Source of the DNA: Tenericutes bacterium MZ-XQ
GTDB lineage: Bacteria; Bacillota_I; Bacilli_A; Acholeplasmatales; Acholeplasmataceae
DNA: 64,000 nt
NCBI GenBank assembly: GCA_002838205.1
Contig: CP017950.1
Location: 1,618,858 to 1,682,857, forward strand
Direction of reading: 5' to 3'
Below are positions 1 through 64,000 of this stretch, one piece after another. The notes beneath the pieces are model-generated. The model was not told the origin of the DNA and ran no database searches. It saw nothing but the letters and a program-made list of their open reading frames with translations. Each line of letters opens with the position of its first letter. The stretch's first letter is position 1. A program made the translations under genes and the position numbers.

Positions 1-469
1 TTCTGATAACTTCTTTTCCATGAAGCATCTTTGTTTTTCCATCAGCAACAAATCCTTGTTTCTCATAAAAACCTACCGACTTCTTACTACTTCCAAGTAC
101 CCATAATGATAGTTTAGAATATTTGTTCAACTCTTTATAACAAACTTCCATTAGTCTTTGTCCAATACCTAATCCTTGATACTCCTTTAATATATATATT
201 GCCATTATTTCACCTGTATCATCAAGATCTTCATCTCGTGACTCGAGGTAGCAGCTGAATCCTATAATCTTATTATCTACAATAGCAACATATGTGTTCT
301 CTGGATAGTCTTTTGCTAATTGTATATTATTTTCAAGGGATAATCTTGCCATAACATCATCAGGAAAAAGACCGGTATATGTTTCAATCCAGCTTTGATA
401 ATGAACATACCCTTTTCCTTCAGCATCTTCAGCTGTAGCTTTTCTAATAATTGTAACCAAATTTATCAT
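1..469 (-). CDS. GNAT family N-acetyltransferase (3' end cut by window edge)
   Basis: I translated this by hand, because the frame runs off the window edge without a stop. It reads MINLVTIIRKATAEDAEGKG and continues through IMAIYILKEYQGLGIGQRLM, the acetyl-CoA binding motif A (Q/RxxGxG/A) of GCN5-related acetyltransferases, then FYEKQGF near the C-terminus. These proteins acetylate amines of small molecules or proteins; the substrate cannot be told. The ATG at 469 touches the AAAGGG ribosome site, so the in-frame TTG at 460, nine bases after it, is an equally good start. Only the last few residues seem to be missing. Confidence 0.85.
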   Translation of the reverse strand, partial: MINLVTIIRKATAEDAEGKGYVHYQSWIETYTGLFPDDVMARLSLENNIQLAKDYPENTYVAIVDNKIIGFSCYLESRDEDLDDTGEIMAIYILKEYQGLGIGQRLMEVCYKELNKYSKLSLWVLGSSKKSVGFYEKQGFVADGKTKMLHGKEVIR

Positions 470-512
470 CCCTTTTTATAAGTAATGTTAAATCAAAATA
501 TAAATTAAATCA

Positions 513-1241
513 CTAACCAATAAATATGTAATACGTTAATAACGTAAATAATACACTATATAATGTTCCTAATAAAAAATACTCACCAAACTGAGTTTCT
601 GACAATTTCTTGAATCGCGCAACTGATTTTGCAGCGATGATAAATCCAACAGAACCGATATTCCCAGAAACCAAAAACACAAAAATTAGAATTCTTTCCA
701 TAATTCCAATTAATCCACCTGCATTTTTGTGACCATCATCAATAGTTTGATTTTCTGGTTTGTAGTTTTCAAACAAAATACCAAATATAATATTTGCTGT
801 TCTTCCTAACAACAATATGATTAATATATATAGCAAATATGAATTATCAATAGATATCCATTCCAGTATAGAAAAATTATTGACTATATATTCGGACACA
901 AAATACAGAATTAAAATATGTATGGTTTGATCTAGTAGAAACAATTGTTTTTTTAAGCCATCATATTTTTTATTTAACTTAATTTTTATAACATCTATTA
1001 CCCCATGTGTTAGAAATGCACAAATAACAATTAAGTAATCAATTACATCATTGCTAACAAAAAGAGTAAAAACTAATGAGGATACTATAATATATAATAA
1101 AACATGTTTAAACATCTCTGTTTTATAAAATTTTAATGTCAAGAGTTTTTGGTTCGCTTTCATCTCAACTTTTGTATCATTTTGTAAATAGAAATCAGAT
1201 AAAAAATGGAATATCAATAAAAGATTAAAAATCATTTTCAT
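513..1241 (-). CDS. DUF3307 family membrane protein
   Basis: 242 residues with about six hydrophobic segments. The N-terminus contains HFLSDFYLQND and the middle has LTHGVIDVIKIK and LLDQTIHILIL, polar residues within membrane helices that mark DUF3307. Function is unknown. It overlaps the end of the upstream satD-like gene by 17 bases, so the two are very likely co-translated; DUF3307 and SatD neighbours recur in Firmicutes (recalled, not checked). Expression should follow the repeat-rich promoter upstream of satD. Confidence 0.8.
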   Translation of the reverse strand: MKMIFNLLLIFHFLSDFYLQNDTKVEMKANQKLLTLKFYKTEMFKHVLLYIIVSSLVFTLFVSNDVIDYLIVICAFLTHGVIDVIKIKLNKKYDGLKKQLFLLDQTIHILILYFVSEYIVNNFSILEWISIDNSYLLYILIILLLGRTANIIFGILFENYKPENQTIDDGHKNAGGLIGIMERILIFVFLVSGNIGSVGFIIAAKSVARFKKLSETQFGEYFLLGTLYSVLFTLLTYYIFIG

Positions 1242-1905
1242 CCTCCTCTTTTGTAATTTCTTTTGTGATCATATTCATTACACTCATATAATTGACATAT
1301 TTGGCTGAATTATATTTTCCAAATATTGTAGAAACGCTTTGTTTAAAATCGTTTGCTACATCCTTATAAACAAACTTATCTTGGAAACCGTAATTTTCAA
1401 TGGTATATTTTATCAAATCTATTTGCTTTTCTGTCCAGTTTATTTTTATTGAATAACATAAATCTAATATTATATTCACTCGGTTGTTAAGATGTTCATT
1501 TTCAGAAATCACATATATGTTTGAATAATATTCTTGTTTGTTTTTTGAATTTTTCATCTTTACATCATCAATAGCTCTTCTAGCATTCCACCATGCTTCC
1601 CCATCACTTTTATATGGAGAGTCTAAATAACCATGATCAAATACAATATTTCCTATTCCGATACCAAATCTTAATTTTGTTGGATACATTTCTAATTCAA
1701 TTTTATGAATTATTTCTAATAGAAAATTCCCCTTTTGGAATAGTGCTTGGAATTCATCACCAAGTGTTATTGCCAGCTTTTTTTTCATTACTCCTTCATA
1801 TTTTTCATTCAATATATTTAAGTAATTTTCTAATTTTTCTTGTATCCTTGTTCTTTCTTCTAACGATTTCGATGACATAATGTCTCCAATTAATGCAAAA
1901 TACAT
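1225..1905 (-). CDS. SatD family protein
   Basis: 226 residues. The N-terminal YFALIGDIMSSKSLEER and the later ITLGDEFQALFQ, with RFGIGIG following, are typical of the SatD family, named after the sat operon of Streptococcus mutans. Two acidic-containing strands separated this way resemble nucleotide-cyclase folds, but this is my inference only. The C-terminal 70 residues (about 155-220) look like a helix-turn-helix domain, so the protein could bind DNA. A strong AAGGAGGTG ribosome site precedes ATG 1905. It is first gene of a two-gene operon with the DUF3307 protein, behind ordered repeats at 1942-2074 that may be its own operator. Confidence 0.75.
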   Translation of the reverse strand: MYFALIGDIMSSKSLEERTRIQEKLENYLNILNEKYEGVMKKKLAITLGDEFQALFQKGNFLLEIIHKIELEMYPTKLRFGIGIGNIVFDHGYLDSPYKSDGEAWWNARRAIDDVKMKNSKNKQEYYSNIYVISENEHLNNRVNIILDLCYSIKINWTEKQIDLIKYTIENYGFQDKFVYKDVANDFKQSVSTIFGKYNSAKYVNYMSVMNMITKEITKEEDENDF

Positions 1906-1925
1906 GATAACACCTCCTTATATAT

Positions 1926-2074
1926 ATTATACACTATTTTTTTCGCATTTCTATACGAATTTGTTTATTTTTCGCTCCTAGGTGCGAATCCATCTAGTTT
2001 TCGCCTTATTAGCCGAAAACTAACAAATCGTGTAAATACACTTTAAATCGTGTATTTTAAAATGTAATCGTGTA
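1926..2074 (-). promoter_or_regulatory. satD promoter with two sets of phased repeats
   Basis: This lies in the gap 1906-2168, which has no gene. A TATAAT box lies at 1926-1931 on the minus strand. Upstream are three 18-base inverted repeats of form TTCGC-N9-CGAA at 1942-1959, 1971-1988 and 2000-2017, each exactly 29 bases apart. Next come three direct copies of AATCGTGTA at 2026, 2046 and 2066, each exactly 20 bases apart. The first palindrome covers the expected -35 position, so a bound protein would probably repress. Exact spacing suggests cooperative protein binding on one DNA face (20 bp is about two helical turns). Confidence 0.6.
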
Positions 2075-2168
2075 GAAATTTGATGGAAACTCCCGAAAAT
2101 CATTAAAATTAATGCGCTTTTTAGTATCCTTAAATTTATACAAATAGAGAAGCGGCCTTATATAACGC

Positions 2169-2200
2169 AAAAAAAGGCCTGATACAATTGTATCAAACCT
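2169..2200 (-). terminator. Terminator of the tRNA cluster
   Basis: On the minus strand an 11-base stem (with two G-U pairs) around the loop AATT is followed by a run of T residues (A residues at 2169-2174 on the given strand). It lies just beyond tRNA-Gly, the last of four leftward tRNA genes. Confidence 0.85.
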
Positions 2201-2212
2201 ATGCTTTCAATA

Positions 2213-2287
<75 letters not shown>

Positions 2288-2296
2288 TGATTAAAA

Positions 2297-2373
2297 TGGT
2301 CGGGAAGACAGGATTTGAACCTGCGACCTCCTGGTCCCAAACCAGGCGCTCTACCAAGCTAAGCTACTTCCCG
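2297..2373 (-). tRNA. tRNA-Pro (TGG)
   Basis: The acceptor stem pairs 2301-2307 with 2367-2373. The anticodon stem CCTGG/CCAGG closes a loop with anticodon TGG. The 3' CCA is encoded. It lies nine bases from tRNA-Gly and reads the same way. Confidence 0.95.
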
Positions 2374-2381
2374 TTTAAAAA

Positions 2382-2458
2382 TGGCGTACCCAAGAGGACT
2401 TGAACCCCTAACCTTTTGATCCGTAGTCAAACGCTCTATCCAATTGAGCTATGGGTAC
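2382..2458 (-). tRNA. tRNA-Arg (ACG)
   Basis: The acceptor stem pairs 2386-2392 with 2452-2458. The anticodon loop CTACGGA gives ACG, whose A34 is normally deaminated to inosine. The 3' CCA is encoded. Confidence 0.95.
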
Positions 2459-2516
2459 TTCAAAGAGTTTAAATAACTCATATCAAAAACGTATGTCTAC
2501 GTTTGTTTTAAAAAGA

Positions 2517-2592
2517 TGGTGACCCGTACGGGATTCGAACCCGTGAGTGCATGCGTGAAAGGCATGTGAGTTAACCGTTTCTCCAACGGGCC
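2517..2592 (-). tRNA. tRNA-Glu (TTC)
   Basis: The acceptor stem pairs 2521-2527 with 2586-2592 with one G-U pair. The anticodon stem CATGC/GCATG closes a loop with anticodon TTC. The 3' CCA is encoded. First gene of the tRNA cluster. Confidence 0.95.
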
Positions 2593-2612
2593 AATATGCA
2601 ACAGCACATATA

Positions 2613-2640
2613 ATTATACCAATATTTTTCGAATTGTCAA
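2613..2640 (-). promoter_or_regulatory. Promoter of the tRNA cluster
   Basis: The minus strand carries TTGACA (2635-2640), a 16-base spacer and TATAAT (2613-2618), both perfect sigma-70 hexamers, 20 bases before tRNA-Glu. Confidence 0.85.
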
Positions 2641-2699
2641 GGCTATTAAAAAAGTTTTTTTGTTTTTTTTACATGAGTCAATATGTGCTGTATATTTGA

Positions 2700-3245
2700 T
2701 TAAAAAAGGATGCTTTCAAGTAGTGCTTTTGCTTTAGTCTCGTCTATCAAATATGTGACAATCTCATATACGAAGTCATAGACAGCACCCGCACCTCTAG
2801 CAGTAATAATATTGCCATCTGTTATGGCTTTTTTATTAGGTAAATAATGACCTTTAGGCATATCTTTTTCACTATCTGTATATGCAGTGAAGTTTTTACC
2901 ATCTAATAATCCTGCTTGTCCTAAAAACCTAGGACCTGCACATATTGCTGCAACTAACTTATTTCTTTGATAAAACTGTGTCACTAAAGATTTAATATTC
3001 ACATCCTGATCAACAATTTGAGCCACATACTTACCACCAGGAACTACAACAAAATCATAGGTATCAATTTCAATTTCATCCATCGTATAATCTGCTATGA
3101 TTTCTTGGCCAAAAGCAGTTTTTATATGCTTTGTATTCTCAAAAGTAAGTGAGTGCATCTCAAATCCAGCTCTAACTAGTAAAGCTCTTGTCGCTAAACT
3201 TTCAACATCTTCCATGTTATGACTAAAAACAATGAGTCCTTTCAT
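2700..3245 (-). CDS. DJ-1/PfpI family protein
   Basis: 181 residues, the usual length for DJ-1/YajL-type proteins. The start MKGLIVFSHNMEDVE has the conserved Glu near residue 14. FVVVPGG is at about 65-71, and the nucleophilic cysteine is in AAICAGP at about residue 101. ITARGAGAVYDF and a C-terminal helix complete the fold. Family members act as glyoxalases, deglycases or redox-linked chaperones; which applies here cannot be told. Its start overlaps the stop of the nucleosidase gene (TAATG), so it is the last gene of a udk-nucleosidase-DJ-1 operon. Confidence 0.85.
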   Translation of the reverse strand: MKGLIVFSHNMEDVESLATRALLVRAGFEMHSLTFENTKHIKTAFGQEIIADYTMDEIEIDTYDFVVVPGGKYVAQIVDQDVNIKSLVTQFYQRNKLVAAICAGPRFLGQAGLLDGKNFTAYTDSEKDMPKGHYLPNKKAITDGNIITARGAGAVYDFVYEIVTYLIDETKAKALLESILF

Positions 3246-3838
3246 TAGAATGCCTCCTTTATTTTTTTGTATATATCATGTAGAATTTTTGCGCCTTGTG
3301 TTTGTTCAAAAGTTTTATATGATTGATAATGATCCTCCATGCCAATGACATCTGAAATAAGTTTCACGCTTATGATTGGAACTTTAAAGTGCCATGCTAC
3401 TTGATATAAGCTCGTTCCTTCCATATCAAAAACTGCTGGTTCTTCAACTTTATCTGTCATAAAATAGTCACCTGTATATAGGTGTCCCGTCTTAGCATTC
3501 GTAAATACTGATTTAACCTTTTCTATAAGATAAGGATTAGATTTAAAGACTTCAGGATATCCAGGAACTTGTCCTTTTTTATAACCAAAAAGACTTAAAT
3601 CAAAATCATGGTAACTTGCTTGATCAATAATGACAATATCATTGACATCATATGCAATATTTCCTCCAGCAAAGCCGATATTAACGATATAGCTGACCTT
3701 ATGATTCGCCATATATTCAGTAAGCTTCATTGCTGCATTTGTCTTGCCTATTCCAGTAATGATCAGGTCGTTTTTATATATGGAATCTTCTAATATATGG
3801 TTGGCTTCTTCATACATTGCAACAGTAAATAATATCAC
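3245..3838 (-). CDS. MTA/SAH nucleosidase-like (purine nucleoside phosphorylase superfamily)
   Basis: 197 residues, shorter than the usual 230 of MtnN. IVNIGFAGG and VNDIVIIDQ match the nucleosidase core. FDMEGTSLYQVAW contains the conserved Met-Glu that binds the ribose, and LISDVIG supplies the catalytic Asp position. The family cleaves adenine from methylthioadenosine or S-adenosylhomocysteine. Being short, it may prefer another nucleoside. It overlaps udk by four bases and the DJ-1 gene by one. Confidence 0.75.
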   Translation of the reverse strand: MILFTVAMYEEANHILEDSIYKNDLIITGIGKTNAAMKLTEYMANHKVSYIVNIGFAGGNIAYDVNDIVIIDQASYHDFDLSLFGYKKGQVPGYPEVFKSNPYLIEKVKSVFTNAKTGHLYTGDYFMTDKVEEPAVFDMEGTSLYQVAWHFKVPIISVKLISDVIGMEDHYQSYKTFEQTQGAKILHDIYKKIKEAF

Positions 3839-4461
3839 TTTCGATCACCTAAAATCTGTTTGATTTTAGTCACGATTAAATCAACTGCGATATCATGTTT
3901 TGTATCATTTGGAATAATGACATCCGCATATCTTTTTGTTGGTTTAATGTATTTATGAAACATCGGTTTTACTGTCGTTTGATATTGAGATATGATGTTA
4001 TCTAGAGTTCTTCCGCGTTCATTCATGTCTCTAAGCATTCTTCTAATAAATCTTGTGTCGTCATCTAACTCAACAAACAAGTTTATATCCGATAGTTCTC
4101 TAATCCTTGAATTTTCTAAAATCAAAATACCTTCAACAATAATAACTTTTTTTGGTTCAATATGTTCTATTCTTTCACTTCTTGTATGATTAACAAAATC
4201 ATATGTTGGCTTATCAATAGGTTCAAAGTGAATGAGTTTTTTTAGATGATGATAAAGAAGATCATTATCTAATGATCTTGGATGGTCATAATTGGTTTTA
4301 AATCGTTCTTCAAGTGGCAAATGCGATTGATCTAGATAATAATCATCATGATTTATAATAATCACATCATTCAATCCTGCTTTATTCAATATTTCTTTTA
4401 CAACCGTACTCTTGCCTGATGCCGAGCCACCAGAGACTAATATCACTAAAGGTTTATCCAT
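3835..4461 (-). CDS. udk: Uridine kinase
   Basis: 208 residues, typical for Udk. The P-loop GGSASGKST is at about residues 11-19. HDDYYLDQSHLP and the uridine-binding NYDHPRSLD follow, with VIIVEGILIL as Walker B. It phosphorylates uridine and cytidine for pyrimidine salvage. First of three overlapping leftward genes. Confidence 0.93.
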   Translation of the reverse strand: MDKPLVILVSGGSASGKSTVVKEILNKAGLNDVIIINHDDYYLDQSHLPLEERFKTNYDHPRSLDNDLLYHHLKKLIHFEPIDKPTYDFVNHTRSERIEHIEPKKVIIVEGILILENSRIRELSDINLFVELDDDTRFIRRMLRDMNERGRTLDNIISQYQTTVKPMFHKYIKPTKRYADVIIPNDTKHDIAVDLIVTKIKQILGDRK

Positions 4462-4470
4462 CTTACACTC

Positions 4471-4782
4471 CTATATTCTACATTCAGGTGCTAATTCTGT
4501 TTGTGTTTCAAAATCAATAATATCGTCATACTCTTTATGCTTTTTATACCAAACGACTGCATATGGACAAGTTGCTACAACTTTATATCCTTTTTCTTTT
4601 GCGAATCTTGACACTTCATGCATGAGTTCACTAGCTATACCTTGACCTCTTAAAGATGGATCGACATAGGTGTGATCGACAACAACAACACCCTCCTTAT
4701 AAAAAGGAAATGTTGCTTCAACAATTTTATTATTCTCTTCATTTAATACATAGATTTTATGGTCTTCTTTAATATAGTTCAT
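4471..4782 (-). CDS. Small GNAT-like N-acetyltransferase (YjdJ type)
   Basis: 103 residues. VDHTYVDPSLRGQGIASELM is the acetyl-CoA loop. ATCPYAVVWYKKHKEYDDII matches the small single-domain acetyltransferases of the YjdJ type, usually 90-100 residues long. The substrate is unknown. It lies nine bases upstream of udk on the same strand and may be the first gene of that operon. Confidence 0.85.
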   Translation of the reverse strand: MNYIKEDHKIYVLNEENNKIVEATFPFYKEGVVVVDHTYVDPSLRGQGIASELMHEVSRFAKEKGYKVVATCPYAVVWYKKHKEYDDIIDFETQTELAPECRI

Positions 4783-4833
4783 GTTTTGTCAACTCCTCGT
4801 AAAAAGTATATCATATTTTTATAAAATGACAAC

Positions 4834-4974
4834 TTATTTATAAATACAACGATTACATATTTTACACAGATTCAATCTATAAATTATTTCTTTTATAAAT
4901 AAATACCTTTTTTATAATAATTTATGCACTTATTTATAATTTTGTATTGCTTTTTGGTATAATTAAACTATAAT
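4834..4974 (+). promoter_or_regulatory. Promoter of the metal ATPase with AT-rich repeats
   Basis: TTGCTT (4947-4952), a 16-base spacer and TATAAT (4969-4974) form a promoter 24 bases before the ATPase gene. Upstream the ten-mer TTATTTATAA occurs at 4834-4843 and 4930-4939, and its reverse complement at 4893-4902. These may bind a metal or peroxide sensor, but the region is so AT-rich that chance is a serious alternative. Confidence 0.5.
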
Positions 4975-4997
4975 AAAAACAACTTCGGAGGTAATAT

Positions 4998-6845
4998 ATG
5001 ACAAAAAAACAACTTATTATTGAAACCAGTTCGGTCATTATATCAATTATATTTATTATAACTGCATTCATATTTCAACATCTTTATGATGATGCTTGGT
5101 TTGTAGTTGCATTATTTGGTCTGTCTTTTGCAATAGGAGGTTATGCTAAAGCAAAAGAAGGTGTACTCGCAACCATTGAAAACAAGTCATTAAATGTAGA
5201 GATTTTAATGATTCTAGCTGCATTAGCTGCATTTTTCGTTGGCAGTTATGAAGAGGGCGCAATCCTTATTTTAATCTTTTCAATCAGTGGTGTTTTAGAA
5301 TCTTATGCTACATCAAAAAGCGAGAAAGAACTAACAAGTTTACTTAAGTTAGCACCAAAGACTGCAATATTGTATGAAGATGGAAATGAGACAGAAGTTC
5401 AAATTCAAAACTTAAAAATTTCTGATCAAGTCATTGTGAAAGTTGGACAGCAAGTTCCTGTAGATGGAAAGATTATAAAAGGTTCTACTTCTTTAGACCA
5501 ATCACCGATTACTGGTGAATATGTTCCTGTAGGAAAACATAAAGGTGATGAGGTTTTTGCTGGATCTATCAATATAGAACAAACAATTATTGTAGAAACA
5601 ACAAAAAGTCCAAAGGACTCTGTGGTTCAGAAAATTGTTGATTTTGTAAAAGAAGCACAGGACAATAAAACAGAGTCACAAACACTTATTAATAAAATCG
5701 AAAAATATTATGTATATTTTGTTATTATATTTGCGGTAGGATTTATGTTTCTTCCACCGCTATTTGGGTGGCTAGATCGTGCTGAATCATTTAGACGAGG
5801 TGTGGTCGTTTTAGTTGTAGGTTCGCCTTGTGCTTTAGTAGCATCAATTACTCCAGCAATGTTAGCGAGTTTATCTAACGCAGCTAAAAAAAGAATTCTT
5901 ATTAAAGGTGGAAAAGCTTTAGAAAACTTAATTGGTATTAAAGCAGTTGTTTTTGATAAAACAGGTACCATTACTTCAGGTGTTCCGAAAGTTGTGGAGA
6001 TTAAAGCGATAAAAAGCGAAAACCTATCTGAGATTAAAAAAATTGTATGCGCCATTGAAAAACAATCCAACCATCCACTTGCAAAAGCTGTGGTTGAACA
6101 CTTAAAAGATTGTGAAGACATTAAAGGGTTAGAAACCAAAGAGATTTCTGGAAAAGGTATGGAAGCAAACTATAAAGATAGCACTTGGAAAGTTGGAAAA
6201 TTTGATGCAAAATCATCTGAGCATTGTGATCGTGCTTTAAAATCAGCAATGCAAAAAGGCTATAGTATGATATATATCATTAAAAACGATGAAATCGTTG
6301 GTTACATCGCTTTAACCGACAGTATTAGAGATAATGTCAAAGAAGTCACCAAAGCGCTTAAAGACCAAAATATAACGCCTGTTTTACTTACCGGTGATCA
6401 TGAGGCTACCGCTAAAATAATTTCTAAAGAGGCTGGCATTGATCACTTTGAAGCAAACTGTATGCCAGAAGATAAAGTTAATCGAATCAAACAGCTTCAA
6501 AAGGATTTAGGTAAAGTACTTATGATTGGTGATGGTATCAATGATGCACCAGCTCTTGCTACTGCTGATGTTGGTGTTGCAATGGGAGCAGGAACTGATG
6601 TATCTTTAGAAACATCTGATATTGTCTTTATGAATAACCAAATCGAAAATCTTCCTCAAACATTATTACTTGCAAAACGTATGAGATCAATAACAATTCA
6701 AAATATTATATTTTCAATAAGTGTTATAGCCCTTCTTATGATTTCTAACGTCTTTGGATTGATAGATTTACCACTTGGTGTAGTTGCACATGAAGGTTCA
6801 ACCATTTTAGTCATTTTGAATAGTTTAAGGTTGTTATTTAAATAG
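4998..6845 (+). CDS. P1B-4 type heavy-metal P-type ATPase (probable Fe2+/Co2+ exporter)
   Basis: 615 residues. The phosphorylated Asp is in DKTGTIT at about residue 320, the TITGE-like actuator motif is SPITGEYVP, and GDGINDAPAL is the hinge. The membrane metal motif is SPC (about 276-278), not CPC, and the last helix carries HEGST (about 598). There is no N-terminal metal-binding domain. SPC plus HEGST and the missing domain define the P1B-4 group, whose studied members export ferrous iron or cobalt; a zinc or cadmium role is less likely. Ribosome site CGGAGG precedes ATG. Monocistronic, with its own terminator. Confidence 0.88.
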   Translation: MTKKQLIIETSSVIISIIFIITAFIFQHLYDDAWFVVALFGLSFAIGGYAKAKEGVLATIENKSLNVEILMILAALAAFFVGSYEEGAILILIFSISGVLESYATSKSEKELTSLLKLAPKTAILYEDGNETEVQIQNLKISDQVIVKVGQQVPVDGKIIKGSTSLDQSPITGEYVPVGKHKGDEVFAGSINIEQTIIVETTKSPKDSVVQKIVDFVKEAQDNKTESQTLINKIEKYYVYFVIIFAVGFMFLPPLFGWLDRAESFRRGVVVLVVGSPCALVASITPAMLASLSNAAKKRILIKGGKALENLIGIKAVVFDKTGTITSGVPKVVEIKAIKSENLSEIKKIVCAIEKQSNHPLAKAVVEHLKDCEDIKGLETKEISGKGMEANYKDSTWKVGKFDAKSSEHCDRALKSAMQKGYSMIYIIKNDEIVGYIALTDSIRDNVKEVTKALKDQNITPVLLTGDHEATAKIISKEAGIDHFEANCMPEDKVNRIKQLQKDLGKVLMIGDGINDAPALATADVGVAMGAGTDVSLETSDIVFMNNQIENLPQTLLLAKRMRSITIQNIIFSISVIALLMISNVFGLIDLPLGVVAHEGSTILVILNSLRLLFK

Positions 6846-6850
6846 TAGTT

Positions 6851-6886
6851 ATAGCAAACTCATCAAATGCGTTTGCTATTTTTTTT
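6851..6886 (+). terminator. Terminator of the metal ATPase gene
   Basis: The nine-base stem ATAGCAAAC/GTTTGCTAT closes an 11-base loop and is followed by eight T residues. Confidence 0.85.
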
Positions 6887-6942
6887 ATTTAGTAATATGA
6901 TAAAGGTAAATTGCGATTATATGATATGTTGAGGTGATACAT

Positions 6943-9129
6943 GTGTTTGATCAATTTTTTATGGTTGTTATTTTTTTGGGAATCATCATTTCTCTTTCAC
7001 TCATCTCTGTTCTATACGCCATCATACTTTTAAAAAAACTAAATAAGATTAAAGTTAATCATGAAAAAATTAATGCGATTGCTTCATATATTAAAGATGG
7101 TGCAATGGCATACATGAAAAGACAATATAAAGTGATGTTTATTGTTGCTTTAGTTGTTGCTATAACTTTAGCTTTAATTGGTTTTATACCATCTTTAAAA
7201 GGTGCTGAAGGAATTGGGTATAGATCTTCTATTACTTTCATCATTGGTGCTTCTTTTTCTGGTTTAGCTGGTTACATCGGTATGCTTGCAGCCGTAAAAG
7301 CAAACCATAAAACGACTGATCAAGCAAGACTTTTCGGTATGTCTCATGCAATTAAAACATCTTTTACAGGTGGTTCTATATTAGGATTAACTGTTGTTGG
7401 TTTAAGTTTATTTGGTTTAACATCTTTGTTTTTTGTCTTTTATACATTATATGGTGGTTTTAAATCTGAAGCTTATGATCAATATCTTGCTTTATCTCAT
7501 GCTATACATATCATTACCGGTTATGGTTTAGGTGCATCTTTGATTGCTTTATTTGGTCGGGTTGGTGGAGGTATTTATACGAAAGCTGCTGATGTAGGTG
7601 CTGATCTAGTAGGTAAAGTAGAATCAAATATCCCTGAAGATGATCCAAGAAATCCTGCTGTCATTGCTGATAACGTTGGTGACAATGTTGGTGATATTGC
7701 TGGCATGGGTTCTGATTTAACAGAATCATATATCGGAACACTGATTTCAGCACTTACACTTGGTTTATATGCATTTGTTAATTTTTCACCTGAAATAGTA
7801 ATTGAACAACCTAGTTTGATTACAGAACCTGCATTATCAAATATACTGTCAGCAGTTATGTTTCCGCTGATTATCGCTTCATTAGGCATCATATCAACAG
7901 TTGTTTCAATCATGATCATGAGAAGAAAAAAATGGAAAGATCCCCAAAAAGCCCTTAATCGTGCAACCTATTTGAATACCTTATTTATGTTATTTTCGTC
8001 TTTACTGATGAGCTTGTTATTATTTGAAGGCAGTAGAGCCTGGATGTTGTTTTTAACAATTGCTGTTGGCTTAGGTGTTGGTATTGGTATTGGCATGATT
8101 GCTGAATACTATACTTCTGATAAACATAAGTATGTCTTAAATATTGTTGAGCAATCTAAAACCGGTGGTGCAACCAACGTCATTGCAGGTTTTAGTGTGG
8201 GTATGAAATCTACTTTTATCACAGTGATGTTACTTGTTACAGGTATTTTATTAGCTTATTTATTCACTCAAGATATCTATGGTATAGCATTAGCTGCAGT
8301 TGGTATGCTTTCAACAGCAGGTATGACTATAAGTGTTGATGCTTATGGACCTATTGTCGATAATGCAGGTGGAATTGCTGAGATGAGTCATCTAGATGAA
8401 AGTGTTAGAAAAATAACTGATCACTTAGATTCTGTAGGTAACACAACTGCTGCAATCGCTAAAGGTTTTTGCATAGGATCAGCTGCACTCACATCCATTG
8501 GTTTATTTTTTGCTTATGAAAAAGCAACAAACCTAACCACATCAGGTGTAGATATATTAAATCCCGGTGTTGTTATTGGTGTCTTTATTGGTGCTATGCT
8601 TCCTTACTTGTTTTCTTCACTTGTCATTAATTCTGTAGGAAAAGCCGCACATCAAATGATTGATGAAGTGAGATTACAATATAAAAATGATCCTGGAATA
8701 CTTAAAGGTACATCTCTCCCAGATTATAAAAAATGTGTAGATATTTCTACACAAGCTGCTTTAAAAGAGATGATTCTACCTTCATTAATCGCTTTGTTGT
8801 CACCTATCATTGCGGGTCTTCTTTTAGGTCCTGAAGGCTTAGGTGGGCTACTCATAGGCGGGTTAGTCTCATCCATGATGTTAGCAATCTTTATGGCAAA
8901 CTCAGGTGGTGCTTGGGACAATGCCAAAAAATATATTGAACAGGGCTATGAAGGAGGTAAAGGAACACTCCTACATAAAGCTACTGTTATAGGTGATACA
9001 GTCGGAGATCCTTTAAAAGATACTGCAGGTCCATCCATGGATATTCTGATAAAACTCATGAGTATTGTTTCACTCATGATTGCACCTATACTCATTCAAA
9101 TAGAGCCCTTATTAAGTTTCTTATTTTAA
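6943..9129 (+). CDS. hppA: Membrane-bound pyrophosphatase, K+-dependent type
   Basis: 728 residues with about 16 membrane helices. The pyrophosphate site motifs [11 protein letters not shown] and [16 protein letters not shown] are present, with C-terminal [15 protein letters not shown]. The enzyme hydrolyses pyrophosphate and pumps H+ or Na+ outward. [11 protein letters not shown] (about residue 500) has Ala where potassium-independent enzymes have Lys, which predicts K+ dependence; whether it moves H+ or Na+ cannot be read. I chose GTG 6943 because GAGGTGA at 6931-6937 lies five bases before it; the GTG at 6934 is inside that site. Confidence 0.93.
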
Positions 9130-9130
9130 C

Positions 9131-9156
9131 AAAAAAAGGATAATATCCTTTTTTTT
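9131..9156 (+). terminator. Terminator after hppA, probably bidirectional
   Basis: A-rich arm plus GGA, loop TAATA, then TCC and eight T residues. The symmetry lets it serve both hppA and the convergent zinc-ribbon gene ending at 9165. Confidence 0.75.
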
Positions 9157-9164
9157 ATGCGAAA

Positions 9165-9518
9165 CTATGATTTATTGTTAGCTTGTTTTTCTAAAAATTC
9201 AATTCTATCTTTTAATTGCTTTTGCTCTATATTCATCAGTTCAACTTTTTCTTTATAATCGCCCAAAAGTACTGAACTTCCAATCATATAGGCACCAATC
9301 AAGATAAACATCAAAGGTTCAAACAATATAGAATCTAAAACAATAAAATTTAAAATTAAAGTAATAAGCCCATAAATGATAAAGATAGCACCAAATAAGA
9401 CTTCTACAAAACGATTAGGTCTTTCAACTTGATCCTTTAAACTTAATGCATGATTACAACTCTTACAAAAATCCTTACCTTCTTCATTTAAAGTACCACA
9501 AAGCGGACATCTATTCAT
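9165..9518 (-). CDS. Zinc-ribbon membrane protein of unknown function
   Basis: 117 residues in three parts. An N-terminal zinc ribbon has CPLC at about 4-7 and CKSC at about 18-21. Two hydrophobic segments span about 38-85. A charged C-terminal helix (about 88-115) is probably a coiled coil. The layout puts the ribbon and coil on the same side of the membrane. I recognise no specific family. Single gene, convergent with hppA. Confidence 0.7.
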   Translation of the reverse strand: MNRCPLCGTLNEEGKDFCKSCNHALSLKDQVERPNRFVEVLFGAIFIIYGLITLILNFIVLDSILFEPLMFILIGAYMIGSSVLLGDYKEKVELMNIEQKQLKDRIEFLEKQANNKS

Positions 9519-9611
9519 TTTAATACCCCGATAATGTATATTTGAACATATTATAGCATAAAAACATGATAGAAAATAAAAAAAACGGCATTAGCCGTTA
9601 AATTGAATAAG

Positions 9612-9688
9612 TGGCGCCCACACTAGGACTCGAACCTAGGACCCCCTGATTAACAGTCAGGTGCTCTAACCGACTGAGCTATGTAGGC
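9612..9688 (-). tRNA. tRNA-Asn (GTT)
   Basis: The acceptor stem pairs 9616-9622 with 9682-9688 with a G-U pair. The anticodon loop CTGTTAA gives GTT. The 3' CCA is encoded. It lies about 40 bases past the 5S gene and is probably processed from the rRNA transcript. Confidence 0.95.
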
Positions 9689-9730
9689 ACAGAGTAGACG
9701 CTACTTTTTGGTTTTTAATAAGTAAGATTT

Positions 9731-9840
9731 GCCTGGCAACGTCCTATCTTCGCTCCTTAGAACTATTTTCGGCGCTGAAGTGCTTAACTTCTGTGTTCGG
9801 TATGGGAACAGGTGTGACCACTTCGCCATCGTCACCAGAC
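9731..9840 (-). rRNA. rrf: 5S ribosomal RNA
   Basis: The minus strand shows the 5S pattern: GGCGAAGTGGTCACACC, then CCATACCGAACACAGAAGTT, ending in a segment complementary to the 5' end. About 110 nt. Ends are accurate to a few bases. Confidence 0.92.
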
Positions 9841-9890
9841 ATCTCTCAAAACTAGATAAATTCTGTATATATTTCAAATGAAAGTAAAGG

Positions 9891-12726
<2,836 letters not shown>

Positions 12727-12808
12727 TTTTTTTATTCTTTCATTTTCTTTACGACAGAATTTATCTACTTTTCAAAGATCAAACTTATTAAAACTTGAAA
12801 GATCTAAT

Positions 12809-12836
12809 CTTTCAAAACTGAATATGATGAGTGTAT
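12809..12836 (-). other. 16S processing stem, 3' arm (16S-23S spacer)
   Basis: This segment is almost exactly the reverse complement of 14445-14473 before the 16S gene, with a one-base gap and one mismatch. In the transcript the two arms close a long stem around pre-16S, the normal RNase III substrate. The spacer of about 150 bases holds no tRNA. Confidence 0.75.
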
Positions 12837-12879
12837 ATTGGAAATTTTTATATACGTTTATGTATATGCCTTTCTCCTT

Positions 12880-14400
<1,521 letters not shown>

Positions 14401-14444
14401 AATTATAGTTTGTTTGTTAATAGCTCTTATTTTTGTTACTCTTG

Positions 14445-14473
14445 ATACACTCATCATCATTCAGTTTTCAAAG
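14445..14473 (-). other. 16S processing stem, 5' arm (rRNA leader)
   Basis: Reverse complement of 12809-12836. It lies in the leader between the promoters and 16S and pairs with the spacer to form the pre-16S processing stalk. Confidence 0.75.
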
Positions 14474-14511
14474 ATTAAATCACACGCACACATTCTTTGG
14501 CGTGCTTTAAT

Positions 14512-14540
14512 ATAATACCAAATCAAACTTTGTTTGTCAA
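14512..14540 (-). promoter_or_regulatory. rRNA operon promoter P2
   Basis: TTGACA at 14535-14540, a 17-base spacer and TATTAT at 14512-14517 on the minus strand, about 110 bases before 16S. Confidence 0.85.
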
Positions 14541-14623
14541 CTAAAATTACAACTTTTTCGTGATAATTTTAATATTCATTTACATTCAGATTCGGTAAGT
14601 GCCCTTTTTGGGCGACCTGTTAT

Positions 14624-14652
14624 ATTGTATCTTACTTTAAACTTAAAGTCAA
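14624..14652 (-). promoter_or_regulatory. rRNA operon promoter P1
   Basis: TTGACT at 14647-14652, a 17-base spacer and TACAAT at 14624-14629 on the minus strand. With P2 it gives the tandem promoters usual for rRNA operons. The rest of the gap 14401-14711 holds only the leader and an AT-rich stretch. Confidence 0.8.
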
Positions 14653-14711
14653 TACTTTTGACTAGAAAAAAAACTTTTTTTATAAATGTCTTTATAAGGC
14701 TCTAAAATGAC

Positions 14712-14740
14712 AAAAAAAGAACAGAAAAATCTGTTCTTTT
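14712..14740 (-). terminator. Terminator after rseP
   Basis: Minus-strand stem AAGAACAGA/TCTGTTCTT with loop TTTT, followed by seven T residues. It ends the rpsB-to-rseP block and isolates the rRNA promoters. Confidence 0.9.
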
Positions 14741-14764
14741 GTAAGCTTTTTTATGATTTTCGTG

Positions 14765-16345
14765 TTATCCTCTAATCAATCTTAAGATATCATTATATGT
14801 TACAAAGATGAACATAAACAATAATAAAATAAACATTGCATTATTAATTGTGTTTTCAACTCTTCTTGGTAATGGTTTTCTTGTTACTGCTTCGATACCC
14901 AAGAAGACCAATCTTCCTCCGTCAAGTGCTGGAATTGGAAGTAAATTTAACAGTCCAATATTGATACTTAAAAACCCTGTAAAAACAATGATTGATAGTA
15001 AACCTTGTCTTGCTGTACTACTCACAAGGGTATATATACCAACTGGACCTGATAAATCACCAATGCCCAAATCTTCTTTCGGACTAAATAATAAACCTAA
15101 TGTTGTAAAGACTTCAGATACATCTGAATAAAATCTTCTTGGTGCATATAATAAAGAATAACTCCAGTCAAACTCACTAGATGGACTTACTCCTAGTTGA
15201 AAGACAATAGGTTGACTTCCAAGTTTTGTTAATGCGTTTGCACTGATCATGTCATAATATGCATTACCTACAACACCATCTCTTCTATAAGAAATGACAA
15301 GTTCACCACGATCATATTGTCTAAACACTGTAACGATATCATCCCAACTCTGGATCACATGAGATTCGTTATTTACGACAATATTTTCAATGACGTCTCC
15401 TTCTAAAAGACCGCCATCACTTCTTGCACGACCATAACTTTGCCCAATGATTGGATCTCTATATATGGTTATGTCTCCAGTTTCAGAATCTATGTAAGTA
15501 TTTGTGATGCCTGCCATTTGAACAGCTACACTCACATTGACATTGATTTCAACAAACGATGAGCCATCTCTTTCATACATAACATCAATCCATGATTGGT
15601 CAAGATCTGCCATAATATTTGATAAATCATTCCAATCTTCAACTGATTTATCATTAATTTTTAAAATTTTATCGCCAACTTCAAGTTGTGCGTTATCTGC
15701 CGCATAACCAGGTACTATTTCAAATAATTCATTAGAATCAAGATTTGGTTTTTCAACAAAAAATCCCGCAATTAAAAAGAGTAGAAATGCTAAAATAAAA
15801 TTCATCATTGGACCTGCAAAAATGACCATAAATCTTTGCCATAAAGTTTTACTTTCAAAACTCTTTTCTGCTGGTGTAATCCACATTTTGTTCTTTTCGC
15901 TTACTTGATAAGTTGCATCTCTTAATACAGCATAGCGTTTTGTTTGGCCATCAACATTTAAATCAATATATAATGGATCAAAATCTTTACCATATAAATC
16001 AAATGCTTCTACAACACCAGTTAAGTCAGCTTCAACTTTATCTGTAAGAATAATTTGATAGACTTGATCTTGCTCATTGATTTTTATACCAATGGTTTGT
16101 TCTTTTTTTATGAGTGCATCAGAAATGCTTTCTCCAGCCATAGAGACATACCCACCAATAGGAATACCTCTAATTGAGTACATGGTTTCACCTTTACGCT
16201 TTTGATAAAGTGCAGGACCCATCCCTATAGAAAACTCATGGCATAATATGCCTGCTTTTTTTGCGAAGTAAAAATGCCCCGCTTCATGGATTAGGATAAT
16301 GACACCTAATACAACAACAAATAATAATATATTTAATATAACCAT
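14765..16345 (-). CDS. rseP: RIP site-2 metalloprotease RseP/RasP
   Basis: 526 residues, longer than RasP of Bacillus (about 420). The zinc motif HEAGH is at residues 20-24 in the first helix. A soluble segment of about 95 residues comes next, as in Bacillus RasP, then FAGPMMNFILAF. Two PDZ domains follow (near GDKILKINDKSV and GDVIENIVVNN), and the last part has NLLPIPALDGG with the third zinc ligand. Two PDZ domains explain the extra length. It cuts membrane-embedded substrates such as anti-sigma factors or leftover signal peptides. Last gene of the block, three bases after dxr. Confidence 0.93.
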   Translation of the reverse strand: MVILNILLFVVVLGVIILIHEAGHFYFAKKAGILCHEFSIGMGPALYQKRKGETMYSIRGIPIGGYVSMAGESISDALIKKEQTIGIKINEQDQVYQIILTDKVEADLTGVVEAFDLYGKDFDPLYIDLNVDGQTKRYAVLRDATYQVSEKNKMWITPAEKSFESKTLWQRFMVIFAGPMMNFILAFLLFLIAGFFVEKPNLDSNELFEIVPGYAADNAQLEVGDKILKINDKSVEDWNDLSNIMADLDQSWIDVMYERDGSSFVEINVNVSVAVQMAGITNTYIDSETGDITIYRDPIIGQSYGRARSDGGLLEGDVIENIVVNNESHVIQSWDDIVTVFRQYDRGELVISYRRDGVVGNAYYDMISANALTKLGSQPIVFQLGVSPSSEFDWSYSLLYAPRRFYSDVSEVFTTLGLLFSPKEDLGIGDLSGPVGIYTLVSSTARQGLLSIIVFTGFLSINIGLLNLLPIPALDGGRLVFLGIEAVTRKPLPRRVENTINNAMFILLLFMFIFVTYNDILRLIRG

Positions 16346-16348
16346 AAA

Positions 16349-17485
16349 CTACCTCTTCTCATATGCTCGATAAATCTCTTGTTGAATATTACGATCTATC
16401 TCAATAATTTGTTCTAATGTAGGCTTTTCAATTTGCTTTGTTTTGCCCACATAATTGTAAACCAGTTCTTCAATCTCTAAAAACGAAATTTTATGTTTTA
16501 AAAATAAATGAACTGCTGCTTCATTAGCCGCATTCATCACAGTTGGCATAATGCCACCTTTTTTTCCAACGTCATAAGCTAACTTCAATAATGGAAAGCG
16601 TTCATAATCCATGGGTTTGAATGATAAATGAGTCAATTCTAACTCCTTATCATAATCTGTTCTTTCTGGATAAAACAACGCATAAGCAATTGGAATTCTC
16701 ATATCTGAAACACTTAGACTTGCTTTAACTGTTCCATCATTAAAATATGTTAATCCGTGTACAACACTTTCTTTATGAAGGACTGTCTCGATTTTATCAT
16801 AATCTAAGTTGAACAAATGATGCGCTTCGATAACTTCCAAACCCTTATTCATCATGGTTGCACTATCTATAGTTATTTTAGCACCCATCGCCCAATTTGG
16901 ATGTTTTAACGCTTTTTCAACAGTCACATATTGTAACTCGTTTCTTGATAAATCTCTAAATGATCCACCACTTGCTGTGATAATTATTTTTTTGATATCT
17001 TTTTGATTTTCATGATCTAAAGTTTGCCATAGCGCACTGTGTTCACTATCGATTGGATAGAGTTTGACATCATATGTTTTGACATAGCTATTGATCATAT
17101 CACCAGCCATAACTAAGGTTTCTTTATTTGCTAAAGCTATATCTTTTTTTGTCTTAATAGCTTCTACGGTTGGGTGTAACCCAGCTGAACCAGATAATGC
17201 ATTTACAACAATACCTTTTTTATCGTATGTTACAAGCTCAATCAATCCTTGATCTCCCCAAACAAATTTTACGTTTGGGTAAAGATTAGGATACTTAGAT
17301 AACTGCTTTTCATATCTCAAACATGCAATCTCAGGTTTGAATGTATCTAGAATATATTTATTTTTCTCATCATCAGATCCTAATGAACACCCTATCAGAT
17401 TAAACTTATCTTGATGTTTTAACATGACATCAAGTGTTTGCATGCCAATAGATCCTGTTGATCCTAATAAATATATATGTTTCAT
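16349..17485 (-). CDS. dxr: 1-deoxy-D-xylulose 5-phosphate reductoisomerase
   Basis: 378 residues. The NADPH-binding start LLGSTGSIGMQTLDV, ALANKETLVMAG, the metal-site motif PIDSEHSALWQ and TIDSATMMNKGLEVIEAHHLF are all diagnostic. It makes 2-C-methyl-D-erythritol 4-phosphate, so this organism makes isoprenoids by the DXP route, consistent with uppS two genes upstream. Its start overlaps cdsA by four bases. Confidence 0.96.
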   Translation of the reverse strand: MKHIYLLGSTGSIGMQTLDVMLKHQDKFNLIGCSLGSDDEKNKYILDTFKPEIACLRYEKQLSKYPNLYPNVKFVWGDQGLIELVTYDKKGIVVNALSGSAGLHPTVEAIKTKKDIALANKETLVMAGDMINSYVKTYDVKLYPIDSEHSALWQTLDHENQKDIKKIIITASGGSFRDLSRNELQYVTVEKALKHPNWAMGAKITIDSATMMNKGLEVIEAHHLFNLDYDKIETVLHKESVVHGLTYFNDGTVKASLSVSDMRIPIAYALFYPERTDYDKELELTHLSFKPMDYERFPLLKLAYDVGKKGGIMPTVMNAANEAAVHLFLKHKISFLEIEELVYNYVGKTKQIEKPTLEQIIEIDRNIQQEIYRAYEKR

Positions 17486-18426
17486 AAAATCACGACCGTT
17501 GGATAAAGTCTATAGATTAAAAAGAATATCGCATTTAAAAATAATGCTACAAATAGTACAGAATCGAATCTATCTAATAGTCCACCATGACCAGGTAAGA
17601 TGTTTCCAAAATCTTTAATATGATAGGTTCTTTTTAATCTTGATGCAACTAAATCTCCGATTTGAGCAAAAATAGATGCGATCATCGTAATAGGCACTAA
17701 CACTAAAGCTTGTACCCAAAGTGGTGTTCTTTCTCCTAAAGAAGAAAAATTATCTAATAGTGTTAACTGTCCACCTGAATTCACTAAATCTCCTAAATAT
17801 GTTCCCGCTGGGAAAAAATAGCCGTAGAACAATGCAAATGATGATGCAATAATCGTCGCAAATACAGTACCTGCGATTGCACCTTCCCAAGATTTCTTTG
17901 GACTGATATGTGGTGCTAATTTATGTTTACCATATTTCATCCCAAAAAAATATGCGAACATATCAGTTGTTGATGTAATCAACAACAAGTAAACGATGAA
18001 TCTAACACCTAAAAATCTTAGAATAACGATGGATGCTGCTCCTAGCCCAACATAATTGATAATGGTTAATGCCTTACCAACATCAAGACCATTAAACTCT
18101 TTAAATAAAACTAAGAAACTAAAGAGTACTAGAGTGATGAGAGGAACAGTTATGCTCAATAAGCCATTTGCTTCTAATGGATTATGTTCTAAATTTCCTA
18201 AAACGCCCCCAACACTAAAGAATGTGCCTAGTGTTAAAATAACAATGCCTATTTTTGGTAACCATTGAAATTTCTTCTCTGTCTCATACATGCGAATCAT
18301 TTCAGTCGATGACACGATGACGAACAAAATCATAAATACTTGAAATACAGCTAAAAAGATTTCAAAATTTACAATCGGTATTAAAATTGCTGATAATATA
18401 ATCGCTGTGATTAATCTCTTTTTCAT
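17482..18426 (-). CDS. cdsA: Phosphatidate cytidylyltransferase
   Basis: 314 residues with about eight membrane helices. The C-terminal signature SPKKSWEGAIAGTVFAT, then IGDLVASRLKRTYHIKDFGN and LPGHGGLLDRFDS, is the CDP-alcohol site of CdsA. It makes CDP-diacylglycerol for phospholipids. Overlaps uppS and dxr by four bases each, so translation is coupled. Confidence 0.95.
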   Translation of the reverse strand: MKKRLITAIILSAILIPIVNFEIFLAVFQVFMILFVIVSSTEMIRMYETEKKFQWLPKIGIVILTLGTFFSVGGVLGNLEHNPLEANGLLSITVPLITLVLFSFLVLFKEFNGLDVGKALTIINYVGLGAASIVILRFLGVRFIVYLLLITSTTDMFAYFFGMKYGKHKLAPHISPKKSWEGAIAGTVFATIIASSFALFYGYFFPAGTYLGDLVNSGGQLTLLDNFSSLGERTPLWVQALVLVPITMIASIFAQIGDLVASRLKRTYHIKDFGNILPGHGGLLDRFDSVLFVALFLNAIFFLIYRLYPTVVIL

Positions 18427-19097
18427 TTCAAGCCTCCAAAGCGACGATTTCTTTTTTGATATGATTTAATCGCTTTCTCTAATTGTTTTTTATTAAATGC
18501 TGGCCAATGGACTTTGGTAAAATAAAACTCTGCATAGGCAATTTGCCATAGTAAGAAATTTGATATTCTCATTTCACCACTGGTTCTAATGAGTAAGTCT
18601 ACCGGTTCTTTGATCATGAGTGCTTGTTCAAAGTTCTCTTTAGTGACTGGTTTATCAATCTTATTGATCGCAGTAATGATTTCATCATAACTACCATAAT
18701 CGGCACATATATTTAAAGTGAAACCTTCATGTTTTTCTGTTTGTTTTTCAATTTCATTAATCACTTCTAATAGCTCTTTGCTAAAGCGATCTCTTCTACC
18801 TGAAAAAGTAACTTTATAATCTATTTCACTGATTCTGTGTTTGTTTTCATGATACATTTCGATTGGTTTTGTCATCAAATAATTGACTTCATCTTCGGGT
18901 CTTTTCCAGTTTTCTGTACTAAATGCATAAACAGATAATTTTTTAATGCCAAAATCTTTCGCATGTCTTGCGACACTAAAAAGATTTCTTCCACCCATAT
19001 AATGACCAAATGATCTTGATTGTCCTCTTTTTTTTGCCCATCTGCCGTTACCATCAAGAATAATGGCAACATGTTCTGGTATATTGTTGCTTTTCAC
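18423..19097 (-). CDS. uppS: Undecaprenyl diphosphate synthase (cis-prenyltransferase)
   Basis: 224 residues. AIILDGNGRWAKKRGQ has the catalytic Asp, followed by FGHYMGG, YAFSTENWKRP and the C-terminal LLIRTSGEMRISNFLLWQ and YAEFYFT. It condenses isopentenyl diphosphate into a polyprenyl diphosphate. In a cell with no visible peptidoglycan genes the product may carry glycans or be a membrane component. It stops at TGA, evidence for the standard code. Confidence 0.95.
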   Translation of the reverse strand: MKSNNIPEHVAIILDGNGRWAKKRGQSRSFGHYMGGRNLFSVARHAKDFGIKKLSVYAFSTENWKRPEDEVNYLMTKPIEMYHENKHRISEIDYKVTFSGRRDRFSKELLEVINEIEKQTEKHEGFTLNICADYGSYDEIITAINKIDKPVTKENFEQALMIKEPVDLLIRTSGEMRISNFLLWQIAYAEFYFTKVHWPAFNKKQLEKAIKSYQKRNRRFGGLK

Positions 19098-19169
19098 TAT
19101 CTATCACCTTTATTTATTATAACTCATTTATATTATAAATGAAACATATTCATTATTTTCACACATTCA

Positions 19170-19196
19170 AAAAAATAAAAGGCTTAGAGCCTTTTA
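19170..19196 (-). terminator. Terminator or attenuator between frr and uppS
   Basis: The minus-strand stem AAAAGGCT/AGCCTTTT with a three-base loop is followed by ATTTTTTT. It overlaps the frr stop codon. It should lower transcription of uppS-cdsA-dxr-rseP relative to the ribosomal genes. Confidence 0.75.
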
Positions 19197-19751
19197 TATT
19201 TTCATGAGTTCGTCGGTTTTACTTTTTAATTCCTGATCAACTTTTTTAATGTACTTATCTGTAAGTTCTTGTACATCTCCTAAGTATCCTTTTTCATCAT
19301 CCTCTGGTAATCCCAATTTTTTCATGTGATCATTACCATCACGACGAATATTTCTAACGCTGATCCTTGCATGCTCAGCTAGTTTTTCAACTTCTTTGAC
19401 AAGTTCACGTCTACGTTCTTCAGTTGGTTGAGGTAGAATTAAGCGAATCCCCATACCATCATTCATAGGATTAAGTCCTAAATCAGATGCGTAGATTGCT
19501 GTTTCAATTTGTTTTAATGCTGATTTATCGTAAGGCTTAATATATAACTGATTACCTTCAACAACGGAAACAGATGAAATTTGTCTTACTGGACTTTGCG
19601 CACCATAATAATCAATCATAATGTGATCAAGTAAAGCTGGATTCGCTCTACCTGTTCTTATTTGTGCAAAATCTCTTACCAGTACATGCAAAGATTTTTC
19701 CATATGATCTTCTAATTCCATTAAAATCATATCTGCTTGTTCATGATTCAT
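19194..19751 (-). CDS. frr: Ribosome recycling factor
   Basis: 185 residues, the family length. QIRTGRANPALLDHI, the coiled-coil region, LILPQPTEERRRELVKEVEK and ISVRNIRRDGND are all present. It splits post-termination ribosomes with EF-G. Starts three bases after pyrH. Confidence 0.97.
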   Translation of the reverse strand: MNHEQADMILMELEDHMEKSLHVLVRDFAQIRTGRANPALLDHIMIDYYGAQSPVRQISSVSVVEGNQLYIKPYDKSALKQIETAIYASDLGLNPMNDGMGIRLILPQPTEERRRELVKEVEKLAEHARISVRNIRRDGNDHMKKLGLPEDDEKGYLGDVQELTDKYIKKVDQELKSKTDELMKI

Positions 19752-19754
19752 GCT

Positions 19755-20471
19755 TTATTCCTCCCATTTAACGAGTGTCCCGATCGTTTCTTGCATAACT
19801 GCTTTTTTCATATTTCCAGGTTCATTCATGTTGAACACAAGAATATCGAGTTTATTTTCAGTGCATATAGATGCAGCTGTTTGATCCATAACTTCTAGTT
19901 TTTGCTTCAGTAACTCTCTTTGCGAGATTTCCTTGAACATTTTTGCGTCTTCATGTTTGCGTGGGTCTTTATCATAAACACCTTCAACACCATTTTTTGC
20001 CATTAATATAATATCGGCATTGACTTCAGCTGCACGGAGTGCTGCTGCAGTATCTGTTGAGAAAAATGGTGAACCAGTACCGCCTGAGAAAACGAGCACT
20101 CTACCTTTTTCAAAGTGTCTAATTGCTTTTCTTCTAATATAAGGTTCAGCAACCGCACTGACTGGTAAAACTGTCATCACTCTTGTAGGTACATCTAAAG
20201 ATTCTAAGGCATCTTGCATTGCAAGACCATTCATGATGGTACCAAGCATTCCCATATAGTCTGCTTGTGCGCGGTCCATACCAAGTTCTTCACCTGTTTT
20301 ACCACGCCATAGGTTACCAGCACCTACCACGATTCCTACCTGCACACCCAACTGATAAATCTCTTTGATTTCTGTCGCGATTTTCTTGACAGTAATTGGA
20401 TGTATGCCATAAGTTCCATTGCCTTTTAAAGCTTCTCCACTTAATTTCAGAATGACTCTTTGGTACATCAT
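19755..20471 (-). CDS. pyrH: Uridylate kinase
   Basis: 238 residues. [42 protein letters not shown] and the C-terminal region match bacterial UMP kinases of the amino-acid-kinase fold. It makes UDP from UMP. Usual position between tsf and frr. Confidence 0.97.
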
Positions 20472-20488
20472 GCCACGCCCCTTTTTAT

Positions 20489-21364
20489 TTATTTACGAAC
20501 TTGTGCTGCTACTTCTGCTGCGAAATCTTCTTCTTTCTTTTCGATACCTTCGCCAACTTCTAATCTGATGAATGATAAAACTTCATTTTGATTTGATTTT
20601 AAGTATTGACTTACTTTTTGATCAGTATCTTTTACAAATGGTTGGTCAACTAAACAAATATCTTGTAAGAATTTATTTAAACGTCCAACAACCATTTTTT
20701 CAACGATATTCGCTGGTTTGCCTTCTTGAAGTGCTTGTTGTGTTAAAACGTGTTTTTCATGTTCTAATGTCTCTGCATCAACTTGATCACGATTTAGATA
20801 TTTAGGGTTTTGTGCAGCGATATGCATTGCGATATCTTTTGCAACTTCTTCATCAGCTTTTGCTAATACTGCTAAAACTGCGATGCGTCCACCCATATGT
20901 TTGTAAGCGCCAAATCCTTGAGCGTCTTCTTTAACAACTCTTGATACACGACGAAGTGATATTTTCTCACCAATTGTAGCAGTTGCATCAATTAACATTT
21001 GTTCTACAGTTTTACCATTACCTTCTACTTTTAGAGCTTCTTCTGTATTTGCTGCACTTGAATTTAAAATTGTGTTTCCTACACTGTCTAATAAATCTAA
21101 AAATTGCTTGTTTTTAGCAACAAAATCTGTTTCTGAGTTTAATTCAAATATGACTGCTTCATTACCATTCACTTCGATACTGCATAAACCTTCAGCAGCA
21201 ATTCTTCCAGCTTTCTTAGCCGCGTTTGCCATACCTTTTTCTCTTAAGAAATCTATAGCTTTTTCGATGTCTCCATCATTTTGTTCTAACGCTTTTTTGC
21301 AATCTAACATGCCTGCGCCAGTTCTTTCTCTTAATTCTTTTACCATTTGAGCTGTTATAGCCAT
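20489..21364 (-). CDS. tsf: Elongation factor Ts
   Basis: 291 residues. The start [20 protein letters not shown] and the motif ETDFVAKN are diagnostic. It recycles EF-Tu. It follows rpsB after a hairpin that may attenuate. Confidence 0.97.
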
Positions 21365-21424
21365 GATATGCCTCCTTGATTTTTCATTTATATATTATTT
21401 TTTAATCTATATTTTTTGTAAAAA

Positions 21425-21448
21425 ATAAGGGGATAAAAATCCCCTTAT
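21425..21448 (-). terminator. Terminator or attenuator between rpsB and tsf
   Basis: Minus-strand stem ATAAGGGGAT/ATCCCCTTAT with loop TTTT, followed by TTTTTT. It probably reduces read-through from rpsB. Confidence 0.8.
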
Positions 21449-21452
21449 CGCA

Positions 21453-22427
21453 TTATTTTAGTACATCAATAAGTTCTGCTTTTTTAAGGGTTGAATAACC
21501 AGTAATGCCACGGTCTTTAGCTAAGGCACGAAGTTCAGCAACTGTCATTGATTCTAATTCTTCTTCTGATACACTATTATCATCAGCATCATCTTCTTCG
21601 ACTTCATCTTCGTCTACTTCAACTTCTTCTACTTTAGGTTGAGGTTTTGGTTGAGGTTTCGGTTTTGGTTTCGCTTCTTTTTGATCATTGTTATAATCTC
21701 TTCTTGAAGCTTCTTGAACTGTTTCTTCATCAAATTTTTCAACAGCTCCACCTTGTGCTTCAATCACTGCATTACCCATAACCCATGTGATTAATTTAAC
21801 TGCACGAATTGCATCATCGTTTGCAGGAATAATGTAATCTACATCATCTGGATCACAGTTTGTATCAACAATACCGAATACTTTGATACCTAACTTACGC
21901 GCTTCTAAGATTGCATTTCTTTCTTTTCTAGGATCAATGATGAAGATTGCTTCTGGAACTTTCTTCATATCTTTGATACCACCTAAGAATTTTTCTAACT
22001 TAGTACGTTCGTTTTTAAGTTGTAAAACTTCTTTTTTAGGTAATTTTTCAAACACACCATCTTCTTCCATTTTGTAAAGGTCGTGTAATCTCTTGATACG
22101 ACGACGAATGGTTTTGAAGTTAGTAAGTGTTCCACCTAACCATCTTTGATCAACATAGAATTGACCTGTACGAATCGCTTCTTCTTTTACTGATTCTTGA
22201 GCTTGTTTTTTAGTACCAATAAATAGTACTTTACCACCGTCAGCAACGATGTCGTATAATGCTTTATACGCAATCTCAATCTCTTCTGCTGTTCTCTTTA
22301 AGTCAATGATATAAATACCATTTCTTGACGTAAAGATGTATGGTGCCATTTTAGGATTCCAACGACGTGTCGCATGTCCAAAGTGTACACCTGACTCTAA
22401 TAATTGTTTCATTGAAACTACTGCCAT
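21453..22427 (-). CDS. rpsB: Ribosomal protein S2 with C-terminal extension
   Basis: 324 residues from ATG 22427, against about 230-260 normally. The body (to about residue 235) is standard S2: [38 protein letters not shown]-like core, [20 protein letters not shown]. After it come a Lys-Pro/Gln-Pro repeat, an acidic stretch rich in Glu and Asp, and a last 35 residues ([20 protein letters not shown]) that look like a SAP or Rho-N helical domain. I chose the second ATG because GGAGG lies ten bases before it; the upstream ATG touches the ribosome site. Confidence 0.95.
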
Positions 22428-22574
22428 AAAATTCATTCCTCCATTTTTGTTTTTTCCTCTGCATGACTTTTAGACACCCACCTTTAATGCTTTAAAGGCA
22501 CTTGAGTGTTTAACATCATACATGTGTATTTTAATAGCCTTATTAAATATATCATATTTATAGTGTTTTTTCAA
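22428..22574 (-). promoter_or_regulatory. rpsB promoter and probable S2 autoregulatory leader
   Basis: Promoter: TTGAAA (22569-22574), 17 bases, TATATT (22546-22551). The leader of about 110 bases holds a perfect hairpin CCTTTAA/TTAAAGG within an outer stem ACACTC/GGGTGT, before the rpsB ribosome site. Position and shape suit an S2-binding leader; I could not compare it with a covariance model. Confidence 0.5.
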
Positions 22575-22590
22575 GTTATTGCTTTATTTT

Positions 22591-23040
22591 TTATCTTTTT
22601 TTGTCACTGCTACCAAAACCACCTAGTCTCACTGTATGATTTGGGTCATCATCTATAGTTTGAAGGTAATTCATAAAGATCCCTTGAGCCACTCTTTCAC
22701 CTTTTGAAACGGTCACTTTTTTATTTGAAAAATTATATAAAGGAATCATGATATGTCCTTCATTATTTTCGTTATTATAATAATCTGAATCAATAACACC
22801 AACACTATTGCTCATCATTAGACCTTTTTTAATGCCTAAAGATGATCTTGGGAAAATGAGTAATGCTTCGTTATCTGGAAGTAATACTTTTAGTCCAGTT
22901 GGGATCATTTTAATTTCCCCTGGATTAATATCTACATCTTCAATGCTTGCAAGATCATATCCTGCACTGTGTTTTGTCTGTCTTTGTGGAACCATAACGT
23001 CATAATTTTCATAAGCCTTGACAATTTCAAATTTTCTCAT
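22591..23040 (-). CDS. dut: dUTP diphosphatase
   Basis: 149 residues. Five motifs are visible: SAGYDLAS, FPRSSLGIKKGL, GVIDSDYY, YNFSNKKVTVSKGERVAQGIF and the C-terminal arm RLGGFGSSDK. The last closes over the active site in trimeric dUTPases. It makes dUMP and keeps uracil out of DNA, with ung nearby. Overlaps the NUDIX gene by 14 bases. Confidence 0.95.
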   Translation of the reverse strand: MRKFEIVKAYENYDVMVPQRQTKHSAGYDLASIEDVDINPGEIKMIPTGLKVLLPDNEALLIFPRSSLGIKKGLMMSNSVGVIDSDYYNNENNEGHIMIPLYNFSNKKVTVSKGERVAQGIFMNYLQTIDDDPNHTVRLGGFGSSDKKR

Positions 23041-23560
23041 GTAATCTCTCCTTTATGTTTTTTAATACAACTTCTTCTCTGAGTAATACTGTTTTCAAAC
23101 CATACGCCTGATGATTAGCATCTTTCATCACTTTTTGATTATGATCGATACATAAGTCTATATCAACAAATGCAGGTTTGATATCATCAATGATTTCTCT
23201 TTTTTCTAGTTTTTTATATCCAATTTCTTCAACATCAACAAAATAATAGATTGATGTTTGAAGATAAATTGATTCATTTGTAAATAAACCATATTTGATT
23301 TCGTTAATAAACCCTAAGGGTTCTTTAATTTTTATTTGTGAAGCCCCAATTTCTTCCTTAAGTTCTCTTTTTAAGGCTTTTTCTTCATTTTCATTAGATT
23401 TCAATCCACCACCAGGAAATGTATAATCATCAAAACGTTTCGAGTAGAGCATGAGAATTTGCTTTTCATCATTGATAATAATTGCTCGAATTGTTTTTCT
23501 ACGTTTCTGAGGTTTTTTAATAATTCCCTCTTCAATAATAGGGGGTCCTAGCTCTCTCAT
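23027..23560 (-). CDS. NUDIX hydrolase
   Basis: 177 residues. The Nudix box runs from GGGLKSNENEEKALKRELKEE to IGA (about residues 50-73), with the metal-binding REXXEE core. Residues 1-20 are basic. It hydrolyses a nucleoside diphosphate linked to another group; the substrate is unknown. Overlaps dut and the recombinase gene, so it is part of the trmFO-xer-nudix-dut operon. Confidence 0.85.
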   Translation of the reverse strand: MRELGPPIIEEGIIKKPQKRRKTIRAIIINDEKQILMLYSKRFDDYTFPGGGLKSNENEEKALKRELKEEIGASQIKIKEPLGFINEIKYGLFTNESIYLQTSIYYFVDVEEIGYKKLEKREIIDDIKPAFVDIDLCIDHNQKVMKDANHQAYGLKTVLLREEVVLKNIKERLHEKI

Positions 23561-24465
23561 TTTTTGATCATCCTTGGGTGTGTTAACTTATATTTTTCTT
23601 TTATAGTTTCACTTGATACATGCGTATAGACTTGTGTTGATTTTAAATGTTCATGGCCTAAAAGCTCTTGAACAACTCTAAGATCTGCACCATGGTTGAG
23701 TAACGTGGTTGCAAATGCATGTCTTAGCATGTGTGGGTGTATTTTAAATGTTTCACCTGATTTTTGAATGATCGTTTTTAATATGATTTGAAGTCCTCTA
23801 ACACTTAAATGTCCACCTTTATAGTTTATAAAGACATATAACGTGTGTGTGTCTTTACCTTTTGATAGCAGTATAGGACGTATATATGTGAGATAGTGTC
23901 TAAGATCATCAACTAGCTTTTTATGAAGGGGTACATAACGATCTTTTGAACCTTTACCATGGATTAAAATTTGTTCTTGATCAAGCATCAAATCCTTAAT
24001 TGTCATATTGATGAGTTCAGATGCTCTTAGTCCTGAACTAAACAGTAAATCTAACATGACATAATTTCGAAACCCCAAAGGATTATATCTATCAATCGAT
24101 TTAAAGATCATTTCCATTTCATCATCTTCAATGATCTTAGGTAATTTCTTAGGAATCTTAGGTGTTTCAACATGCTCGAAAATATTGATATCTATCATAT
24201 GATTTTTCATTAAATATCCATAGAAAGTTCTTAAAGCGGATATCTTTCTAGAGATAGTTTTAGCAGATAACTCTAAACTATCCAAATGTGCGATAAAATG
24301 TCTTGCTAGACGTTCTCGGGTTGCATCAACTAAAGATTCAGCAAGTTCTTCGTTGGTTATAAACGCATGAAAATCAAGGATATCTCTTTTATATCCTTGT
24401 ATCGTATGGATTGAATAATTTTTTTGTGTTTGCAAGTCATTTAAAAAATCATCTAGATAATCCAA
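23557..24465 (-). CDS. xerC: Tyrosine recombinase of XerC/XerD type
   Basis: 302 residues. An N-terminal SAM-like domain (about 1-85) precedes the catalytic domain with all six residues: Arg in SSGLRASEL, Lys in HGKGSKDRY, His-x-x-Arg in HPHMLRHAFA, His in LGHEHL and the Tyr nucleophile in STQVYTHV. The usual Xer role is resolving chromosome dimers at dif. The order trmFO then xerC recalls Bacillus (trmFO-codV), so housekeeping Xer is more likely than a mobile integrase. Confidence 0.9.
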   Translation of the reverse strand: MDYLDDFLNDLQTQKNYSIHTIQGYKRDILDFHAFITNEELAESLVDATRERLARHFIAHLDSLELSAKTISRKISALRTFYGYLMKNHMIDINIFEHVETPKIPKKLPKIIEDDEMEMIFKSIDRYNPLGFRNYVMLDLLFSSGLRASELINMTIKDLMLDQEQILIHGKGSKDRYVPLHKKLVDDLRHYLTYIRPILLSKGKDTHTLYVFINYKGGHLSVRGLQIILKTIIQKSGETFKIHPHMLRHAFATTLLNHGADLRVVQELLGHEHLKSTQVYTHVSSETIKEKYKLTHPRMIKK

Positions 24466-25751
24466 GCATTCTCCTCCTTAAAGGTTTTAAGTGCTTCAAA
24501 AGAACGATCTCTATATAGCATTTTTCTTTCTTTTTTCTTATGTTTATATCCAAGTTCAGGAAATAATCCTAAGTTCGCATTCATCGGCACAAATGATTTG
24601 TTTGGTGTTGATATATAATGTGCCATTGCGCCCATCATTGTTTCTTTAGGTAGTGGCACTATTTGATTGTTTTTGATCAATGATGCCATTTGAATTGCAG
24701 CATTAAGTCCAGATGCCGCTGATTCCACGTATCCTTCTACACCTGATATTTGACCTGCAAAAAAAAGTTTAGGATATACTTTAGATTGAAATGCAGGATT
24801 TAATATGTTTGGGCTTTCTAAATAAGTATTTCTATGCATTACACCATATCTTACAATTTTAGCATGTTCTAATCCAGGAATTAAACTAATGACTTTCTTT
24901 TGCGCTGGCCATGTGAGATGTGTTTGAAAACCAACAATGTTATACATTGATTTACTATAGTCATCTTGTCTTAATTGAACAACTGCATAAGGTTTATCTT
25001 TCCCTTCAACTTCTAAACCTACTGGCTTTAATGGTCCGTATAAGAGTGTTTGTTCTCCTCTTGATGCCATCACTTCAACGGGCATACACCCTTCAAACAC
25101 ATTGTTTTCAAAACCTTTATGTTCTACTAAATCAGCTGTAATGAGTGCTTGATAAAATCTATCATATTCTTCTTTGTTCATAGGACAGTTAATATATGCA
25201 GCTTCACCTTTATCATATCTTGACTTTAAATAGCATGTGTTCATATCAATCGAAGATGCATCGATAATTGGTGCAATCGCATCAAAAAAATGTAAATGAT
25301 CTTGATGAACCAGCTGTTTGATACTCTCGAAAAGATGATCACTAGCAAGTGGTCCAGCAGCAACTATCGTATATTCATCAACATCAATATCTAAAACTTC
25401 ATCAAGAACTACTTCAATATTTGGATGATGCTTAATTTTATCTTCAATAAATCCTGAAAACATATCACGATCTACAGCTAAACTAGATCCTGCAGGGACT
25501 TGTGCATGATAAGCTGCTTCCATGATTAAAGAGTTAAAAGATTGCATCTCTCTTTTTAACAAACCAACAGCATTAAGTTCATCATTTGATCTTAATGAGT
25601 TCGAACAAACGAGTTCAGCAAAATGACCTGTTTGATGTGCAGGAGTCATTTTTTTTGGTCTCATTTCATATAACTTTACTTTAATATTTTGATTGGCTAG
25701 AAAGTAAGCAGCTTCAACGCCCGCTAATCCAGCTCCTATTATTTTTACCAT
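24453..25751 (-). CDS. trmFO: Folate/FAD-dependent tRNA (uracil-54-C5)-methyltransferase
   Basis: 432 residues from ATG 25751 (MVKIIGAGLAGVEAAYF), whose start is the FAD-binding GxGxxG fold. LVCSNSLRSNDELNAVGLLK, MPVEVMASRGEQTLLYGPLKPVGL and FFAGQISGVEGYVESAASGL are TrmFO signatures. It forms m5U54 in tRNA using methylene-tetrahydrofolate, so it depends on folate; the folate-transporter gene lies directly upstream. An ATG 24 bases earlier lacks a ribosome site. Confidence 0.95.
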   Translation of the reverse strand: MVKIIGAGLAGVEAAYFLANQNIKVKLYEMRPKKMTPAHQTGHFAELVCSNSLRSNDELNAVGLLKREMQSFNSLIMEAAYHAQVPAGSSLAVDRDMFSGFIEDKIKHHPNIEVVLDEVLDIDVDEYTIVAAGPLASDHLFESIKQLVHQDHLHFFDAIAPIIDASSIDMNTCYLKSRYDKGEAAYINCPMNKEEYDRFYQALITADLVEHKGFENNVFEGCMPVEVMASRGEQTLLYGPLKPVGLEVEGKDKPYAVVQLRQDDYSKSMYNIVGFQTHLTWPAQKKVISLIPGLEHAKIVRYGVMHRNTYLESPNILNPAFQSKVYPKLFFAGQISGVEGYVESAASGLNAAIQMASLIKNNQIVPLPKETMMGAMAHYISTPNKSFVPMNANLGLFPELGYKHKKKERKMLYRDRSFEALKTFKEENAWII

Positions 25752-25792
25752 TTCATCACCACTTCTATTATACATGAAAACTGCTCATTAAT

Positions 25793-25828
25793 AAAAAAAT
25801 GAACAAGGTTTTTTCAGCCTTGTTCATC
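25793..25828 (-). terminator. Terminator after folT
   Basis: Minus-strand stem ATGAACAAGG/CCTTGTTCAT followed by seven T residues. Confidence 0.9.
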
Positions 25829-25833
25829 GTTTC

Positions 25834-26373
25834 TTAAGCAGTTTGTCCTTTTGGTCTTTTAATTTGCATATCAACTAAAACTGGATTTAATTTTTCTTGT
25901 AAAGCATGAACCAAAATTGTAATGATTACAACATTTATTGGAATCATTGTTAATCTTACAGTTAAACTCGCTAAAGCTGTTTCTCTTGATAAAAATGTTA
26001 GTAAACCTATGGTATTTGCGACAGTAACTAAAACATGTGTTAAAAACAATACAAACACAAGTTTAATACGATCATATTTCTTATATAAGAACAGACCGGG
26101 TACAAATCCCCAAAGCATAGCACCTAATGCAAAGATAATCGCATATGTTCCGTTTGGAAAAGCAACAAAGCCCACTAAATCTGAAACATATCCCATAATT
26201 AACCCATAGATGGGCCCTAAAACAATTGATCCATATATTATTGGGATCGCATAAAACGGTACACCAAAGTTGTTGAAACTCAATATTTGTTTAAAGAAAA
26301 TGTCGATAACAATTGAGATCGCAACGAGCGATGATGCTAAAACTAACTTCTGTAATTCTCTACTTTTTTTCAT
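25834..26373 (-). CDS. folT: ECF transporter S component, probable folate (FolT)
   Basis: 179 residues with about five or six membrane helices. It has the look of an ECF substrate-binding subunit: IVIDIFFKQI, GVPFYAIPIIYGSIVLGPIYG, YVSDLVGF. S components pair with shared EcfA/EcfT energy subunits encoded elsewhere. Substrate is inferred from the THF riboswitch directly upstream, a strong pointer to folate. ATG 26373 follows an AAGGAGG site buried in a hairpin. Confidence 0.85.
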   Translation of the reverse strand: MKKSRELQKLVLASSLVAISIVIDIFFKQILSFNNFGVPFYAIPIIYGSIVLGPIYGLIMGYVSDLVGFVAFPNGTYAIIFALGAMLWGFVPGLFLYKKYDRIKLVFVLFLTHVLVTVANTIGLLTFLSRETALASLTVRLTMIPINVVIITILVHALQEKLNPVLVDMQIKRPKGQTA

Positions 26374-26380
26374 GAAAAAA

Positions 26381-26518
26381 GACCTCCTTATGTTAGAGGT
26401 CCACCATAATCACTTACAGCGGACGCATTAGAAAACCGCCACAAATGTGTTCGTTCTAATCCGACATCCCATGATTAGACACTTAACGCTTCCTAATTAC
26501 TCTGTAGGTTCATTATAC
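26381..26518 (-). promoter_or_regulatory. THF riboswitch and expression platform of folT
   Basis: The minus strand reads GCGTTAAGTGTC, then GGGATGTCGGATTAG, then AATGCGTCCGCTGT, the conserved segments of the tetrahydrofolate riboswitch; the aptamer spans about 26414-26508. A TATAAT box is at 26513-26518. After the aptamer GACCTC (26396-26401) pairs with GAGGTC (26381-26386), and six T residues run into the start codon. The 3' arm contains the AAGGAGG ribosome site. Binding of THF should turn folT off. Confidence 0.9.
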
Positions 26519-26545
26519 AATATTAATCTTTTTTTGTATATCAAT

Positions 26546-27196
26546 TTATTTTAAAATCCAATCTATAGGTTTTAGACCTTCTTTTTCTAAAAAATAATTT
26601 GTTTTAGAGAACGGTTTTGATCCAAAAAAACCTCTTGATGCTGATAATGGAGATGGATGTGCAGATGAAATAACATGATGCTTATTTAGATCAATGTATT
26701 TCATAAAACTTTTCGCATGATTCCCCCATAAAATAAATACCACTGGTTTTTCTTTATCATTTACTTTTTTAACTGCTTCTAAAGTGAAAGTTTCCCACCC
26801 TTTTTTTTGATGAGATAGTGGTTCATGCAGTCTAACTGTTAATACTGTGTTTAACAATAAAACGCCTTGTTTTGCCCAATGCGTAAGATTTCCTGTTTTT
26901 GGATATGGGATATTTAAATCTGATACTAACTCCTTATAGATATTTTTTAAACTCGGTGGATAATCTTCATTTTCCACACTAAATGCTAGCCCATGCGCTT
27001 GATTAAGATTATGATATGGATCTTGTCCAATGATGACTACCTTAACATCTTCATACGGAGTTAGTTTAAAACAGGATAACCTCTTTTCTTTTGGTGGTAA
27101 TACAACATGATGTGCATCTTCATCTTTTAAAAAAGCGATTAATGCTTTGAAATATGGATTTTCTAATTCTTTTTTGATTAAATCATCCCAAGTCAT
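26546..27196 (-). CDS. ung: Uracil-DNA glycosylase
   Basis: 216 residues from ATG 27196 (MTWDDLIKKEL), preceded by AAGGTGA. The catalytic water-activating motif GQDPYHN, the GLAFSV loop, LLLNTVLTVR, FILWGNHAKS and the C-terminal SSAHPSPLSASRGFFG are all present. It removes uracil from DNA. Its start overlaps the end of the sipW gene by 14 bases, so it may be read through from the matrix-like operon. Confidence 0.95.
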   Translation of the reverse strand: MTWDDLIKKELENPYFKALIAFLKDEDAHHVVLPPKEKRLSCFKLTPYEDVKVVIIGQDPYHNLNQAHGLAFSVENEDYPPSLKNIYKELVSDLNIPYPKTGNLTHWAKQGVLLLNTVLTVRLHEPLSHQKKGWETFTLEAVKKVNDKEKPVVFILWGNHAKSFMKYIDLNKHHVISSAHPSPLSASRGFFGSKPFSKTNYFLEKEGLKPIDWILK

Positions 27197-27788
27197 GATC
27201 TTCACCTTCAGTTTTTGGTTCATCCTTTTTCTTAATTAACTTAACAATCACAACAACAATAGTGATGTTAACAATCAATAAACCAACTAATACAGGATTT
27301 CTTAGTCCTGAAACTATCGTTCCTAAGAATGGCAATCTAAACACATAGGCACCAATCACTTGATCATATGTTAAATCAGTAATATTACCGTTTTCATCAT
27401 ATATTGTATCAACACTGGAGTTGTTGTCACCTTGAGTGATATACGCACCTGTCTGATCATCAATATCAATGAGTCTATGGACAATTCTAATTTTCACCCA
27501 AACTGTTTCACCTTGTGAATTTTGTCCTCTTGCGTAATTATAAAATGAGATGACATCATCTACTTCGATATCTTCTTCATCAACTTTTTTAAGCATGATG
27601 ACATCACCAGGCTCAATGGTAGGCTTCATGGATTCTGTTAATGTGGAAATCGTTGTTAATTGAAATCTAAAAACATCAATCACTTTCTCAGGTAAAAACA
27701 AACTTAAAGAAACATAGACAAGTAAAATGAGTGTAACCAAGTAAAATAAAACTGTTTTAATTGTTTGAGATTTGTTCTGTTTTTTCAT
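27183..27788 (-). CDS. sipW: Signal peptidase I, SipW (S26B) type, catalytically complete
   Basis: 201 residues. An N-terminal membrane segment (about 12-30) leads to TLTESMKPTI with nucleophile Ser53. The general base is His104 in IRIVHRLID, the mark of S26B enzymes, which have His instead of Lys. Asp121 lies in TQGDNNS. A C-terminal helix (about 165-190) follows. SipW releases TasA-type secreted proteins in Bacillus. It is the only one of three tandem SipW-like genes here with a full set of active residues. Overlaps ung and the upstream gene. Confidence 0.88.
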   Translation of the reverse strand: MKKQNKSQTIKTVLFYLVTLILLVYVSLSLFLPEKVIDVFRFQLTTISTLTESMKPTIEPGDVIMLKKVDEEDIEVDDVISFYNYARGQNSQGETVWVKIRIVHRLIDIDDQTGAYITQGDNNSSVDTIYDENGNITDLTYDQVIGAYVFRLPFLGTIVSGLRNPVLVGLLIVNITIVVVIVKLIKKKDEPKTEGEDHDLG

Positions 27789-28423
27789 CTTTTTTGATCC
27801 TTTAGTATTTTATCTTTATCTTTAAACATCACATAATGAACAATATATACAATTAATGCATGTAATATAATCATCGTTATGAATCCTCTAGGTGTCGATG
27901 CTGTGTAATAGAATATGCCAATGATGTTAGCTTCATCAGTATATATACCTTCGATTTCATCATAACTATACCTATTTCTAATGACATCATCAAAAGTAGC
28001 TTCGACTTCTTGACTGATTATATCATTATCTAAGATTTCGACTTCCCAATAATAGTTGTTGCCATAAAGCCCAAAAACCAATACTCGATCTCCAGAGTTT
28101 AAAGTAGTTTTATCTATGGTCTTAAGTCTTACGACTTCACCTGTCAAATCTTCGTCGATTTCTTGATCTTTACTAATCGCGATCACATATCGATAGTTAA
28201 AAATTTCTTTAGATAAATCTTTGGATATCAGCGGTAAAGCCATAAACACTAAATGAAGCACTGCTAGGATAACAATGCTTCCAAATATGATTTGTTTAGT
28301 TTTCTTTTTATGCTTAGGTTTTTTACTTTTTTTAGTAACTACCTGTTCTGATTTATGATTTAAATATAGTAATAAATCTTCAGTTGATAATAATTCATTC
28401 AAGATTCCACATCCTAAATGCAC
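27785..28423 (-). CDS. SipW-like membrane protein without catalytic residues
   Basis: 212 residues. A basic N-terminal part (about 20-42), a membrane segment (about 44-66), an outer domain and a C-terminal membrane helix (about 178-198). The outer domain follows the outline of the SipW neighbours: LNSGDRVLVFG matches their xxxDDVISF strand, and YDEIEGIYTDEANIIGIF matches YDQVIGAYVFRLPFLGTI. I see no serine, histidine or aspartate in the catalytic places. The relation is weak and judged by eye. Start is GTG 28423; TTG 28402 (LNELLSTED) is a good alternative. Confidence 0.6.
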   Translation of the reverse strand: MHLGCGILNELLSTEDLLLYLNHKSEQVVTKKSKKPKHKKKTKQIIFGSIVILAVLHLVFMALPLISKDLSKEIFNYRYVIAISKDQEIDEDLTGEVVRLKTIDKTTLNSGDRVLVFGLYGNNYYWEVEILDNDIISQEVEATFDDVIRNRYSYDEIEGIYTDEANIIGIFYYTASTPRGFITMIILHALIVYIVHYVMFKDKDKILKDQKR

Positions 28424-28989
28424 TAATCTTCATCGCTTACCTCTTTTTTGTCTTCAACCTTTTGCCCATGTTTAACAATGATGACAATGCCTGTTATAAT
28501 TAATCCGTTGATGACAATAACACCAATACCAAATGGACTTTTGATAAACTCAATAATGCTTCCTAAAACAGGAATTCTAAAAGCATAGCCTCCAACAATT
28601 CGATCCGATAAAATCACTCCAAAAGGAACGGTTGCTCCTTCAGCAATCACAGATATACGATATGTATCAGTATCAACTTCAGTGATACTATCAACATAAT
28701 ATGTGACCATTTCTGTATCACCATCATAGTTAATATCTGCTTCAAAGGTGATTAAATCCCCTTCTTCTAATTGACTAGCATTTACTTTATTGATAAACAC
28801 AAGATCATTAGGTTTAATTGAAGGTTCCATTGTGTCATATTTCGCTATATAAGTTCTTACTTGAAAAATATTAATGGTTTGTTTAGGTATAAAAGCTTCC
28901 ATAAGAATGAATAAGACTAAGAGTCCAAGTAAGACAAACATTGACCAGAAAGCTACATCTTTTATAACAGATTTTGTTTTATGATTCAT
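28423..28989 (-). CDS. SipW-like protein, predicted inactive signal peptidase
   Basis: 188 residues with the same layout as SipW: membrane helix about 14-30, YDTMEPSIKPNDLVF at about 51-65, and a C-terminal helix. The catalytic Ser is Thr53, the His region reads MVTYYVDSI with no His, and the Asp region reads AEGATV with no Asp. The fold is therefore likely kept without activity, perhaps as a chaperone or partner for SipW or its substrates. Ends one base into the next gene. Confidence 0.8.
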   Translation of the reverse strand: MNHKTKSVIKDVAFWSMFVLLGLLVLFILMEAFIPKQTINIFQVRTYIAKYDTMEPSIKPNDLVFINKVNASQLEEGDLITFEADINYDGDTEMVTYYVDSITEVDTDTYRISVIAEGATVPFGVILSDRIVGGYAFRIPVLGSIIEFIKSPFGIGVIVINGLIITGIVIIVKHGQKVEDKKEVSDED

Positions 28990-29028
28990 ATATGACCCAT
29001 CCCTATATTTATAGTAATTATTGATGTC

Positions 29029-29037
29029 ATTATATCA
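29029..29037 (-). promoter_or_regulatory. Extended -10 promoter before the SipW-like trio
   Basis: TGATATAAT on the minus strand (TATAAT at 29029-29034) about 40 bases before ATG 28989. There is no clear -35. It would let the signal-peptidase genes be transcribed without the upstream c-di-GMP switch. Confidence 0.5.
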
Positions 29038-29059
29038 TATTTTTAAACTTTTTATGACA

Positions 29060-29090
29060 AAGCCAGCATTTTTTATGTTCATGCTGGCTT
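29060..29090 (-). terminator. Hairpin after the repeat-protein gene
   Basis: The ten-base stem AAGCCAGCAT/ATGCTGGCTT has an 11-base loop. In the leftward direction it is followed only by TGTCAT, so termination should be partial; the T run is better for rightward transcription. It may separate secreted proteins from peptidase genes by partial stop or RNA protection. Confidence 0.55.
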
Positions 29091-29095
29091 TTTTA

Positions 29096-30400
29096 TTAAT
29101 TTTCGTACAAACCCCATGAAGCTGGTGTTATATCTGGTATTTCGTTTACGGTTTGTTGTAATGCTTGATATACAGCATCATTATAGAATACAACATCTCC
29201 TGATTGATATACATGATATGAATACCAGTCATAACCTGTGAGTCTATTCCAAGCATTTTGAATAGTGCCTGGTGCACCTTGGTTTGCGTTAGTTGCATTA
29301 ACAACAACATATACTTCACCATTATAGACAACATATTCACCAAGAGTATAGGTGTTCAGTGAATTGTAGTATATGGTTGCCATACCATTCCAACTGTTTT
29401 GAGTTGTACCTGGTATATCAGATGAGTTAAGACTATTAGCTAGTTCATAAACATCACCTTGATACATAACTAAATCACCATTATTATATGTGTTATATTG
29501 TTGCCACTCTTGAGTGTTTATCGCTTGCCATATACCTTTTGATTCTAAAGAACCTGGAACAACTGTTCTGTCTTTACCAGTAACTTTGCCTTGAAGAGCC
29601 ACATAGAATAAACCATTATATAATGTGTATTCTGTATTGTTAGGTACTGAACCATTAAATGTAGGAACATTCAATACTGTCCATGCTCCATTTGTTCCTG
29701 GAACAGATCCTGTAGCCCATCCACCATTGGTTGTAATGTAATAATTGCCATTGTACTCGACAATATCACCATTAGCATACACATAGTTTAATGAGAATGT
29801 TAAATCACCATATAATGCCCAGTCATTTTGGGTGCCTGGTTCTGATGTTGTATAGTAACCTTTATAAATCCAAATTGAACCATTATGATATACAATGCTA
29901 TTAAGTTCAGATGCTTGTCCTGTTGTCCAACTTAACGTATCAGTAACTTCAGGTGCCCAAGGGCCATTTATACCTGATGTCTCTGGATTTGCATTTGTAT
30001 GTTGCCATTGAGCAACATAAATGTTTTCATTAAATAAGACGATATCTCCTGGATAATAAGTGATTTCTGCATACCAGTTTAGATCGTTATATACAGTCCA
30101 ATTATTTTGAATGGATGGTTCATTATTTAGAGTATATGAACCTTTGTATTCCCACATTTGACCATTAAACCAAACGAGGTTTCCAGTTGTATATGGTGTT
30201 TGTGCATCATAATATGAGATGCCATTTGGAGAATTAGGACCGAATGTCCAAGTACCTACTGTCACTTGACCATTTGCTTGATCTTGAGCATTTGATATCG
30301 AACTTGCCCAAAAAGCAAATGTATCATTTGTAGTTAGTGATAACATGAAAAGCATTACAATTAGTAATGTTGATAAAATACATTTATGACATTTTTTCAT
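29096..30400 (-). CDS. Secreted protein with eight carbohydrate-binding (CBM5/12-like) repeats
   Basis: 434 residues. The signal peptide runs through a hydrophobic core into FAFWASSISNAQ, the Phe-Ala-Phe/Tyr-Trp pattern seen in SipW-cleaved TasA/camelysin precursors; VTVGTWTFGP follows. The rest is about eight repeats of 40-48 residues with the pattern Y-x2-GD-x-V-x-YNG-x2-Y-x-A...PG...W, e.g. YANGDIVEYNGNYYI and YQSGDVVFYNDAVYQ. This is the pattern of chitin/cellulose-binding CBM5/12 modules. No catalytic domain is present, so the likely role is to bind or link polysaccharide outside the cell. Confidence 0.8.
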   Translation of the reverse strand: MKKCHKCILSTLLIVMLFMLSLTTNDTFAFWASSISNAQDQANGQVTVGTWTFGPNSPNGISYYDAQTPYTTGNLVWFNGQMWEYKGSYTLNNEPSIQNNWTVYNDLNWYAEITYYPGDIVLFNENIYVAQWQHTNANPETSGINGPWAPEVTDTLSWTTGQASELNSIVYHNGSIWIYKGYYTTSEPGTQNDWALYGDLTFSLNYVYANGDIVEYNGNYYITTNGGWATGSVPGTNGAWTVLNVPTFNGSVPNNTEYTLYNGLFYVALQGKVTGKDRTVVPGSLESKGIWQAINTQEWQQYNTYNNGDLVMYQGDVYELANSLNSSDIPGTTQNSWNGMATIYYNSLNTYTLGEYVVYNGEVYVVVNATNANQGAPGTIQNAWNRLTGYDWYSYHVYQSGDVVFYNDAVYQALQQTVNEIPDITPASWGLYEN

Positions 30401-30426
30401 GAAATCACCTCCTAAGGTTTAGGTTT

Positions 30427-30448
30427 AAAAGCGACTCAATAGAGTCGC
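30427..30448 (-). terminator. Attenuator hairpin between tasA-like and repeat-protein genes
   Basis: Perfect stem GCGACTC/GAGTCGC with a four-base loop, followed by TTTTAAA on the minus strand. A short T run suggests partial termination, giving more of the TasA-like protein than of the repeat protein. Confidence 0.65.
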
Positions 30449-30476
30449 ATTTGATATATGACTTGTATAATAAGAA

Positions 30477-31067
30477 TTATGCTGATAAAGAAGAATCAAC
30501 AGAGAATGTCAAATTAAATGTAATCACACCATTTGCTACCAAATCATAGTCATTTGCATCTACTGGTTCATCAATAGTTACTGTAACAGTTACTTCTACA
30601 GAACCACCATTTACTGAAATAGATGTACTTGCTAGTGAAATAGCAACATTCACATAATTATTTGGTGTACCATTATCATCCCAGCTAACAACTGCTCCAT
30701 CAATAAACACATTAGATTCAACCACTGATAATGTTCCTTCAAATCCATCTGCAGCAGTACCTGCTTCATCCCAATCAACATTGTAAGTGTAAACTACTTG
30801 TGTAACAAGTGTTTCTCCTTGACCAGCTGGTGTGCTATCTGATATTCTGCCAGCAGGTACTAAAATATTATTAATATTATTTGCATTTCCTGCACCTTCA
30901 CCTAAAGTAACAGTTGTTGTAACATCTTGACCAGAACCAATAGTAATAGTTTCGTCTGCTGATGCAGTTGCATCTGATACTGCTCCTGCCCAAAACGCAA
31001 ATGTAAATCCACTAACTGCTACCGCTAACATAACTAATAAACCAATAACTAATTTTCTTTGTTTCAT
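30477..31067 (-). CDS. TasA/camelysin (CalY) family secreted protein
   Basis: 196 residues. The signal peptide (about 1-27) ends in FTFAFWAGAVSDATASA, the characteristic site for SipW. The mature part is beta-rich: many Val/Thr strands, NVAISLASTSISVNGG, and a C-terminal VITFNLTFSVDSS like other TasA domains. Family members are biofilm fibre proteins or cell-surface metalloprotease-like proteins. It is the intact one of two tandem copies and lies downstream of the c-di-GMP switch. Assignment rests on signal-peptide type, operon and fold pattern. Confidence 0.8.
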   Translation of the reverse strand: MKQRKLVIGLLVMLAVAVSGFTFAFWAGAVSDATASADETITIGSGQDVTTTVTLGEGAGNANNINNILVPAGRISDSTPAGQGETLVTQVVYTYNVDWDEAGTAADGFEGTLSVVESNVFIDGAVVSWDDNGTPNNYVNVAISLASTSISVNGGSVEVTVTVTIDEPVDANDYDLVANGVITFNLTFSVDSSLSA

Positions 31068-31113
31068 AAATAAATCTCTCCTTTGTTTTTAACCTTTTTT
31101 TTATTTTTATTTT

Positions 31114-31688
31114 TTATTCAACAACTTCTTCTTTCGGTTCTACACTAAAACTTAACGTGAAACTTAAATCCTGACCCTTAATAGCTTCAAATGCAGCAAC
31201 CGAATCTTCCACATTTGCATCTAAAGGATCATCTACTTCGCTTTCATCAAGAGGTTCAATCAGTCTAACTACAACAACGACTTCAACTGCGGAATTGAAT
31301 AATTCATTCACATGCAAGTCTTTAGTGCCATTAATCGTAATTTCAACTAAATGAGCATACTCATCAGAACCACCAATCAATATACTTGAAGCTTCTACAA
31401 TCAAATTCACACTTTTTACTAACTCCTTATCAACTGATACTGAGTAAGTAAAACTTGCTTCTTCATATTGTCCAACGAAGAACGCTTTGCCTTTAGTACT
31501 AACCGTCCAGTGAACTCATCTCCGACTTCAACAATTTGAAGGTTTGCTTGTTCGCCTCCAAACTCAATGATTACATTAGAGTTTGTATTGACATCATTCC
31601 AATAAGCAACCGCGGCAGTCGATGTAAATGCTAAAGCGATAACTAATAATATAATGATCAAAATTTGAACATGTTTTCCTCTTAGCAC
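31114..31688 (-). pseudogene. TasA/camelysin-like gene broken by a frameshift
   Basis: The first frame starts at GTG 31688, eight bases after AGGAGGT, and reads a signal peptide ending in TAAVAYWNDVNTNSN, a SipW-type site. After VEVGDE the sense passes to another frame near 31512-31517, which continues VHWTVSTKGKAFFVGQYEEA and runs to a stop at 31114 through LSFTLSFSVEPKEEVVE. One missing base explains it. The two parts together would make about 190 residues, like the intact neighbour. A sequencing error or programmed shift is possible; I saw no slippery site. Confidence 0.75.
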
Positions 31689-31716
31689 ATAAACTACCTC
31701 CTAATTACAGGCTATG

Positions 31717-31743
31717 AAAAAAGCCAACGATTATGCCGTTGAC
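31717..31743 (-). terminator. Terminator of the c-di-GMP riboswitch platform
   Basis: Minus-strand stem GTCAACG/CGTTGGC with loop GCATAAT, followed by TTTTTT. It lies between the aptamer and the first ribosome site, so it is the probable transcription switch. Confidence 0.85.
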
Positions 31744-31810
31744 TATCTTTTTCTAGTTGTTAAATATAAAAGGCCCTAGATAATCAGCATGTCATAACTT
31801 TTTAAAGTAT

Positions 31811-31885
31811 TAATGACAACTGGCTACCATTGCAGGCCCTATAGTTTTGCGTCCTTAAGTTTCCTTAAGTTTGCCTTTAACATTA
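31811..31885 (-). promoter_or_regulatory. Cyclic-di-GMP-I (GEMM-I) riboswitch aptamer
   Basis: The minus strand reads GGCAAA, the stem CTTAAG-GAAA-CTTAAG with a GNRA tetraloop, then GACGCAAAACTATAGGGCCT, then TGGTAGCCAGTTG. These are the ordered landmarks of the GEMM-I class: tetraloop hairpin, GACGCAAA receptor junction and a second arm ending in AGCCAG. P1 closes by TAATG (31881-31885) with CATTA (31811-31815). The second arm is short. It controls the TasA-like/repeat-protein genes through the terminator at 31717-31743. Confidence 0.85.
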
Positions 31886-31921
31886 TGTTTTTGAACTATG
31901 ACCGTATCATAATTCATTATA

Positions 31922-31949
31922 ATTATATCTTATTCTCATAAAATGTCAA
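31922..31949 (-). promoter_or_regulatory. Strong promoter of the matrix-like operon
   Basis: TTGACA (31944-31949), a 16-base spacer and TATAAT (31922-31927) on the minus strand, both perfect. Transcription would begin about 30 bases before the aptamer. The gap 31689-32092 therefore holds promoter, riboswitch and terminator, plus the left flank of the IS91-like element. Confidence 0.85.
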
Positions 31950-32022
31950 CAAAAAAACACTTATCAGTACAAAAAACTTTGATTTTCATTATTTTTTACA
32001 CTTTTTTTACGTGAAAGAACAA

Positions 32023-32068
32023 AAGTGAATAAATTCACTCAGGGCGATAAAATCGCCTTTTCTTTTTT
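32023..32068 (+). terminator. Hairpins before the IS91-like transposase
   Basis: GTGAAT/ATTCAC (32023-32038) is followed by GGCGAT/ATCGCC (32043-32057) and a T-rich run. The second is a rightward terminator that would shield the transposase from outside transcription, or it may mark the left end of the element. Confidence 0.6.
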
Positions 32069-32092
32069 TATCTTTCTTTTTATAATAGAATC

Positions 32093-33400
32093 ATGGACCC
32101 TATCTTACTCAAATATAAGTTTAGAGATCTCTTAGCCTTCGCTGCGATGCAGGGTAAGGATGTCTATGAAAATGAACTGAATAAACTTTCAAATTTGAAA
32201 GCCTATCGAAAGCCAAAACTAACCATTCAATCCATCTTTCAAACATACTGGCCCATATTTAAACCTTTGTTTATCGATAGACTAAGACCTGCCATCATTT
32301 CTAATGTTGAAAAAATGATTGACTGTAAAAATTTATCTAAAGGACATCTTTTTTTCGAGTGTCCTTCTTGTGATAACTTTCATCTCCAAGGTTTATCTTG
32401 TCATTCTAGATTTTGTGTTTCTTGTAACCAGAACTATCGTGAGAAAAGAACGATTGCTGTTCAATCAAAACTTTTAGATGTCCCTCACCGTCACTTCGTC
32501 TTTTCTATCGCTAGAGAACTTAGAGATTACTTTAGAATTTATCGGGGGCTTTTTGATGTCTTTTTCTCATCTGTTAATGAAGCGCTTCAAGCACTTGTCT
32601 TTTCATCAAAGATTGCAGTTAAAGAAGATCGTAGACTTGGTCTCATTGCTTTTCTTCATACCTTTGGGCGTGATCTTAAGTTTAATCCTCATATTCACGT
32701 TTTGGTTGCTGAAAGAACGCTCGATCTCAATCAAAACTTGCGAAAGTTTTCTTACTTTCATTTTGAAAAACTTAGACTTTACTTCCAACTTGCTTTACTT
32801 AGAAATATCTCAAATTACTTAAAGGTCCACGCGAGTAAGGACATCTATAACCGCTTCAATCGTTTGAGATCTTCTCTCATCTCAAAATATAAGAAAGGCT
32901 TTTATGCACATGGTCCAAAACTTAAAGATTATGGTTTTCTGAATGCTGCGAAAAAAGTTTCTGATTATATCACACGTTATGCTTCACGTCCTGCAATTTC
33001 TGAAGAACGTATTTTGAATCTCGATACTTCTACCCATATGATCACTTGGACCTATGATCCTCATGAAGATGATGATAAATCAGAAGATGATCCTTCATTT
33101 CTTGGTAGACAAACCATCACTGAACATGTCTTTAGGTTTATTGCCAAACTCATCGTTCACATTCCAGATGAGCACTTTCACACCATTCGCTATTTTGGTT
33201 TCTATGCAAATAAATCAAAGAAATCGGTCGCTACTTTCAAAAAACTACTTTCAAATGCTTCTATTAAACTCAAACGTTCTCGCTCAAATTGGATACATAT
33301 GCTAAAATCAATTTATAAGTATCATCCCATCTTATGTTCATGTGGCCACATCATGAAACTTAATCTAGATTATTCTTTACTAAGAGACCCCGGAGGTTAA
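32093..33400 (+). CDS. tnp: IS91 family transposase
   Basis: 435 residues. An N-terminal zinc finger has CPSC...CHSRFCVSCN (about 85-115). The metal-binding HUH motif is NPHIHVLV (about residue 203), followed by helical segments with the candidate tyrosines in YITRYASRP and YFGFYANKSK. These are Zn_Tnp_IS91 and Y2-transposase features. It nicks single-stranded DNA and attaches to it through tyrosine. The C-terminus has another Cys pair (CSCGH). It appears intact. The ATG follows a TATAAT-like stretch closely, and I see no strong ribosome site. Confidence 0.85.
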   Translation: MDPILLKYKFRDLLAFAAMQGKDVYENELNKLSNLKAYRKPKLTIQSIFQTYWPIFKPLFIDRLRPAIISNVEKMIDCKNLSKGHLFFECPSCDNFHLQGLSCHSRFCVSCNQNYREKRTIAVQSKLLDVPHRHFVFSIARELRDYFRIYRGLFDVFFSSVNEALQALVFSSKIAVKEDRRLGLIAFLHTFGRDLKFNPHIHVLVAERTLDLNQNLRKFSYFHFEKLRLYFQLALLRNISNYLKVHASKDIYNRFNRLRSSLISKYKKGFYAHGPKLKDYGFLNAAKKVSDYITRYASRPAISEERILNLDTSTHMITWTYDPHEDDDKSEDDPSFLGRQTITEHVFRFIAKLIVHIPDEHFHTIRYFGFYANKSKKSVATFKKLLSNASIKLKRSRSNWIHMLKSIYKYHPILCSCGHIMKLNLDYSLLRDPGG

Positions 33401-33404
33401 ACCT

Positions 33405-33737
33405 ATGCCAAAATATTTTAATACCATCAAATTGAAAATTTCTGATGAAGAGAAAAAACTTCGCTTAGAAGACTATCGCTATGCCCTTCAAAACGGCTTT
33501 TACTTTGGACCACCTGTTGATATCCACGATTTTATGAATAAAGATATCTTTGATGAATTCGTTCGTTTTAAATGTCTTGTTTGTGGCACTGAACATGTTG
33601 AGGAATATGATATCTTACTAGAAATTTGGGATGAATCTATTTCTGATTATCCTAAAATATACTGTGAAAACTGTGGGAAAGAATCTTCTGTACCACTTGA
33701 TGTTTATCATAAACAAACCTTAAAGGTTTTTAGATAA
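33405..33737 (+). CDS. Small cysteine-rich protein next to the IS91 transposase
   Basis: 110 residues starting four bases after the transposase stop, with ribosome site GGAGG. CLVCGTEHVEEYD (about 56-68) and YCENCGKESS (about 86-95) form a likely four-cysteine zinc ribbon. The first half is charged. I recognise no family. Its tight coupling implies an accessory role in transposition or carriage as cargo of the element. Confidence 0.6.
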   Translation: MPKYFNTIKLKISDEEKKLRLEDYRYALQNGFYFGPPVDIHDFMNKDIFDEFVRFKCLVCGTEHVEEYDILLEIWDESISDYPKIYCENCGKESSVPLDVYHKQTLKVFR

Positions 33738-33761
33738 TTGTTTTGACTTATATCTTACTCA

Positions 33762-33784
33762 CCCACATAACTGTGGGGTTTTTG
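33762..33784 (+). terminator. Hairpin after the IS91-like genes
   Basis: CCCACA/TGTGGG with loop TAAC, then GTTTTTG. It may be the transcription terminator or the hairpin near the replication-origin end of the element. Confidence 0.65.
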
Positions 33785-33828
33785 TCTATTTTGATTTTTA
33801 GATTTGAAAATAGAATTTCCTATTAAGT

Positions 33829-33855
33829 CAAAAAAAGCGACTCATTTGAGCCGCT
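33829..33855 (-). terminator. Terminator after gapA
   Basis: Minus-strand stem AGCGGCTC/GAGTCGCT with a G-U pair and loop AAAT, followed by seven T residues. Confidence 0.85.
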
Positions 33856-33871
33856 TCTCGAATTTTTTTTA

Positions 33872-34885
33872 TTACTTAATTAAACTTGCTAATTTAGAAA
33901 CTGTTCTTACTAATTGAGCAGTATAACTCATTTCATTGTCATACCATGCCATAACTTTAACTAATTGTCTGTCATCATAGTTTACAATTTGAGTTGTGTT
34001 TGCATCATATAATGAACCATATCTTGTACCAATAACATCACTTGATACAATTGGATCTGATACATATGCTAAAGTTTCGTTTGCAGCAGCTTTAAATGCA
34101 GCATCGATTTCTTCTAAAGTGGTATGTTTCTTAACTTCTACTGTTAAGTCAACAATTGAACCTGTAACAGTTGGAACACGTAATGCTGTACCATCTAACT
34201 TACCTTTTAATTGTGGTAATACTAAACCGATTGCTTTTGCAGCACCTGTTGATGATGGAACGATACTTTCAGCAGCTGCACGTCCACGTCTTGACATGAA
34301 ACCTTTTTTGTGTGGTTGATCTTGTAAAGATTGGTCAGCTGTGTAAGCATGAACAGTTGTCATGAATCCACCAACAACACCAAAGTTATCATCTAACACT
34401 TTTGCAACTGGAGCTAAACAGTTAGTTGTACATGAAGCACCACTAATTACATCTTCAGATCCATCAAGAACATCATCATTTACATTATAAACGATTGTTT
34501 TAACATCGCTACCAGCTGGAGCTGAAATCACAACTTTTTTAGCACCTGCTTCTAAATGCCATGAAGCTTTTTCTTTACTAGCGAAGAAACCAGTACATTC
34601 TAATACTACATCTACACCATACTCTTTCCATGGTAACTCTTTAGGGTCTTTAATTGCATGAATTGTAATCTTTTTACCGTCTACAACTAATTTGTCACCT
34701 TCAGTTGAAATTGAATCCACCTTGAAGTTTCTTTGTGCTGTATCATACTTTAATAAGTAAGCTAATGTTTCTGCATCTGTTAAGTCATTGATTGCTACAA
34801 CATCAAACTTTGGATCATCTGCCATGAGTCTATACGCAAGACGACCAATACGGCCAAAACCGTTAATTGCTACTTTAATAGCCAT
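33872..34885 (-). CDS. gapA: Glyceraldehyde-3-phosphate dehydrogenase
   Basis: 337 residues. NAD-binding [13 protein letters not shown], the catalytic [18 protein letters not shown] with its Cys at about residue 155, and [13 protein letters not shown] near the end. Glycolytic phosphorylating GAPDH. Monocistronic. A cre-like TGTAAACGTTTTTG lies at 34981-34994, roughly 95 bases upstream of the start, which could allow CcpA control. Confidence 0.96.
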
Positions 34886-35069
34886 AATTTAATATTCCTC
34901 CTATTGAATAGTTTTATTCTACGTTTTTATTTTACCAAATTAATTGATAATATCAAATATATTGGATATATCTTGTGAAATGTAAACGTTTTTGCTTTAA
35001 AAAAAATGGGTGATTTGGTATAATGTAAATGCATATCAATGATGTGAGTTCTTTATGAAGGAGATTGTC

Positions 35070-35621
35070 ATGATAAAAAATATTGAAATTGAGTTTAAGT
35101 CAGCAATAACCAAGGAGAAATACTTGGAATTATTAAAGCAATTCGATTTGGAAAATAATATCTTTAAGCAGGTTAATTACTATTTTGATACTGATGATTA
35201 CAAGTTTAATCAAAAACAAACCGTTTTACGTATCAGACAAAAAGGTGATTCCAGATTTAAAGTCACAATGAAATGTCAAAGCGATGATGGTGCATTTGAA
35301 AATCATGTATTCTTGCAGAAAGATCAAGCATTAGATATGATTGAAAACGGATTTAATACCGGAGACTTTTTTGAAAACATGGATGATTTTGTTACATACA
35401 AAGTTAATCTAGAAAATCACAGAGTATCAACACCTTATGAAGGTGGGACATTATTCTTAGATCGTTGCGATTATTGCAATGTGACTGATTATGAAATTGA
35501 ATATGAAGCTTCACATTACGATGAAGGAAAAAAGATTTTTGAAAATTTCCTAAAATCGCACAATATAGAGATAAAACCAACAAAACGCAAGAGTGAAAGA
35601 GCATTTACATGTAAAAGATAG
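35070..35621 (+). CDS. CYTH domain protein (triphosphate tunnel family)
   Basis: 183 residues from ATG 35070 (MIKNIEIEFKS), seven bases after AAGGAG. The N-terminal ExExK motif is IEIEFK. VLRIRQKGDSRFKVTMK and the C-terminal LFLDRCDYCNVTDYEIEYEA provide the acidic and basic residues of the tunnel that binds triphosphate and metal. Related to Bacillus YjbK. Activity may be triphosphatase; adenylate cyclase is unlikely in this branch. Confidence 0.85.
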   Translation: MIKNIEIEFKSAITKEKYLELLKQFDLENNIFKQVNYYFDTDDYKFNQKQTVLRIRQKGDSRFKVTMKCQSDDGAFENHVFLQKDQALDMIENGFNTGDFFENMDDFVTYKVNLENHRVSTPYEGGTLFLDRCDYCNVTDYEIEYEASHYDEGKKIFENFLKSHNIEIKPTKRKSERAFTCKR

Positions 35622-35641
35622 CTAAAATGCTATCTTTTTTT
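35615..35641 (+). terminator. Terminator after the CYTH gene
   Basis: AAGATAGC/GCTATCTT stem with loop TAAAAT and a T run; it overlaps the stop codon. Confidence 0.85.
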
Positions 35642-35649
35642 ATGAAATA

Positions 35650-35678
35650 TTGACAAAACGGCCTAATAAAACTATAAT
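35650..35678 (+). promoter_or_regulatory. Promoter of the 139-residue membrane protein
   Basis: TTGACA (35650-35655), exactly 17 bases, TATAAT (35673-35678): a consensus promoter. Ribosome site GGAGG follows at about 35701. Confidence 0.88.
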
Positions 35679-35711
35679 AAAAGATAAAGTTACAATCGAT
35701 GGAGGATCTAA

Positions 35712-36131
35712 ATGAAGGAAAGAAATTTATTGTTTTTCATTACTGCACTTGTCGCAAGTATTTTATTACTTGTTTCTATACTCGCAAGAACTCAAAGTTG
35801 GTATAATCTAAATAATTATGGAGAACTTGCTGTACCTACTATACATTATCTAGTGATTCCAGTGATTTTGTTTTGGCTGGCTTGGTATTTTGAAGATAAG
35901 GGCACTTTATTATCAGGCGCTGTTATTCTAGCAATTGTTTTCGCATTACATCTTGATCATTCTGGTATATTAAATAATGATCCTTATGTCATTTCAAGAT
36001 ATGCACCAGCGGTTAAAACAGCTTATGTTTTAAGCTTAATGCTAACTTTAGCATCCGTCGTTTTAGCTTTCTTTACACACTTACAAAACAATTTTAAGAA
36101 ACTTCTTAAAAAATCAAAAGAATCCCAATAA
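35712..36131 (+). CDS. Four-helix membrane protein of unknown function
   Basis: 139 residues with four hydrophobic segments (about 7-25, 43-60, 68-85, 104-124) and a lysine-rich C-terminal tail, so both ends should be inside the cell. I recognise no family. It has a consensus promoter, a strong ribosome site and its own terminator, so it is probably expressed well. Confidence 0.75.
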   Translation: MKERNLLFFITALVASILLLVSILARTQSWYNLNNYGELAVPTIHYLVIPVILFWLAWYFEDKGTLLSGAVILAIVFALHLDHSGILNNDPYVISRYAPAVKTAYVLSLMLTLASVVLAFFTHLQNNFKKLLKKSKESQ

Positions 36132-36142
36132 GGGATTTTTTT
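36121..36142 (+). terminator. Terminator after the membrane protein gene
   Basis: AATCCC/GGGATT stem, loop AATAA, then eight T residues, overlapping the stop codon. Confidence 0.85.
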
Positions 36143-36168
36143 TATACTTATTTAGATTCATGAAATAA

Positions 36169-36190
36169 AAAAGTCGCATACAGCGACTTG
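36169..36190 (-). terminator. Terminator after the spx-like gene
   Basis: Minus-strand stem AAGTCGC/GCGACTT with loop TGTAT and a T run. Confidence 0.85.
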
Positions 36191-36203
36191 TTTTATTGAT
36201 AAT

Positions 36204-36665
36204 CTAACGATTCGTATGTTCTTGTTTGATTTCATCAAAATAACGTCTAAGCGCACTTTGATAGTCACAGTGTTCACCTTGTGGACAGTTCGTACACATA
36301 ATTAGTTCTCTAAGTCTCTTAGGAATAAATACGCGTATTTCCTCATCATTATAACCAACTTGAAGTTTATCCCCATCAATAATGATTGGTCGCTTTAAAA
36401 CACTTGGATTATCGAGAATAAATTCTTTTAATTCGCTAATTCTCATGTCTTCAATGTCTAAATCTTGTTCTTTAAAGACTTTTGATCTAGTTGAGATAAT
36501 ATCATCAAATCCATTTTCAGCATTTGCTAACATCATATCAATGTCTTCTTCAGTAATGCGTTGGTTAAACAAATTTTTCTCCTCATAAGGTACCTTATGA
36601 TCATCAAGCCACTTCTTCGCTTTCCGACATGACGAACAACTTGGGGTTGTATATATTGTAATCAC
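36204..36665 (-). CDS. spx: Spx/ArsC family regulator with a cysteine-rich tail
   Basis: 153 residues against about 131 for Spx. A thioredoxin-like start YTTPSCSSCRKAKKWL contains the redox pair C10-x-x-C13. FDDIISTRSKVFKE and the Spx-typical LKRPIIID-DKLQVGYN follow. The tail reads IMCTNCPQGEHCDY with three more cysteines, not part of classic Spx. Spx binds the RNA polymerase alpha subunit during disulfide stress. It has the CxxC form and the RPII motif, so Spx is more likely than arsenate reductase. Confidence 0.8.
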   Translation of the reverse strand: MITIYTTPSCSSCRKAKKWLDDHKVPYEEKNLFNQRITEEDIDMMLANAENGFDDIISTRSKVFKEQDLDIEDMRISELKEFILDNPSVLKRPIIIDGDKLQVGYNDEEIRVFIPKRLRELIMCTNCPQGEHCDYQSALRRYFDEIKQEHTNR

Positions 36666-36809
36666 TGTCTTCCTCCTTTTGGAGCATAGGTATTATCCTA
36701 TAGCACTTTTGTAGTCTTGCTATTTAATTATATACTTATTTAGAATTATTTTCAACTTGTGAAAACGTTTTTTCTGGTGTTTTACATCTTTTCCCATAGA
36801 CTATTAAGG

Positions 36810-36838
36810 TTGGTTTTTTATGGTTTATACGTTATAAT
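36810..36838 (+). promoter_or_regulatory. Promoter of pepF
   Basis: TTGGTT (36810-36815), 17 bases, TATAAT (36833-36838). About 40 bases upstream, GAAAACGTTTTTTC (36761-36774) is a palindrome resembling a catabolite-response element half. Confidence 0.7.
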
Positions 36839-36871
36839 TAAAGGAAATACTATCAAGAAAGAGGTCTTATT

Positions 36872-38635
36872 ATGTCAAAATGGGATTTATCGTTATTTTA
36901 TCCAAGCATTGAAGCTTGGGATGAGGGCTTAAAAGAAATGCCTGAATATATCAACAAATTAGCTGGATTTAAAGGAAAACTAGGTAATTTTGATGATTTC
37001 TTATCATTTTACAAAATAGAAGAGGAAGCAACGCATCTATTATATCGCTTATATGGTTTTATTCACTTAAATAGTGATTTGAACTTAAAAGACAATGTAA
37101 AATCTTCAAAAAACCAACAACTTATGTTAATGTTATCAGACTTAGGACAAAAAACATCATATGTATCACCTGAGTTAATCGCAATTGGTGAAGAAAAAGT
37201 GATGAGTTTTATTGAAAAAGATGATTTCTTAAAAACTTATAAGTTTCCTATGCAAAAATTATTCTTCCAACAAAAACATGTATTATCAGATGATCAAGAA
37301 TCAATCATGGCAAACTTTGGTCCAATCAGATCTATACCGTCATCTTTATATCAAGGATTAGCGATTGTTGATGCTGTTGATCAAGAAGTTGAGTTCAAAG
37401 ATGGTTCAAAGAAAAAGATTACTTCTTCAAATTATCGCTCTATTATTAGTCAAACAAAAGATGCTGAGGATCGTCAAAAAGTCTTTGAAGCCGCATTTAA
37501 GCGTTATAAAGATAATAAAACAACATTTGCTGCAACTTACAATTTAGTATTACAACAATTAGCAGCAAATTATAAGTCAAGAGGATATAACTCTGCATTA
37601 GAAGCTGCATTATTTAGAAACAACATTCCAGTTGAAGTTTATAAGAACTTAATGGATGCTGCCTATGAAAATACAGAAGGTATTAAACGTTATCTCAATA
37701 TAAGAAAGAAATACTTAAACTTAGAAAAACATCGTACCTATGATCGTTTCTTAGACTTAGTAACAGACGATACTAAATATACGTTTGAAGATTCAAGAAA
37801 CATTTTCTTCGAATCTATCAGTCATTTAGATCCTGTTTTTGTTGAAAGACAAAAAGAAGCTGTTAAAGATGGATTTGTGGATGCTTTCCCTGGAGATGGT
37901 AAACGTACAGGCGCTTACTCTTCTGGTTTTTATGGATTCCATCCATATATTTTACTAAACCACGATGATACACTTGATGCATTATTTACTTTAGCACATG
38001 AAGCAGGACATTCAGCACATACATTATTTTCAAATGAACATCAACCAATGGCAACTGCTGATTATACGATTTTTGTTGCAGAAATCGCATCAACATTTAA
38101 TGAACACAACTTATTAGATTATTTGGTGAGTAAAGCAACGACAAAGGAACAAAAAATTGCTTTATTGCAAAAAGCTATTGACGGGATTATGGGAACATTC
38201 TTTAGACAAACACTATTTGCAACTTATGAATATAAAGCAAATGAATTAGTTGAAAAAGGCATGCCTGTTACAGAACAATCATTGTCCAAGATTATGATTG
38301 ACTTATACAAACACTTCTATGATATTGATATTACGGAAGAAAATGGTAAAGAATATGTTTGGGCATATATCCCTCATCTATTCCATACACCATTTTATGT
38401 ATATCAATATGCGACAAGTTTTAGTGCATCACTTAAAATCTATGCAGATGTGAAGGCGCAAAAACCTGAAGCAATGGAAAAATATCTAGGACTACTTAAA
38501 TCAGGTGGTAGTGACTATCCAGTAAACCAAGCGAAAAAAGCTGGAGCTGACTTAACCAATAAAGAAACTTTCATGGCTGTCATCAAACGTTTTAATGAAC
38601 TTGTTACAGAACTTGAAAAAACACTTGAAGCATAA
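36872..38635 (+). CDS. pepF: Oligoendopeptidase F (M3 metallopeptidase)
   Basis: 587 residues, normal for PepF. The zinc site is HEAGHSAHTLF at about residue 376, and the third ligand Glu lies in FVAEIASTFNEH. It cuts peptides of roughly 7-17 residues in the cytoplasm. RBS AAAGAGG. Its end overlaps the promoter of the trpS leader. Confidence 0.95.
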   Translation: MSKWDLSLFYPSIEAWDEGLKEMPEYINKLAGFKGKLGNFDDFLSFYKIEEEATHLLYRLYGFIHLNSDLNLKDNVKSSKNQQLMLMLSDLGQKTSYVSPELIAIGEEKVMSFIEKDDFLKTYKFPMQKLFFQQKHVLSDDQESIMANFGPIRSIPSSLYQGLAIVDAVDQEVEFKDGSKKKITSSNYRSIISQTKDAEDRQKVFEAAFKRYKDNKTTFAATYNLVLQQLAANYKSRGYNSALEAALFRNNIPVEVYKNLMDAAYENTEGIKRYLNIRKKYLNLEKHRTYDRFLDLVTDDTKYTFEDSRNIFFESISHLDPVFVERQKEAVKDGFVDAFPGDGKRTGAYSSGFYGFHPYILLNHDDTLDALFTLAHEAGHSAHTLFSNEHQPMATADYTIFVAEIASTFNEHNLLDYLVSKATTKEQKIALLQKAIDGIMGTFFRQTLFATYEYKANELVEKGMPVTEQSLSKIMIDLYKHFYDIDITEENGKEYVWAYIPHLFHTPFYVYQYATSFSASLKIYADVKAQKPEAMEKYLGLLKSGGSDYPVNQAKKAGADLTNKETFMAVIKRFNELVTELEKTLEA

Positions 38636-38865
38636 ATCAAAAAAGTGATATAATGAATATGCAATGAAAAGGAAAAAGTAATTTAAATATGTGTGTTTAT
38701 AGAAAGTTGGGCTGATGGAAACCAATAACACTGATTTAAATGAATGGGGCCTTGGAGCATAAAGTATCATCGGCTTTAACGATGTTTGAGGGCTAGATTT
38801 TAATCTAGAACTAAGGTGGCACCGCGTTTAAAGACGTCCTTAGATGATAAGGACGTCTATTTTTA
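38625..38865 (+). promoter_or_regulatory. Trp T-box riboswitch of trpS
   Basis: Promoter TTGAAG (38625-38630), 18 bases, TATAAT with extended TG (38649-38654). The leader holds a stem I region with the specifier in GAATGGGGCC (TGG = Trp), the T-box AAGGTGGCACCGCG at about 38812-38825, and the terminator GACGTCCTTA/AAGGACGTC followed by a T-rich run. Uncharged tRNA-Trp would open the antiterminator and allow trpS expression. Confidence 0.93.
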
Positions 38866-38883
38866 TTTTTGGAGGTATTTTAT

Positions 38884-39882
38884 ATGAAAAGATTAGTATC
38901 AGGTATTAAACCTACTGGTTCTCTTACTTTAGGGAACTATATTGGAGCACTTAGACAATTTGTAAAACTACAAGATGAATTAGAAGATACAGAGTTCTTC
39001 ATTTTTATCGCTGACCTACATGCTATCACGACACCACAAGAAAAACAAGCGCTAAAGAAGAGTATCAAAAGTATTGCAGCTCTATATATTGCTTGTGGAC
39101 TTGATCCAAATAAAGTTAACTTATTTGTGCAGTCTGAAGTCGTTGAACATGCTGTGCTAGGTTATATCATGGAATCAACTGCATATGTTGGTGAAATGGA
39201 ACGTATGACACAATATAAAGACAAAAAGCAAAAACAAACTGAAGGGATAAGAACCTCACTTTTAACATATCCAGCACTCATGGCTGCAGATATATTACTT
39301 TATGATGCCGATATTGTTCCAATTGGTGATGATCAAAAACAACATCTAGAGCTTACAAGAAATCTTGCACAAAGATTTAATCACTTATATGGAGATACAT
39401 TTGTTGTTCCTGAAGGATTTTTCCCAAAAACTGGAGCTCGTATCAAATCTTTAACTGAGCCAGATAAAAAAATGGATAAGTCTGCTGAAAATCAGAAAGC
39501 CTATATTTTATTGTTAGATGATTTAAATCAAGTGAAAAACAAAATTAGATCAGCAGTTACAGATAGTGATACAACTATCAAATATGATTTGAAAAATAAA
39601 GCTGGTATATCCAATTTACTTCAAATCTATGCATCCTTAACGGATTTATCAATTAAAGACATTGAACTCAAATATAAAGACTCGAGTTATAAAGAGTTTA
39701 AAGAAAATCTAGCTGACATAGTCGCAGATACTTTAAAACCAATTCAGGAAAGATATCATGAAATTATCAATAGTCCTTACCTGGATGAAGTTTTAGATCA
39801 AGGTAGACAAAGAGCTTCAGAAATTGCTAGAAAGAAAATGTTTAAAGTCTATAAACGCATAGGTTTAGGACGCGTCAAATAA
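38884..39882 (+). CDS. trpS: Tryptophanyl-tRNA synthetase
   Basis: 332 residues from ATG 38884 (MKRLVSGIKPTGSLTLGNYI), ten bases after GGAGG; the in-frame TTG at 38869 is inside the ribosome site. The HIGH-like motif is TLGNYIG, and the KMSKS-like motif is KKMDKSAEN. A class I enzyme charging tRNA-Trp, controlled by the T-box upstream. Confidence 0.96.
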   Translation: MKRLVSGIKPTGSLTLGNYIGALRQFVKLQDELEDTEFFIFIADLHAITTPQEKQALKKSIKSIAALYIACGLDPNKVNLFVQSEVVEHAVLGYIMESTAYVGEMERMTQYKDKKQKQTEGIRTSLLTYPALMAADILLYDADIVPIGDDQKQHLELTRNLAQRFNHLYGDTFVVPEGFFPKTGARIKSLTEPDKKMDKSAENQKAYILLLDDLNQVKNKIRSAVTDSDTTIKYDLKNKAGISNLLQIYASLTDLSIKDIELKYKDSSYKEFKENLADIVADTLKPIQERYHEIINSPYLDEVLDQGRQRASEIARKKMFKVYKRIGLGRVK

Positions 39883-39887
39883 AATAA

Positions 39888-39916
39888 ATGAGCGATGCTG
39901 GCAAGCATCGCTCTTT
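39888..39916 (+). terminator. Bidirectional terminator between trpS and the lipid kinase gene
   Basis: Perfect stem GAGCGATGCT/AGCATCGCTC with loop GGCA, then TTTCTTT. A-rich flanks on the other side let it serve the convergent gene too. Confidence 0.85.
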
Positions 39917-39918
39917 CT

Positions 39919-40755
39919 TTATATTTTTGCTTCAAATGAATCAATTGGATACATAACATCTCCATCAATTTGCATGTACGTTCCTTTTTCAAATGTTATT
40001 TTTACGTGATCTACTCGTTTGATTGATACATATCTTCTAAAGATAACATGCCATCCTAAATAGATTGTAGGAAATATAAATATAAGTAGCCATTTAGGAA
40101 TCTTTTTGACCATAACTACATATAAACTTCTTTCGTTTCTACTTGCTTTAGGTGCAATCTTCATACCTCCACCAAAATATGGCGCATGCATGACACTCAC
40201 AAACCAAACTTTGTTTTCTTGAACAGTTTCATTTTCATAATGAATGGTCGCTTTAATTGGCTTAAATTTAATAAAACCTTCAAATGCATGTCTAAAATAA
40301 TTGAGTTTATTCTTCTTATATTTCGAATGATTAACTAAATGACCAATAAATCCATCAAGACCAGCTCCAGCTCCATTTAAAAAATATTGATCCCGACGCT
40401 CGTAGGTTACAGTAGGTAAATCTTTTAAATAAGGTTTAATCAAAACGATCTTTTCTTTTGTTTTTAGACTTCTAACAAAGTCATTGCCAGTTCCTGCTTG
40501 ATACATGTATAAAGGATTTGGATAATCAAGTTCATATATCTTATTAGCCAGTCTATTTAATGTACCATCTCCACCAACTAAAATCAAACGATCGTGAGGA
40601 TCAAGCGTCTCTAAAAAACCTTTGACATCTGTGATATCAAGTAAGTTTTGTGTTTTAACTTCATTACCTTTATGCTCTAAATGATCAACAATCCCTTGTA
40701 TGAATTTTTCTTTTTTTCCATTTCTTGATAAAGGATTAAATAATATGATATCCAT
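39919..40755 (-). CDS. Diacylglycerol/lipid kinase of DagK-YegS family
   Basis: 278 residues. The ATP-binding start ILFNPLSRNGK and the nucleotide motif VGGDGTLNRLAN (about 80-91) mark the DAGK catalytic domain. GTGNDFVRSL, GAGAGLDGFIG and the C-terminal MQIDGD follow. It recycles diacylglycerol or a similar lipid into phosphatidate, feeding CdsA. About ten bases after tyrS, in the same operon. Confidence 0.88.
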   Translation of the reverse strand: MDIILFNPLSRNGKKEKFIQGIVDHLEHKGNEVKTQNLLDITDVKGFLETLDPHDRLILVGGDGTLNRLANKIYELDYPNPLYMYQAGTGNDFVRSLKTKEKIVLIKPYLKDLPTVTYERRDQYFLNGAGAGLDGFIGHLVNHSKYKKNKLNYFRHAFEGFIKFKPIKATIHYENETVQENKVWFVSVMHAPYFGGGMKIAPKASRNERSLYVVMVKKIPKWLLIFIFPTIYLGWHVIFRRYVSIKRVDHVKITFEKGTYMQIDGDVMYPIDSFEAKI

Positions 40756-40765
40756 TTTTTGACTC

Positions 40766-42010
40766 CTAGTTTAGGATCACAAGTGCGTATTTTTTCTTTC
40801 CTCGTCTCATCATGACATAACGGTTGTGATACGTTTGTTCTTGACTTAAAGTATATGCTAAATCATCTATTTTTTCACCATTAATGCTCACTGCGTTACT
40901 TGTAATAAACTGTCTAGCTTCCCTTTTTGATGATGCTAGTTTCGTTTCAACAAGTGCATCAACAAGTTCTGTCCCACTTGACAAATGCGCTACATCAAGT
41001 GTTTTTTCAATCATTTTAAACTCATTTTCATTTAAATCATTGAAATCTCCACTAAATAAAGCATTTGTTACTCTTAAAGCTTCACTTAAAGCTTGCTTCC
41101 CATGCATAAGCTCTGTAACTTCTTCAGCAAGTTTCTTTTGTGCTTCTCTAAGCTCTGGCTGTTTTTGCAGTTTTTCTTCTAGATCCTCAATAACTTCTTT
41201 TGATAATAATGTTAAAGTTTTGAGATAATTAATAACATCTTGATCAGAAGCATTAACAAAGTATTGATAAATCTCATATGGACTTGTTAATTCTTTATCT
41301 AGCCATAATGCACCAGATTCACTCTTACCGAATTTGGATCCATCAGCTTTGAGTAACAACGGTGAACTAAGACCTACAGCTTTTGACTCATCACCTTCAA
41401 GTTTTCTAATAAGTTCTAAACCTGTTGTAATATTTCCCCATTGATCTGAACCACCAAATTGAATCTTACAATCATGTGTTCTATATAAATGAAGAAAGTC
41501 AATCGCTTGAATCAGCATATAAGAAAACTCAGTGTATGAAATACCTACATCTAATCTTTTTTGTACAGTATCTTTAGCAAGCATATAATTGATTGAAAAA
41601 TGTTTACCATAATCTCTTAAAAAAGAGATCATATCAATATTTTTAATCCAATCATAATTATTAACAAATATAGCTTTCTCAGGATTTAAAAACAGACTCA
41701 ATTGGTTCTTGATTTTATCTGCATTCTTTAGCGATTCCTCAAGTGTTAATAACTTTCTTTCACTTGTTTGTCTAGGATCACCAATTAAACCTGTAGCTCC
41801 ACCAATCAATACGATTGGTGTATGTCCATATTTTTCTAGTAATAACATTCTAACGATTTGGACCATGTGTCCAACGGTAAGAGATTCTCCTGTTGGGTCA
41901 AATCCACAATAAAATTTAACGCTCTCTTCATTTAATAAGCGTCTAGCTTCTTCTTCATTACTGACATCTTTGATCAGTCCACGCCATTTTAAATCATCAT
42001 ATAAATTCAT
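40766..42010 (-). CDS. tyrS: Tyrosyl-tRNA synthetase
   Basis: 414 residues from ATG 42010 ([13 protein letters not shown]), eight bases after GAGGAG. The HIGH-like motif is LTVGHMV, the KMSKS motif is KFGKSESG, and a C-terminal S4 RNA-binding domain ends the protein. Its Tyr T-box leader is not adjacent but lies beyond an IS110 element at 43684-43870, so its control has probably changed. Confidence 0.96.
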
Positions 42011-42094
42011 GTTTCTCACTCCTCGTATAATATGTAGTGTAGATTTAGGTTGATACCTTACTACATATCATTATTTATAAGTTTGAAGTCCTAG

Positions 42095-42330
42095 TGTTAT
42101 AATTAAATCAAGATGTAACCAGAAGAATCTGCTTCCACTCCTTGCACATCATGGTGCTATTTAAGCGTGCAAACCTGCTTGATTGGCTTATCTGCTAACC
42201 GGTTGTTGTTACCCGTTAGATTTCACTCAACTTCTATGTCTAACGGTGGTTTCTTATTGGCGAGGCTGCAGTTGTCTTTCAAGGCTAGGACTTCTCTTAT
42301 ATCTATTTTCCCTTGAAAGAAGGTGTTCTT
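42095..42330 (+). ncRNA. Candidate bridge RNA region of IS110 element 1
   Basis: An extended -10 (TGTTATAAT, 42095-42103) leads into about 225 bases without coding potential but with strong pairing: AATCAAG/CTTGATT around TTGCAC/GTGCAA, then CCGTTAGA/TCTAACGG with an 18-base loop, then CTTTCAAGG/CCTTGAAAG just before the transposase start. IS110 elements transcribe a bridge RNA from this place that pairs with target and donor DNA. Which loops do so cannot be decided here. Confidence 0.5.
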
Positions 42331-43557
42331 TTGAATCATACTTTATGTGTTGGTATTGACGTTGCTAAACTGTCCAATCACGTTTATGCACTTAACTTTA
42401 ATCGTGATAAACTTTTATCTGTCAATATTCCTAATACCCAAGATGGTGCGAACTTAATTGAAACGCATATTTTAAAACTTCTTGATAAACATCATCTCTC
42501 TAAAGTCATTGTCATCTTAGAGTCAACTGGTGTTTACTCCGGTCATCTTGCGACCTACTTATCAGCTTCTAAGTTTTTGAGTGTTTTCGATATCAAAGTT
42601 TATCTCATCAATCCTAAAATTTCTAAAAATTATAGAAAAAGTTTTGCTGATATGGATAAAACTGATCCTAAAGATGCTTACATCTTAGCTGATATTGCTA
42701 GAGTTGGAAGAACCGATGAGTTAACTCCCTTTAAAGGTGGTCAAAGACTTGCTTTAGAAAGACTCACAAGGCATAGACTTCATATTGCTGAAAAACTATC
42801 CAATGAGAAGGTTTATGCCCTTAATAACGTGTTTATAAAGTTTTCTAACTTTGAAACTATATTTTCTAATAACTTTGGATCAACTGCTGTTGATCTCTTA
42901 TTAGATTATAAAACCATTGATGATATTATCGATTCATCTTTAGAAGATTTATCTGACTTTGTTGCTAAATCAAGTAAAAATCGCTTTGATAATTCACTTG
43001 ATATCGCTGCTAAGATCCAAAAAGCTGCTAGAGATTCTTATCGTCTTGATAAAGTTTCTTATGATCCTATTAATACAGCTCTCGCCTCATCCATAAATGT
43101 CATTAAATGTTATGAACATGAAATGAAAGATATTGATAAAGCCATTTTGCGACAAGTCGCTGGGTTTAATCATGATCACTATCAAATCTTAACGTCTATA
43201 CCTGGTATTGGTAAAGTTTATGCAGCCGGTATCTTAGCTGAGATTGTTGATATTAGTCAGTTTGAATCCAATGATGCACTTGCTAAATATGCAGGTATTA
43301 CCTGGCGTAAAAATCAATCCGGGAAATTCACCGCTGATGAGACTTACATGACTAAAACTGGAAATAAATATTTGCGCTACTTTTTAATCCAAGCAGCCAA
43401 CATGGCTAGAATTCATATACCTGAGTATCGTGATTTTTATCATAAGAAATATGATGAAGTCACGACTCATCAACACAAACGTGCACTCGCCTTAACTGCT
43501 AGAAGAGTTATTCGTCTTATCTATGGTTTGTTGAGTACCAATAGACTTTATAAGTAA
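42331..43557 (+). CDS. tnp: IS110 family transposase
   Basis: 408 residues from TTG 42331, after AAGGTG. The N-terminal RuvC-like DEDD domain has CVGIDVAK, ILESTGVY and MDKTDPKDAYILAD. The C-terminal Transposase_20 domain has ILTSIPGIGKVYAAGILAEI, then KYAGITWRKNQSGKF with the probable catalytic serine. The enzyme cuts and joins DNA under guidance of the element's bridge RNA. It reads opposite to tyrS and appears intact. A TTG at 42313 is in frame but its own hairpin arm covers it. Confidence 0.9.
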   Translation: MNHTLCVGIDVAKLSNHVYALNFNRDKLLSVNIPNTQDGANLIETHILKLLDKHHLSKVIVILESTGVYSGHLATYLSASKFLSVFDIKVYLINPKISKNYRKSFADMDKTDPKDAYILADIARVGRTDELTPFKGGQRLALERLTRHRLHIAEKLSNEKVYALNNVFIKFSNFETIFSNNFGSTAVDLLLDYKTIDDIIDSSLEDLSDFVAKSSKNRFDNSLDIAAKIQKAARDSYRLDKVSYDPINTALASSINVIKCYEHEMKDIDKAILRQVAGFNHDHYQILTSIPGIGKVYAAGILAEIVDISQFESNDALAKYAGITWRKNQSGKFTADETYMTKTGNKYLRYFLIQAANMARIHIPEYRDFYHKKYDEVTTHQHKRALALTARRVIRLIYGLLSTNRLYK

Positions 43558-43683
43558 AACTTAATTAGATTAATTCTTATAACTTTTACTTTTTTAAGCA
43601 TGTCTTTAAATGATGCTTTTTATTAACTTTATACTCGTTTTTTATATTTTTAGTGCTTGACATCTTTACCGGTTGCTTGTATT

Positions 43684-43870
43684 ATAAAAAATAAAAATCG
43701 CCCTTAGAACACTCTAAGGACGAATCATTTCGCGGTACCACCTTAGTTCTAGGTTGCCCTAGCACTCATTTTTAGGTTGATCTCCATAAGTGTAATTCAA
43801 GTTTTATTTTCTCCTCATGTTCCACCATTCATGAAGTCTCTACTTTAGGTTTTTAAAACTCTACTTTAAT
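43684..43870 (-). promoter_or_regulatory. Tyr T-box riboswitch, separated from tyrS by IS110
   Basis: On the minus strand AACTAAGGTGGTACCGCG is the T-box. The terminator GTCCTTAGA/TCTAAGGGC comes next, followed by ATTTTTATTTTTT. Upstream is a stem I with GAATTACACTT, whose TAC codon specifies Tyr. The leader belongs to tyrS, the next minus-strand gene, but about 1.6 kb of IS110 lies between. This region, with the right flank of the IS, fills the 330-base gap before ccpA. Confidence 0.88.
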
Positions 43871-43887
43871 TTATTTCATCGATCGAT

Positions 43888-44889
43888 TTAGTTTTTTCTT
43901 GTAGACTCACGAGTAACAATATAATGTGGTAATATAATTCTAATATTATCTACATCTTTTGAGTTCATGAGCTTCGTAAGTAGTCTCATTGAGACAGCAC
44001 CTATATCATACACTGGAACATCAATAGAAGTCAAGTTAGGTCTAGATAAAAGTGCATATTTTGTATTTTGGAATCCAGCAACTGCTAAATCTTCTGGAAC
44101 TTCTTTTCCATGATCTCTTGCGATATTCATAAAGCTTACCGCAATTGAATCTCTAACACCTATAGCAGCATCAATTTTCTTATCGCTAAAAAACGTTGTA
44201 AAATGTTGACGATTAATATGTGTATCGCCACTTGTTCTAAAGATTTTTGGTTCAAGTCCTGCTTCAGTCATCGCTTTAGCATAACCTGCTTCTTTTTTAT
44301 CATTCACTGAATAACGACGAGCAGTACTTAATAAATAAATATCTTTACGGTGATCATCAATCATCATCTTAGTGATTTCATAGCCAGCTTTTTCATAATC
44401 GATTGATACCATAGGTACTGTTGGGTCATCAGTAACCACATTTGCTAAAACAAATGGAATTTGGTTCTCAACAAATACTTTTCTAACATCATCAATCCTC
44501 TTCTCACTTAACTCGTCATTTAAATATAGGACACCATCAAGTTGTTCAGCAACAATATCTTGTAAAATATCATTAACATCCATATCTTCACGAATTGAAA
44601 AAAGCTTGACTGAATATTTATAGTTTTGAGCGATATCACCGATACCACCTAACATTTCAGCAACTGAAGCCCTAGTGACATCTGAAATAACGATACCAAC
44701 CGTTGTTGTTTTTCTACTTGCTAGACCTCTAGCAATCACATTTGGTCTATACCCTAATTCTTTGATGACTTTTAAGACACGTTGTCTCGTTTCTTCTTTT
44801 ACCTTTTCAGGGTTATTTAGTACTCTTGATACTGTAGCTAAAGATACGCCTGCAGCACCAGCAACATCATAAATGGTTGCATTACCCAT
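43888..44889 (-). CDS. ccpA: LacI family regulator, CcpA-like
   Basis: 333 residues from ATG 44889, six bases after GAGGTG. The HTH is ATIYDVAGAAGVSLATVSRVLN, followed by the hinge GYRPNVIARGLASRKT. The effector domain has VGIVISDVTR, YEITKMMIDD and LAVAGFQNTKYALLSRPNLTS. Overall length and HTH match CcpA, which represses carbon genes with phospho-HPr. The HPr in this window keeps the Ser site. Another LacI-type regulator cannot be excluded. Confidence 0.8.
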   Translation of the reverse strand: MGNATIYDVAGAAGVSLATVSRVLNNPEKVKEETRQRVLKVIKELGYRPNVIARGLASRKTTTVGIVISDVTRASVAEMLGGIGDIAQNYKYSVKLFSIREDMDVNDILQDIVAEQLDGVLYLNDELSEKRIDDVRKVFVENQIPFVLANVVTDDPTVPMVSIDYEKAGYEITKMMIDDHRKDIYLLSTARRYSVNDKKEAGYAKAMTEAGLEPKIFRTSGDTHINRQHFTTFFSDKKIDAAIGVRDSIAVSFMNIARDHGKEVPEDLAVAGFQNTKYALLSRPNLTSIDVPVYDIGAVSMRLLTKLMNSKDVDNIRIILPHYIVTRESTRKN

Positions 44890-44922
44890 CAATATCACCT
44901 CTTTAAATCTTTTTATAGTGAT

Positions 44923-44973
44923 ATTATATCACGCGGTGTAAAGGCTTTCAAGCATTTTATGAAAATATTTTCA
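44923..44973 (-). promoter_or_regulatory. ccpA promoter with a 14-base palindrome
   Basis: TTGAAA (44946-44951), 17 bases, TATAAT (44923-44928). Immediately upstream, TGAAAATATTTTCA (44960-44973) is a perfect palindrome that matches the cre pattern TGAAA-N4-TTTCA except for the central CG. It may mediate autoregulation. Confidence 0.6.
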
Positions 44974-44982
44974 TTCGCTTAC

Positions 44983-45012
44983 AAAAAAAATAAAGAGGCA
45001 ATCGCCTCTTTA
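44983..45012 (-). terminator. Terminator after rplS
   Basis: Minus-strand stem TAAAGAGGC/GCCTCTTTA with a four-base loop, followed by TTTTTTTT. Confidence 0.88.
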
Positions 45013-45018
45013 TAAAAC

Positions 45019-45375
45019 TTATCGTTTTTCTTTAATTCTAGATGCCTTAGCTGACAACGTGCGAATATAGAATAATCTAGCACGTCTTACTTTACCTCTA
45101 CGTGGTACTTCGATGTGGTCAATCGCTGGTGAATGTAGTGGGAAAGTACGCTCTACACCAATACCGTAAGAAACTTTTCTTACAGTGAATGTTTCAGAAA
45201 CTCCACCGCCTTGTCTTTTAATAACAAGTCCTTCGAATAACTGAATACGTTCGCGGTTACCTTCTTTAATTTTAACGAATACTTTAACAGTATCCCCTGC
45301 ACCAAATTCAGGTACTTCTTTGATGTAAGCATTTGTAATTGAAGCAATTAATGCTTGCCCTTTTAATCTAGCCAT
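45019..45375 (-). CDS. rplS: Ribosomal protein L19
   Basis: 118 residues. [29 protein letters not shown]-like and [28 protein letters not shown]-like sequence are diagnostic. Separately transcribed from its own promoter and leader after trmD. Confidence 0.97.
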
Positions 45376-45478
45376 GTTCGTCTCACTCTCTTTCCTTCCA
45401 ATGTTCTTGTCATCTTAACAGCGGACCATTGTGCATTTTCGGCTTTTTTATTATATCAAAGTTCAATTGAACTTGCAA
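45376..45478 (-). promoter_or_regulatory. L19 leader and rplS promoter
   Basis: Promoter TTGCAA (45473-45478), 17 bases, TATAAT (45450-45455). The transcript starts into AATGGTCCGCTG, then GATGACAAGAACATTGGAAG, matching the conserved segments of the Firmicutes L19 leader, which L19 is thought to bind. Confidence 0.75.
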
Positions 45479-45487
45479 CCTTTTTCA

Positions 45488-46213
45488 CTATTTTTTGCTT
45501 TCAGATTTGATTTGTTCTAAAATCATTTTTTCTTGATCTGTCATTTTTATTTTTTTAATTAAATCTGGCCGCTTTAAATAGGTTCTTTTGATACTTTCTT
45601 TTTGACGCCAATCTTCGATGTTTTTATGATGTCCAGATCTTAATATTTCTGGAACTTTATACCCTTTATAGGTTTCAGGTTTTGTATATTGTGGATATTT
45701 TAACCAACCGTTTTGAAGACTATCTTCTTGATAGGACGCTTCTTGGATGACACCAGGAACAAGTCTAATGACAGCATCACTTAAGATCATCGCAGGTATC
45801 TCTCCGCCAGTTAACACGTAATCTCCAATAGATATTTCTTCATCAATAAATGCTTCTATTCTTGCATCAATGCCTTCGTAATGTCCACAAATCAAAATTA
45901 AATGTTGATATGAAGATAGTTTTGTTGCTTTCTTTTGGTTAAATACGGTTCCTTGTGGTGAGAGCATAATCACATAACTATCATCAGTTTTTAATGTGTT
46001 GATGACATCATAAAATGGCGGGAACTGCATCAGCATGCCAACACCACCACCATAGGGTGTATCGTCAATTTTATTATGCTTTTGGTGTGAATAATCTCTA
46101 AGTTGATGCATATTGATTTCAACTAATCCTTGATCAATTGCTCTTTTAATGATGGAAGTTTCTAAAAAAGCTTGGAAAAACTCAGGGAAAATAGTGATAA
46201 TATCAATTTTCAT
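45488..46213 (-). CDS. trmD: tRNA (guanine-37-N1)-methyltransferase
   Basis: 241 residues. KIDIITIFPEFF, DTPYGGGVGMLMQ, LICGHYEGIDARI and the knotted loop IGDYVLTGGEIPAM are TrmD hallmarks. It makes m1G37 to prevent frameshifting. Overlaps rimM by four bases. Confidence 0.97.
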   Translation of the reverse strand: MKIDIITIFPEFFQAFLETSIIKRAIDQGLVEINMHQLRDYSHQKHNKIDDTPYGGGVGMLMQFPPFYDVINTLKTDDSYVIMLSPQGTVFNQKKATKLSSYQHLILICGHYEGIDARIEAFIDEEISIGDYVLTGGEIPAMILSDAVIRLVPGVIQEASYQEDSLQNGWLKYPQYTKPETYKGYKVPEILRSGHHKNIEDWRQKESIKRTYLKRPDLIKKIKMTDQEKMILEQIKSESKK

Positions 46214-46698
46214 AATAAACCCTCTATAGGTTTGATCACTATGGATTGATCATCAATTTCACCGATGAACTCTTTAATAAAAGGAACTAACACTTTTTTT
46301 CCATCTAGCTTTTCGATTTCAAGCAAATGTCCTTGTGGTACCTCAATTAAACTTACTGCTTTACCAATAACTTCATTGTTTTCTAATATAACATCTTTAC
46401 CGATGACATCTTCGTAATGATAATCATCATCTTCAAGTTGATCTTCTATCTCTTCATCAGAATATACGAATAACCCTTTATATGGAAGTATATCATTGAT
46501 ATTATCATACCCTTTAAACTTAACGATATACATCCCTTTATGCATTCGAACTTGTTCGATTTCAAAAACGGTTTTATCATTTTTATTTAAGGTATATATC
46601 TCATGACCAACTAAAAAGCGGTCAAAATCACTTAAACTGTAGATTTTAACCTCGCCTTTTATGCCATGTGTATTTGTAATTTTTCCTATTTGATACAT
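46210..46698 (-). CDS. rimM: Ribosome maturation factor RimM
   Basis: 162 residues. The start YQIGKITNTHGIKGEVKIY is the RimM signature; the C-terminal PRC barrel has VPFIKEFIGEID. It assists 16S processing and 30S assembly. Confidence 0.95.
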   Translation of the reverse strand: MYQIGKITNTHGIKGEVKIYSLSDFDRFLVGHEIYTLNKNDKTVFEIEQVRMHKGMYIVKFKGYDNINDILPYKGLFVYSDEEIEDQLEDDDYHYEDVIGKDVILENNEVIGKAVSLIEVPQGHLLEIEKLDGKKVLVPFIKEFIGEIDDQSIVIKPIEGLL

Positions 46699-46710
46699 GG
46701 ATAATCTTCC

Positions 46711-46959
46711 TTAAAACGCATCAATATCGATGTGTACACGTTTGTTTTCTTTTGACGCTCCAGCATAAACGATGGTGCGCATTGCACTCGCAATTTTACC
46801 GCCTTTACCAATAACACGGCCTAAATCAGCCTCATTCACTAAAAGTTGAATGGTAATGGTATTATCATCGGTTGATAATATTTTAACTAAAACATCATCA
46901 GGGTACACGACTAATGGCACTATCATATTTTTGATAAGCTTTTCAAAATCTACCGCCAT
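46711..46959 (-). CDS. khpA: KH-domain RNA-binding protein KhpA
   Basis: 82 residues. A single KH domain with the motif VIGKGGKIASAMRT (GxxG loop). The usual place is between rpsP and rimM. It binds RNA together with KhpB/Jag in Firmicutes. Confidence 0.92.
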   Translation of the reverse strand: MAVDFEKLIKNMIVPLVVYPDDVLVKILSTDDNTITIQLLVNEADLGRVIGKGGKIASAMRTIVYAGASKENKRVHIDIDAF

Positions 46960-46977
46960 ACTTCATACCCCCCTAAT

Positions 46978-47220
46978 TTATTTGTCTAAAACGTTGTACT
47001 TTTTAAATAAACTTCTAACAGTATCAGTTGGTAATGCACCATTATTCATCCATTTTTGTACTTTATCTTGATCTACTGAAACTTTTCCAATCAGTGGATC
47101 ATAAGTTCCAATAATTTCTAAGAATTTACCGTCTCTTGGTTTACTTGATTCACTTGCTACAACTCTATAGAATGGTTTCTTATTTGAACCAAAACGTTGT
47201 AATCTTAATCTAACTGCCAT
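46978..47220 (-). CDS. rpsP: Ribosomal protein S16
   Basis: 80 residues. MAVRLRLQRFGSNKKPFYRV and DPLIGKVSVDQDKVQKWM are diagnostic. First gene of rpsP-khpA-rimM-trmD. Confidence 0.97.
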   Translation of the reverse strand: MAVRLRLQRFGSNKKPFYRVVASESSKPRDGKFLEIIGTYDPLIGKVSVDQDKVQKWMNNGALPTDTVRSLFKKYNVLDK

Positions 47221-47257
47221 GTGTTTTCACTCTCTTTCTTTTTGATTATACATATCT

Positions 47258-47285
47258 ATTATAACGATTTTTTTATATCTGTCAA
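47258..47285 (-). promoter_or_regulatory. Promoter of rpsP
   Basis: TTGACA (47280-47285), 16 bases, TATAAT (47258-47263) on the minus strand. Confidence 0.85.
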
Positions 47286-47302
47286 GTATTTTTCCTTAAC
47301 AC

Positions 47303-47530
47303 TTAAAAATTTAGTTCTTCGTTATATGTTTGTGATGGTCCAAAATGTTTTAACCCCTTCACATTTTTCATTTGCTTTTGAATCATTTGCTCATTGTTCT
47401 TATCAAAAAAAACTACAGCATAATTTTGCTTTTCCGAGATATATGTGATATCTACAGGTAGATTTTTTAGCTTGTTTAAGACATGTTTCCCATGATAGAT
47501 GGCTACATATGAAATTCTATTCGTGTACAT
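47303..47530 (-). CDS. ylbG: YlbG family protein (DUF2129)
   Basis: 75 residues. RISYVAIYHGKHVLNKLKN, ITYISEKQNYAVVFF and a C-terminal GPSQTYNEELNF match the small UPF0298/YlbG family of Firmicutes. Function unknown. It overlaps the YlbF-like gene by 14 bases, as ylbF and ylbG do in Bacillus. Confidence 0.8.
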   Translation of the reverse strand: MYTNRISYVAIYHGKHVLNKLKNLPVDITYISEKQNYAVVFFDKNNEQMIQKQMKNVKGLKHFGPSQTYNEELNF

Positions 47531-47912
47531 GGCAACTACCTCCTTTTTTAATCATTCCAAACTTGTTTGGAGCTGGCACATGATCAGAAACTGCTTTCGA
47601 TAATTCATTTAAGAATGCGTTGAGTTCAGTTTCAAAATCTAATTCTAATGATAGGTATCTTTTTACATCTGGTTGTTCATATAGATTTTTTTTAGACTCA
47701 CTTAACTTTTTGATTGCGTCTTTATAGTCTGGATGATATTTTCCACCTTCATCCATAACCTTTTGATAGTTTATTTTAGCTTCTTCAAAAGCCTTGATCT
47801 CATTTGGATAAGCTTGGTCTAACTTTTGATTGAGTTTCTTAATTTCTTTTAGTTTAGGATCTTTTAGTATTTCTTCAAGTACGTTATAAGCCTGCATGAT
47901 TATTTCAGTCAA
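47517..47912 (-). CDS. ylbF: YlbF/YmcA family protein (RicF-like)
   Basis: 131 residues, mostly helical. EILKDPKLKEIKKLNQKLDQAY and the later YLSLELDFETELNAFLNELSKAV fit the Com_YlbF domain. The tail GGSCHVHE carries a cysteine. In Bacillus YlbF, YmcA and YaaT form an Fe-S complex that governs RNase Y processing, competence and biofilm. Overlaps rsuA by eight bases. Confidence 0.8.
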   Translation of the reverse strand: MTEIIMQAYNVLEEILKDPKLKEIKKLNQKLDQAYPNEIKAFEEAKINYQKVMDEGGKYHPDYKDAIKKLSESKKNLYEQPDVKRYLSLELDFETELNAFLNELSKAVSDHVPAPNKFGMIKKGGSCHVHE

Positions 47913-48594
47913 ATAAATCCCTTCTTTCTATTTTTACATATGCACCTGGTTTTAAGTCTCCAAGTGATAATTTTCCTATTTTTATTCTCTTTAAGTATAG
48001 CACTTTATATCCTACAGAAGAAAACATCCGTTTGACTTGATGGAATTTTCCTTCATCAATAGTAATAAAGACGATTTGTCCTTCATTTCTGATTTCTAAT
48101 GCCTTTGCTTCATATGGTTTATTTTTTCCATCCAATATTTGAACACCTTCTAATAACTCTTGGTCATGCATAAATCGATGATCTAAGTGAGCTTCATAAA
48201 CTTTAGGCAGGTGATAATTTGGATGTGTAATCTCATGTAAAAACTGTCCATCTGTTGTTAAGATCAATAGTCCCTCAGTATCTAAATCAAGTCTACCTGC
48301 AATCGAAAAGTCAAATCGATGAAAAGGCTCTTTAATTAAATCCGTTACGCAAGGAAACATTTGATCTTTATTTGCTGATATATAACCTTTCGGTTTATTT
48401 AGCATAAGATGTATTGGATGTTCATAATAAACATAGTTTCGATCAATATATACCTTTTCAATGTTCGGATCAAAACTATGACTTTGTGAAAATATGCGAG
48501 TTTCATCTATTAAAAACTCATGGGTTTCTAAAAATGATTTCGCTTGCTTTCGTGTACAAAATTTCATGGAACTTAAAAACTTATCAACGCGCAT
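47905..48594 (-). CDS. rsuA: 16S rRNA pseudouridine synthase (RsuA family)
   Basis: 229 residues. An N-terminal S4 domain (MRVDKFLSSMKFCTRKQAKSF) precedes the catalytic motif GRLDLDTEGLLILT with its Asp. LMLNKPKGYIS and FHQVKRMF are also present. It probably makes pseudouridine 516 in 16S rRNA; RluB-type specificity is the alternative. Confidence 0.9.
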   Translation of the reverse strand: MRVDKFLSSMKFCTRKQAKSFLETHEFLIDETRIFSQSHSFDPNIEKVYIDRNYVYYEHPIHLMLNKPKGYISANKDQMFPCVTDLIKEPFHRFDFSIAGRLDLDTEGLLILTTDGQFLHEITHPNYHLPKVYEAHLDHRFMHDQELLEGVQILDGKNKPYEAKALEIRNEGQIVFITIDEGKFHQVKRMFSSVGYKVLYLKRIKIGKLSLGDLKPGAYVKIERRDLFD

Positions 48595-48636
48595 AGATCC
48601 TCCCAGTTATGTTATAATATATATGAGGTGTATAAT

Positions 48637-49221
48637 ATGATATTAATGAAAAACATCATTCGTGAAGGCCATAAGACACTAGAAATGGTTGCTAAAGAAG
48701 TCAAGGTTCCTTTGTCGAATGCTGACAAAAAACTATTAAAAGATTTATTACAATATGTAAAGAATTCTCAAAATGAAGAAATGGTTGAAAAATACGGTCT
48801 TAGACCAGCAGTTGGTATAGCTGCACCACAAGTCAATGTATCAAAACGTATGTTTGCTTGTCATGTTCAAGACTTTGATGGAACTCTTTATTCTTACGCT
48901 CTAGTCAATCCGGTGCTTACAAGTAAAAGTCAAGAAATTATATACTTACCTGGTGGTGAAGGATGTCTTAGTGTGGATCGTGAAACTGAAGGTATCACCC
49001 CTAGATATAAATCAGTGACTTTTGAAGCACTCCATTATGATATAAAGTCTGATCAACTCATTCCAGTAAAACTAGAACTAGAAGGCTATGTAGGCATTGT
49101 TTTCCAACATGAATTTGATCATATTAATGGCATCATGTATACAACAAAGCTATTTGATAATCTACCAAATGCAAAACCTGCATTCGAATTTCTTGATCAT
49201 TCAGTAGATACAGTTGAATAA
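48637..49221 (+). CDS. def: Peptide deformylase
   Basis: 194 residues from ATG 48637, seven bases after GAGGTG. Three motifs are clear: GIAAPQVNV, GGEGCLSV with the Cys metal ligand, and QHEFDHINGIM with the HExxH site. It removes formyl from nascent proteins. It starts 42 bases from the divergent rsuA. Confidence 0.95.
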   Translation: MILMKNIIREGHKTLEMVAKEVKVPLSNADKKLLKDLLQYVKNSQNEEMVEKYGLRPAVGIAAPQVNVSKRMFACHVQDFDGTLYSYALVNPVLTSKSQEIIYLPGGEGCLSVDRETEGITPRYKSVTFEALHYDIKSDQLIPVKLELEGYVGIVFQHEFDHINGIMYTTKLFDNLPNAKPAFEFLDHSVDTVE

Positions 49222-50130
49222 TTATTTTTTAAACACAATATTTACAACTTTAATCTGATTACTCAAAATGTCATCATAGGTGACATTTTTTGTTTCTTCG
49301 TTGGGGAAAATACGTCGTGACAAATCATCAATCTGTTGTTTTTCTTGCTTTTTCTTGTTTGAAAAAATCTTTTTAAAAAATCCCTCTTTTTTAGCTTCAG
49401 GCTCGAAGATTTCATGATAGAACTCATTATCCATCATAAGTAATCCTGAAAAACGATCCCTAATCAACTTTTTAAACAGATTAATAATATCTGCTTTTCC
49501 ATATCCGATAAGTTTTGGTTTTAGTTTAAAATCAGCATCGTGACAAATAAACGCTGATATCTTCTTTTTTAAGATGCGATATGATGTCGTTGTAGATTCG
49601 TGAATCATCATGAAATACACCGGATCAAATGCAACCGACAAAATATTTGTCTTCATCTTTTTTATTACATAAGCATATGTATTAGCTTTATAGTCATTAT
49701 CTGGTACAAGAATGAGTTTTTTACCATGCTTGGAAGCGTGAGTAATCCAAGGCTCTAATCTTAACTTTATATTTTCAAATTCTTCAATGACATCGTTAAA
49801 TTTAGGTAATCTAATAAACAGGTGATTAACTTTTAGCTTATCTGCAAGCTTAACCACAAATTTAAACTCATCAAAAGCATTAGCAGCCTTTGCGTCATTG
49901 TTGAGGTCATATGCTTCAATGAGTGTATCAATTGCTGCAATCTTTATTTTTTTATCTTTTGTTTGTTGCAAAATATCTTTAATGCCTTTATCTGAAATTT
50001 CAAGTAATGGTTTATGATCATAATACCGTAGACAAATTGCATCTAAATCATGCTTAACAGCAACATCTATTTGCCCTTCTAGTGAAAGTTTTCCTTTATG
50101 ATCGAAAAAACCTGTGATTGTACTTTTCAT
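49222..50130 (-). CDS. TIM-barrel protein, xylose-isomerase-like, unknown function
   Basis: 302 residues. The start ITGFFDHKGKLSLEGQIDVAV, LFIRLP, KKLILVPDND, SVAFDPVYFMM and FICHDADF give the strand spacing of sugar-phosphate isomerase/epimerase barrels (AP endonuclease 2 superfamily). A lysine-rich tail of about 60 residues follows, with FFKKIFSNKKKQEKQQ. I cannot name a substrate. Its stop is the base after the def stop, and it overlaps the SpoU gene by four bases. Confidence 0.65.
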   Translation of the reverse strand: MKSTITGFFDHKGKLSLEGQIDVAVKHDLDAICLRYYDHKPLLEISDKGIKDILQQTKDKKIKIAAIDTLIEAYDLNNDAKAANAFDEFKFVVKLADKLKVNHLFIRLPKFNDVIEEFENIKLRLEPWITHASKHGKKLILVPDNDYKANTYAYVIKKMKTNILSVAFDPVYFMMIHESTTTSYRILKKKISAFICHDADFKLKPKLIGYGKADIINLFKKLIRDRFSGLLMMDNEFYHEIFEPEAKKEGFFKKIFSNKKKQEKQQIDDLSRRIFPNEETKNVTYDDILSNQIKVVNIVFKK

Positions 50131-50831
50131 TTATTATCCCTCCACTCATACATCAGGATGCCTCCTGCAACACTCACATTTAAACTTTCTACATGATCAG
50201 TTTTAATAGTAACATATTGATCACATAAATCTTTAACTTCCTGATTTAATCCATGACCTTCATTACCCATGACTAAAACAACTTTTTGATCGTATTTTGG
50301 TGTTCCTTGTTCATGCGCATCAGCACCAACAATTTGATACCCTTGTTGCTTTAATTTTGGTAATTCAAAAATTAAATTTGCGCGTTCAATATAGCAATCA
50401 AAGATAGCACCTTTAGATGCACGAATAACTTTTTCATTATATAAATCAGCAGATTTTTGACTCAAAATTATATGTCTAAATCCAAATGCTGATGCACTTC
50501 TGATTAAGGCACCAACATTATCAGGATCTTGAACATCATCTAAAACTAAAATCTTCTTAGACTCGATTTTTGTGTTCTTTTTTTTACAGACACCAATTTG
50601 ATCGATATAAGTTTCTGTTTGCTGTAATTCATCCATCAGTTCTTTAGATATCAATGTGCCTTCAACATCTGGATTTGATGTTAATAATTCAATCAACTGA
50701 TTCGTCTCTTTTGCTTTTTCAATTAAGTGCTTTCCATACACTAAAAACATGTCATGAAAATCACGATATTTTTTTACTTTTAATTTTTTCCATATCTTAA
50801 ATTGTTTATTTTGTTTGGAAACAATCATCAA
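50127..50831 (-). CDS. TrmH (SpoU) family RNA methyltransferase
   Basis: 234 residues. The three SpoU motifs are ILVLDDVQDPDNVGALIRSA, VVLVMGNEGHGL and VESLNVSVAGGILMYEW, forming the knot that binds SAM. An N-terminal part (about 1-85) resembles the substrate-binding domain of 23S rRNA 2'-O-methyltransferases. The exact target is unknown. Confidence 0.88.
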   Translation of the reverse strand: MMIVSKQNKQFKIWKKLKVKKYRDFHDMFLVYGKHLIEKAKETNQLIELLTSNPDVEGTLISKELMDELQQTETYIDQIGVCKKKNTKIESKKILVLDDVQDPDNVGALIRSASAFGFRHIILSQKSADLYNEKVIRASKGAIFDCYIERANLIFELPKLKQQGYQIVGADAHEQGTPKYDQKVVLVMGNEGHGLNQEVKDLCDQYVTIKTDHVESLNVSVAGGILMYEWRDNK

Positions 50832-52087
50832 TTTGAATCACCCTTTGTTTTCATATAATTTTGATATGCTTCTTTAACGCTAAATCCGTGTAAGGTTAAA
50901 TCTATTTCCGTATGTTGATTGATATCTAGTGTCATAACACCTGAGATAGCTTCTTCAATTAAAGACTCATAATCAAATGTGTTTTCATATTTTTTCGCGT
51001 AGACTTCCATAGGTTTAGTAACCGGGTTTCTTGGGACGTATATGCTACAACAATCGTTAAATGGTTTGATCGAAATATCATAAGTCTCAATTGTTTTAGA
51101 TATGTCAACGATTTCTTGTTTATCATACGTGATTAATGGTCTTAAAATAGGCATTTTCGTCACCGCTTCAACAACGCCCATACTGTTTAATGTTTGTGAT
51201 GCGACTTGCCCAACTGACTCGCCATTTAAGAGTGCGAGTATTTTATTTTTTCTTGCATATTTTTCAGCGATACGGTACATCATTCTTCTCATAACTGTGA
51301 TGATATAGGGATCAAAAACATTTTTTAAAATCTCTTGATGTATATCGCCAAATGGAATAATATGAAGTTTAATTTGTCCATCTTGCGTGAAATTGGTAAG
51401 CATTTTGGCTAAATCAATCACTTTTTGTGTTGACTCAAGCGGTGTCAGTGGTGTTGATTCAAAATGAATGAGTTCAAGTTCAATGCCTTGTTTCATCGCA
51501 AGATAGCTTGCTACTGGAGAATCTATGCCTCCACTCATCATCATGAGCCCTTTTCCACCAGTACCATATGGAAAACCACCCATTCCCTTAATACTAGAGA
51601 CATATATATAGGTTTGATCTTTTCTAAGTTCTACATTCAAAACCTCTTCAGGATGTCTAACATCAACGATAAGTTTTTTATCGACTTGTGATAAAATCAT
51701 AGGAGCAATTTTTCTACTAATTTCTAATGATGTTAGTGGAAATGATTTATCAGTTCTTTTTGTCTCAACTTTAAATGTCTTATATGGCTTATCGATTTCT
51801 TGGTTGAGTAAATCAATTGAAACTCTTACAATATCATCAATATCGTGTGATGCTAAATAAACAATACTAAACGAAAAAATACCTGGTACTTGTTTTAATC
51901 TTTTTACCACTTCTTTTTCATCTTCTAATAAATAATCTACATATATGCGATCGTGTTCAAACTTAAATGATACTTCTAAATCTTTTAATTTATTTTGAAC
52001 GTGGGCTCTTACTCTTTTTATGAAGAAATTAATGTTTTTTCCTTTTAGCATTAAATCCCCAAATCTAATTAATATTTTTCTTTTCAA
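50828..52087 (-). CDS. thiI: tRNA 4-thiouridine synthase ThiI
   Basis: 419 residues from TTG 52087, whose GGTGAT site lies four bases ahead; the upstream ATG (52099) has none. Ferredoxin-like and THUMP domains occupy about 1-165. The PP-loop GLMMMSGGIDSPVASYLA is followed by motifs GESVGQVASQT. There is no rhodanese domain, so sulfur must be delivered directly, probably by a cysteine desulfurase, as in most Firmicutes. Makes s4U8 in tRNA. Confidence 0.93.
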   Translation of the reverse strand: MKRKILIRFGDLMLKGKNINFFIKRVRAHVQNKLKDLEVSFKFEHDRIYVDYLLEDEKEVVKRLKQVPGIFSFSIVYLASHDIDDIVRVSIDLLNQEIDKPYKTFKVETKRTDKSFPLTSLEISRKIAPMILSQVDKKLIVDVRHPEEVLNVELRKDQTYIYVSSIKGMGGFPYGTGGKGLMMMSGGIDSPVASYLAMKQGIELELIHFESTPLTPLESTQKVIDLAKMLTNFTQDGQIKLHIIPFGDIHQEILKNVFDPYIITVMRRMMYRIAEKYARKNKILALLNGESVGQVASQTLNSMGVVEAVTKMPILRPLITYDKQEIVDISKTIETYDISIKPFNDCCSIYVPRNPVTKPMEVYAKKYENTFDYESLIEEAISGVMTLDINQHTEIDLTLHGFSVKEAYQNYMKTKGDSN

Positions 52088-52143
52088 TGTTATCACCATA
52101 TATTATTTTAACATATATGTTATAATATGTTAGGTGATTAGTT

Positions 52144-52593
52144 ATGAAAATAAAAGAATATATTGAACAAGCAAAAGCTTTATTAGAAACACAACCAAAT
52201 CAAATTGCACTTCTATCAAATGCATCTGCATTTATCAATGACACTATTGATACACTCAACTGGGCAGGTTTTTACTTATATGATGGAAAAGTCTTAACCG
52301 TAGGACCCTTTCAAGGTCATATTGCATGCTCAACCATACCACTTGGTCAAGGCGTTTGTGGTGAGGCAGCAGAAAAAAGAGTAACCATGGTTGTTGATGA
52401 TGTCTTAGCCCACAAAAATCATATTGCATGCGACTCGAATTCTAGATCTGAAATTGTTGTTCCTATCATCATTAACAACAAACTTTTTGGTGTTTTAGAT
52501 GTCGATAGTCCCGTAAAATCAAGATTTGATGACGAATTAAAAAACTTCTTTGAAGCATTTGTTGATTTACTAACAAAATTGATTGACTTTTAA
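52144..52593 (+). CDS. msrC: GAF-domain free methionine-R-sulfoxide reductase
   Basis: 149 residues. NWAGFYLYDG, GQGVCGEAA and HIACDSNSRSEIVVPI contain the conserved cysteines of fRMsr, plus IACS earlier. It reduces free methionine-R-sulfoxide. RBS AGGTGAT. The rpsD promoter lies over its last codons. Confidence 0.9.
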   Translation: MKIKEYIEQAKALLETQPNQIALLSNASAFINDTIDTLNWAGFYLYDGKVLTVGPFQGHIACSTIPLGQGVCGEAAEKRVTMVVDDVLAHKNHIACDSNSRSEIVVPIIINNKLFGVLDVDSPVKSRFDDELKNFFEAFVDLLTKLIDF

Positions 52594-52775
52594 CCTTTAG
52601 TAAGGTAAAATAAATAGCGTCGGTAAAAAGCAGGCAACTTTTTATCATAAGTGAGATCCCTACCTTTAGGAGCCCTTAGTAGCCATTCTGCTTTATGGTG
52701 AACAGAACATCGGGATACCTTGTGATTAAAGAAATTGCAATTTTTACCACCAAAAAAATATAGGAGGTAAAAATT
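52583..52775 (+). promoter_or_regulatory. rpsD promoter and probable S4 autoregulatory leader
   Basis: Promoter TTGACT (52583-52588), 17 bases, TAAAAT (52606-52611). The leader of about 160 bases is closed by GGTAAAAA (about 52622-52629) with TTTTTACC (about 52740-52749), next to the rpsD ribosome site AGGAGG. In Bacillus S4 represses rpsD through a structured leader, so this is the likely target. Confidence 0.55.
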
Positions 52776-53375
52776 ATGTCACGTTTCACTGGATCAACAT
52801 GGAAAACTTCACGTCGTTTAGGTTATTCAATTTCTGAAACAGGAAAAGAATTAAAAAAACGTCCTTATGCACCTGGTCAACATGGTCAACGTCGTTCTAA
52901 ATTAAGCGGATACGGTCTACAACTTCAAGAAAAACAAAAAGTTAGATTCACTTATGGCGTATCTGAAAAACAATTTAGAAGAATCTTCGATGATGCTGCT
53001 AAGATCAGAGGTATTCATGGTGAAAATTTCTTACGTTTATTGGAAGCACGTTTAGATAACGTTGTCTACCGTTTAGGATTAGCTAGAACTAGAGCACAAG
53101 CTCGTCAATTAGTAAATCATGGACACATCTTAGTTGATGGTAAAAAAGTAGATATTCCATCTTATCGTTTAGTTCCAGGTCAACAAATCAAATTAAGAGA
53201 AGCTTCAAAAGATTTAAAAATCGTAAAAGAAGCTTTAGAAGCACAATTTAGATCAGTTGATTTTGTTACTTACGACCAAGAAACAAATGTTGGTGTATTC
53301 GCGCGTTATCCTGAAAGAAATGAAATTCTTCAAGAAGTTAACGAACAATTAATCGTCGAATTCTACAACAGATAA
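52776..53375 (+). CDS. rpsD: Ribosomal protein S4
   Basis: 199 residues. [33 protein letters not shown] and the S4 domain [20 protein letters not shown] are diagnostic. It lacks N-terminal zinc cysteines (C-minus form). Monocistronic. Confidence 0.97.
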
Positions 53376-53391
53376 TAAACTTATCAAACAG

Positions 53392-53420
53392 AAAGCAACT
53401 CAAATTGGGTTGCTTTTTTT
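53392..53420 (+). terminator. Terminator after rpsD
   Basis: AAAGCAAC/GTTGCTTT stem with a short loop, followed by T residues. Confidence 0.85.
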
Positions 53421-53436
53421 GTTGTTATTGATATAA

Positions 53437-53461
53437 CAAAAAAATCCACATCTGTGGATTT
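53437..53461 (-). terminator. Terminator after tpiA
   Basis: Minus-strand stem AAATCCACA/TGTGGATTT with loop GA, followed by a run of T residues. Confidence 0.85.
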
Positions 53462-53476
53462 TATATGTTTATAAGT

Positions 53477-54235
53477 TTATTTTAATGCTGCATTTACAAG
53501 TGTCAAAAATGATTCTGGATCAAGTGAAGCACCACCAACTAATGCACCATCAATATCTGATTGTGCTAGTAATTCATCAACGTTATTTGGTTTCACTGAG
53601 CCACCATATAGAATTCTGATCTGTTCTGCAATAGTCGTTCCATAAAGTTCAACTAATACATCTCTAATCGCTTTAATGGTTTCATTTGCTTGTTCAGGTG
53701 TCGCTGTTTTTCCAGTACCAATTGCCCAAATAGGTTCATAAGCAATAACTGTTTTTAAAACTTCTTTTTCAGTAACATTTTGATAAGCTTTAACAACTTG
53801 ATCTTTAACAAACGTATTTGTTGTGCCATTTTCTCTAATTTCTAAAGATTCACCGACACAAACGATAGGTGTGATTTCATGACGAACTGCTTGAATCAAT
53901 TTTTTATTAACTGATTCGTCAGTTTCATTATAATACTCACGGCGTTCACTATGTCCAATCACAACATACTCAACACCATAAGATTTCAACATACCTGCAC
54001 TAATCTCACCAGTATATGCACCTTCGTCAAGTTCGTGCATATTTTGGGCACCTATTCTTAAATCTTCTCCCTCGCGTTTCACTAAATCTCTTAAGAAGAT
54101 TGCTGGTGCACAAATCACTGATTCAACTTTTTCTTTTTCAGGAACCTTGACATTTACAGCATAGATGAATGCTAATGCATCATCTTTTGTCTTAAACATC
54201 TTCCAGTTCCCTGCAATCATAGGAATTCTTTTCAT
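53477..54235 (-). CDS. tpiA: Triosephosphate isomerase
   Basis: 252 residues. MIAGNWKMFKT, VIGHSERREYY with the catalytic His, VIAYEPIWAIGTG with the catalytic Glu, and LYGGSVKPNN are all present. Last gene of the pgk operon. Confidence 0.97.
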   Translation of the reverse strand: MKRIPMIAGNWKMFKTKDDALAFIYAVNVKVPEKEKVESVICAPAIFLRDLVKREGEDLRIGAQNMHELDEGAYTGEISAGMLKSYGVEYVVIGHSERREYYNETDESVNKKLIQAVRHEITPIVCVGESLEIRENGTTNTFVKDQVVKAYQNVTEKEVLKTVIAYEPIWAIGTGKTATPEQANETIKAIRDVLVELYGTTIAEQIRILYGGSVKPNNVDELLAQSDIDGALVGGASLDPESFLTLVNAALK

Positions 54236-54239
54236 AGAA

Positions 54240-54485
54240 TTATCCTAATATTGAAGAAACATCTTTAATCGCTTCTTCAGCTCTAGAACCTCTTGCGATA
54301 ATTTTGACGTTTTCGCCGTAAGGAACAGCTAAACTCATTAGAGCGAGGATTGACTTTAAGTCGACAACTTTGTCTTGATAATGTAATTCAATTTCTACAG
54401 CATACTTTGATGCTGTTTGCACAACTTTTGCAGCTAGACTAGCGTGTAGTCCTGTTGTACTTTTAATACTAATTTCTTTTTCCAT
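54240..54485 (-). CDS. ptsH: HPr-like phosphocarrier with altered active-site neighbours
   Basis: 81 residues, HPr length. His14 stands in TTGLHASLAA and Ser45 in VDLKSILALMSLAV, the two classic phosphorylation places. The usual GLHARPA reads GLHASLA, so the Arg that assists phosphate transfer is Ser and the Pro is Leu. It may act mainly as a regulator through Ser45 with CcpA, like Crh, which lacks the active His. Located between an XRE/cupin gene and tpiA in a glycolytic operon. Confidence 0.85.
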   Translation of the reverse strand: MEKEISIKSTTGLHASLAAKVVQTASKYAVEIELHYQDKVVDLKSILALMSLAVPYGENVKIIARGSRAEEAIKDVSSILG

Positions 54486-54502
54486 AATTTATATCTCTCC
54501 TT

Positions 54503-55045
54503 TTAAAACATTGGTGGTGTTGAAACCCATAGTACCTTTGCTTTCTGGTTACTAGGATTCATCAAATAATGTTCTTTATTTGCTAAATAATAAAATGTTT
54601 CGCCTTTTCTAATCACGTATCTTCTTTTATTTAAGACAAGTGTAATTTGCCCCTCAAGGACATAACCAAATTCTTCACCTGCATGTGGATTATCAATTTC
54701 AGACTGTCCACCTGGTTCTATATCGATGATGATAGGCTCCATTTCATATTTTAATGCGTTTGGTACAACCCAACTTACTTTGTGTTTTAGTAAGTCATTT
54801 TCTTTTTCATTGAAATCTTCTTTTTTGAAGACCACCGTTTGTTCTTCTTCATGACTAAAGAATTCATGAACATCAGTTCCTAACACCTCTAAGATCGAAA
54901 ATAAGGTTTGCATCGATGGAGATGTTAAATTGTTTTCTAGTTGAGATATATATCCTTTAGTAAGTTCTAAACGGTTTGCTAGTTCTTCTTGGGTTAAGTT
55001 ATTTCCTAACCGAAGTGCTCTTATTTTTTTCCCAATATTTACCAT
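54503..55045 (-). CDS. XRE-family regulator with cupin sensor domain
   Basis: 180 residues. An HTH (about 8-62: LTQEELANRLELTKGYISQLE) is joined to a cupin barrel with NPHAGEEFGYVLEGQITLVL. Such regulators sense small ligands in the cupin (for example PuuR and similar). Between pgk and HPr, it may tie glycolysis to a metabolite; the ligand is unknown. Confidence 0.88.
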   Translation of the reverse strand: MVNIGKKIRALRLGNNLTQEELANRLELTKGYISQLENNLTSPSMQTLFSILEVLGTDVHEFFSHEEEQTVVFKKEDFNEKENDLLKHKVSWVVPNALKYEMEPIIIDIEPGGQSEIDNPHAGEEFGYVLEGQITLVLNKRRYVIRKGETFYYLANKEHYLMNPSNQKAKVLWVSTPPMF

Positions 55046-55048
55046 ATG

Positions 55049-56245
55049 TTATTTGTTATCAACACATTCAATACCAGGCAGTAATTTTCCTTCTAAATAT
55101 TCTAAAGACGCGCCGCCACCTGTTGAAATGTGTGTGAATCCATCTTCTAATCCAAATTGGATGACCGCAGCAGCTGAATCGCCACCACCAATAATTGTTG
55201 TTGCTTGATCTTTGATTTCAACTAATGATTGTGCAACATGACGCGTACCATCTGCAAATCTAGGAAACTCAAACACTCCAAGTGGTCCATTCCAAACAAC
55301 AGTTTTAGCTTCTTTTATGATTGAATCAAATTTTTCAGCAGTTCTAGGTCCAATATCCATACCCATTTCATCAGCTGGGATTTGATCAATAGTTCTTACA
55401 TTTTTTTCTGTTTCTGGATCGAATGATTTACCTGTTATGATATCTTCACCTAATAAAATTTTACCTTGAGAAATCTCTAGTAATTCTTTAGCTAGGTCTA
55501 CTTTGTCTGCTTCTAATAAAGAAGTGCCAATTTCATAACCCATTGCTTTAAAGAATGTATATGCCATACCGCCACCAATTAAAACGCGGTCTGCAACCTT
55601 CAATAAATTTTTAATAACTTCAATCTTATCAGAAACTTTTGCTCCACCTAAAATTGCAACAAATGGTCTTTCAGGATTTTCTAATGCTCCCCCAATAAAA
55701 TTAATTTCTTTTTCTAATAAGAAACCAGCAACAGTCTCTTTGATGTTGTTTGAAATACCAACATTTGATGCATGTTCACGATGTGCTGTACCAAATGCGT
55801 CATTTACAAACACATCACCAAGTGAAGCCCAGTATTTACCTAGTTCTGGATTGTTTTTGCTTTCTTTTTTGCCATCTAAATCTTCAAAACGGGTATTTTC
55901 AAACATTAGGATTTCCCCATCTTTTAATGCAGATACAGCATCCTCTAATGCTTGACCTCTTGTTTCTGGAATAAACTTAACTTCTTGGTTTAATAATTCA
56001 CTTAATCTTTTTGCTACTACTCTTAAGCTATTCTTTTCTAAATCTTTAGCTTCTTTAATTCTGCCAAGATGTGAAAATAATATTGCTCTACCACCTTTTT
56101 CTAAAATATACTTAATCGTTGGTAGTGCTTGGACAATACGGTTTTCATCACTAATTTCACCGTCTTTAAGTGGAACGTTGAAATCAACTCTTACTAAAAC
56201 TTTCTTTCCTTTTAATTCGACATCTCTCACAGTCTTTTTAGCCAT
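55049..56245 (-). CDS. pgk: Phosphoglycerate kinase
   Basis: 398 residues. [48 protein letters not shown] and the C-terminal GGGDSAAAV and [13 protein letters not shown] are diagnostic. It starts the operon pgk-XRE/cupin-HPr-tpiA. ATG follows AGGAGG. Confidence 0.97.
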
Positions 56246-56326
56246 ATGATTTCCTCCTTAATTAGTTTTTGTTCTTGTTATAAGCCGTTATTATTATAAC
56301 ACTATTTCTATACATTTTCTATAAGA

Positions 56327-56737
56327 TTAGCTATGAAAATGCTTTACTTTATAGGATTTAATCATATCTAACCTTTTAATTTGCTTTATCCATGCAATTT
56401 CACTCATTTCAATCATTTTTTCCATGCCATCATGAAAAACCAGCAATAAGTTCTGATTTTTTACCATAAAGTGCTTGATTTGAGCATAATTGATCCAAAT
56501 CACATCCATATGCTTCGCTGATTTTGTTGGAATCAGTTGTATTGAGTTGCTTATATATAAAGGTATTTTATATTTATACTTAAATACAACTCTACATGAT
56601 TTAAGATATCCTTCAAATGTAAATAAGTGCTTTTGACATAATTGTTTAATATAACTTATACTACTACCTTTAAAATAATCCATATTGCTTTTTTGATATA
56701 TATTACATCCAAGCTTGCTATTAATAATATAATTCAT
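56327..56737 (-). CDS. ComK-like competence regulator family protein
   Basis: 136 residues, shorter than ComK of Bacillus (192). The part about 38-120 matches the ComK outline: an S-C-R-V-V-F...K-x-P-L-Y-I-S segment, NSIQLIPTKSAKHMDVIWINY (compare IDPSNxIxFFPTxSxxRPxCxWI) and VFHDGMEKMIEMS. It lacks the usual C-terminal tail. ComK activates DNA-uptake genes; whether this one does is unknown. It begins 12 bases after the preceding terminator T-run direction with GAGGAA as ribosome site. Family call is by eye. Confidence 0.65.
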   Translation of the reverse strand: MNYIINSKLGCNIYQKSNMDYFKGSSISYIKQLCQKHLFTFEGYLKSCRVVFKYKYKIPLYISNSIQLIPTKSAKHMDVIWINYAQIKHFMVKNQNLLLVFHDGMEKMIEMSEIAWIKQIKRLDMIKSYKVKHFHS

Positions 56738-56746
56738 ATATTTTTC

Positions 56747-56772
56747 CTCAAAAAAAAGGCCTTTCGGCCTTT
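56747..56772 (-). terminator. Terminator between the ABC ATPase and comK-like genes
   Basis: Minus-strand stem AAAGGCC/GGCCTTT with a GAAA tetraloop, followed by eight T residues. The comK-like ribosome site comes directly after. Confidence 0.9.
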
Positions 56773-56775
56773 AAA

Positions 56776-57885
56776 TTAATCTTTTAATTTTAATACTAAT
56801 TCAGTTTCTGGATTAAAGAAATGTGACTTATTCATGTCAAGTGCTAATTTGATATCATCACCAATTGAGATATTTGCTCTTGCATTTACAACTGCACAAA
56901 TATTAGATTCATTAACTTGAGTATAAATGTTTGTTTCAGATCCTAATAATTCTGCAACGTCAACTTTTAACTTAAGTACTGCTCCTGGGTAAGTATCCAT
57001 AACCACTTTTTCATCATGAATGTCTTCAGGTCTAATACCTAAAACGATTTCTTTATCAACCATACCATTTGATTTGATGATTTCCATCTTATCTTCTGGA
57101 ACTTGAACTTTATGTTCACCAGCAACAAATAAACCACTCTTATCGACTTTACCATAGATAAAGTTCATTGGAGGTGTACCAATGAATCCAGCAACGAACA
57201 TATTTTCTGGATTGTCATAAATATCTTTAGGTGCACCAACTTGCATAATATAACCATCTTTCATAACTACAATTCTTGAAGCCATTGTCATCGCTTCAAT
57301 TTGGTCATGGGTTACATAAATTGTTGTTGTTTCGATCTTATTGTGAAGTTTAATTAACTCACCGCGCATTTGCACACGTAATTTAGCATCTAAGTTTGAT
57401 AATGGTTCATCCATTAAGAATACTTTAGCATTACGAACGATTGCTCTACCTAAGGCAACACGTTGTCTTTGTCCACCTGATAAAGCTTTAGGTTTACGTT
57501 TTAAATATGGAGTAAGACCTAGAATATCTGCAGCTTCTTGAACTTTTTCGTTAATCACATCTTTTGGCATTTTTCTTAGTTTTAGACCAAAAGCCATGTT
57601 ATCATAAACAGTCATATGAGGATATAAAGCGTAAGATTGGAATACCATCGCGATATTTCTATCTTTAGGTGCTTTATCATTTACTAACTCATCATCAATG
57701 TATAATTCTCCTGAAGTAATTTCTTCTAACCCAGCGATCATTCTAAGTGTCGTTGATTTCCCACATCCTGAAGGTCCAACAAATACAATAAATTCTTTAT
57801 CTCTAATTTGTAGATTAAAGTCAAATACAGCTTGAACACCATTTGGGTATACTTTGTTAATATCTTTTAATTTTAAAGTAGCCAT
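56776..57885 (-). CDS. Sugar ABC transporter ATP-binding protein (UgpC/MsmK type)
   Basis: 369 residues. Walker A GPSGCGKST, LSGGQRQRVALGRAIVR, Walker B VFLMDEPLSNLDAKLR, and a C-terminal regulatory TOBE domain (about 235-369) with LGIRPEDIHDE. This type powers several sugar or glycerol-phosphate importers whose other subunits lie elsewhere. Monocistronic, with TATAAT and extended TG at 57921-57929. Confidence 0.93.
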   Translation of the reverse strand: MATLKLKDINKVYPNGVQAVFDFNLQIRDKEFIVFVGPSGCGKSTTLRMIAGLEEITSGELYIDDELVNDKAPKDRNIAMVFQSYALYPHMTVYDNMAFGLKLRKMPKDVINEKVQEAADILGLTPYLKRKPKALSGGQRQRVALGRAIVRNAKVFLMDEPLSNLDAKLRVQMRGELIKLHNKIETTTIYVTHDQIEAMTMASRIVVMKDGYIMQVGAPKDIYDNPENMFVAGFIGTPPMNFIYGKVDKSGLFVAGEHKVQVPEDKMEIIKSNGMVDKEIVLGIRPEDIHDEKVVMDTYPGAVLKLKVDVAELLGSETNIYTQVNESNICAVVNARANISIGDDIKLALDMNKSHFFNPETELVLKLKD

Positions 57886-57920
57886 CTTTCATTTCCTTTC
57901 TATTTGTAAATCGTAATTCA

Positions 57921-57929
57921 ATTATAACA
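57921..57929 (-). promoter_or_regulatory. Extended -10 promoter of the ABC ATPase gene
   Basis: TGTTATAAT on the minus strand, 36 bases before ATG 57885. No good -35 seen. Confidence 0.55.
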
Positions 57930-57940
57930 AGGAATCAAAT

Positions 57941-57967
57941 AAAAAAAAATGTGCACGTTGCACACTT
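57941..57967 (-). terminator. Terminator after the PucR-like gene
   Basis: Minus-strand stem TGTGCA/TGCACA with loop ACG, followed by nine T residues. Confidence 0.85.
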
Positions 57968-57968
57968 T

Positions 57969-58550
57969 TTATGTCAATCTTAATAAATGATAAACGATCA
58001 ATCCGTCCATGAACTTTCTTACATCAAATCCAGTCGTTTGATAAAATTTGTCCAATCGTTGCGTTAATGTATTTCTGTGAACATATAATGCTTTTGCTGC
58101 TAAACCAACATTTTGATTGTGCTCAAGAAATGTCTTAATTGTTTCTAACATAATTTGATCATGCATAAATTTTCCAAATACAAAAGCTTTAAATGACTTA
58201 TTCAAATGATCAATAAAATGAAGCATGATGATATGATCATCTAAATAAGTGTATAAGTTAAAACTAATCGTCTTGAGTTTATTCTTAATAAAATCAAGAC
58301 TTCGCTCCAAATCTTCTTTTAAAATATATCTGTGAGATTCATATAATCTAAAATCAACAAGAGTATCTTGAGATAGATTAATGATGACATCTTTTAAAGA
58401 ATGTTCCAAATCATGATTAAAATATATGATCAGTTGATGATCATACTTGTCAACTTTATCAATATCAATAAACTCTGAAAAAAGCGATAGCAACATCGAC
58501 TCATATTGATCAATATTTAGTTTGCTTTCAATCACAATAAACTTATACAT
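57969..58550 (-). CDS. PucR/CdaR-type regulator with C-terminal HTH
   Basis: 193 residues from ATG 58550, after AAGGTGG. The last 60 residues hold FLEHNQNVGLAAKALYVHRNTLTQRLDKF, the HTH_30 motif of PucR/CdaR regulators. The N-terminal part is short and resembles no known sensor. It lies directly after two trypsin-like lipoprotein genes and may share their transcript. Confidence 0.8.
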   Translation of the reverse strand: MYKFIVIESKLNIDQYESMLLSLFSEFIDIDKVDKYDHQLIIYFNHDLEHSLKDVIINLSQDTLVDFRLYESHRYILKEDLERSLDFIKNKLKTISFNLYTYLDDHIIMLHFIDHLNKSFKAFVFGKFMHDQIMLETIKTFLEHNQNVGLAAKALYVHRNTLTQRLDKFYQTTGFDVRKFMDGLIVYHLLRLT

Positions 58551-58561
58551 AAATACCACCT

Positions 58562-59293
58562 TTATGTAGAAAAAACTTTATCTAAAAACTCAGAAATAAC
58601 AAGATAGTCTATAAGTAAAGCATGTTCAACACCATATGAAACTTGAATACCTATCAACTCTAGTTTCAAGTTAAAAACAGGACTTCCAATTGCACTTTCA
58701 AGACTTTTGATCTCTACATAAGACGCTTCATTTTGATATAAGAAAAACCCGAGTTTTTGCAAGTTTAAGACCGTATCAGCGTTTGAGATCATGATAACTA
58801 ACTCTTTATTCATTGGATGAAATTTTGCAAGTTGAGCTTTAGGATATGCAGTACCTGCTTTTTCAACTCGAATCACACATAACTCTTCATCATGATCATA
58901 TAGCTCACCTTCTAAAAGGTTACCATATGCATCATAAAGACTATAATCAATAGAAGTTGCACGTTCATCAACCTTTTCATACGTAGTCAATAAATACATA
59001 TACTTAAGATCATTCTCAACTAGAGTTGCAGTTTGGTAAGATCTACTCGTAACTCTATTAAAAGTATTTTTGGTTTCTATTACAAGCATGAATACAGAAA
59101 GTGTTGTTTGATTTGTGACATTGTTCATCAGTGCTTTAAAATCATCAAAGTCAACTGCATCATGTGTTATATACTGGTTGTATTGATCTGAAAGCATAAG
59201 ATACTCTTCTGTATCTTCTTCAACCACAATCATGCCACAACTTTGCAATAAAATGACGAGCATAACCACAATGAGACCTAATATTTTTTTCAT
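58562..59293 (-). CDS. Lipoprotein resembling a trypsin-like protease, likely inactive
   Basis: 243 residues. Lipobox LLQSC with the Cys at residue 19. The end reads ESAIGSPVFNLKLELIGIQVS, the shape of the GNSGGPVFN...LIGI motif of S1 proteases, with Ile in place of the nucleophile. No TxxHV or DLAL motifs are visible. It looks like a dead paralogue of the neighbouring protease; the two genes overlap by four bases. Confidence 0.65.
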   Translation of the reverse strand: MKKILGLIVVMLVILLQSCGMIVVEEDTEEYLMLSDQYNQYITHDAVDFDDFKALMNNVTNQTTLSVFMLVIETKNTFNRVTSRSYQTATLVENDLKYMYLLTTYEKVDERATSIDYSLYDAYGNLLEGELYDHDEELCVIRVEKAGTAYPKAQLAKFHPMNKELVIMISNADTVLNLQKLGFFLYQNEASYVEIKSLESAIGSPVFNLKLELIGIQVSYGVEHALLIDYLVISEFLDKVFST

Positions 59294-60084
59294 GATGTCA
59301 CCTCGTCTTCAAGTAAAAACTCATAAAGCTCAAAAAACTCAAAAACTTTTTCGGTTGGTACGACAAAAGCAAACGTTGAAGTATCTTGATTCTCTCTAAA
59401 ATTTCCAGCAAAAATAACACCAACGATTTCATATGCTTCATTAATAACAACACTACCACTACTTCCTGTTTCAACAGGAGCGTCGATAATATAAATTTCA
59501 AAATCGATGGCAGATATACCCCCAGATTCGAGGTCAACTTGATCAATATCAACTAGTTTTCCAATGGTAATTCCATGAATTTGTCCATTTGGATATCCAA
59601 TCACATAAACAGGATCGCTGTAATTCAACATATCTTCATCAAAAACTAAAACATGAAGCACGTCATCCTCTTTAGGAAAAGACAATATTGCAAGATCATA
59701 AGCAGGATCAGCTACAATTAACTCAGCTTGATATGCCTGACTTAAATAATCATACACTGTAATTGTTGCATAAAAACCATTAGACTCAATCACATGATAA
59801 TTCGTGATGACATAATAATTCTCATCATCTTCATGAAAAATAAATCCAGAACCTGTGGAAGTCGTCTGACTTAACGGAATTGTTCGATTCACTTTAACAA
59901 TCGCTGGAATCACATGCTGATTCAAATCATTATATGTTTTTATATAATCTTCGTATATATCATTTCGAGCATAAACATCCTGTTGGTATTGCATTAAAAG
60001 ATCATCATATGTTACTTGTCTAACACAAGACGATAATCCAGTCACGATTAAAATGAAAACTGCTAGAATCAATAATTTTTTCAT
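59290..60084 (-). CDS. Trypsin-like serine protease lipoprotein (HtrA-like, no PDZ)
   Basis: 264 residues. Lipobox GLSSC (Cys20). The catalytic triad is His97 in TNYHVIE, Asp130 in YDLAILSF and Ser209 in TGSSGSVV; VNRTIPLSQTTSTGSGFIF is the HtrA-like entry. No PDZ domain follows. It is probably an outer-face protease for misfolded or secreted proteins. First of protease, dead paralogue, PucR-like regulator. Confidence 0.85.
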   Translation of the reverse strand: MKKLLILAVFILIVTGLSSCVRQVTYDDLLMQYQQDVYARNDIYEDYIKTYNDLNQHVIPAIVKVNRTIPLSQTTSTGSGFIFHEDDENYYVITNYHVIESNGFYATITVYDYLSQAYQAELIVADPAYDLAILSFPKEDDVLHVLVFDEDMLNYSDPVYVIGYPNGQIHGITIGKLVDIDQVDLESGGISAIDFEIYIIDAPVETGSSGSVVINEAYEIVGVIFAGNFRENQDTSTFAFVVPTEKVFEFFELYEFLLEDEVTS

Positions 60085-60123
60085 GAAATCACCTTATGTC
60101 TATTTTACGCTAAAAATGGTACA

Positions 60124-60154
60124 AAAAAAAGGTATTTATTTCAAACAAATACCT
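60124..60154 (-). terminator. Terminator after sufB
   Basis: Minus-strand stem AGGTATTT/AAATACCT with a loop of about nine bases and a run of seven or more T residues. Confidence 0.85.
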
Positions 60155-60166
60155 CTTTTAAAATTT

Positions 60167-61579
60167 TTATCCAATTGAGCCTTCCATTTCAAGTTTAATC
60201 AGTTGATTTAACTCGATTGCATACTCCATAGGTAGTTCTTTTGCAAATGGTTCTATAAAGCCCATAACTATCATTTCTGTAGCTTGTTCTTCAGTTAAAC
60301 CACGGCTCATGAGATAGAATAATTGTTCTTCACTGATTTTCGATACGGTTGCTTCATGTTCTAAGAAAACATCGCTATTTTTTACAACATTTGTTGGAAT
60401 CGTGTCACTAAATGAATAGTCATCTAAAATGATTGTGTCGCATTCGACATGCGCCTTAGCACCTTTTGCTTTCTTACCAAAATCAACTTTACCACGATAG
60501 TTCACTGATCCACCACCACGACTAATTGATTTTGAGATGATGGTTGATGTTGTGTTAGGTGCAACATGAATCATTTTTGCACCAGCATCTTGGATTTGAC
60601 CTTGACCAGCAAAGGCAATTGAAATGGTTGTTCCTTTTGCTCTTTCGCCTAATAATACACAAGATGGATATTTCATATTAACACTTGAACCAATGTTTCC
60701 ATCAATCCATTCCATATGTCCATTTTCATAGACAAATGAACGTTTTGTTACTAAATTAATGACGTTATTACTCCAGTTTTGAATCGTTGTATAGCGACAT
60801 GTTGCATCTTTATGTACAACAATTTCGACGATCGCTGCATGAAGGGAATCTTTTGAATATGTTGGAGCTGTACATCCTTCGACATAATTGACATATGCGC
60901 CTTCTTCAACGATGATGAGTGTTCTTTCAAATTGACCCATTTGTTCTGAATTAATTCTAAAATATGATTGTAATGGTTTCGGTACTTTCACACCTTTAGG
61001 TACATAAATAAATGATCCACCACTCCAAACTGCACTGTTTAATGCTGCATATTTGTTATCACTGTATGGTATGACAGTTCCAAAATACTTTTTAACAAGT
61101 TCAGGGTGCTCTCTTAAAGCTGTATCTGTATCTACATAAATAACACCTAAATCTTCTAGTTCTTTCATGGTATTATGATACACAACTTCACTTTCGAACT
61201 GTGTAGATACACCTGCTAAATAATTTCTTTCGGCTTCTGGAATACCTAATTTTTCAAAAGTATCTTTAATTTCTTTAGGCACTTCATCCCAACTAGTTTC
61301 TGCTCTTTCGCTTGCACGTAAGAAATATGTGATTTCATCAAACTTGATGAAAGATAAATCTGGTCCCCATGATGGGTTTTGAAGTTCTAAAAACTTATGG
61401 TAGCTTTTTAAACGGAAATCCAACATCCATTCTGGTTCATTTTTATATTTAGAAATAGCTCTAATAATGTCTTCATTAAGACCTTTACCAGTGTTAATAA
61501 GTGCTTTACTTTCAGTTTTAAAACCGAACTTGTAATCACCAACAATGGCATCTATTTTCTTTTTATTGTCATCCATCAT
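60167..61579 (-). CDS. sufB: Fe-S cluster scaffold protein SufB
   Basis: 470 residues. [55 protein letters not shown], and [19 protein letters not shown], with its essential Glu and His, are typical. It builds Fe-S clusters with SufC/SufD. Overlaps sufU by four bases. Confidence 0.97.
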
Positions 61580-62019
61580 TTATCTTGATCCTCCTTTATT
61601 TTTAATAATCCTTGTTCAGCTGCTTTCCATGCTAATGTTGCACATTTAATTCTTGCAGGAAACTGAGATACACCTTGATATACAATCGCATCTCCTTTAA
61701 GAATATCTGGATTATATGGATATCCTTTAATCAGCTCGTAAAATTCATGAATAATATCAGTAGCCTCACCGATGTCTTTGTTTTTTAATGATTCACTCAT
61801 CACACTAGCACTTGAACAACATATTGAACACCCTGTGCCTTGATGTTTAATATCAGTGATTTTATGATCCTCAACTTTGAGTTGAACTGTCATTTCATCA
61901 CCACAGCTAGGGTTATTTAAATGTACAGTCATGTATGATGGATCTGCGATAAATCCTTTATTTTTAGGGTTTTTATAATGTTCCATAATGACTTGTCTAT
62001 AGAGTTGTTCTAAGTTCAT
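61576..62019 (-). CDS. sufU: SufU, Fe-S assembly sulfur acceptor (IscU-like)
   Basis: 147 residues. [33 protein letters not shown] with the first Cys, [16 protein letters not shown] and [11 protein letters not shown] with the third Cys. The gap between the second Cys and the last typical of SufU is present. It takes sulfur from SufS. The second IS110 element begins about 56 bases before its start. Confidence 0.95.
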
Positions 62020-62079
62020 CTTGACCTTGTATACTCAAAACTGTAATAATAGTTAGAGTATAACTTCCTTTCTTTCTAT

Positions 62080-62270
62080 TGTTATAATTAAATTAAGCAC
62101 TGTGGATTTGTGTCATTTATATATAGCTTTGACTATTGGAGGAGACTCTTACCACAGTTCTTATTTTTAATGTCAATCAGTAAGTTAGCGCTTGACGCTT
62201 CATCACAAGACTACATAAATAAGAAATCTGTGACTTACCCAGTGCTAAAACTTATATTGGAGGTGTTTTT
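62080..62270 (+). ncRNA. Candidate bridge RNA region of IS110 element 2
   Basis: The extended -10 TTGTTATAAT (to 62088) precedes about 180 noncoding bases. AGCACTG (about 62096-62102) pairs with CAGTGCT near the end, ACTGTGG with CCACAGT, and GTAAGT with ACTTAC. As in element 1, it is the expected position of a bridge RNA. The RNA has not been shown. Confidence 0.5.
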
Positions 62271-63437
62271 ATGTACTTAATCGGAATTGATATCTCTAAG
62301 TACAAACACGACTGCTTCATAGCTACTGAAGCAGGTATTCAAATCAAAGCATTCAGCTTTGATAACAATCGTTTAGGTTTCGATTTATTTCTTGAGGTCT
62401 TAAAATCTTTAGATCAGTCAAAAGAAATAAGAATAGGTCTTGAGTCAACAGGACACTATGGATCAAACCTTAAACAGTTTATCACGGCATCTGGTTATAC
62501 TTATCTGGAATTTAACCCTTACTTAACGCACATGTTTTCCAAGGCATTATCGTTACGTAAGACAAAGACAGATAAAGTTGACGCCAAAACGATTTCAAGT
62601 ATGCTAGGTTCTGTTGACTACAAGACCTTACATACTAAATTTTACCACATCAACGAATTAAAACAACTGGTAAGGTATCGTCATGTTCAAATGGTCAATC
62701 GTTCTAAAACACTCATTGAACTGACAAACATCCTTGATCGTATCTTTCCTGAGTTTAAACCTTTTTTTAACGAAAGACTCTCTAGTAGTGCGATGTTCAT
62801 CCTTAAAAAGTTCAAATCCAGAGCAAGAATTTCGAAACTTTCTAACAATGACTATGAATCCATTAGAAGTCACTCTAAAGGCAGATTATCTTATGTTAGA
62901 GTTCAAAAACTTAAATCTTTAGCTAAATCATCAGTTGGATATGAAACTCAGTCTGATCTGTTACTTCTTAAACACTCCATAAAACACTATGAGACGTTAA
63001 CTGAAATCATTGAATCTGTTGAACATGAAATCATCCATCTCATGGAAAATATCAATCAAACACTGACAACCATTCCAGGTCTCAACATCATCTCTGCAGC
63101 AATTATCATCGCCGAACTTGGTGATTTTAAAAACTTTACAAATCCAGCTCAAATTGTTTCATTTGCTGGACTGGATACATCTGTCAATCAATCAGGAACA
63201 ATAGAAACCAGAGGACATATCGTCAAACGTGGATCCGGATTACTTAGAATGACTTTTTGGCAAATCACTTTTGCGGGCTTAAGATTGAATCCTAAACTCT
63301 ATGATTATTACCTTAAGAAACGTGCTGAAGGTAAACATCATAAAGTCGCCATGGTTCACTCTGTTAGAAAACTAATACGCACGATATACTATTTAGGTGT
63401 CAACCAACTGACATTTGATCATTCACATTTCAAATAA
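62271..63437 (+). CDS. tnp: IS110 family transposase
   Basis: 388 residues from ATG after TTGGAGG. IGIDISKYKHD, IGLESTGHYG and RKTKTDKVDAKTIS supply the DEDD acidic residues. The C-terminal domain has TTIPGLNIISAAIIIAELGD and SFAGLDTSVNQSGTIETRGH with the serine motif. It is only distantly like the first IS110 enzyme, so two separate arrivals are likely. Intact. Confidence 0.9.
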   Translation: MYLIGIDISKYKHDCFIATEAGIQIKAFSFDNNRLGFDLFLEVLKSLDQSKEIRIGLESTGHYGSNLKQFITASGYTYLEFNPYLTHMFSKALSLRKTKTDKVDAKTISSMLGSVDYKTLHTKFYHINELKQLVRYRHVQMVNRSKTLIELTNILDRIFPEFKPFFNERLSSSAMFILKKFKSRARISKLSNNDYESIRSHSKGRLSYVRVQKLKSLAKSSVGYETQSDLLLLKHSIKHYETLTEIIESVEHEIIHLMENINQTLTTIPGLNIISAAIIIAELGDFKNFTNPAQIVSFAGLDTSVNQSGTIETRGHIVKRGSGLLRMTFWQITFAGLRLNPKLYDYYLKKRAEGKHHKVAMVHSVRKLIRTIYYLGVNQLTFDHSHFK

Positions 63438-63549
63438 TCAAATGAGGGTGTAGCTACCTCTTATTTGTTCATAAAACTTATATAGGCTTCCATGTGAGGT
63501 CTTTTACTATTTTTTATCATTTATTGCTTGACTTATTATAGTAAGTCTC

Positions 63550-64000
63550 CTAAAATGATGAGAAAAAATCTTTTGCTGCTTTAATGCTTGAAACTAATAC
63601 ATCACAATCATTAAAGTCATTATAAATATGAAATGATACTCTAAGTGTAGAGTTTACACCTAAGAATCTAGAAACTAACTGAGCACAATGATGTCCTGCT
63701 CTGACACTTACTTGATATTGATCTAACATTGTTGCAATGTCATGTGGATGTATATCTTCGATATTAAACGTAATCGTTGAAATATCTGCCTCTTTATTAT
63801 ATATGGTTAAACTATCAATTTCCTCAAGTTTTTTGATGGTATAATCTCTAAGTGCCATTGTATGTTCATGGATATTTTCATATCCTACTTTTTGAATGTA
63901 ATCAACAGCTGCAGATAAACCAATCGCACCACTAATAATCGGTGTTCCTGCCTCAAATCTTAAAGGCGCTTCTTTCCACGTTGCATGATCTTTAAAGACT
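63550..64000 (-). CDS. sufS: Cysteine desulfurase SufS (5' part beyond window)
   Basis: The C-terminal 149 residues. The frame is open to the window edge: FKDHATWKEAPLRFEAGTPI, GAIGLSAAVDYIQ, then SVRAGHHCAQ with the active Cys. It gives sulfur from cysteine to SufU. The stop is TAG at 63550-63552. IS110 element 2 lies immediately downstream and separates it from sufU, which should be its next gene. Confidence 0.95.
   Translation of the reverse strand, partial: VFKDHATWKEAPLRFEAGTPIISGAIGLSAAVDYIQKVGYENIHEHTMALRDYTIKKLEEIDSLTIYNKEADISTITFNIEDIHPHDIATMLDQYQVSVRAGHHCAQLVSRFLGVNSTLRVSFHIYNDFNDCDVLVSSIKAAKDFFSSF

Follow-up and report, generated by a model that had tools for sequence, protein, structure and literature searches.

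A tandem operator array with a conserved 29-bp pitch precedes satD genes and is predicted to be read by SatD itself

The satD gene of Tenericutes bacterium MZ-XQ is preceded by two sets of exactly spaced repeats, and the locus raises the question of whether these repeats form an operator and, if so, which protein would read it and to what end. The original prediction, made on the window (the whole stretch of 64,000 nucleotides of contig CP017950.1 analysed here), took both sets for one operator and proposed the C-terminal HTH-like part of SatD as its reader. In the literature searched we found no earlier account of an operator, regulation, fold or partner role for SatD. The repeats are placed exactly as described: TTCGC-N9-CGAA palindromes start at 1942, 1971 and 2000, at a 29-bp pitch, and AATCGTGTA copies at 2026, 2046 and 2066, with a 20-base period. 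The former are better noted as even palindromes of 18-20 bp, TTCG-N10-CGAA, with TTCG and CGAA as outer arms. Neither TTCGC-N9-CGAA nor AATCGTGTA recurs in the rest of the 64-kb window. In the 2.16-Mb genome single TTCGC-N9-CGAA elements occur at three other places, every one within long open frames, and paired TTCG-N10-CGAA at the 29-bp pitch (up to 2 mismatches) is found upstream of satD only. The nearest palindrome does cover the -35 area, as had been claimed, because a 17-bp spacer counted from the predicted TATAAT (Table 1) would place the -35 hexamer at 1949-1954, inside that palindrome.

Table 1. Features of the satD locus, in window positions
Feature	Positions	Strand	Remarks
DUF3307 gene, 242 aa, PF11750	513..1241	-	overlaps the end of satD; all-helical model, predicted membrane protein
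satD, 226 aa, PF16264	1225..1905	-	palm fold, residues 1-155 (D8, D50); C-terminal HTH, recognition helix 191-200
Shine-Dalgarno AAGGAGG	1913..1919	-	before the satD start codon; read directly
Predicted -10 element TATAAT, satD promoter	1926..1931	-	19 bp between its first base and the centre of operator 1
Operator 1, nearest satD	1941..1960	-	ATTCGTATAGAAATGCGAAA (satD strand); overlaps the -35 region
Operator 2	1970..1989	-	ATTCGCACCTAGGAGCGAAA; 29 bp from operator 1
Operator 3	1999..2018	-	TTTCGGCTAATAAGGCGAAA; 29 bp from operator 2
Three AATCGTGTA, 20-bp period	2026..2074		where variable cargo meets the region downstream of tRNA-Gly

The palindromes were followed through 90 non-redundant satD upstream regions, with relatives drawn from whole genomes and a named collection. 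Tandem palindromes were called at a score of at least 19/24 at a given lag, for lags 20 to 40, with dinucleotide shuffles as the control. At lag 29, 53% of the 90 regions passed versus 0.3% of the shuffles, and at each of the other lags the proportion of regions passing was 0-6%. The pitch therefore belongs to satD promoters as a family and is no local accident, and the palindromes of the window are the local instance of a family-wide satD operator. Half-site lettering varies by lineage and SatD clade, whereas architecture and pitch stay: TTCG is found in the relatives of the window satD, ATGCAT-like half-sites in many Clostridia, CAACC or GCAACC upstream of long SatDs and TGTCTnTTATAATAGACA-like sites at Streptococcus satD loci, with ATAGCT, ATAACC and ATTCGT as further types. 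The exact letters TTCGC-N9-CGAA, for which a search at other satD genes had been suggested, are not conserved in all Firmicutes; the arrangement is. The search scored even centres only, and by this automatic rule about a quarter of the loci have no clear even palindrome. Two loci encoding SatDs with Ser191 (L160 and L161) carry a shorter palindrome near the start codon, CACGATATATCGTG or a variant of it, as a further operator type. At another locus (L013) TTCG-type palindromes still lie upstream of a satD relative with several stop codons.

Operator similarity tracks SatD similarity (Mantel p<=0.001). At the level of whole domains the partial Mantel r is 0.20 for the HTH versus 0.23 for the N-domain, values that do not separate the two. 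The alignment columns most tied to the operator beyond overall identity fall mainly in the HTH, namely in the loop 172-176 and at residue 191, which opens the recognition helix in the AlphaFold2 model. With Gln191 the base at position -9 is A in 34/36 loci, versus 2/27 loci with any other residue (Fisher 4.5e-13); with Arg191 it is G in 4/6 loci, versus 1/57 without Arg (p=1e-4); and where SatD has neither of them, base -9 is mostly T. One locus with Pro191 (L060) has T at -9 and shares a deletion of 172-176 with the Gln clade, and the two exceptions to the Gln-A rule (L069 and L075) perhaps stem from a wrong register. On a tree of the N-domain, 4.5 out of 6 changes of residue class coincide with a change of base, compared to 0.94 expected (p=2e-4). 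Loci fetched later followed the same pattern, Gln going with A in the 4/4 new clear cases (L162, L163, L165 and L167) and Arg with G in 2/2 (L172 and L175). The rule linking residue 191 to base -9 holds, hence, in further loci and largely on the tree too. Contacts of glutamine with adenine and of arginine with guanine are classic among HTH proteins. Since the lettering tracks SatD and residue 191 predicts base -9, we consider it likely that SatD itself is the protein reading these operators at its own promoter, as predicted from the sequences. The HTH is likely the contacting part, a judgement drawn from single columns and few independent switches; to this extent the covariation upholds the reader originally proposed. 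Such a one-residue, one-base code (Gln-A, Arg-G), combined with a fixed pitch, would extend over Firmicutes and beyond.

Two other readings of the palindromes have to be weighed against binding by SatD. Unlinked regulators control many bacterial promoters, and a different DNA-binding protein of the host could likewise be the reader here. We regard this as improbable: the lettering follows the SatD clade and not the host, as in a genome whose two satDs have operators of different types (G088; contamination estimate 9%), the residue at 191 is informative about the operator base, and SatD is the only HTH protein encoded in the two-gene operon. The second reading dispenses with a protein altogether and takes the palindromes for hairpins or recombination sites (a terminator, an attC-like element or a CRISPR-like array), in keeping with their tandem arrangement close to a tRNA insertion spot and with inverted repeats that are perfect or nearly so. 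It is very improbable, given that the arrays are promoter-proximal and keep their pitch across many genomic settings, and that their letters covary with a recognition-helix residue of SatD.

The second repeat set has a different history. A genome search for pairs of AATCGTGTA with the 20-bp pitch returned 13 matches, versus 0 for a reversed-pattern control, and arrays of 2-5 copies lie at C1:1416753, 1422634, 1452534, 1615688 and 1617000 and at loci L141-L154; they were present in 4/4 other members of the genus searched. These arrays sit approximately 150-300 nt downstream of tRNA-Gly, tRNA-Leu or tmRNA genes, or between accessory genes, and their direction is constant relative to the next gene. 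The repeat can be drawn as an imperfect hairpin, CATTTTRAAAT-CGTGT-ATTTYAAAATG. At the tRNA-Gly locus three species have the tRNA side and the array in common and differ completely beyond, the divergence beginning exactly at the first AATCGTGTA repeat; the cargo is satD-DUF3307 here and something else in two relatives, one of which has HsdR of a type I restriction system as the following gene. The AATCGTGTA array marks the edge of an exchangeable region, genus-wide, and possibly a cassette boundary or insertion site. A part in the satD operator was rejected for it, as it recurs at many loci of the genus without satD and is missing from the other satD upstream regions examined; of the two sets first assigned to the operator, only the palindromes, with their conserved pitch, keep that place. 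A separate hairpin, GGTTTGATAC-AATT-GTATCAAACC, follows tRNA genes at 2163-2200 of the window and at a further locus (L007), occurs in another genus too, and looks like a repeated tRNA terminator.

What kind of protein would sit on such an array? The SatD of the window scores 138.9 bits with its family model (gathering score 29), and its AlphaFold2 model has a pLDDT of 94.9. The N-terminal domain adopts the palm fold of class III cyclases, GGDEF proteins, mCpol and Cas10, and its PDB matches comprise class III cyclases (Foldseek E 3e-4 to 8e-4; VIA Z up to 10.2), a cUMP synthase, GTP cyclohydrolase III and OptS. The metal-binding aspartates are kept (D8 in 87/90 and D50 in 88/90 SatDs), and SatD hence combines a palm-type cyclase fold with two metal-binding aspartates. 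On these structural models the chances that SatD has cyclase activity appear evenly balanced.

The second gene of the operon encodes a protein whose all-helical model is of high confidence (pLDDT 93) and had no Foldseek match in the PDB below E 1, the best VIA Z being 6.3. At the loci surveyed the DUF3307 gene lies directly downstream of satD, often overlapping it. In the 245 genomes surveyed, three DUF3307 genes were not next to a SatD recognised by Pfam, and each of them had a cyclase-like gene directly upstream; therefore, DUF3307 with a cyclase-like protein is the rule in this sample, and the pairing of satD and DUF3307 is near-obligate. At two of these loci (L155 and L157) the partner is a divergent SatD-like cyclase gene missed by the Pfam SatD model, and at the third (L156) DUF3307 lies between two cyclase-like genes, one of them a weak Guanylate_cyc match (E 0.01).

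With these components a switch can be outlined. One SatD dimer would occupy each palindrome, and adjacent dimers would bind at the fixed pitch, probably cooperatively. A 29-bp step corresponds to 2.76 helix turns, and a row of dimers would accordingly spiral around the DNA. Occupation of operator 1 would let SatD shut down its own transcription, and since in the window the -35 lies within the nearest operator, autorepression of the satD-DUF3307 operon is the best reading and, in our judgement, a likely one. A nucleotide, or a cyclic product of one, probably sets the state of SatD, as suggested by the cyclase fold and the retention of both aspartates. The translationally coupled DUF3307 protein would be the probable effector, restrained by SatD through dosage, contact or a cyclic nucleotide.

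Measured upstream from the -10 element, the centre of the nearest operator is reached at about 20, 28 or 37 bp, depending on the lineage. The last class (36-40 bp) is a large group whose operator lies just upstream of the -35, outside it, and could be taken to mean that SatD binds the operators yet activates the operon, all the more as its HTH profile is weakly like sigma region 4 (FliA, E 0.003). We consider activation unlikely, since operator 1 sits on the -35 both in the window and in its relatives, and the operator positions spread widely for an activator. Transposon studies of S. pyogenes further scored satD as the single essential accessory gene (PMC11323703), and essentiality, where the gene is present, would not be expected of a protein that activates a harmful operon. 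That satD scores as essential though accessory is more in line with a restraining than with an activating role, and we infer from it that SatD restrains a harmful partner; whether DUF3307 is in fact harmful without SatD we would put at even chances.

A competing view of the role accepts autoregulation by SatD but takes the pair for an ordinary envelope or acid-stress module with a harmless DUF3307. The name satD comes from the secretion and acid tolerance operon of S. mutans, as cited in PMC11323703, and the neighbours of satD are mixed and mostly housekeeping, with no clear sign of defence. On the other hand, satD is patchy, being found in 4-8% of the genomes in the sampled Bacilli sets and missing from the four other members of the genus, and this spread, along with essentiality only where the gene is present, looks like a restraint system. 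We hold the ordinary module to be a serious possibility that falls somewhat short of even.

Comparison with known systems brings out what a restraining SatD might resemble. In Panoptes a cyclase (OptS) restrains a toxic membrane effector (OptE) in an antitoxin-like manner (PMC12657218, PMC12657230). Both systems are two-gene operons whose first gene encodes a fold of the palm/cyclase superfamily and the second a membrane effector, predicted in our case, and SatD superposes on OptS (9pd0) with Z 8.9 and an rmsd of 2.5 over 106 residues. Unlike Panoptes, however, SatD has an HTH and an operator array, and DUF3307 is all-helical instead of the 2TM plus beta-barrel of S-2TMbeta effectors; a Pfam scan of SatD at E<=0.1 matched its own family alone and thus not the mCpol family PF18182. 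Pycsar shares the class III cyclase-like fold and the second gene, and Foldseek places the cUMP synthase 7r65 high among the matches of SatD, but SatD is an HTH fusion, satD scores essential where present, and Pfam matched no domain other than DUF3307 in the partner, hence no cyclic-nucleotide-binding domain. Autoregulated toxin-antitoxin operons have in common with satD-DUF3307 a DNA-binding domain in the product of the first gene, palindromic operators at their own promoter (assigned here by covariation), overlapping genes and essentiality only where present; they differ from it in the predicted enzyme fold of SatD, its large membrane partner and the fixed 29-bp operator pitch. The SatD of the Streptococcus sat operon likewise belongs to PF16264, and it has a DUF3307-type partner in the Streptococcus loci seen. 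PADLOC models gave no match at E<=1 for either SatD or DUF3307.

The pair falls outside Panoptes and Pycsar as defined, yet by analogy it may act like Panoptes. It is tempting to speculate, though only tentatively, on a guard in which the cyclase checks a membrane effector by a nucleotide signal and sets its own dose on the 29-bp array. If this were true, loss of the signal would free the effector and also raise expression of the operon. More broadly, the proposed switch gives a testable role to SatD and DUF3307, two protein families without one, and a possible reason why satD scores as essential in S. pyogenes, a species in which many strains do without the gene.

SatD was also sought in phages and plasmids. 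Phage records gave no tblastn match and viral contigs no confirmed relative; the plasmid search returned three matches, all weak, of which two were haloarchaeal and the third came from Arthrobacter. Phages have a relative of DUF3307: the protein of the window matches phrog_2470 (E 9e-14), a membrane protein of the moron/host takeover category.
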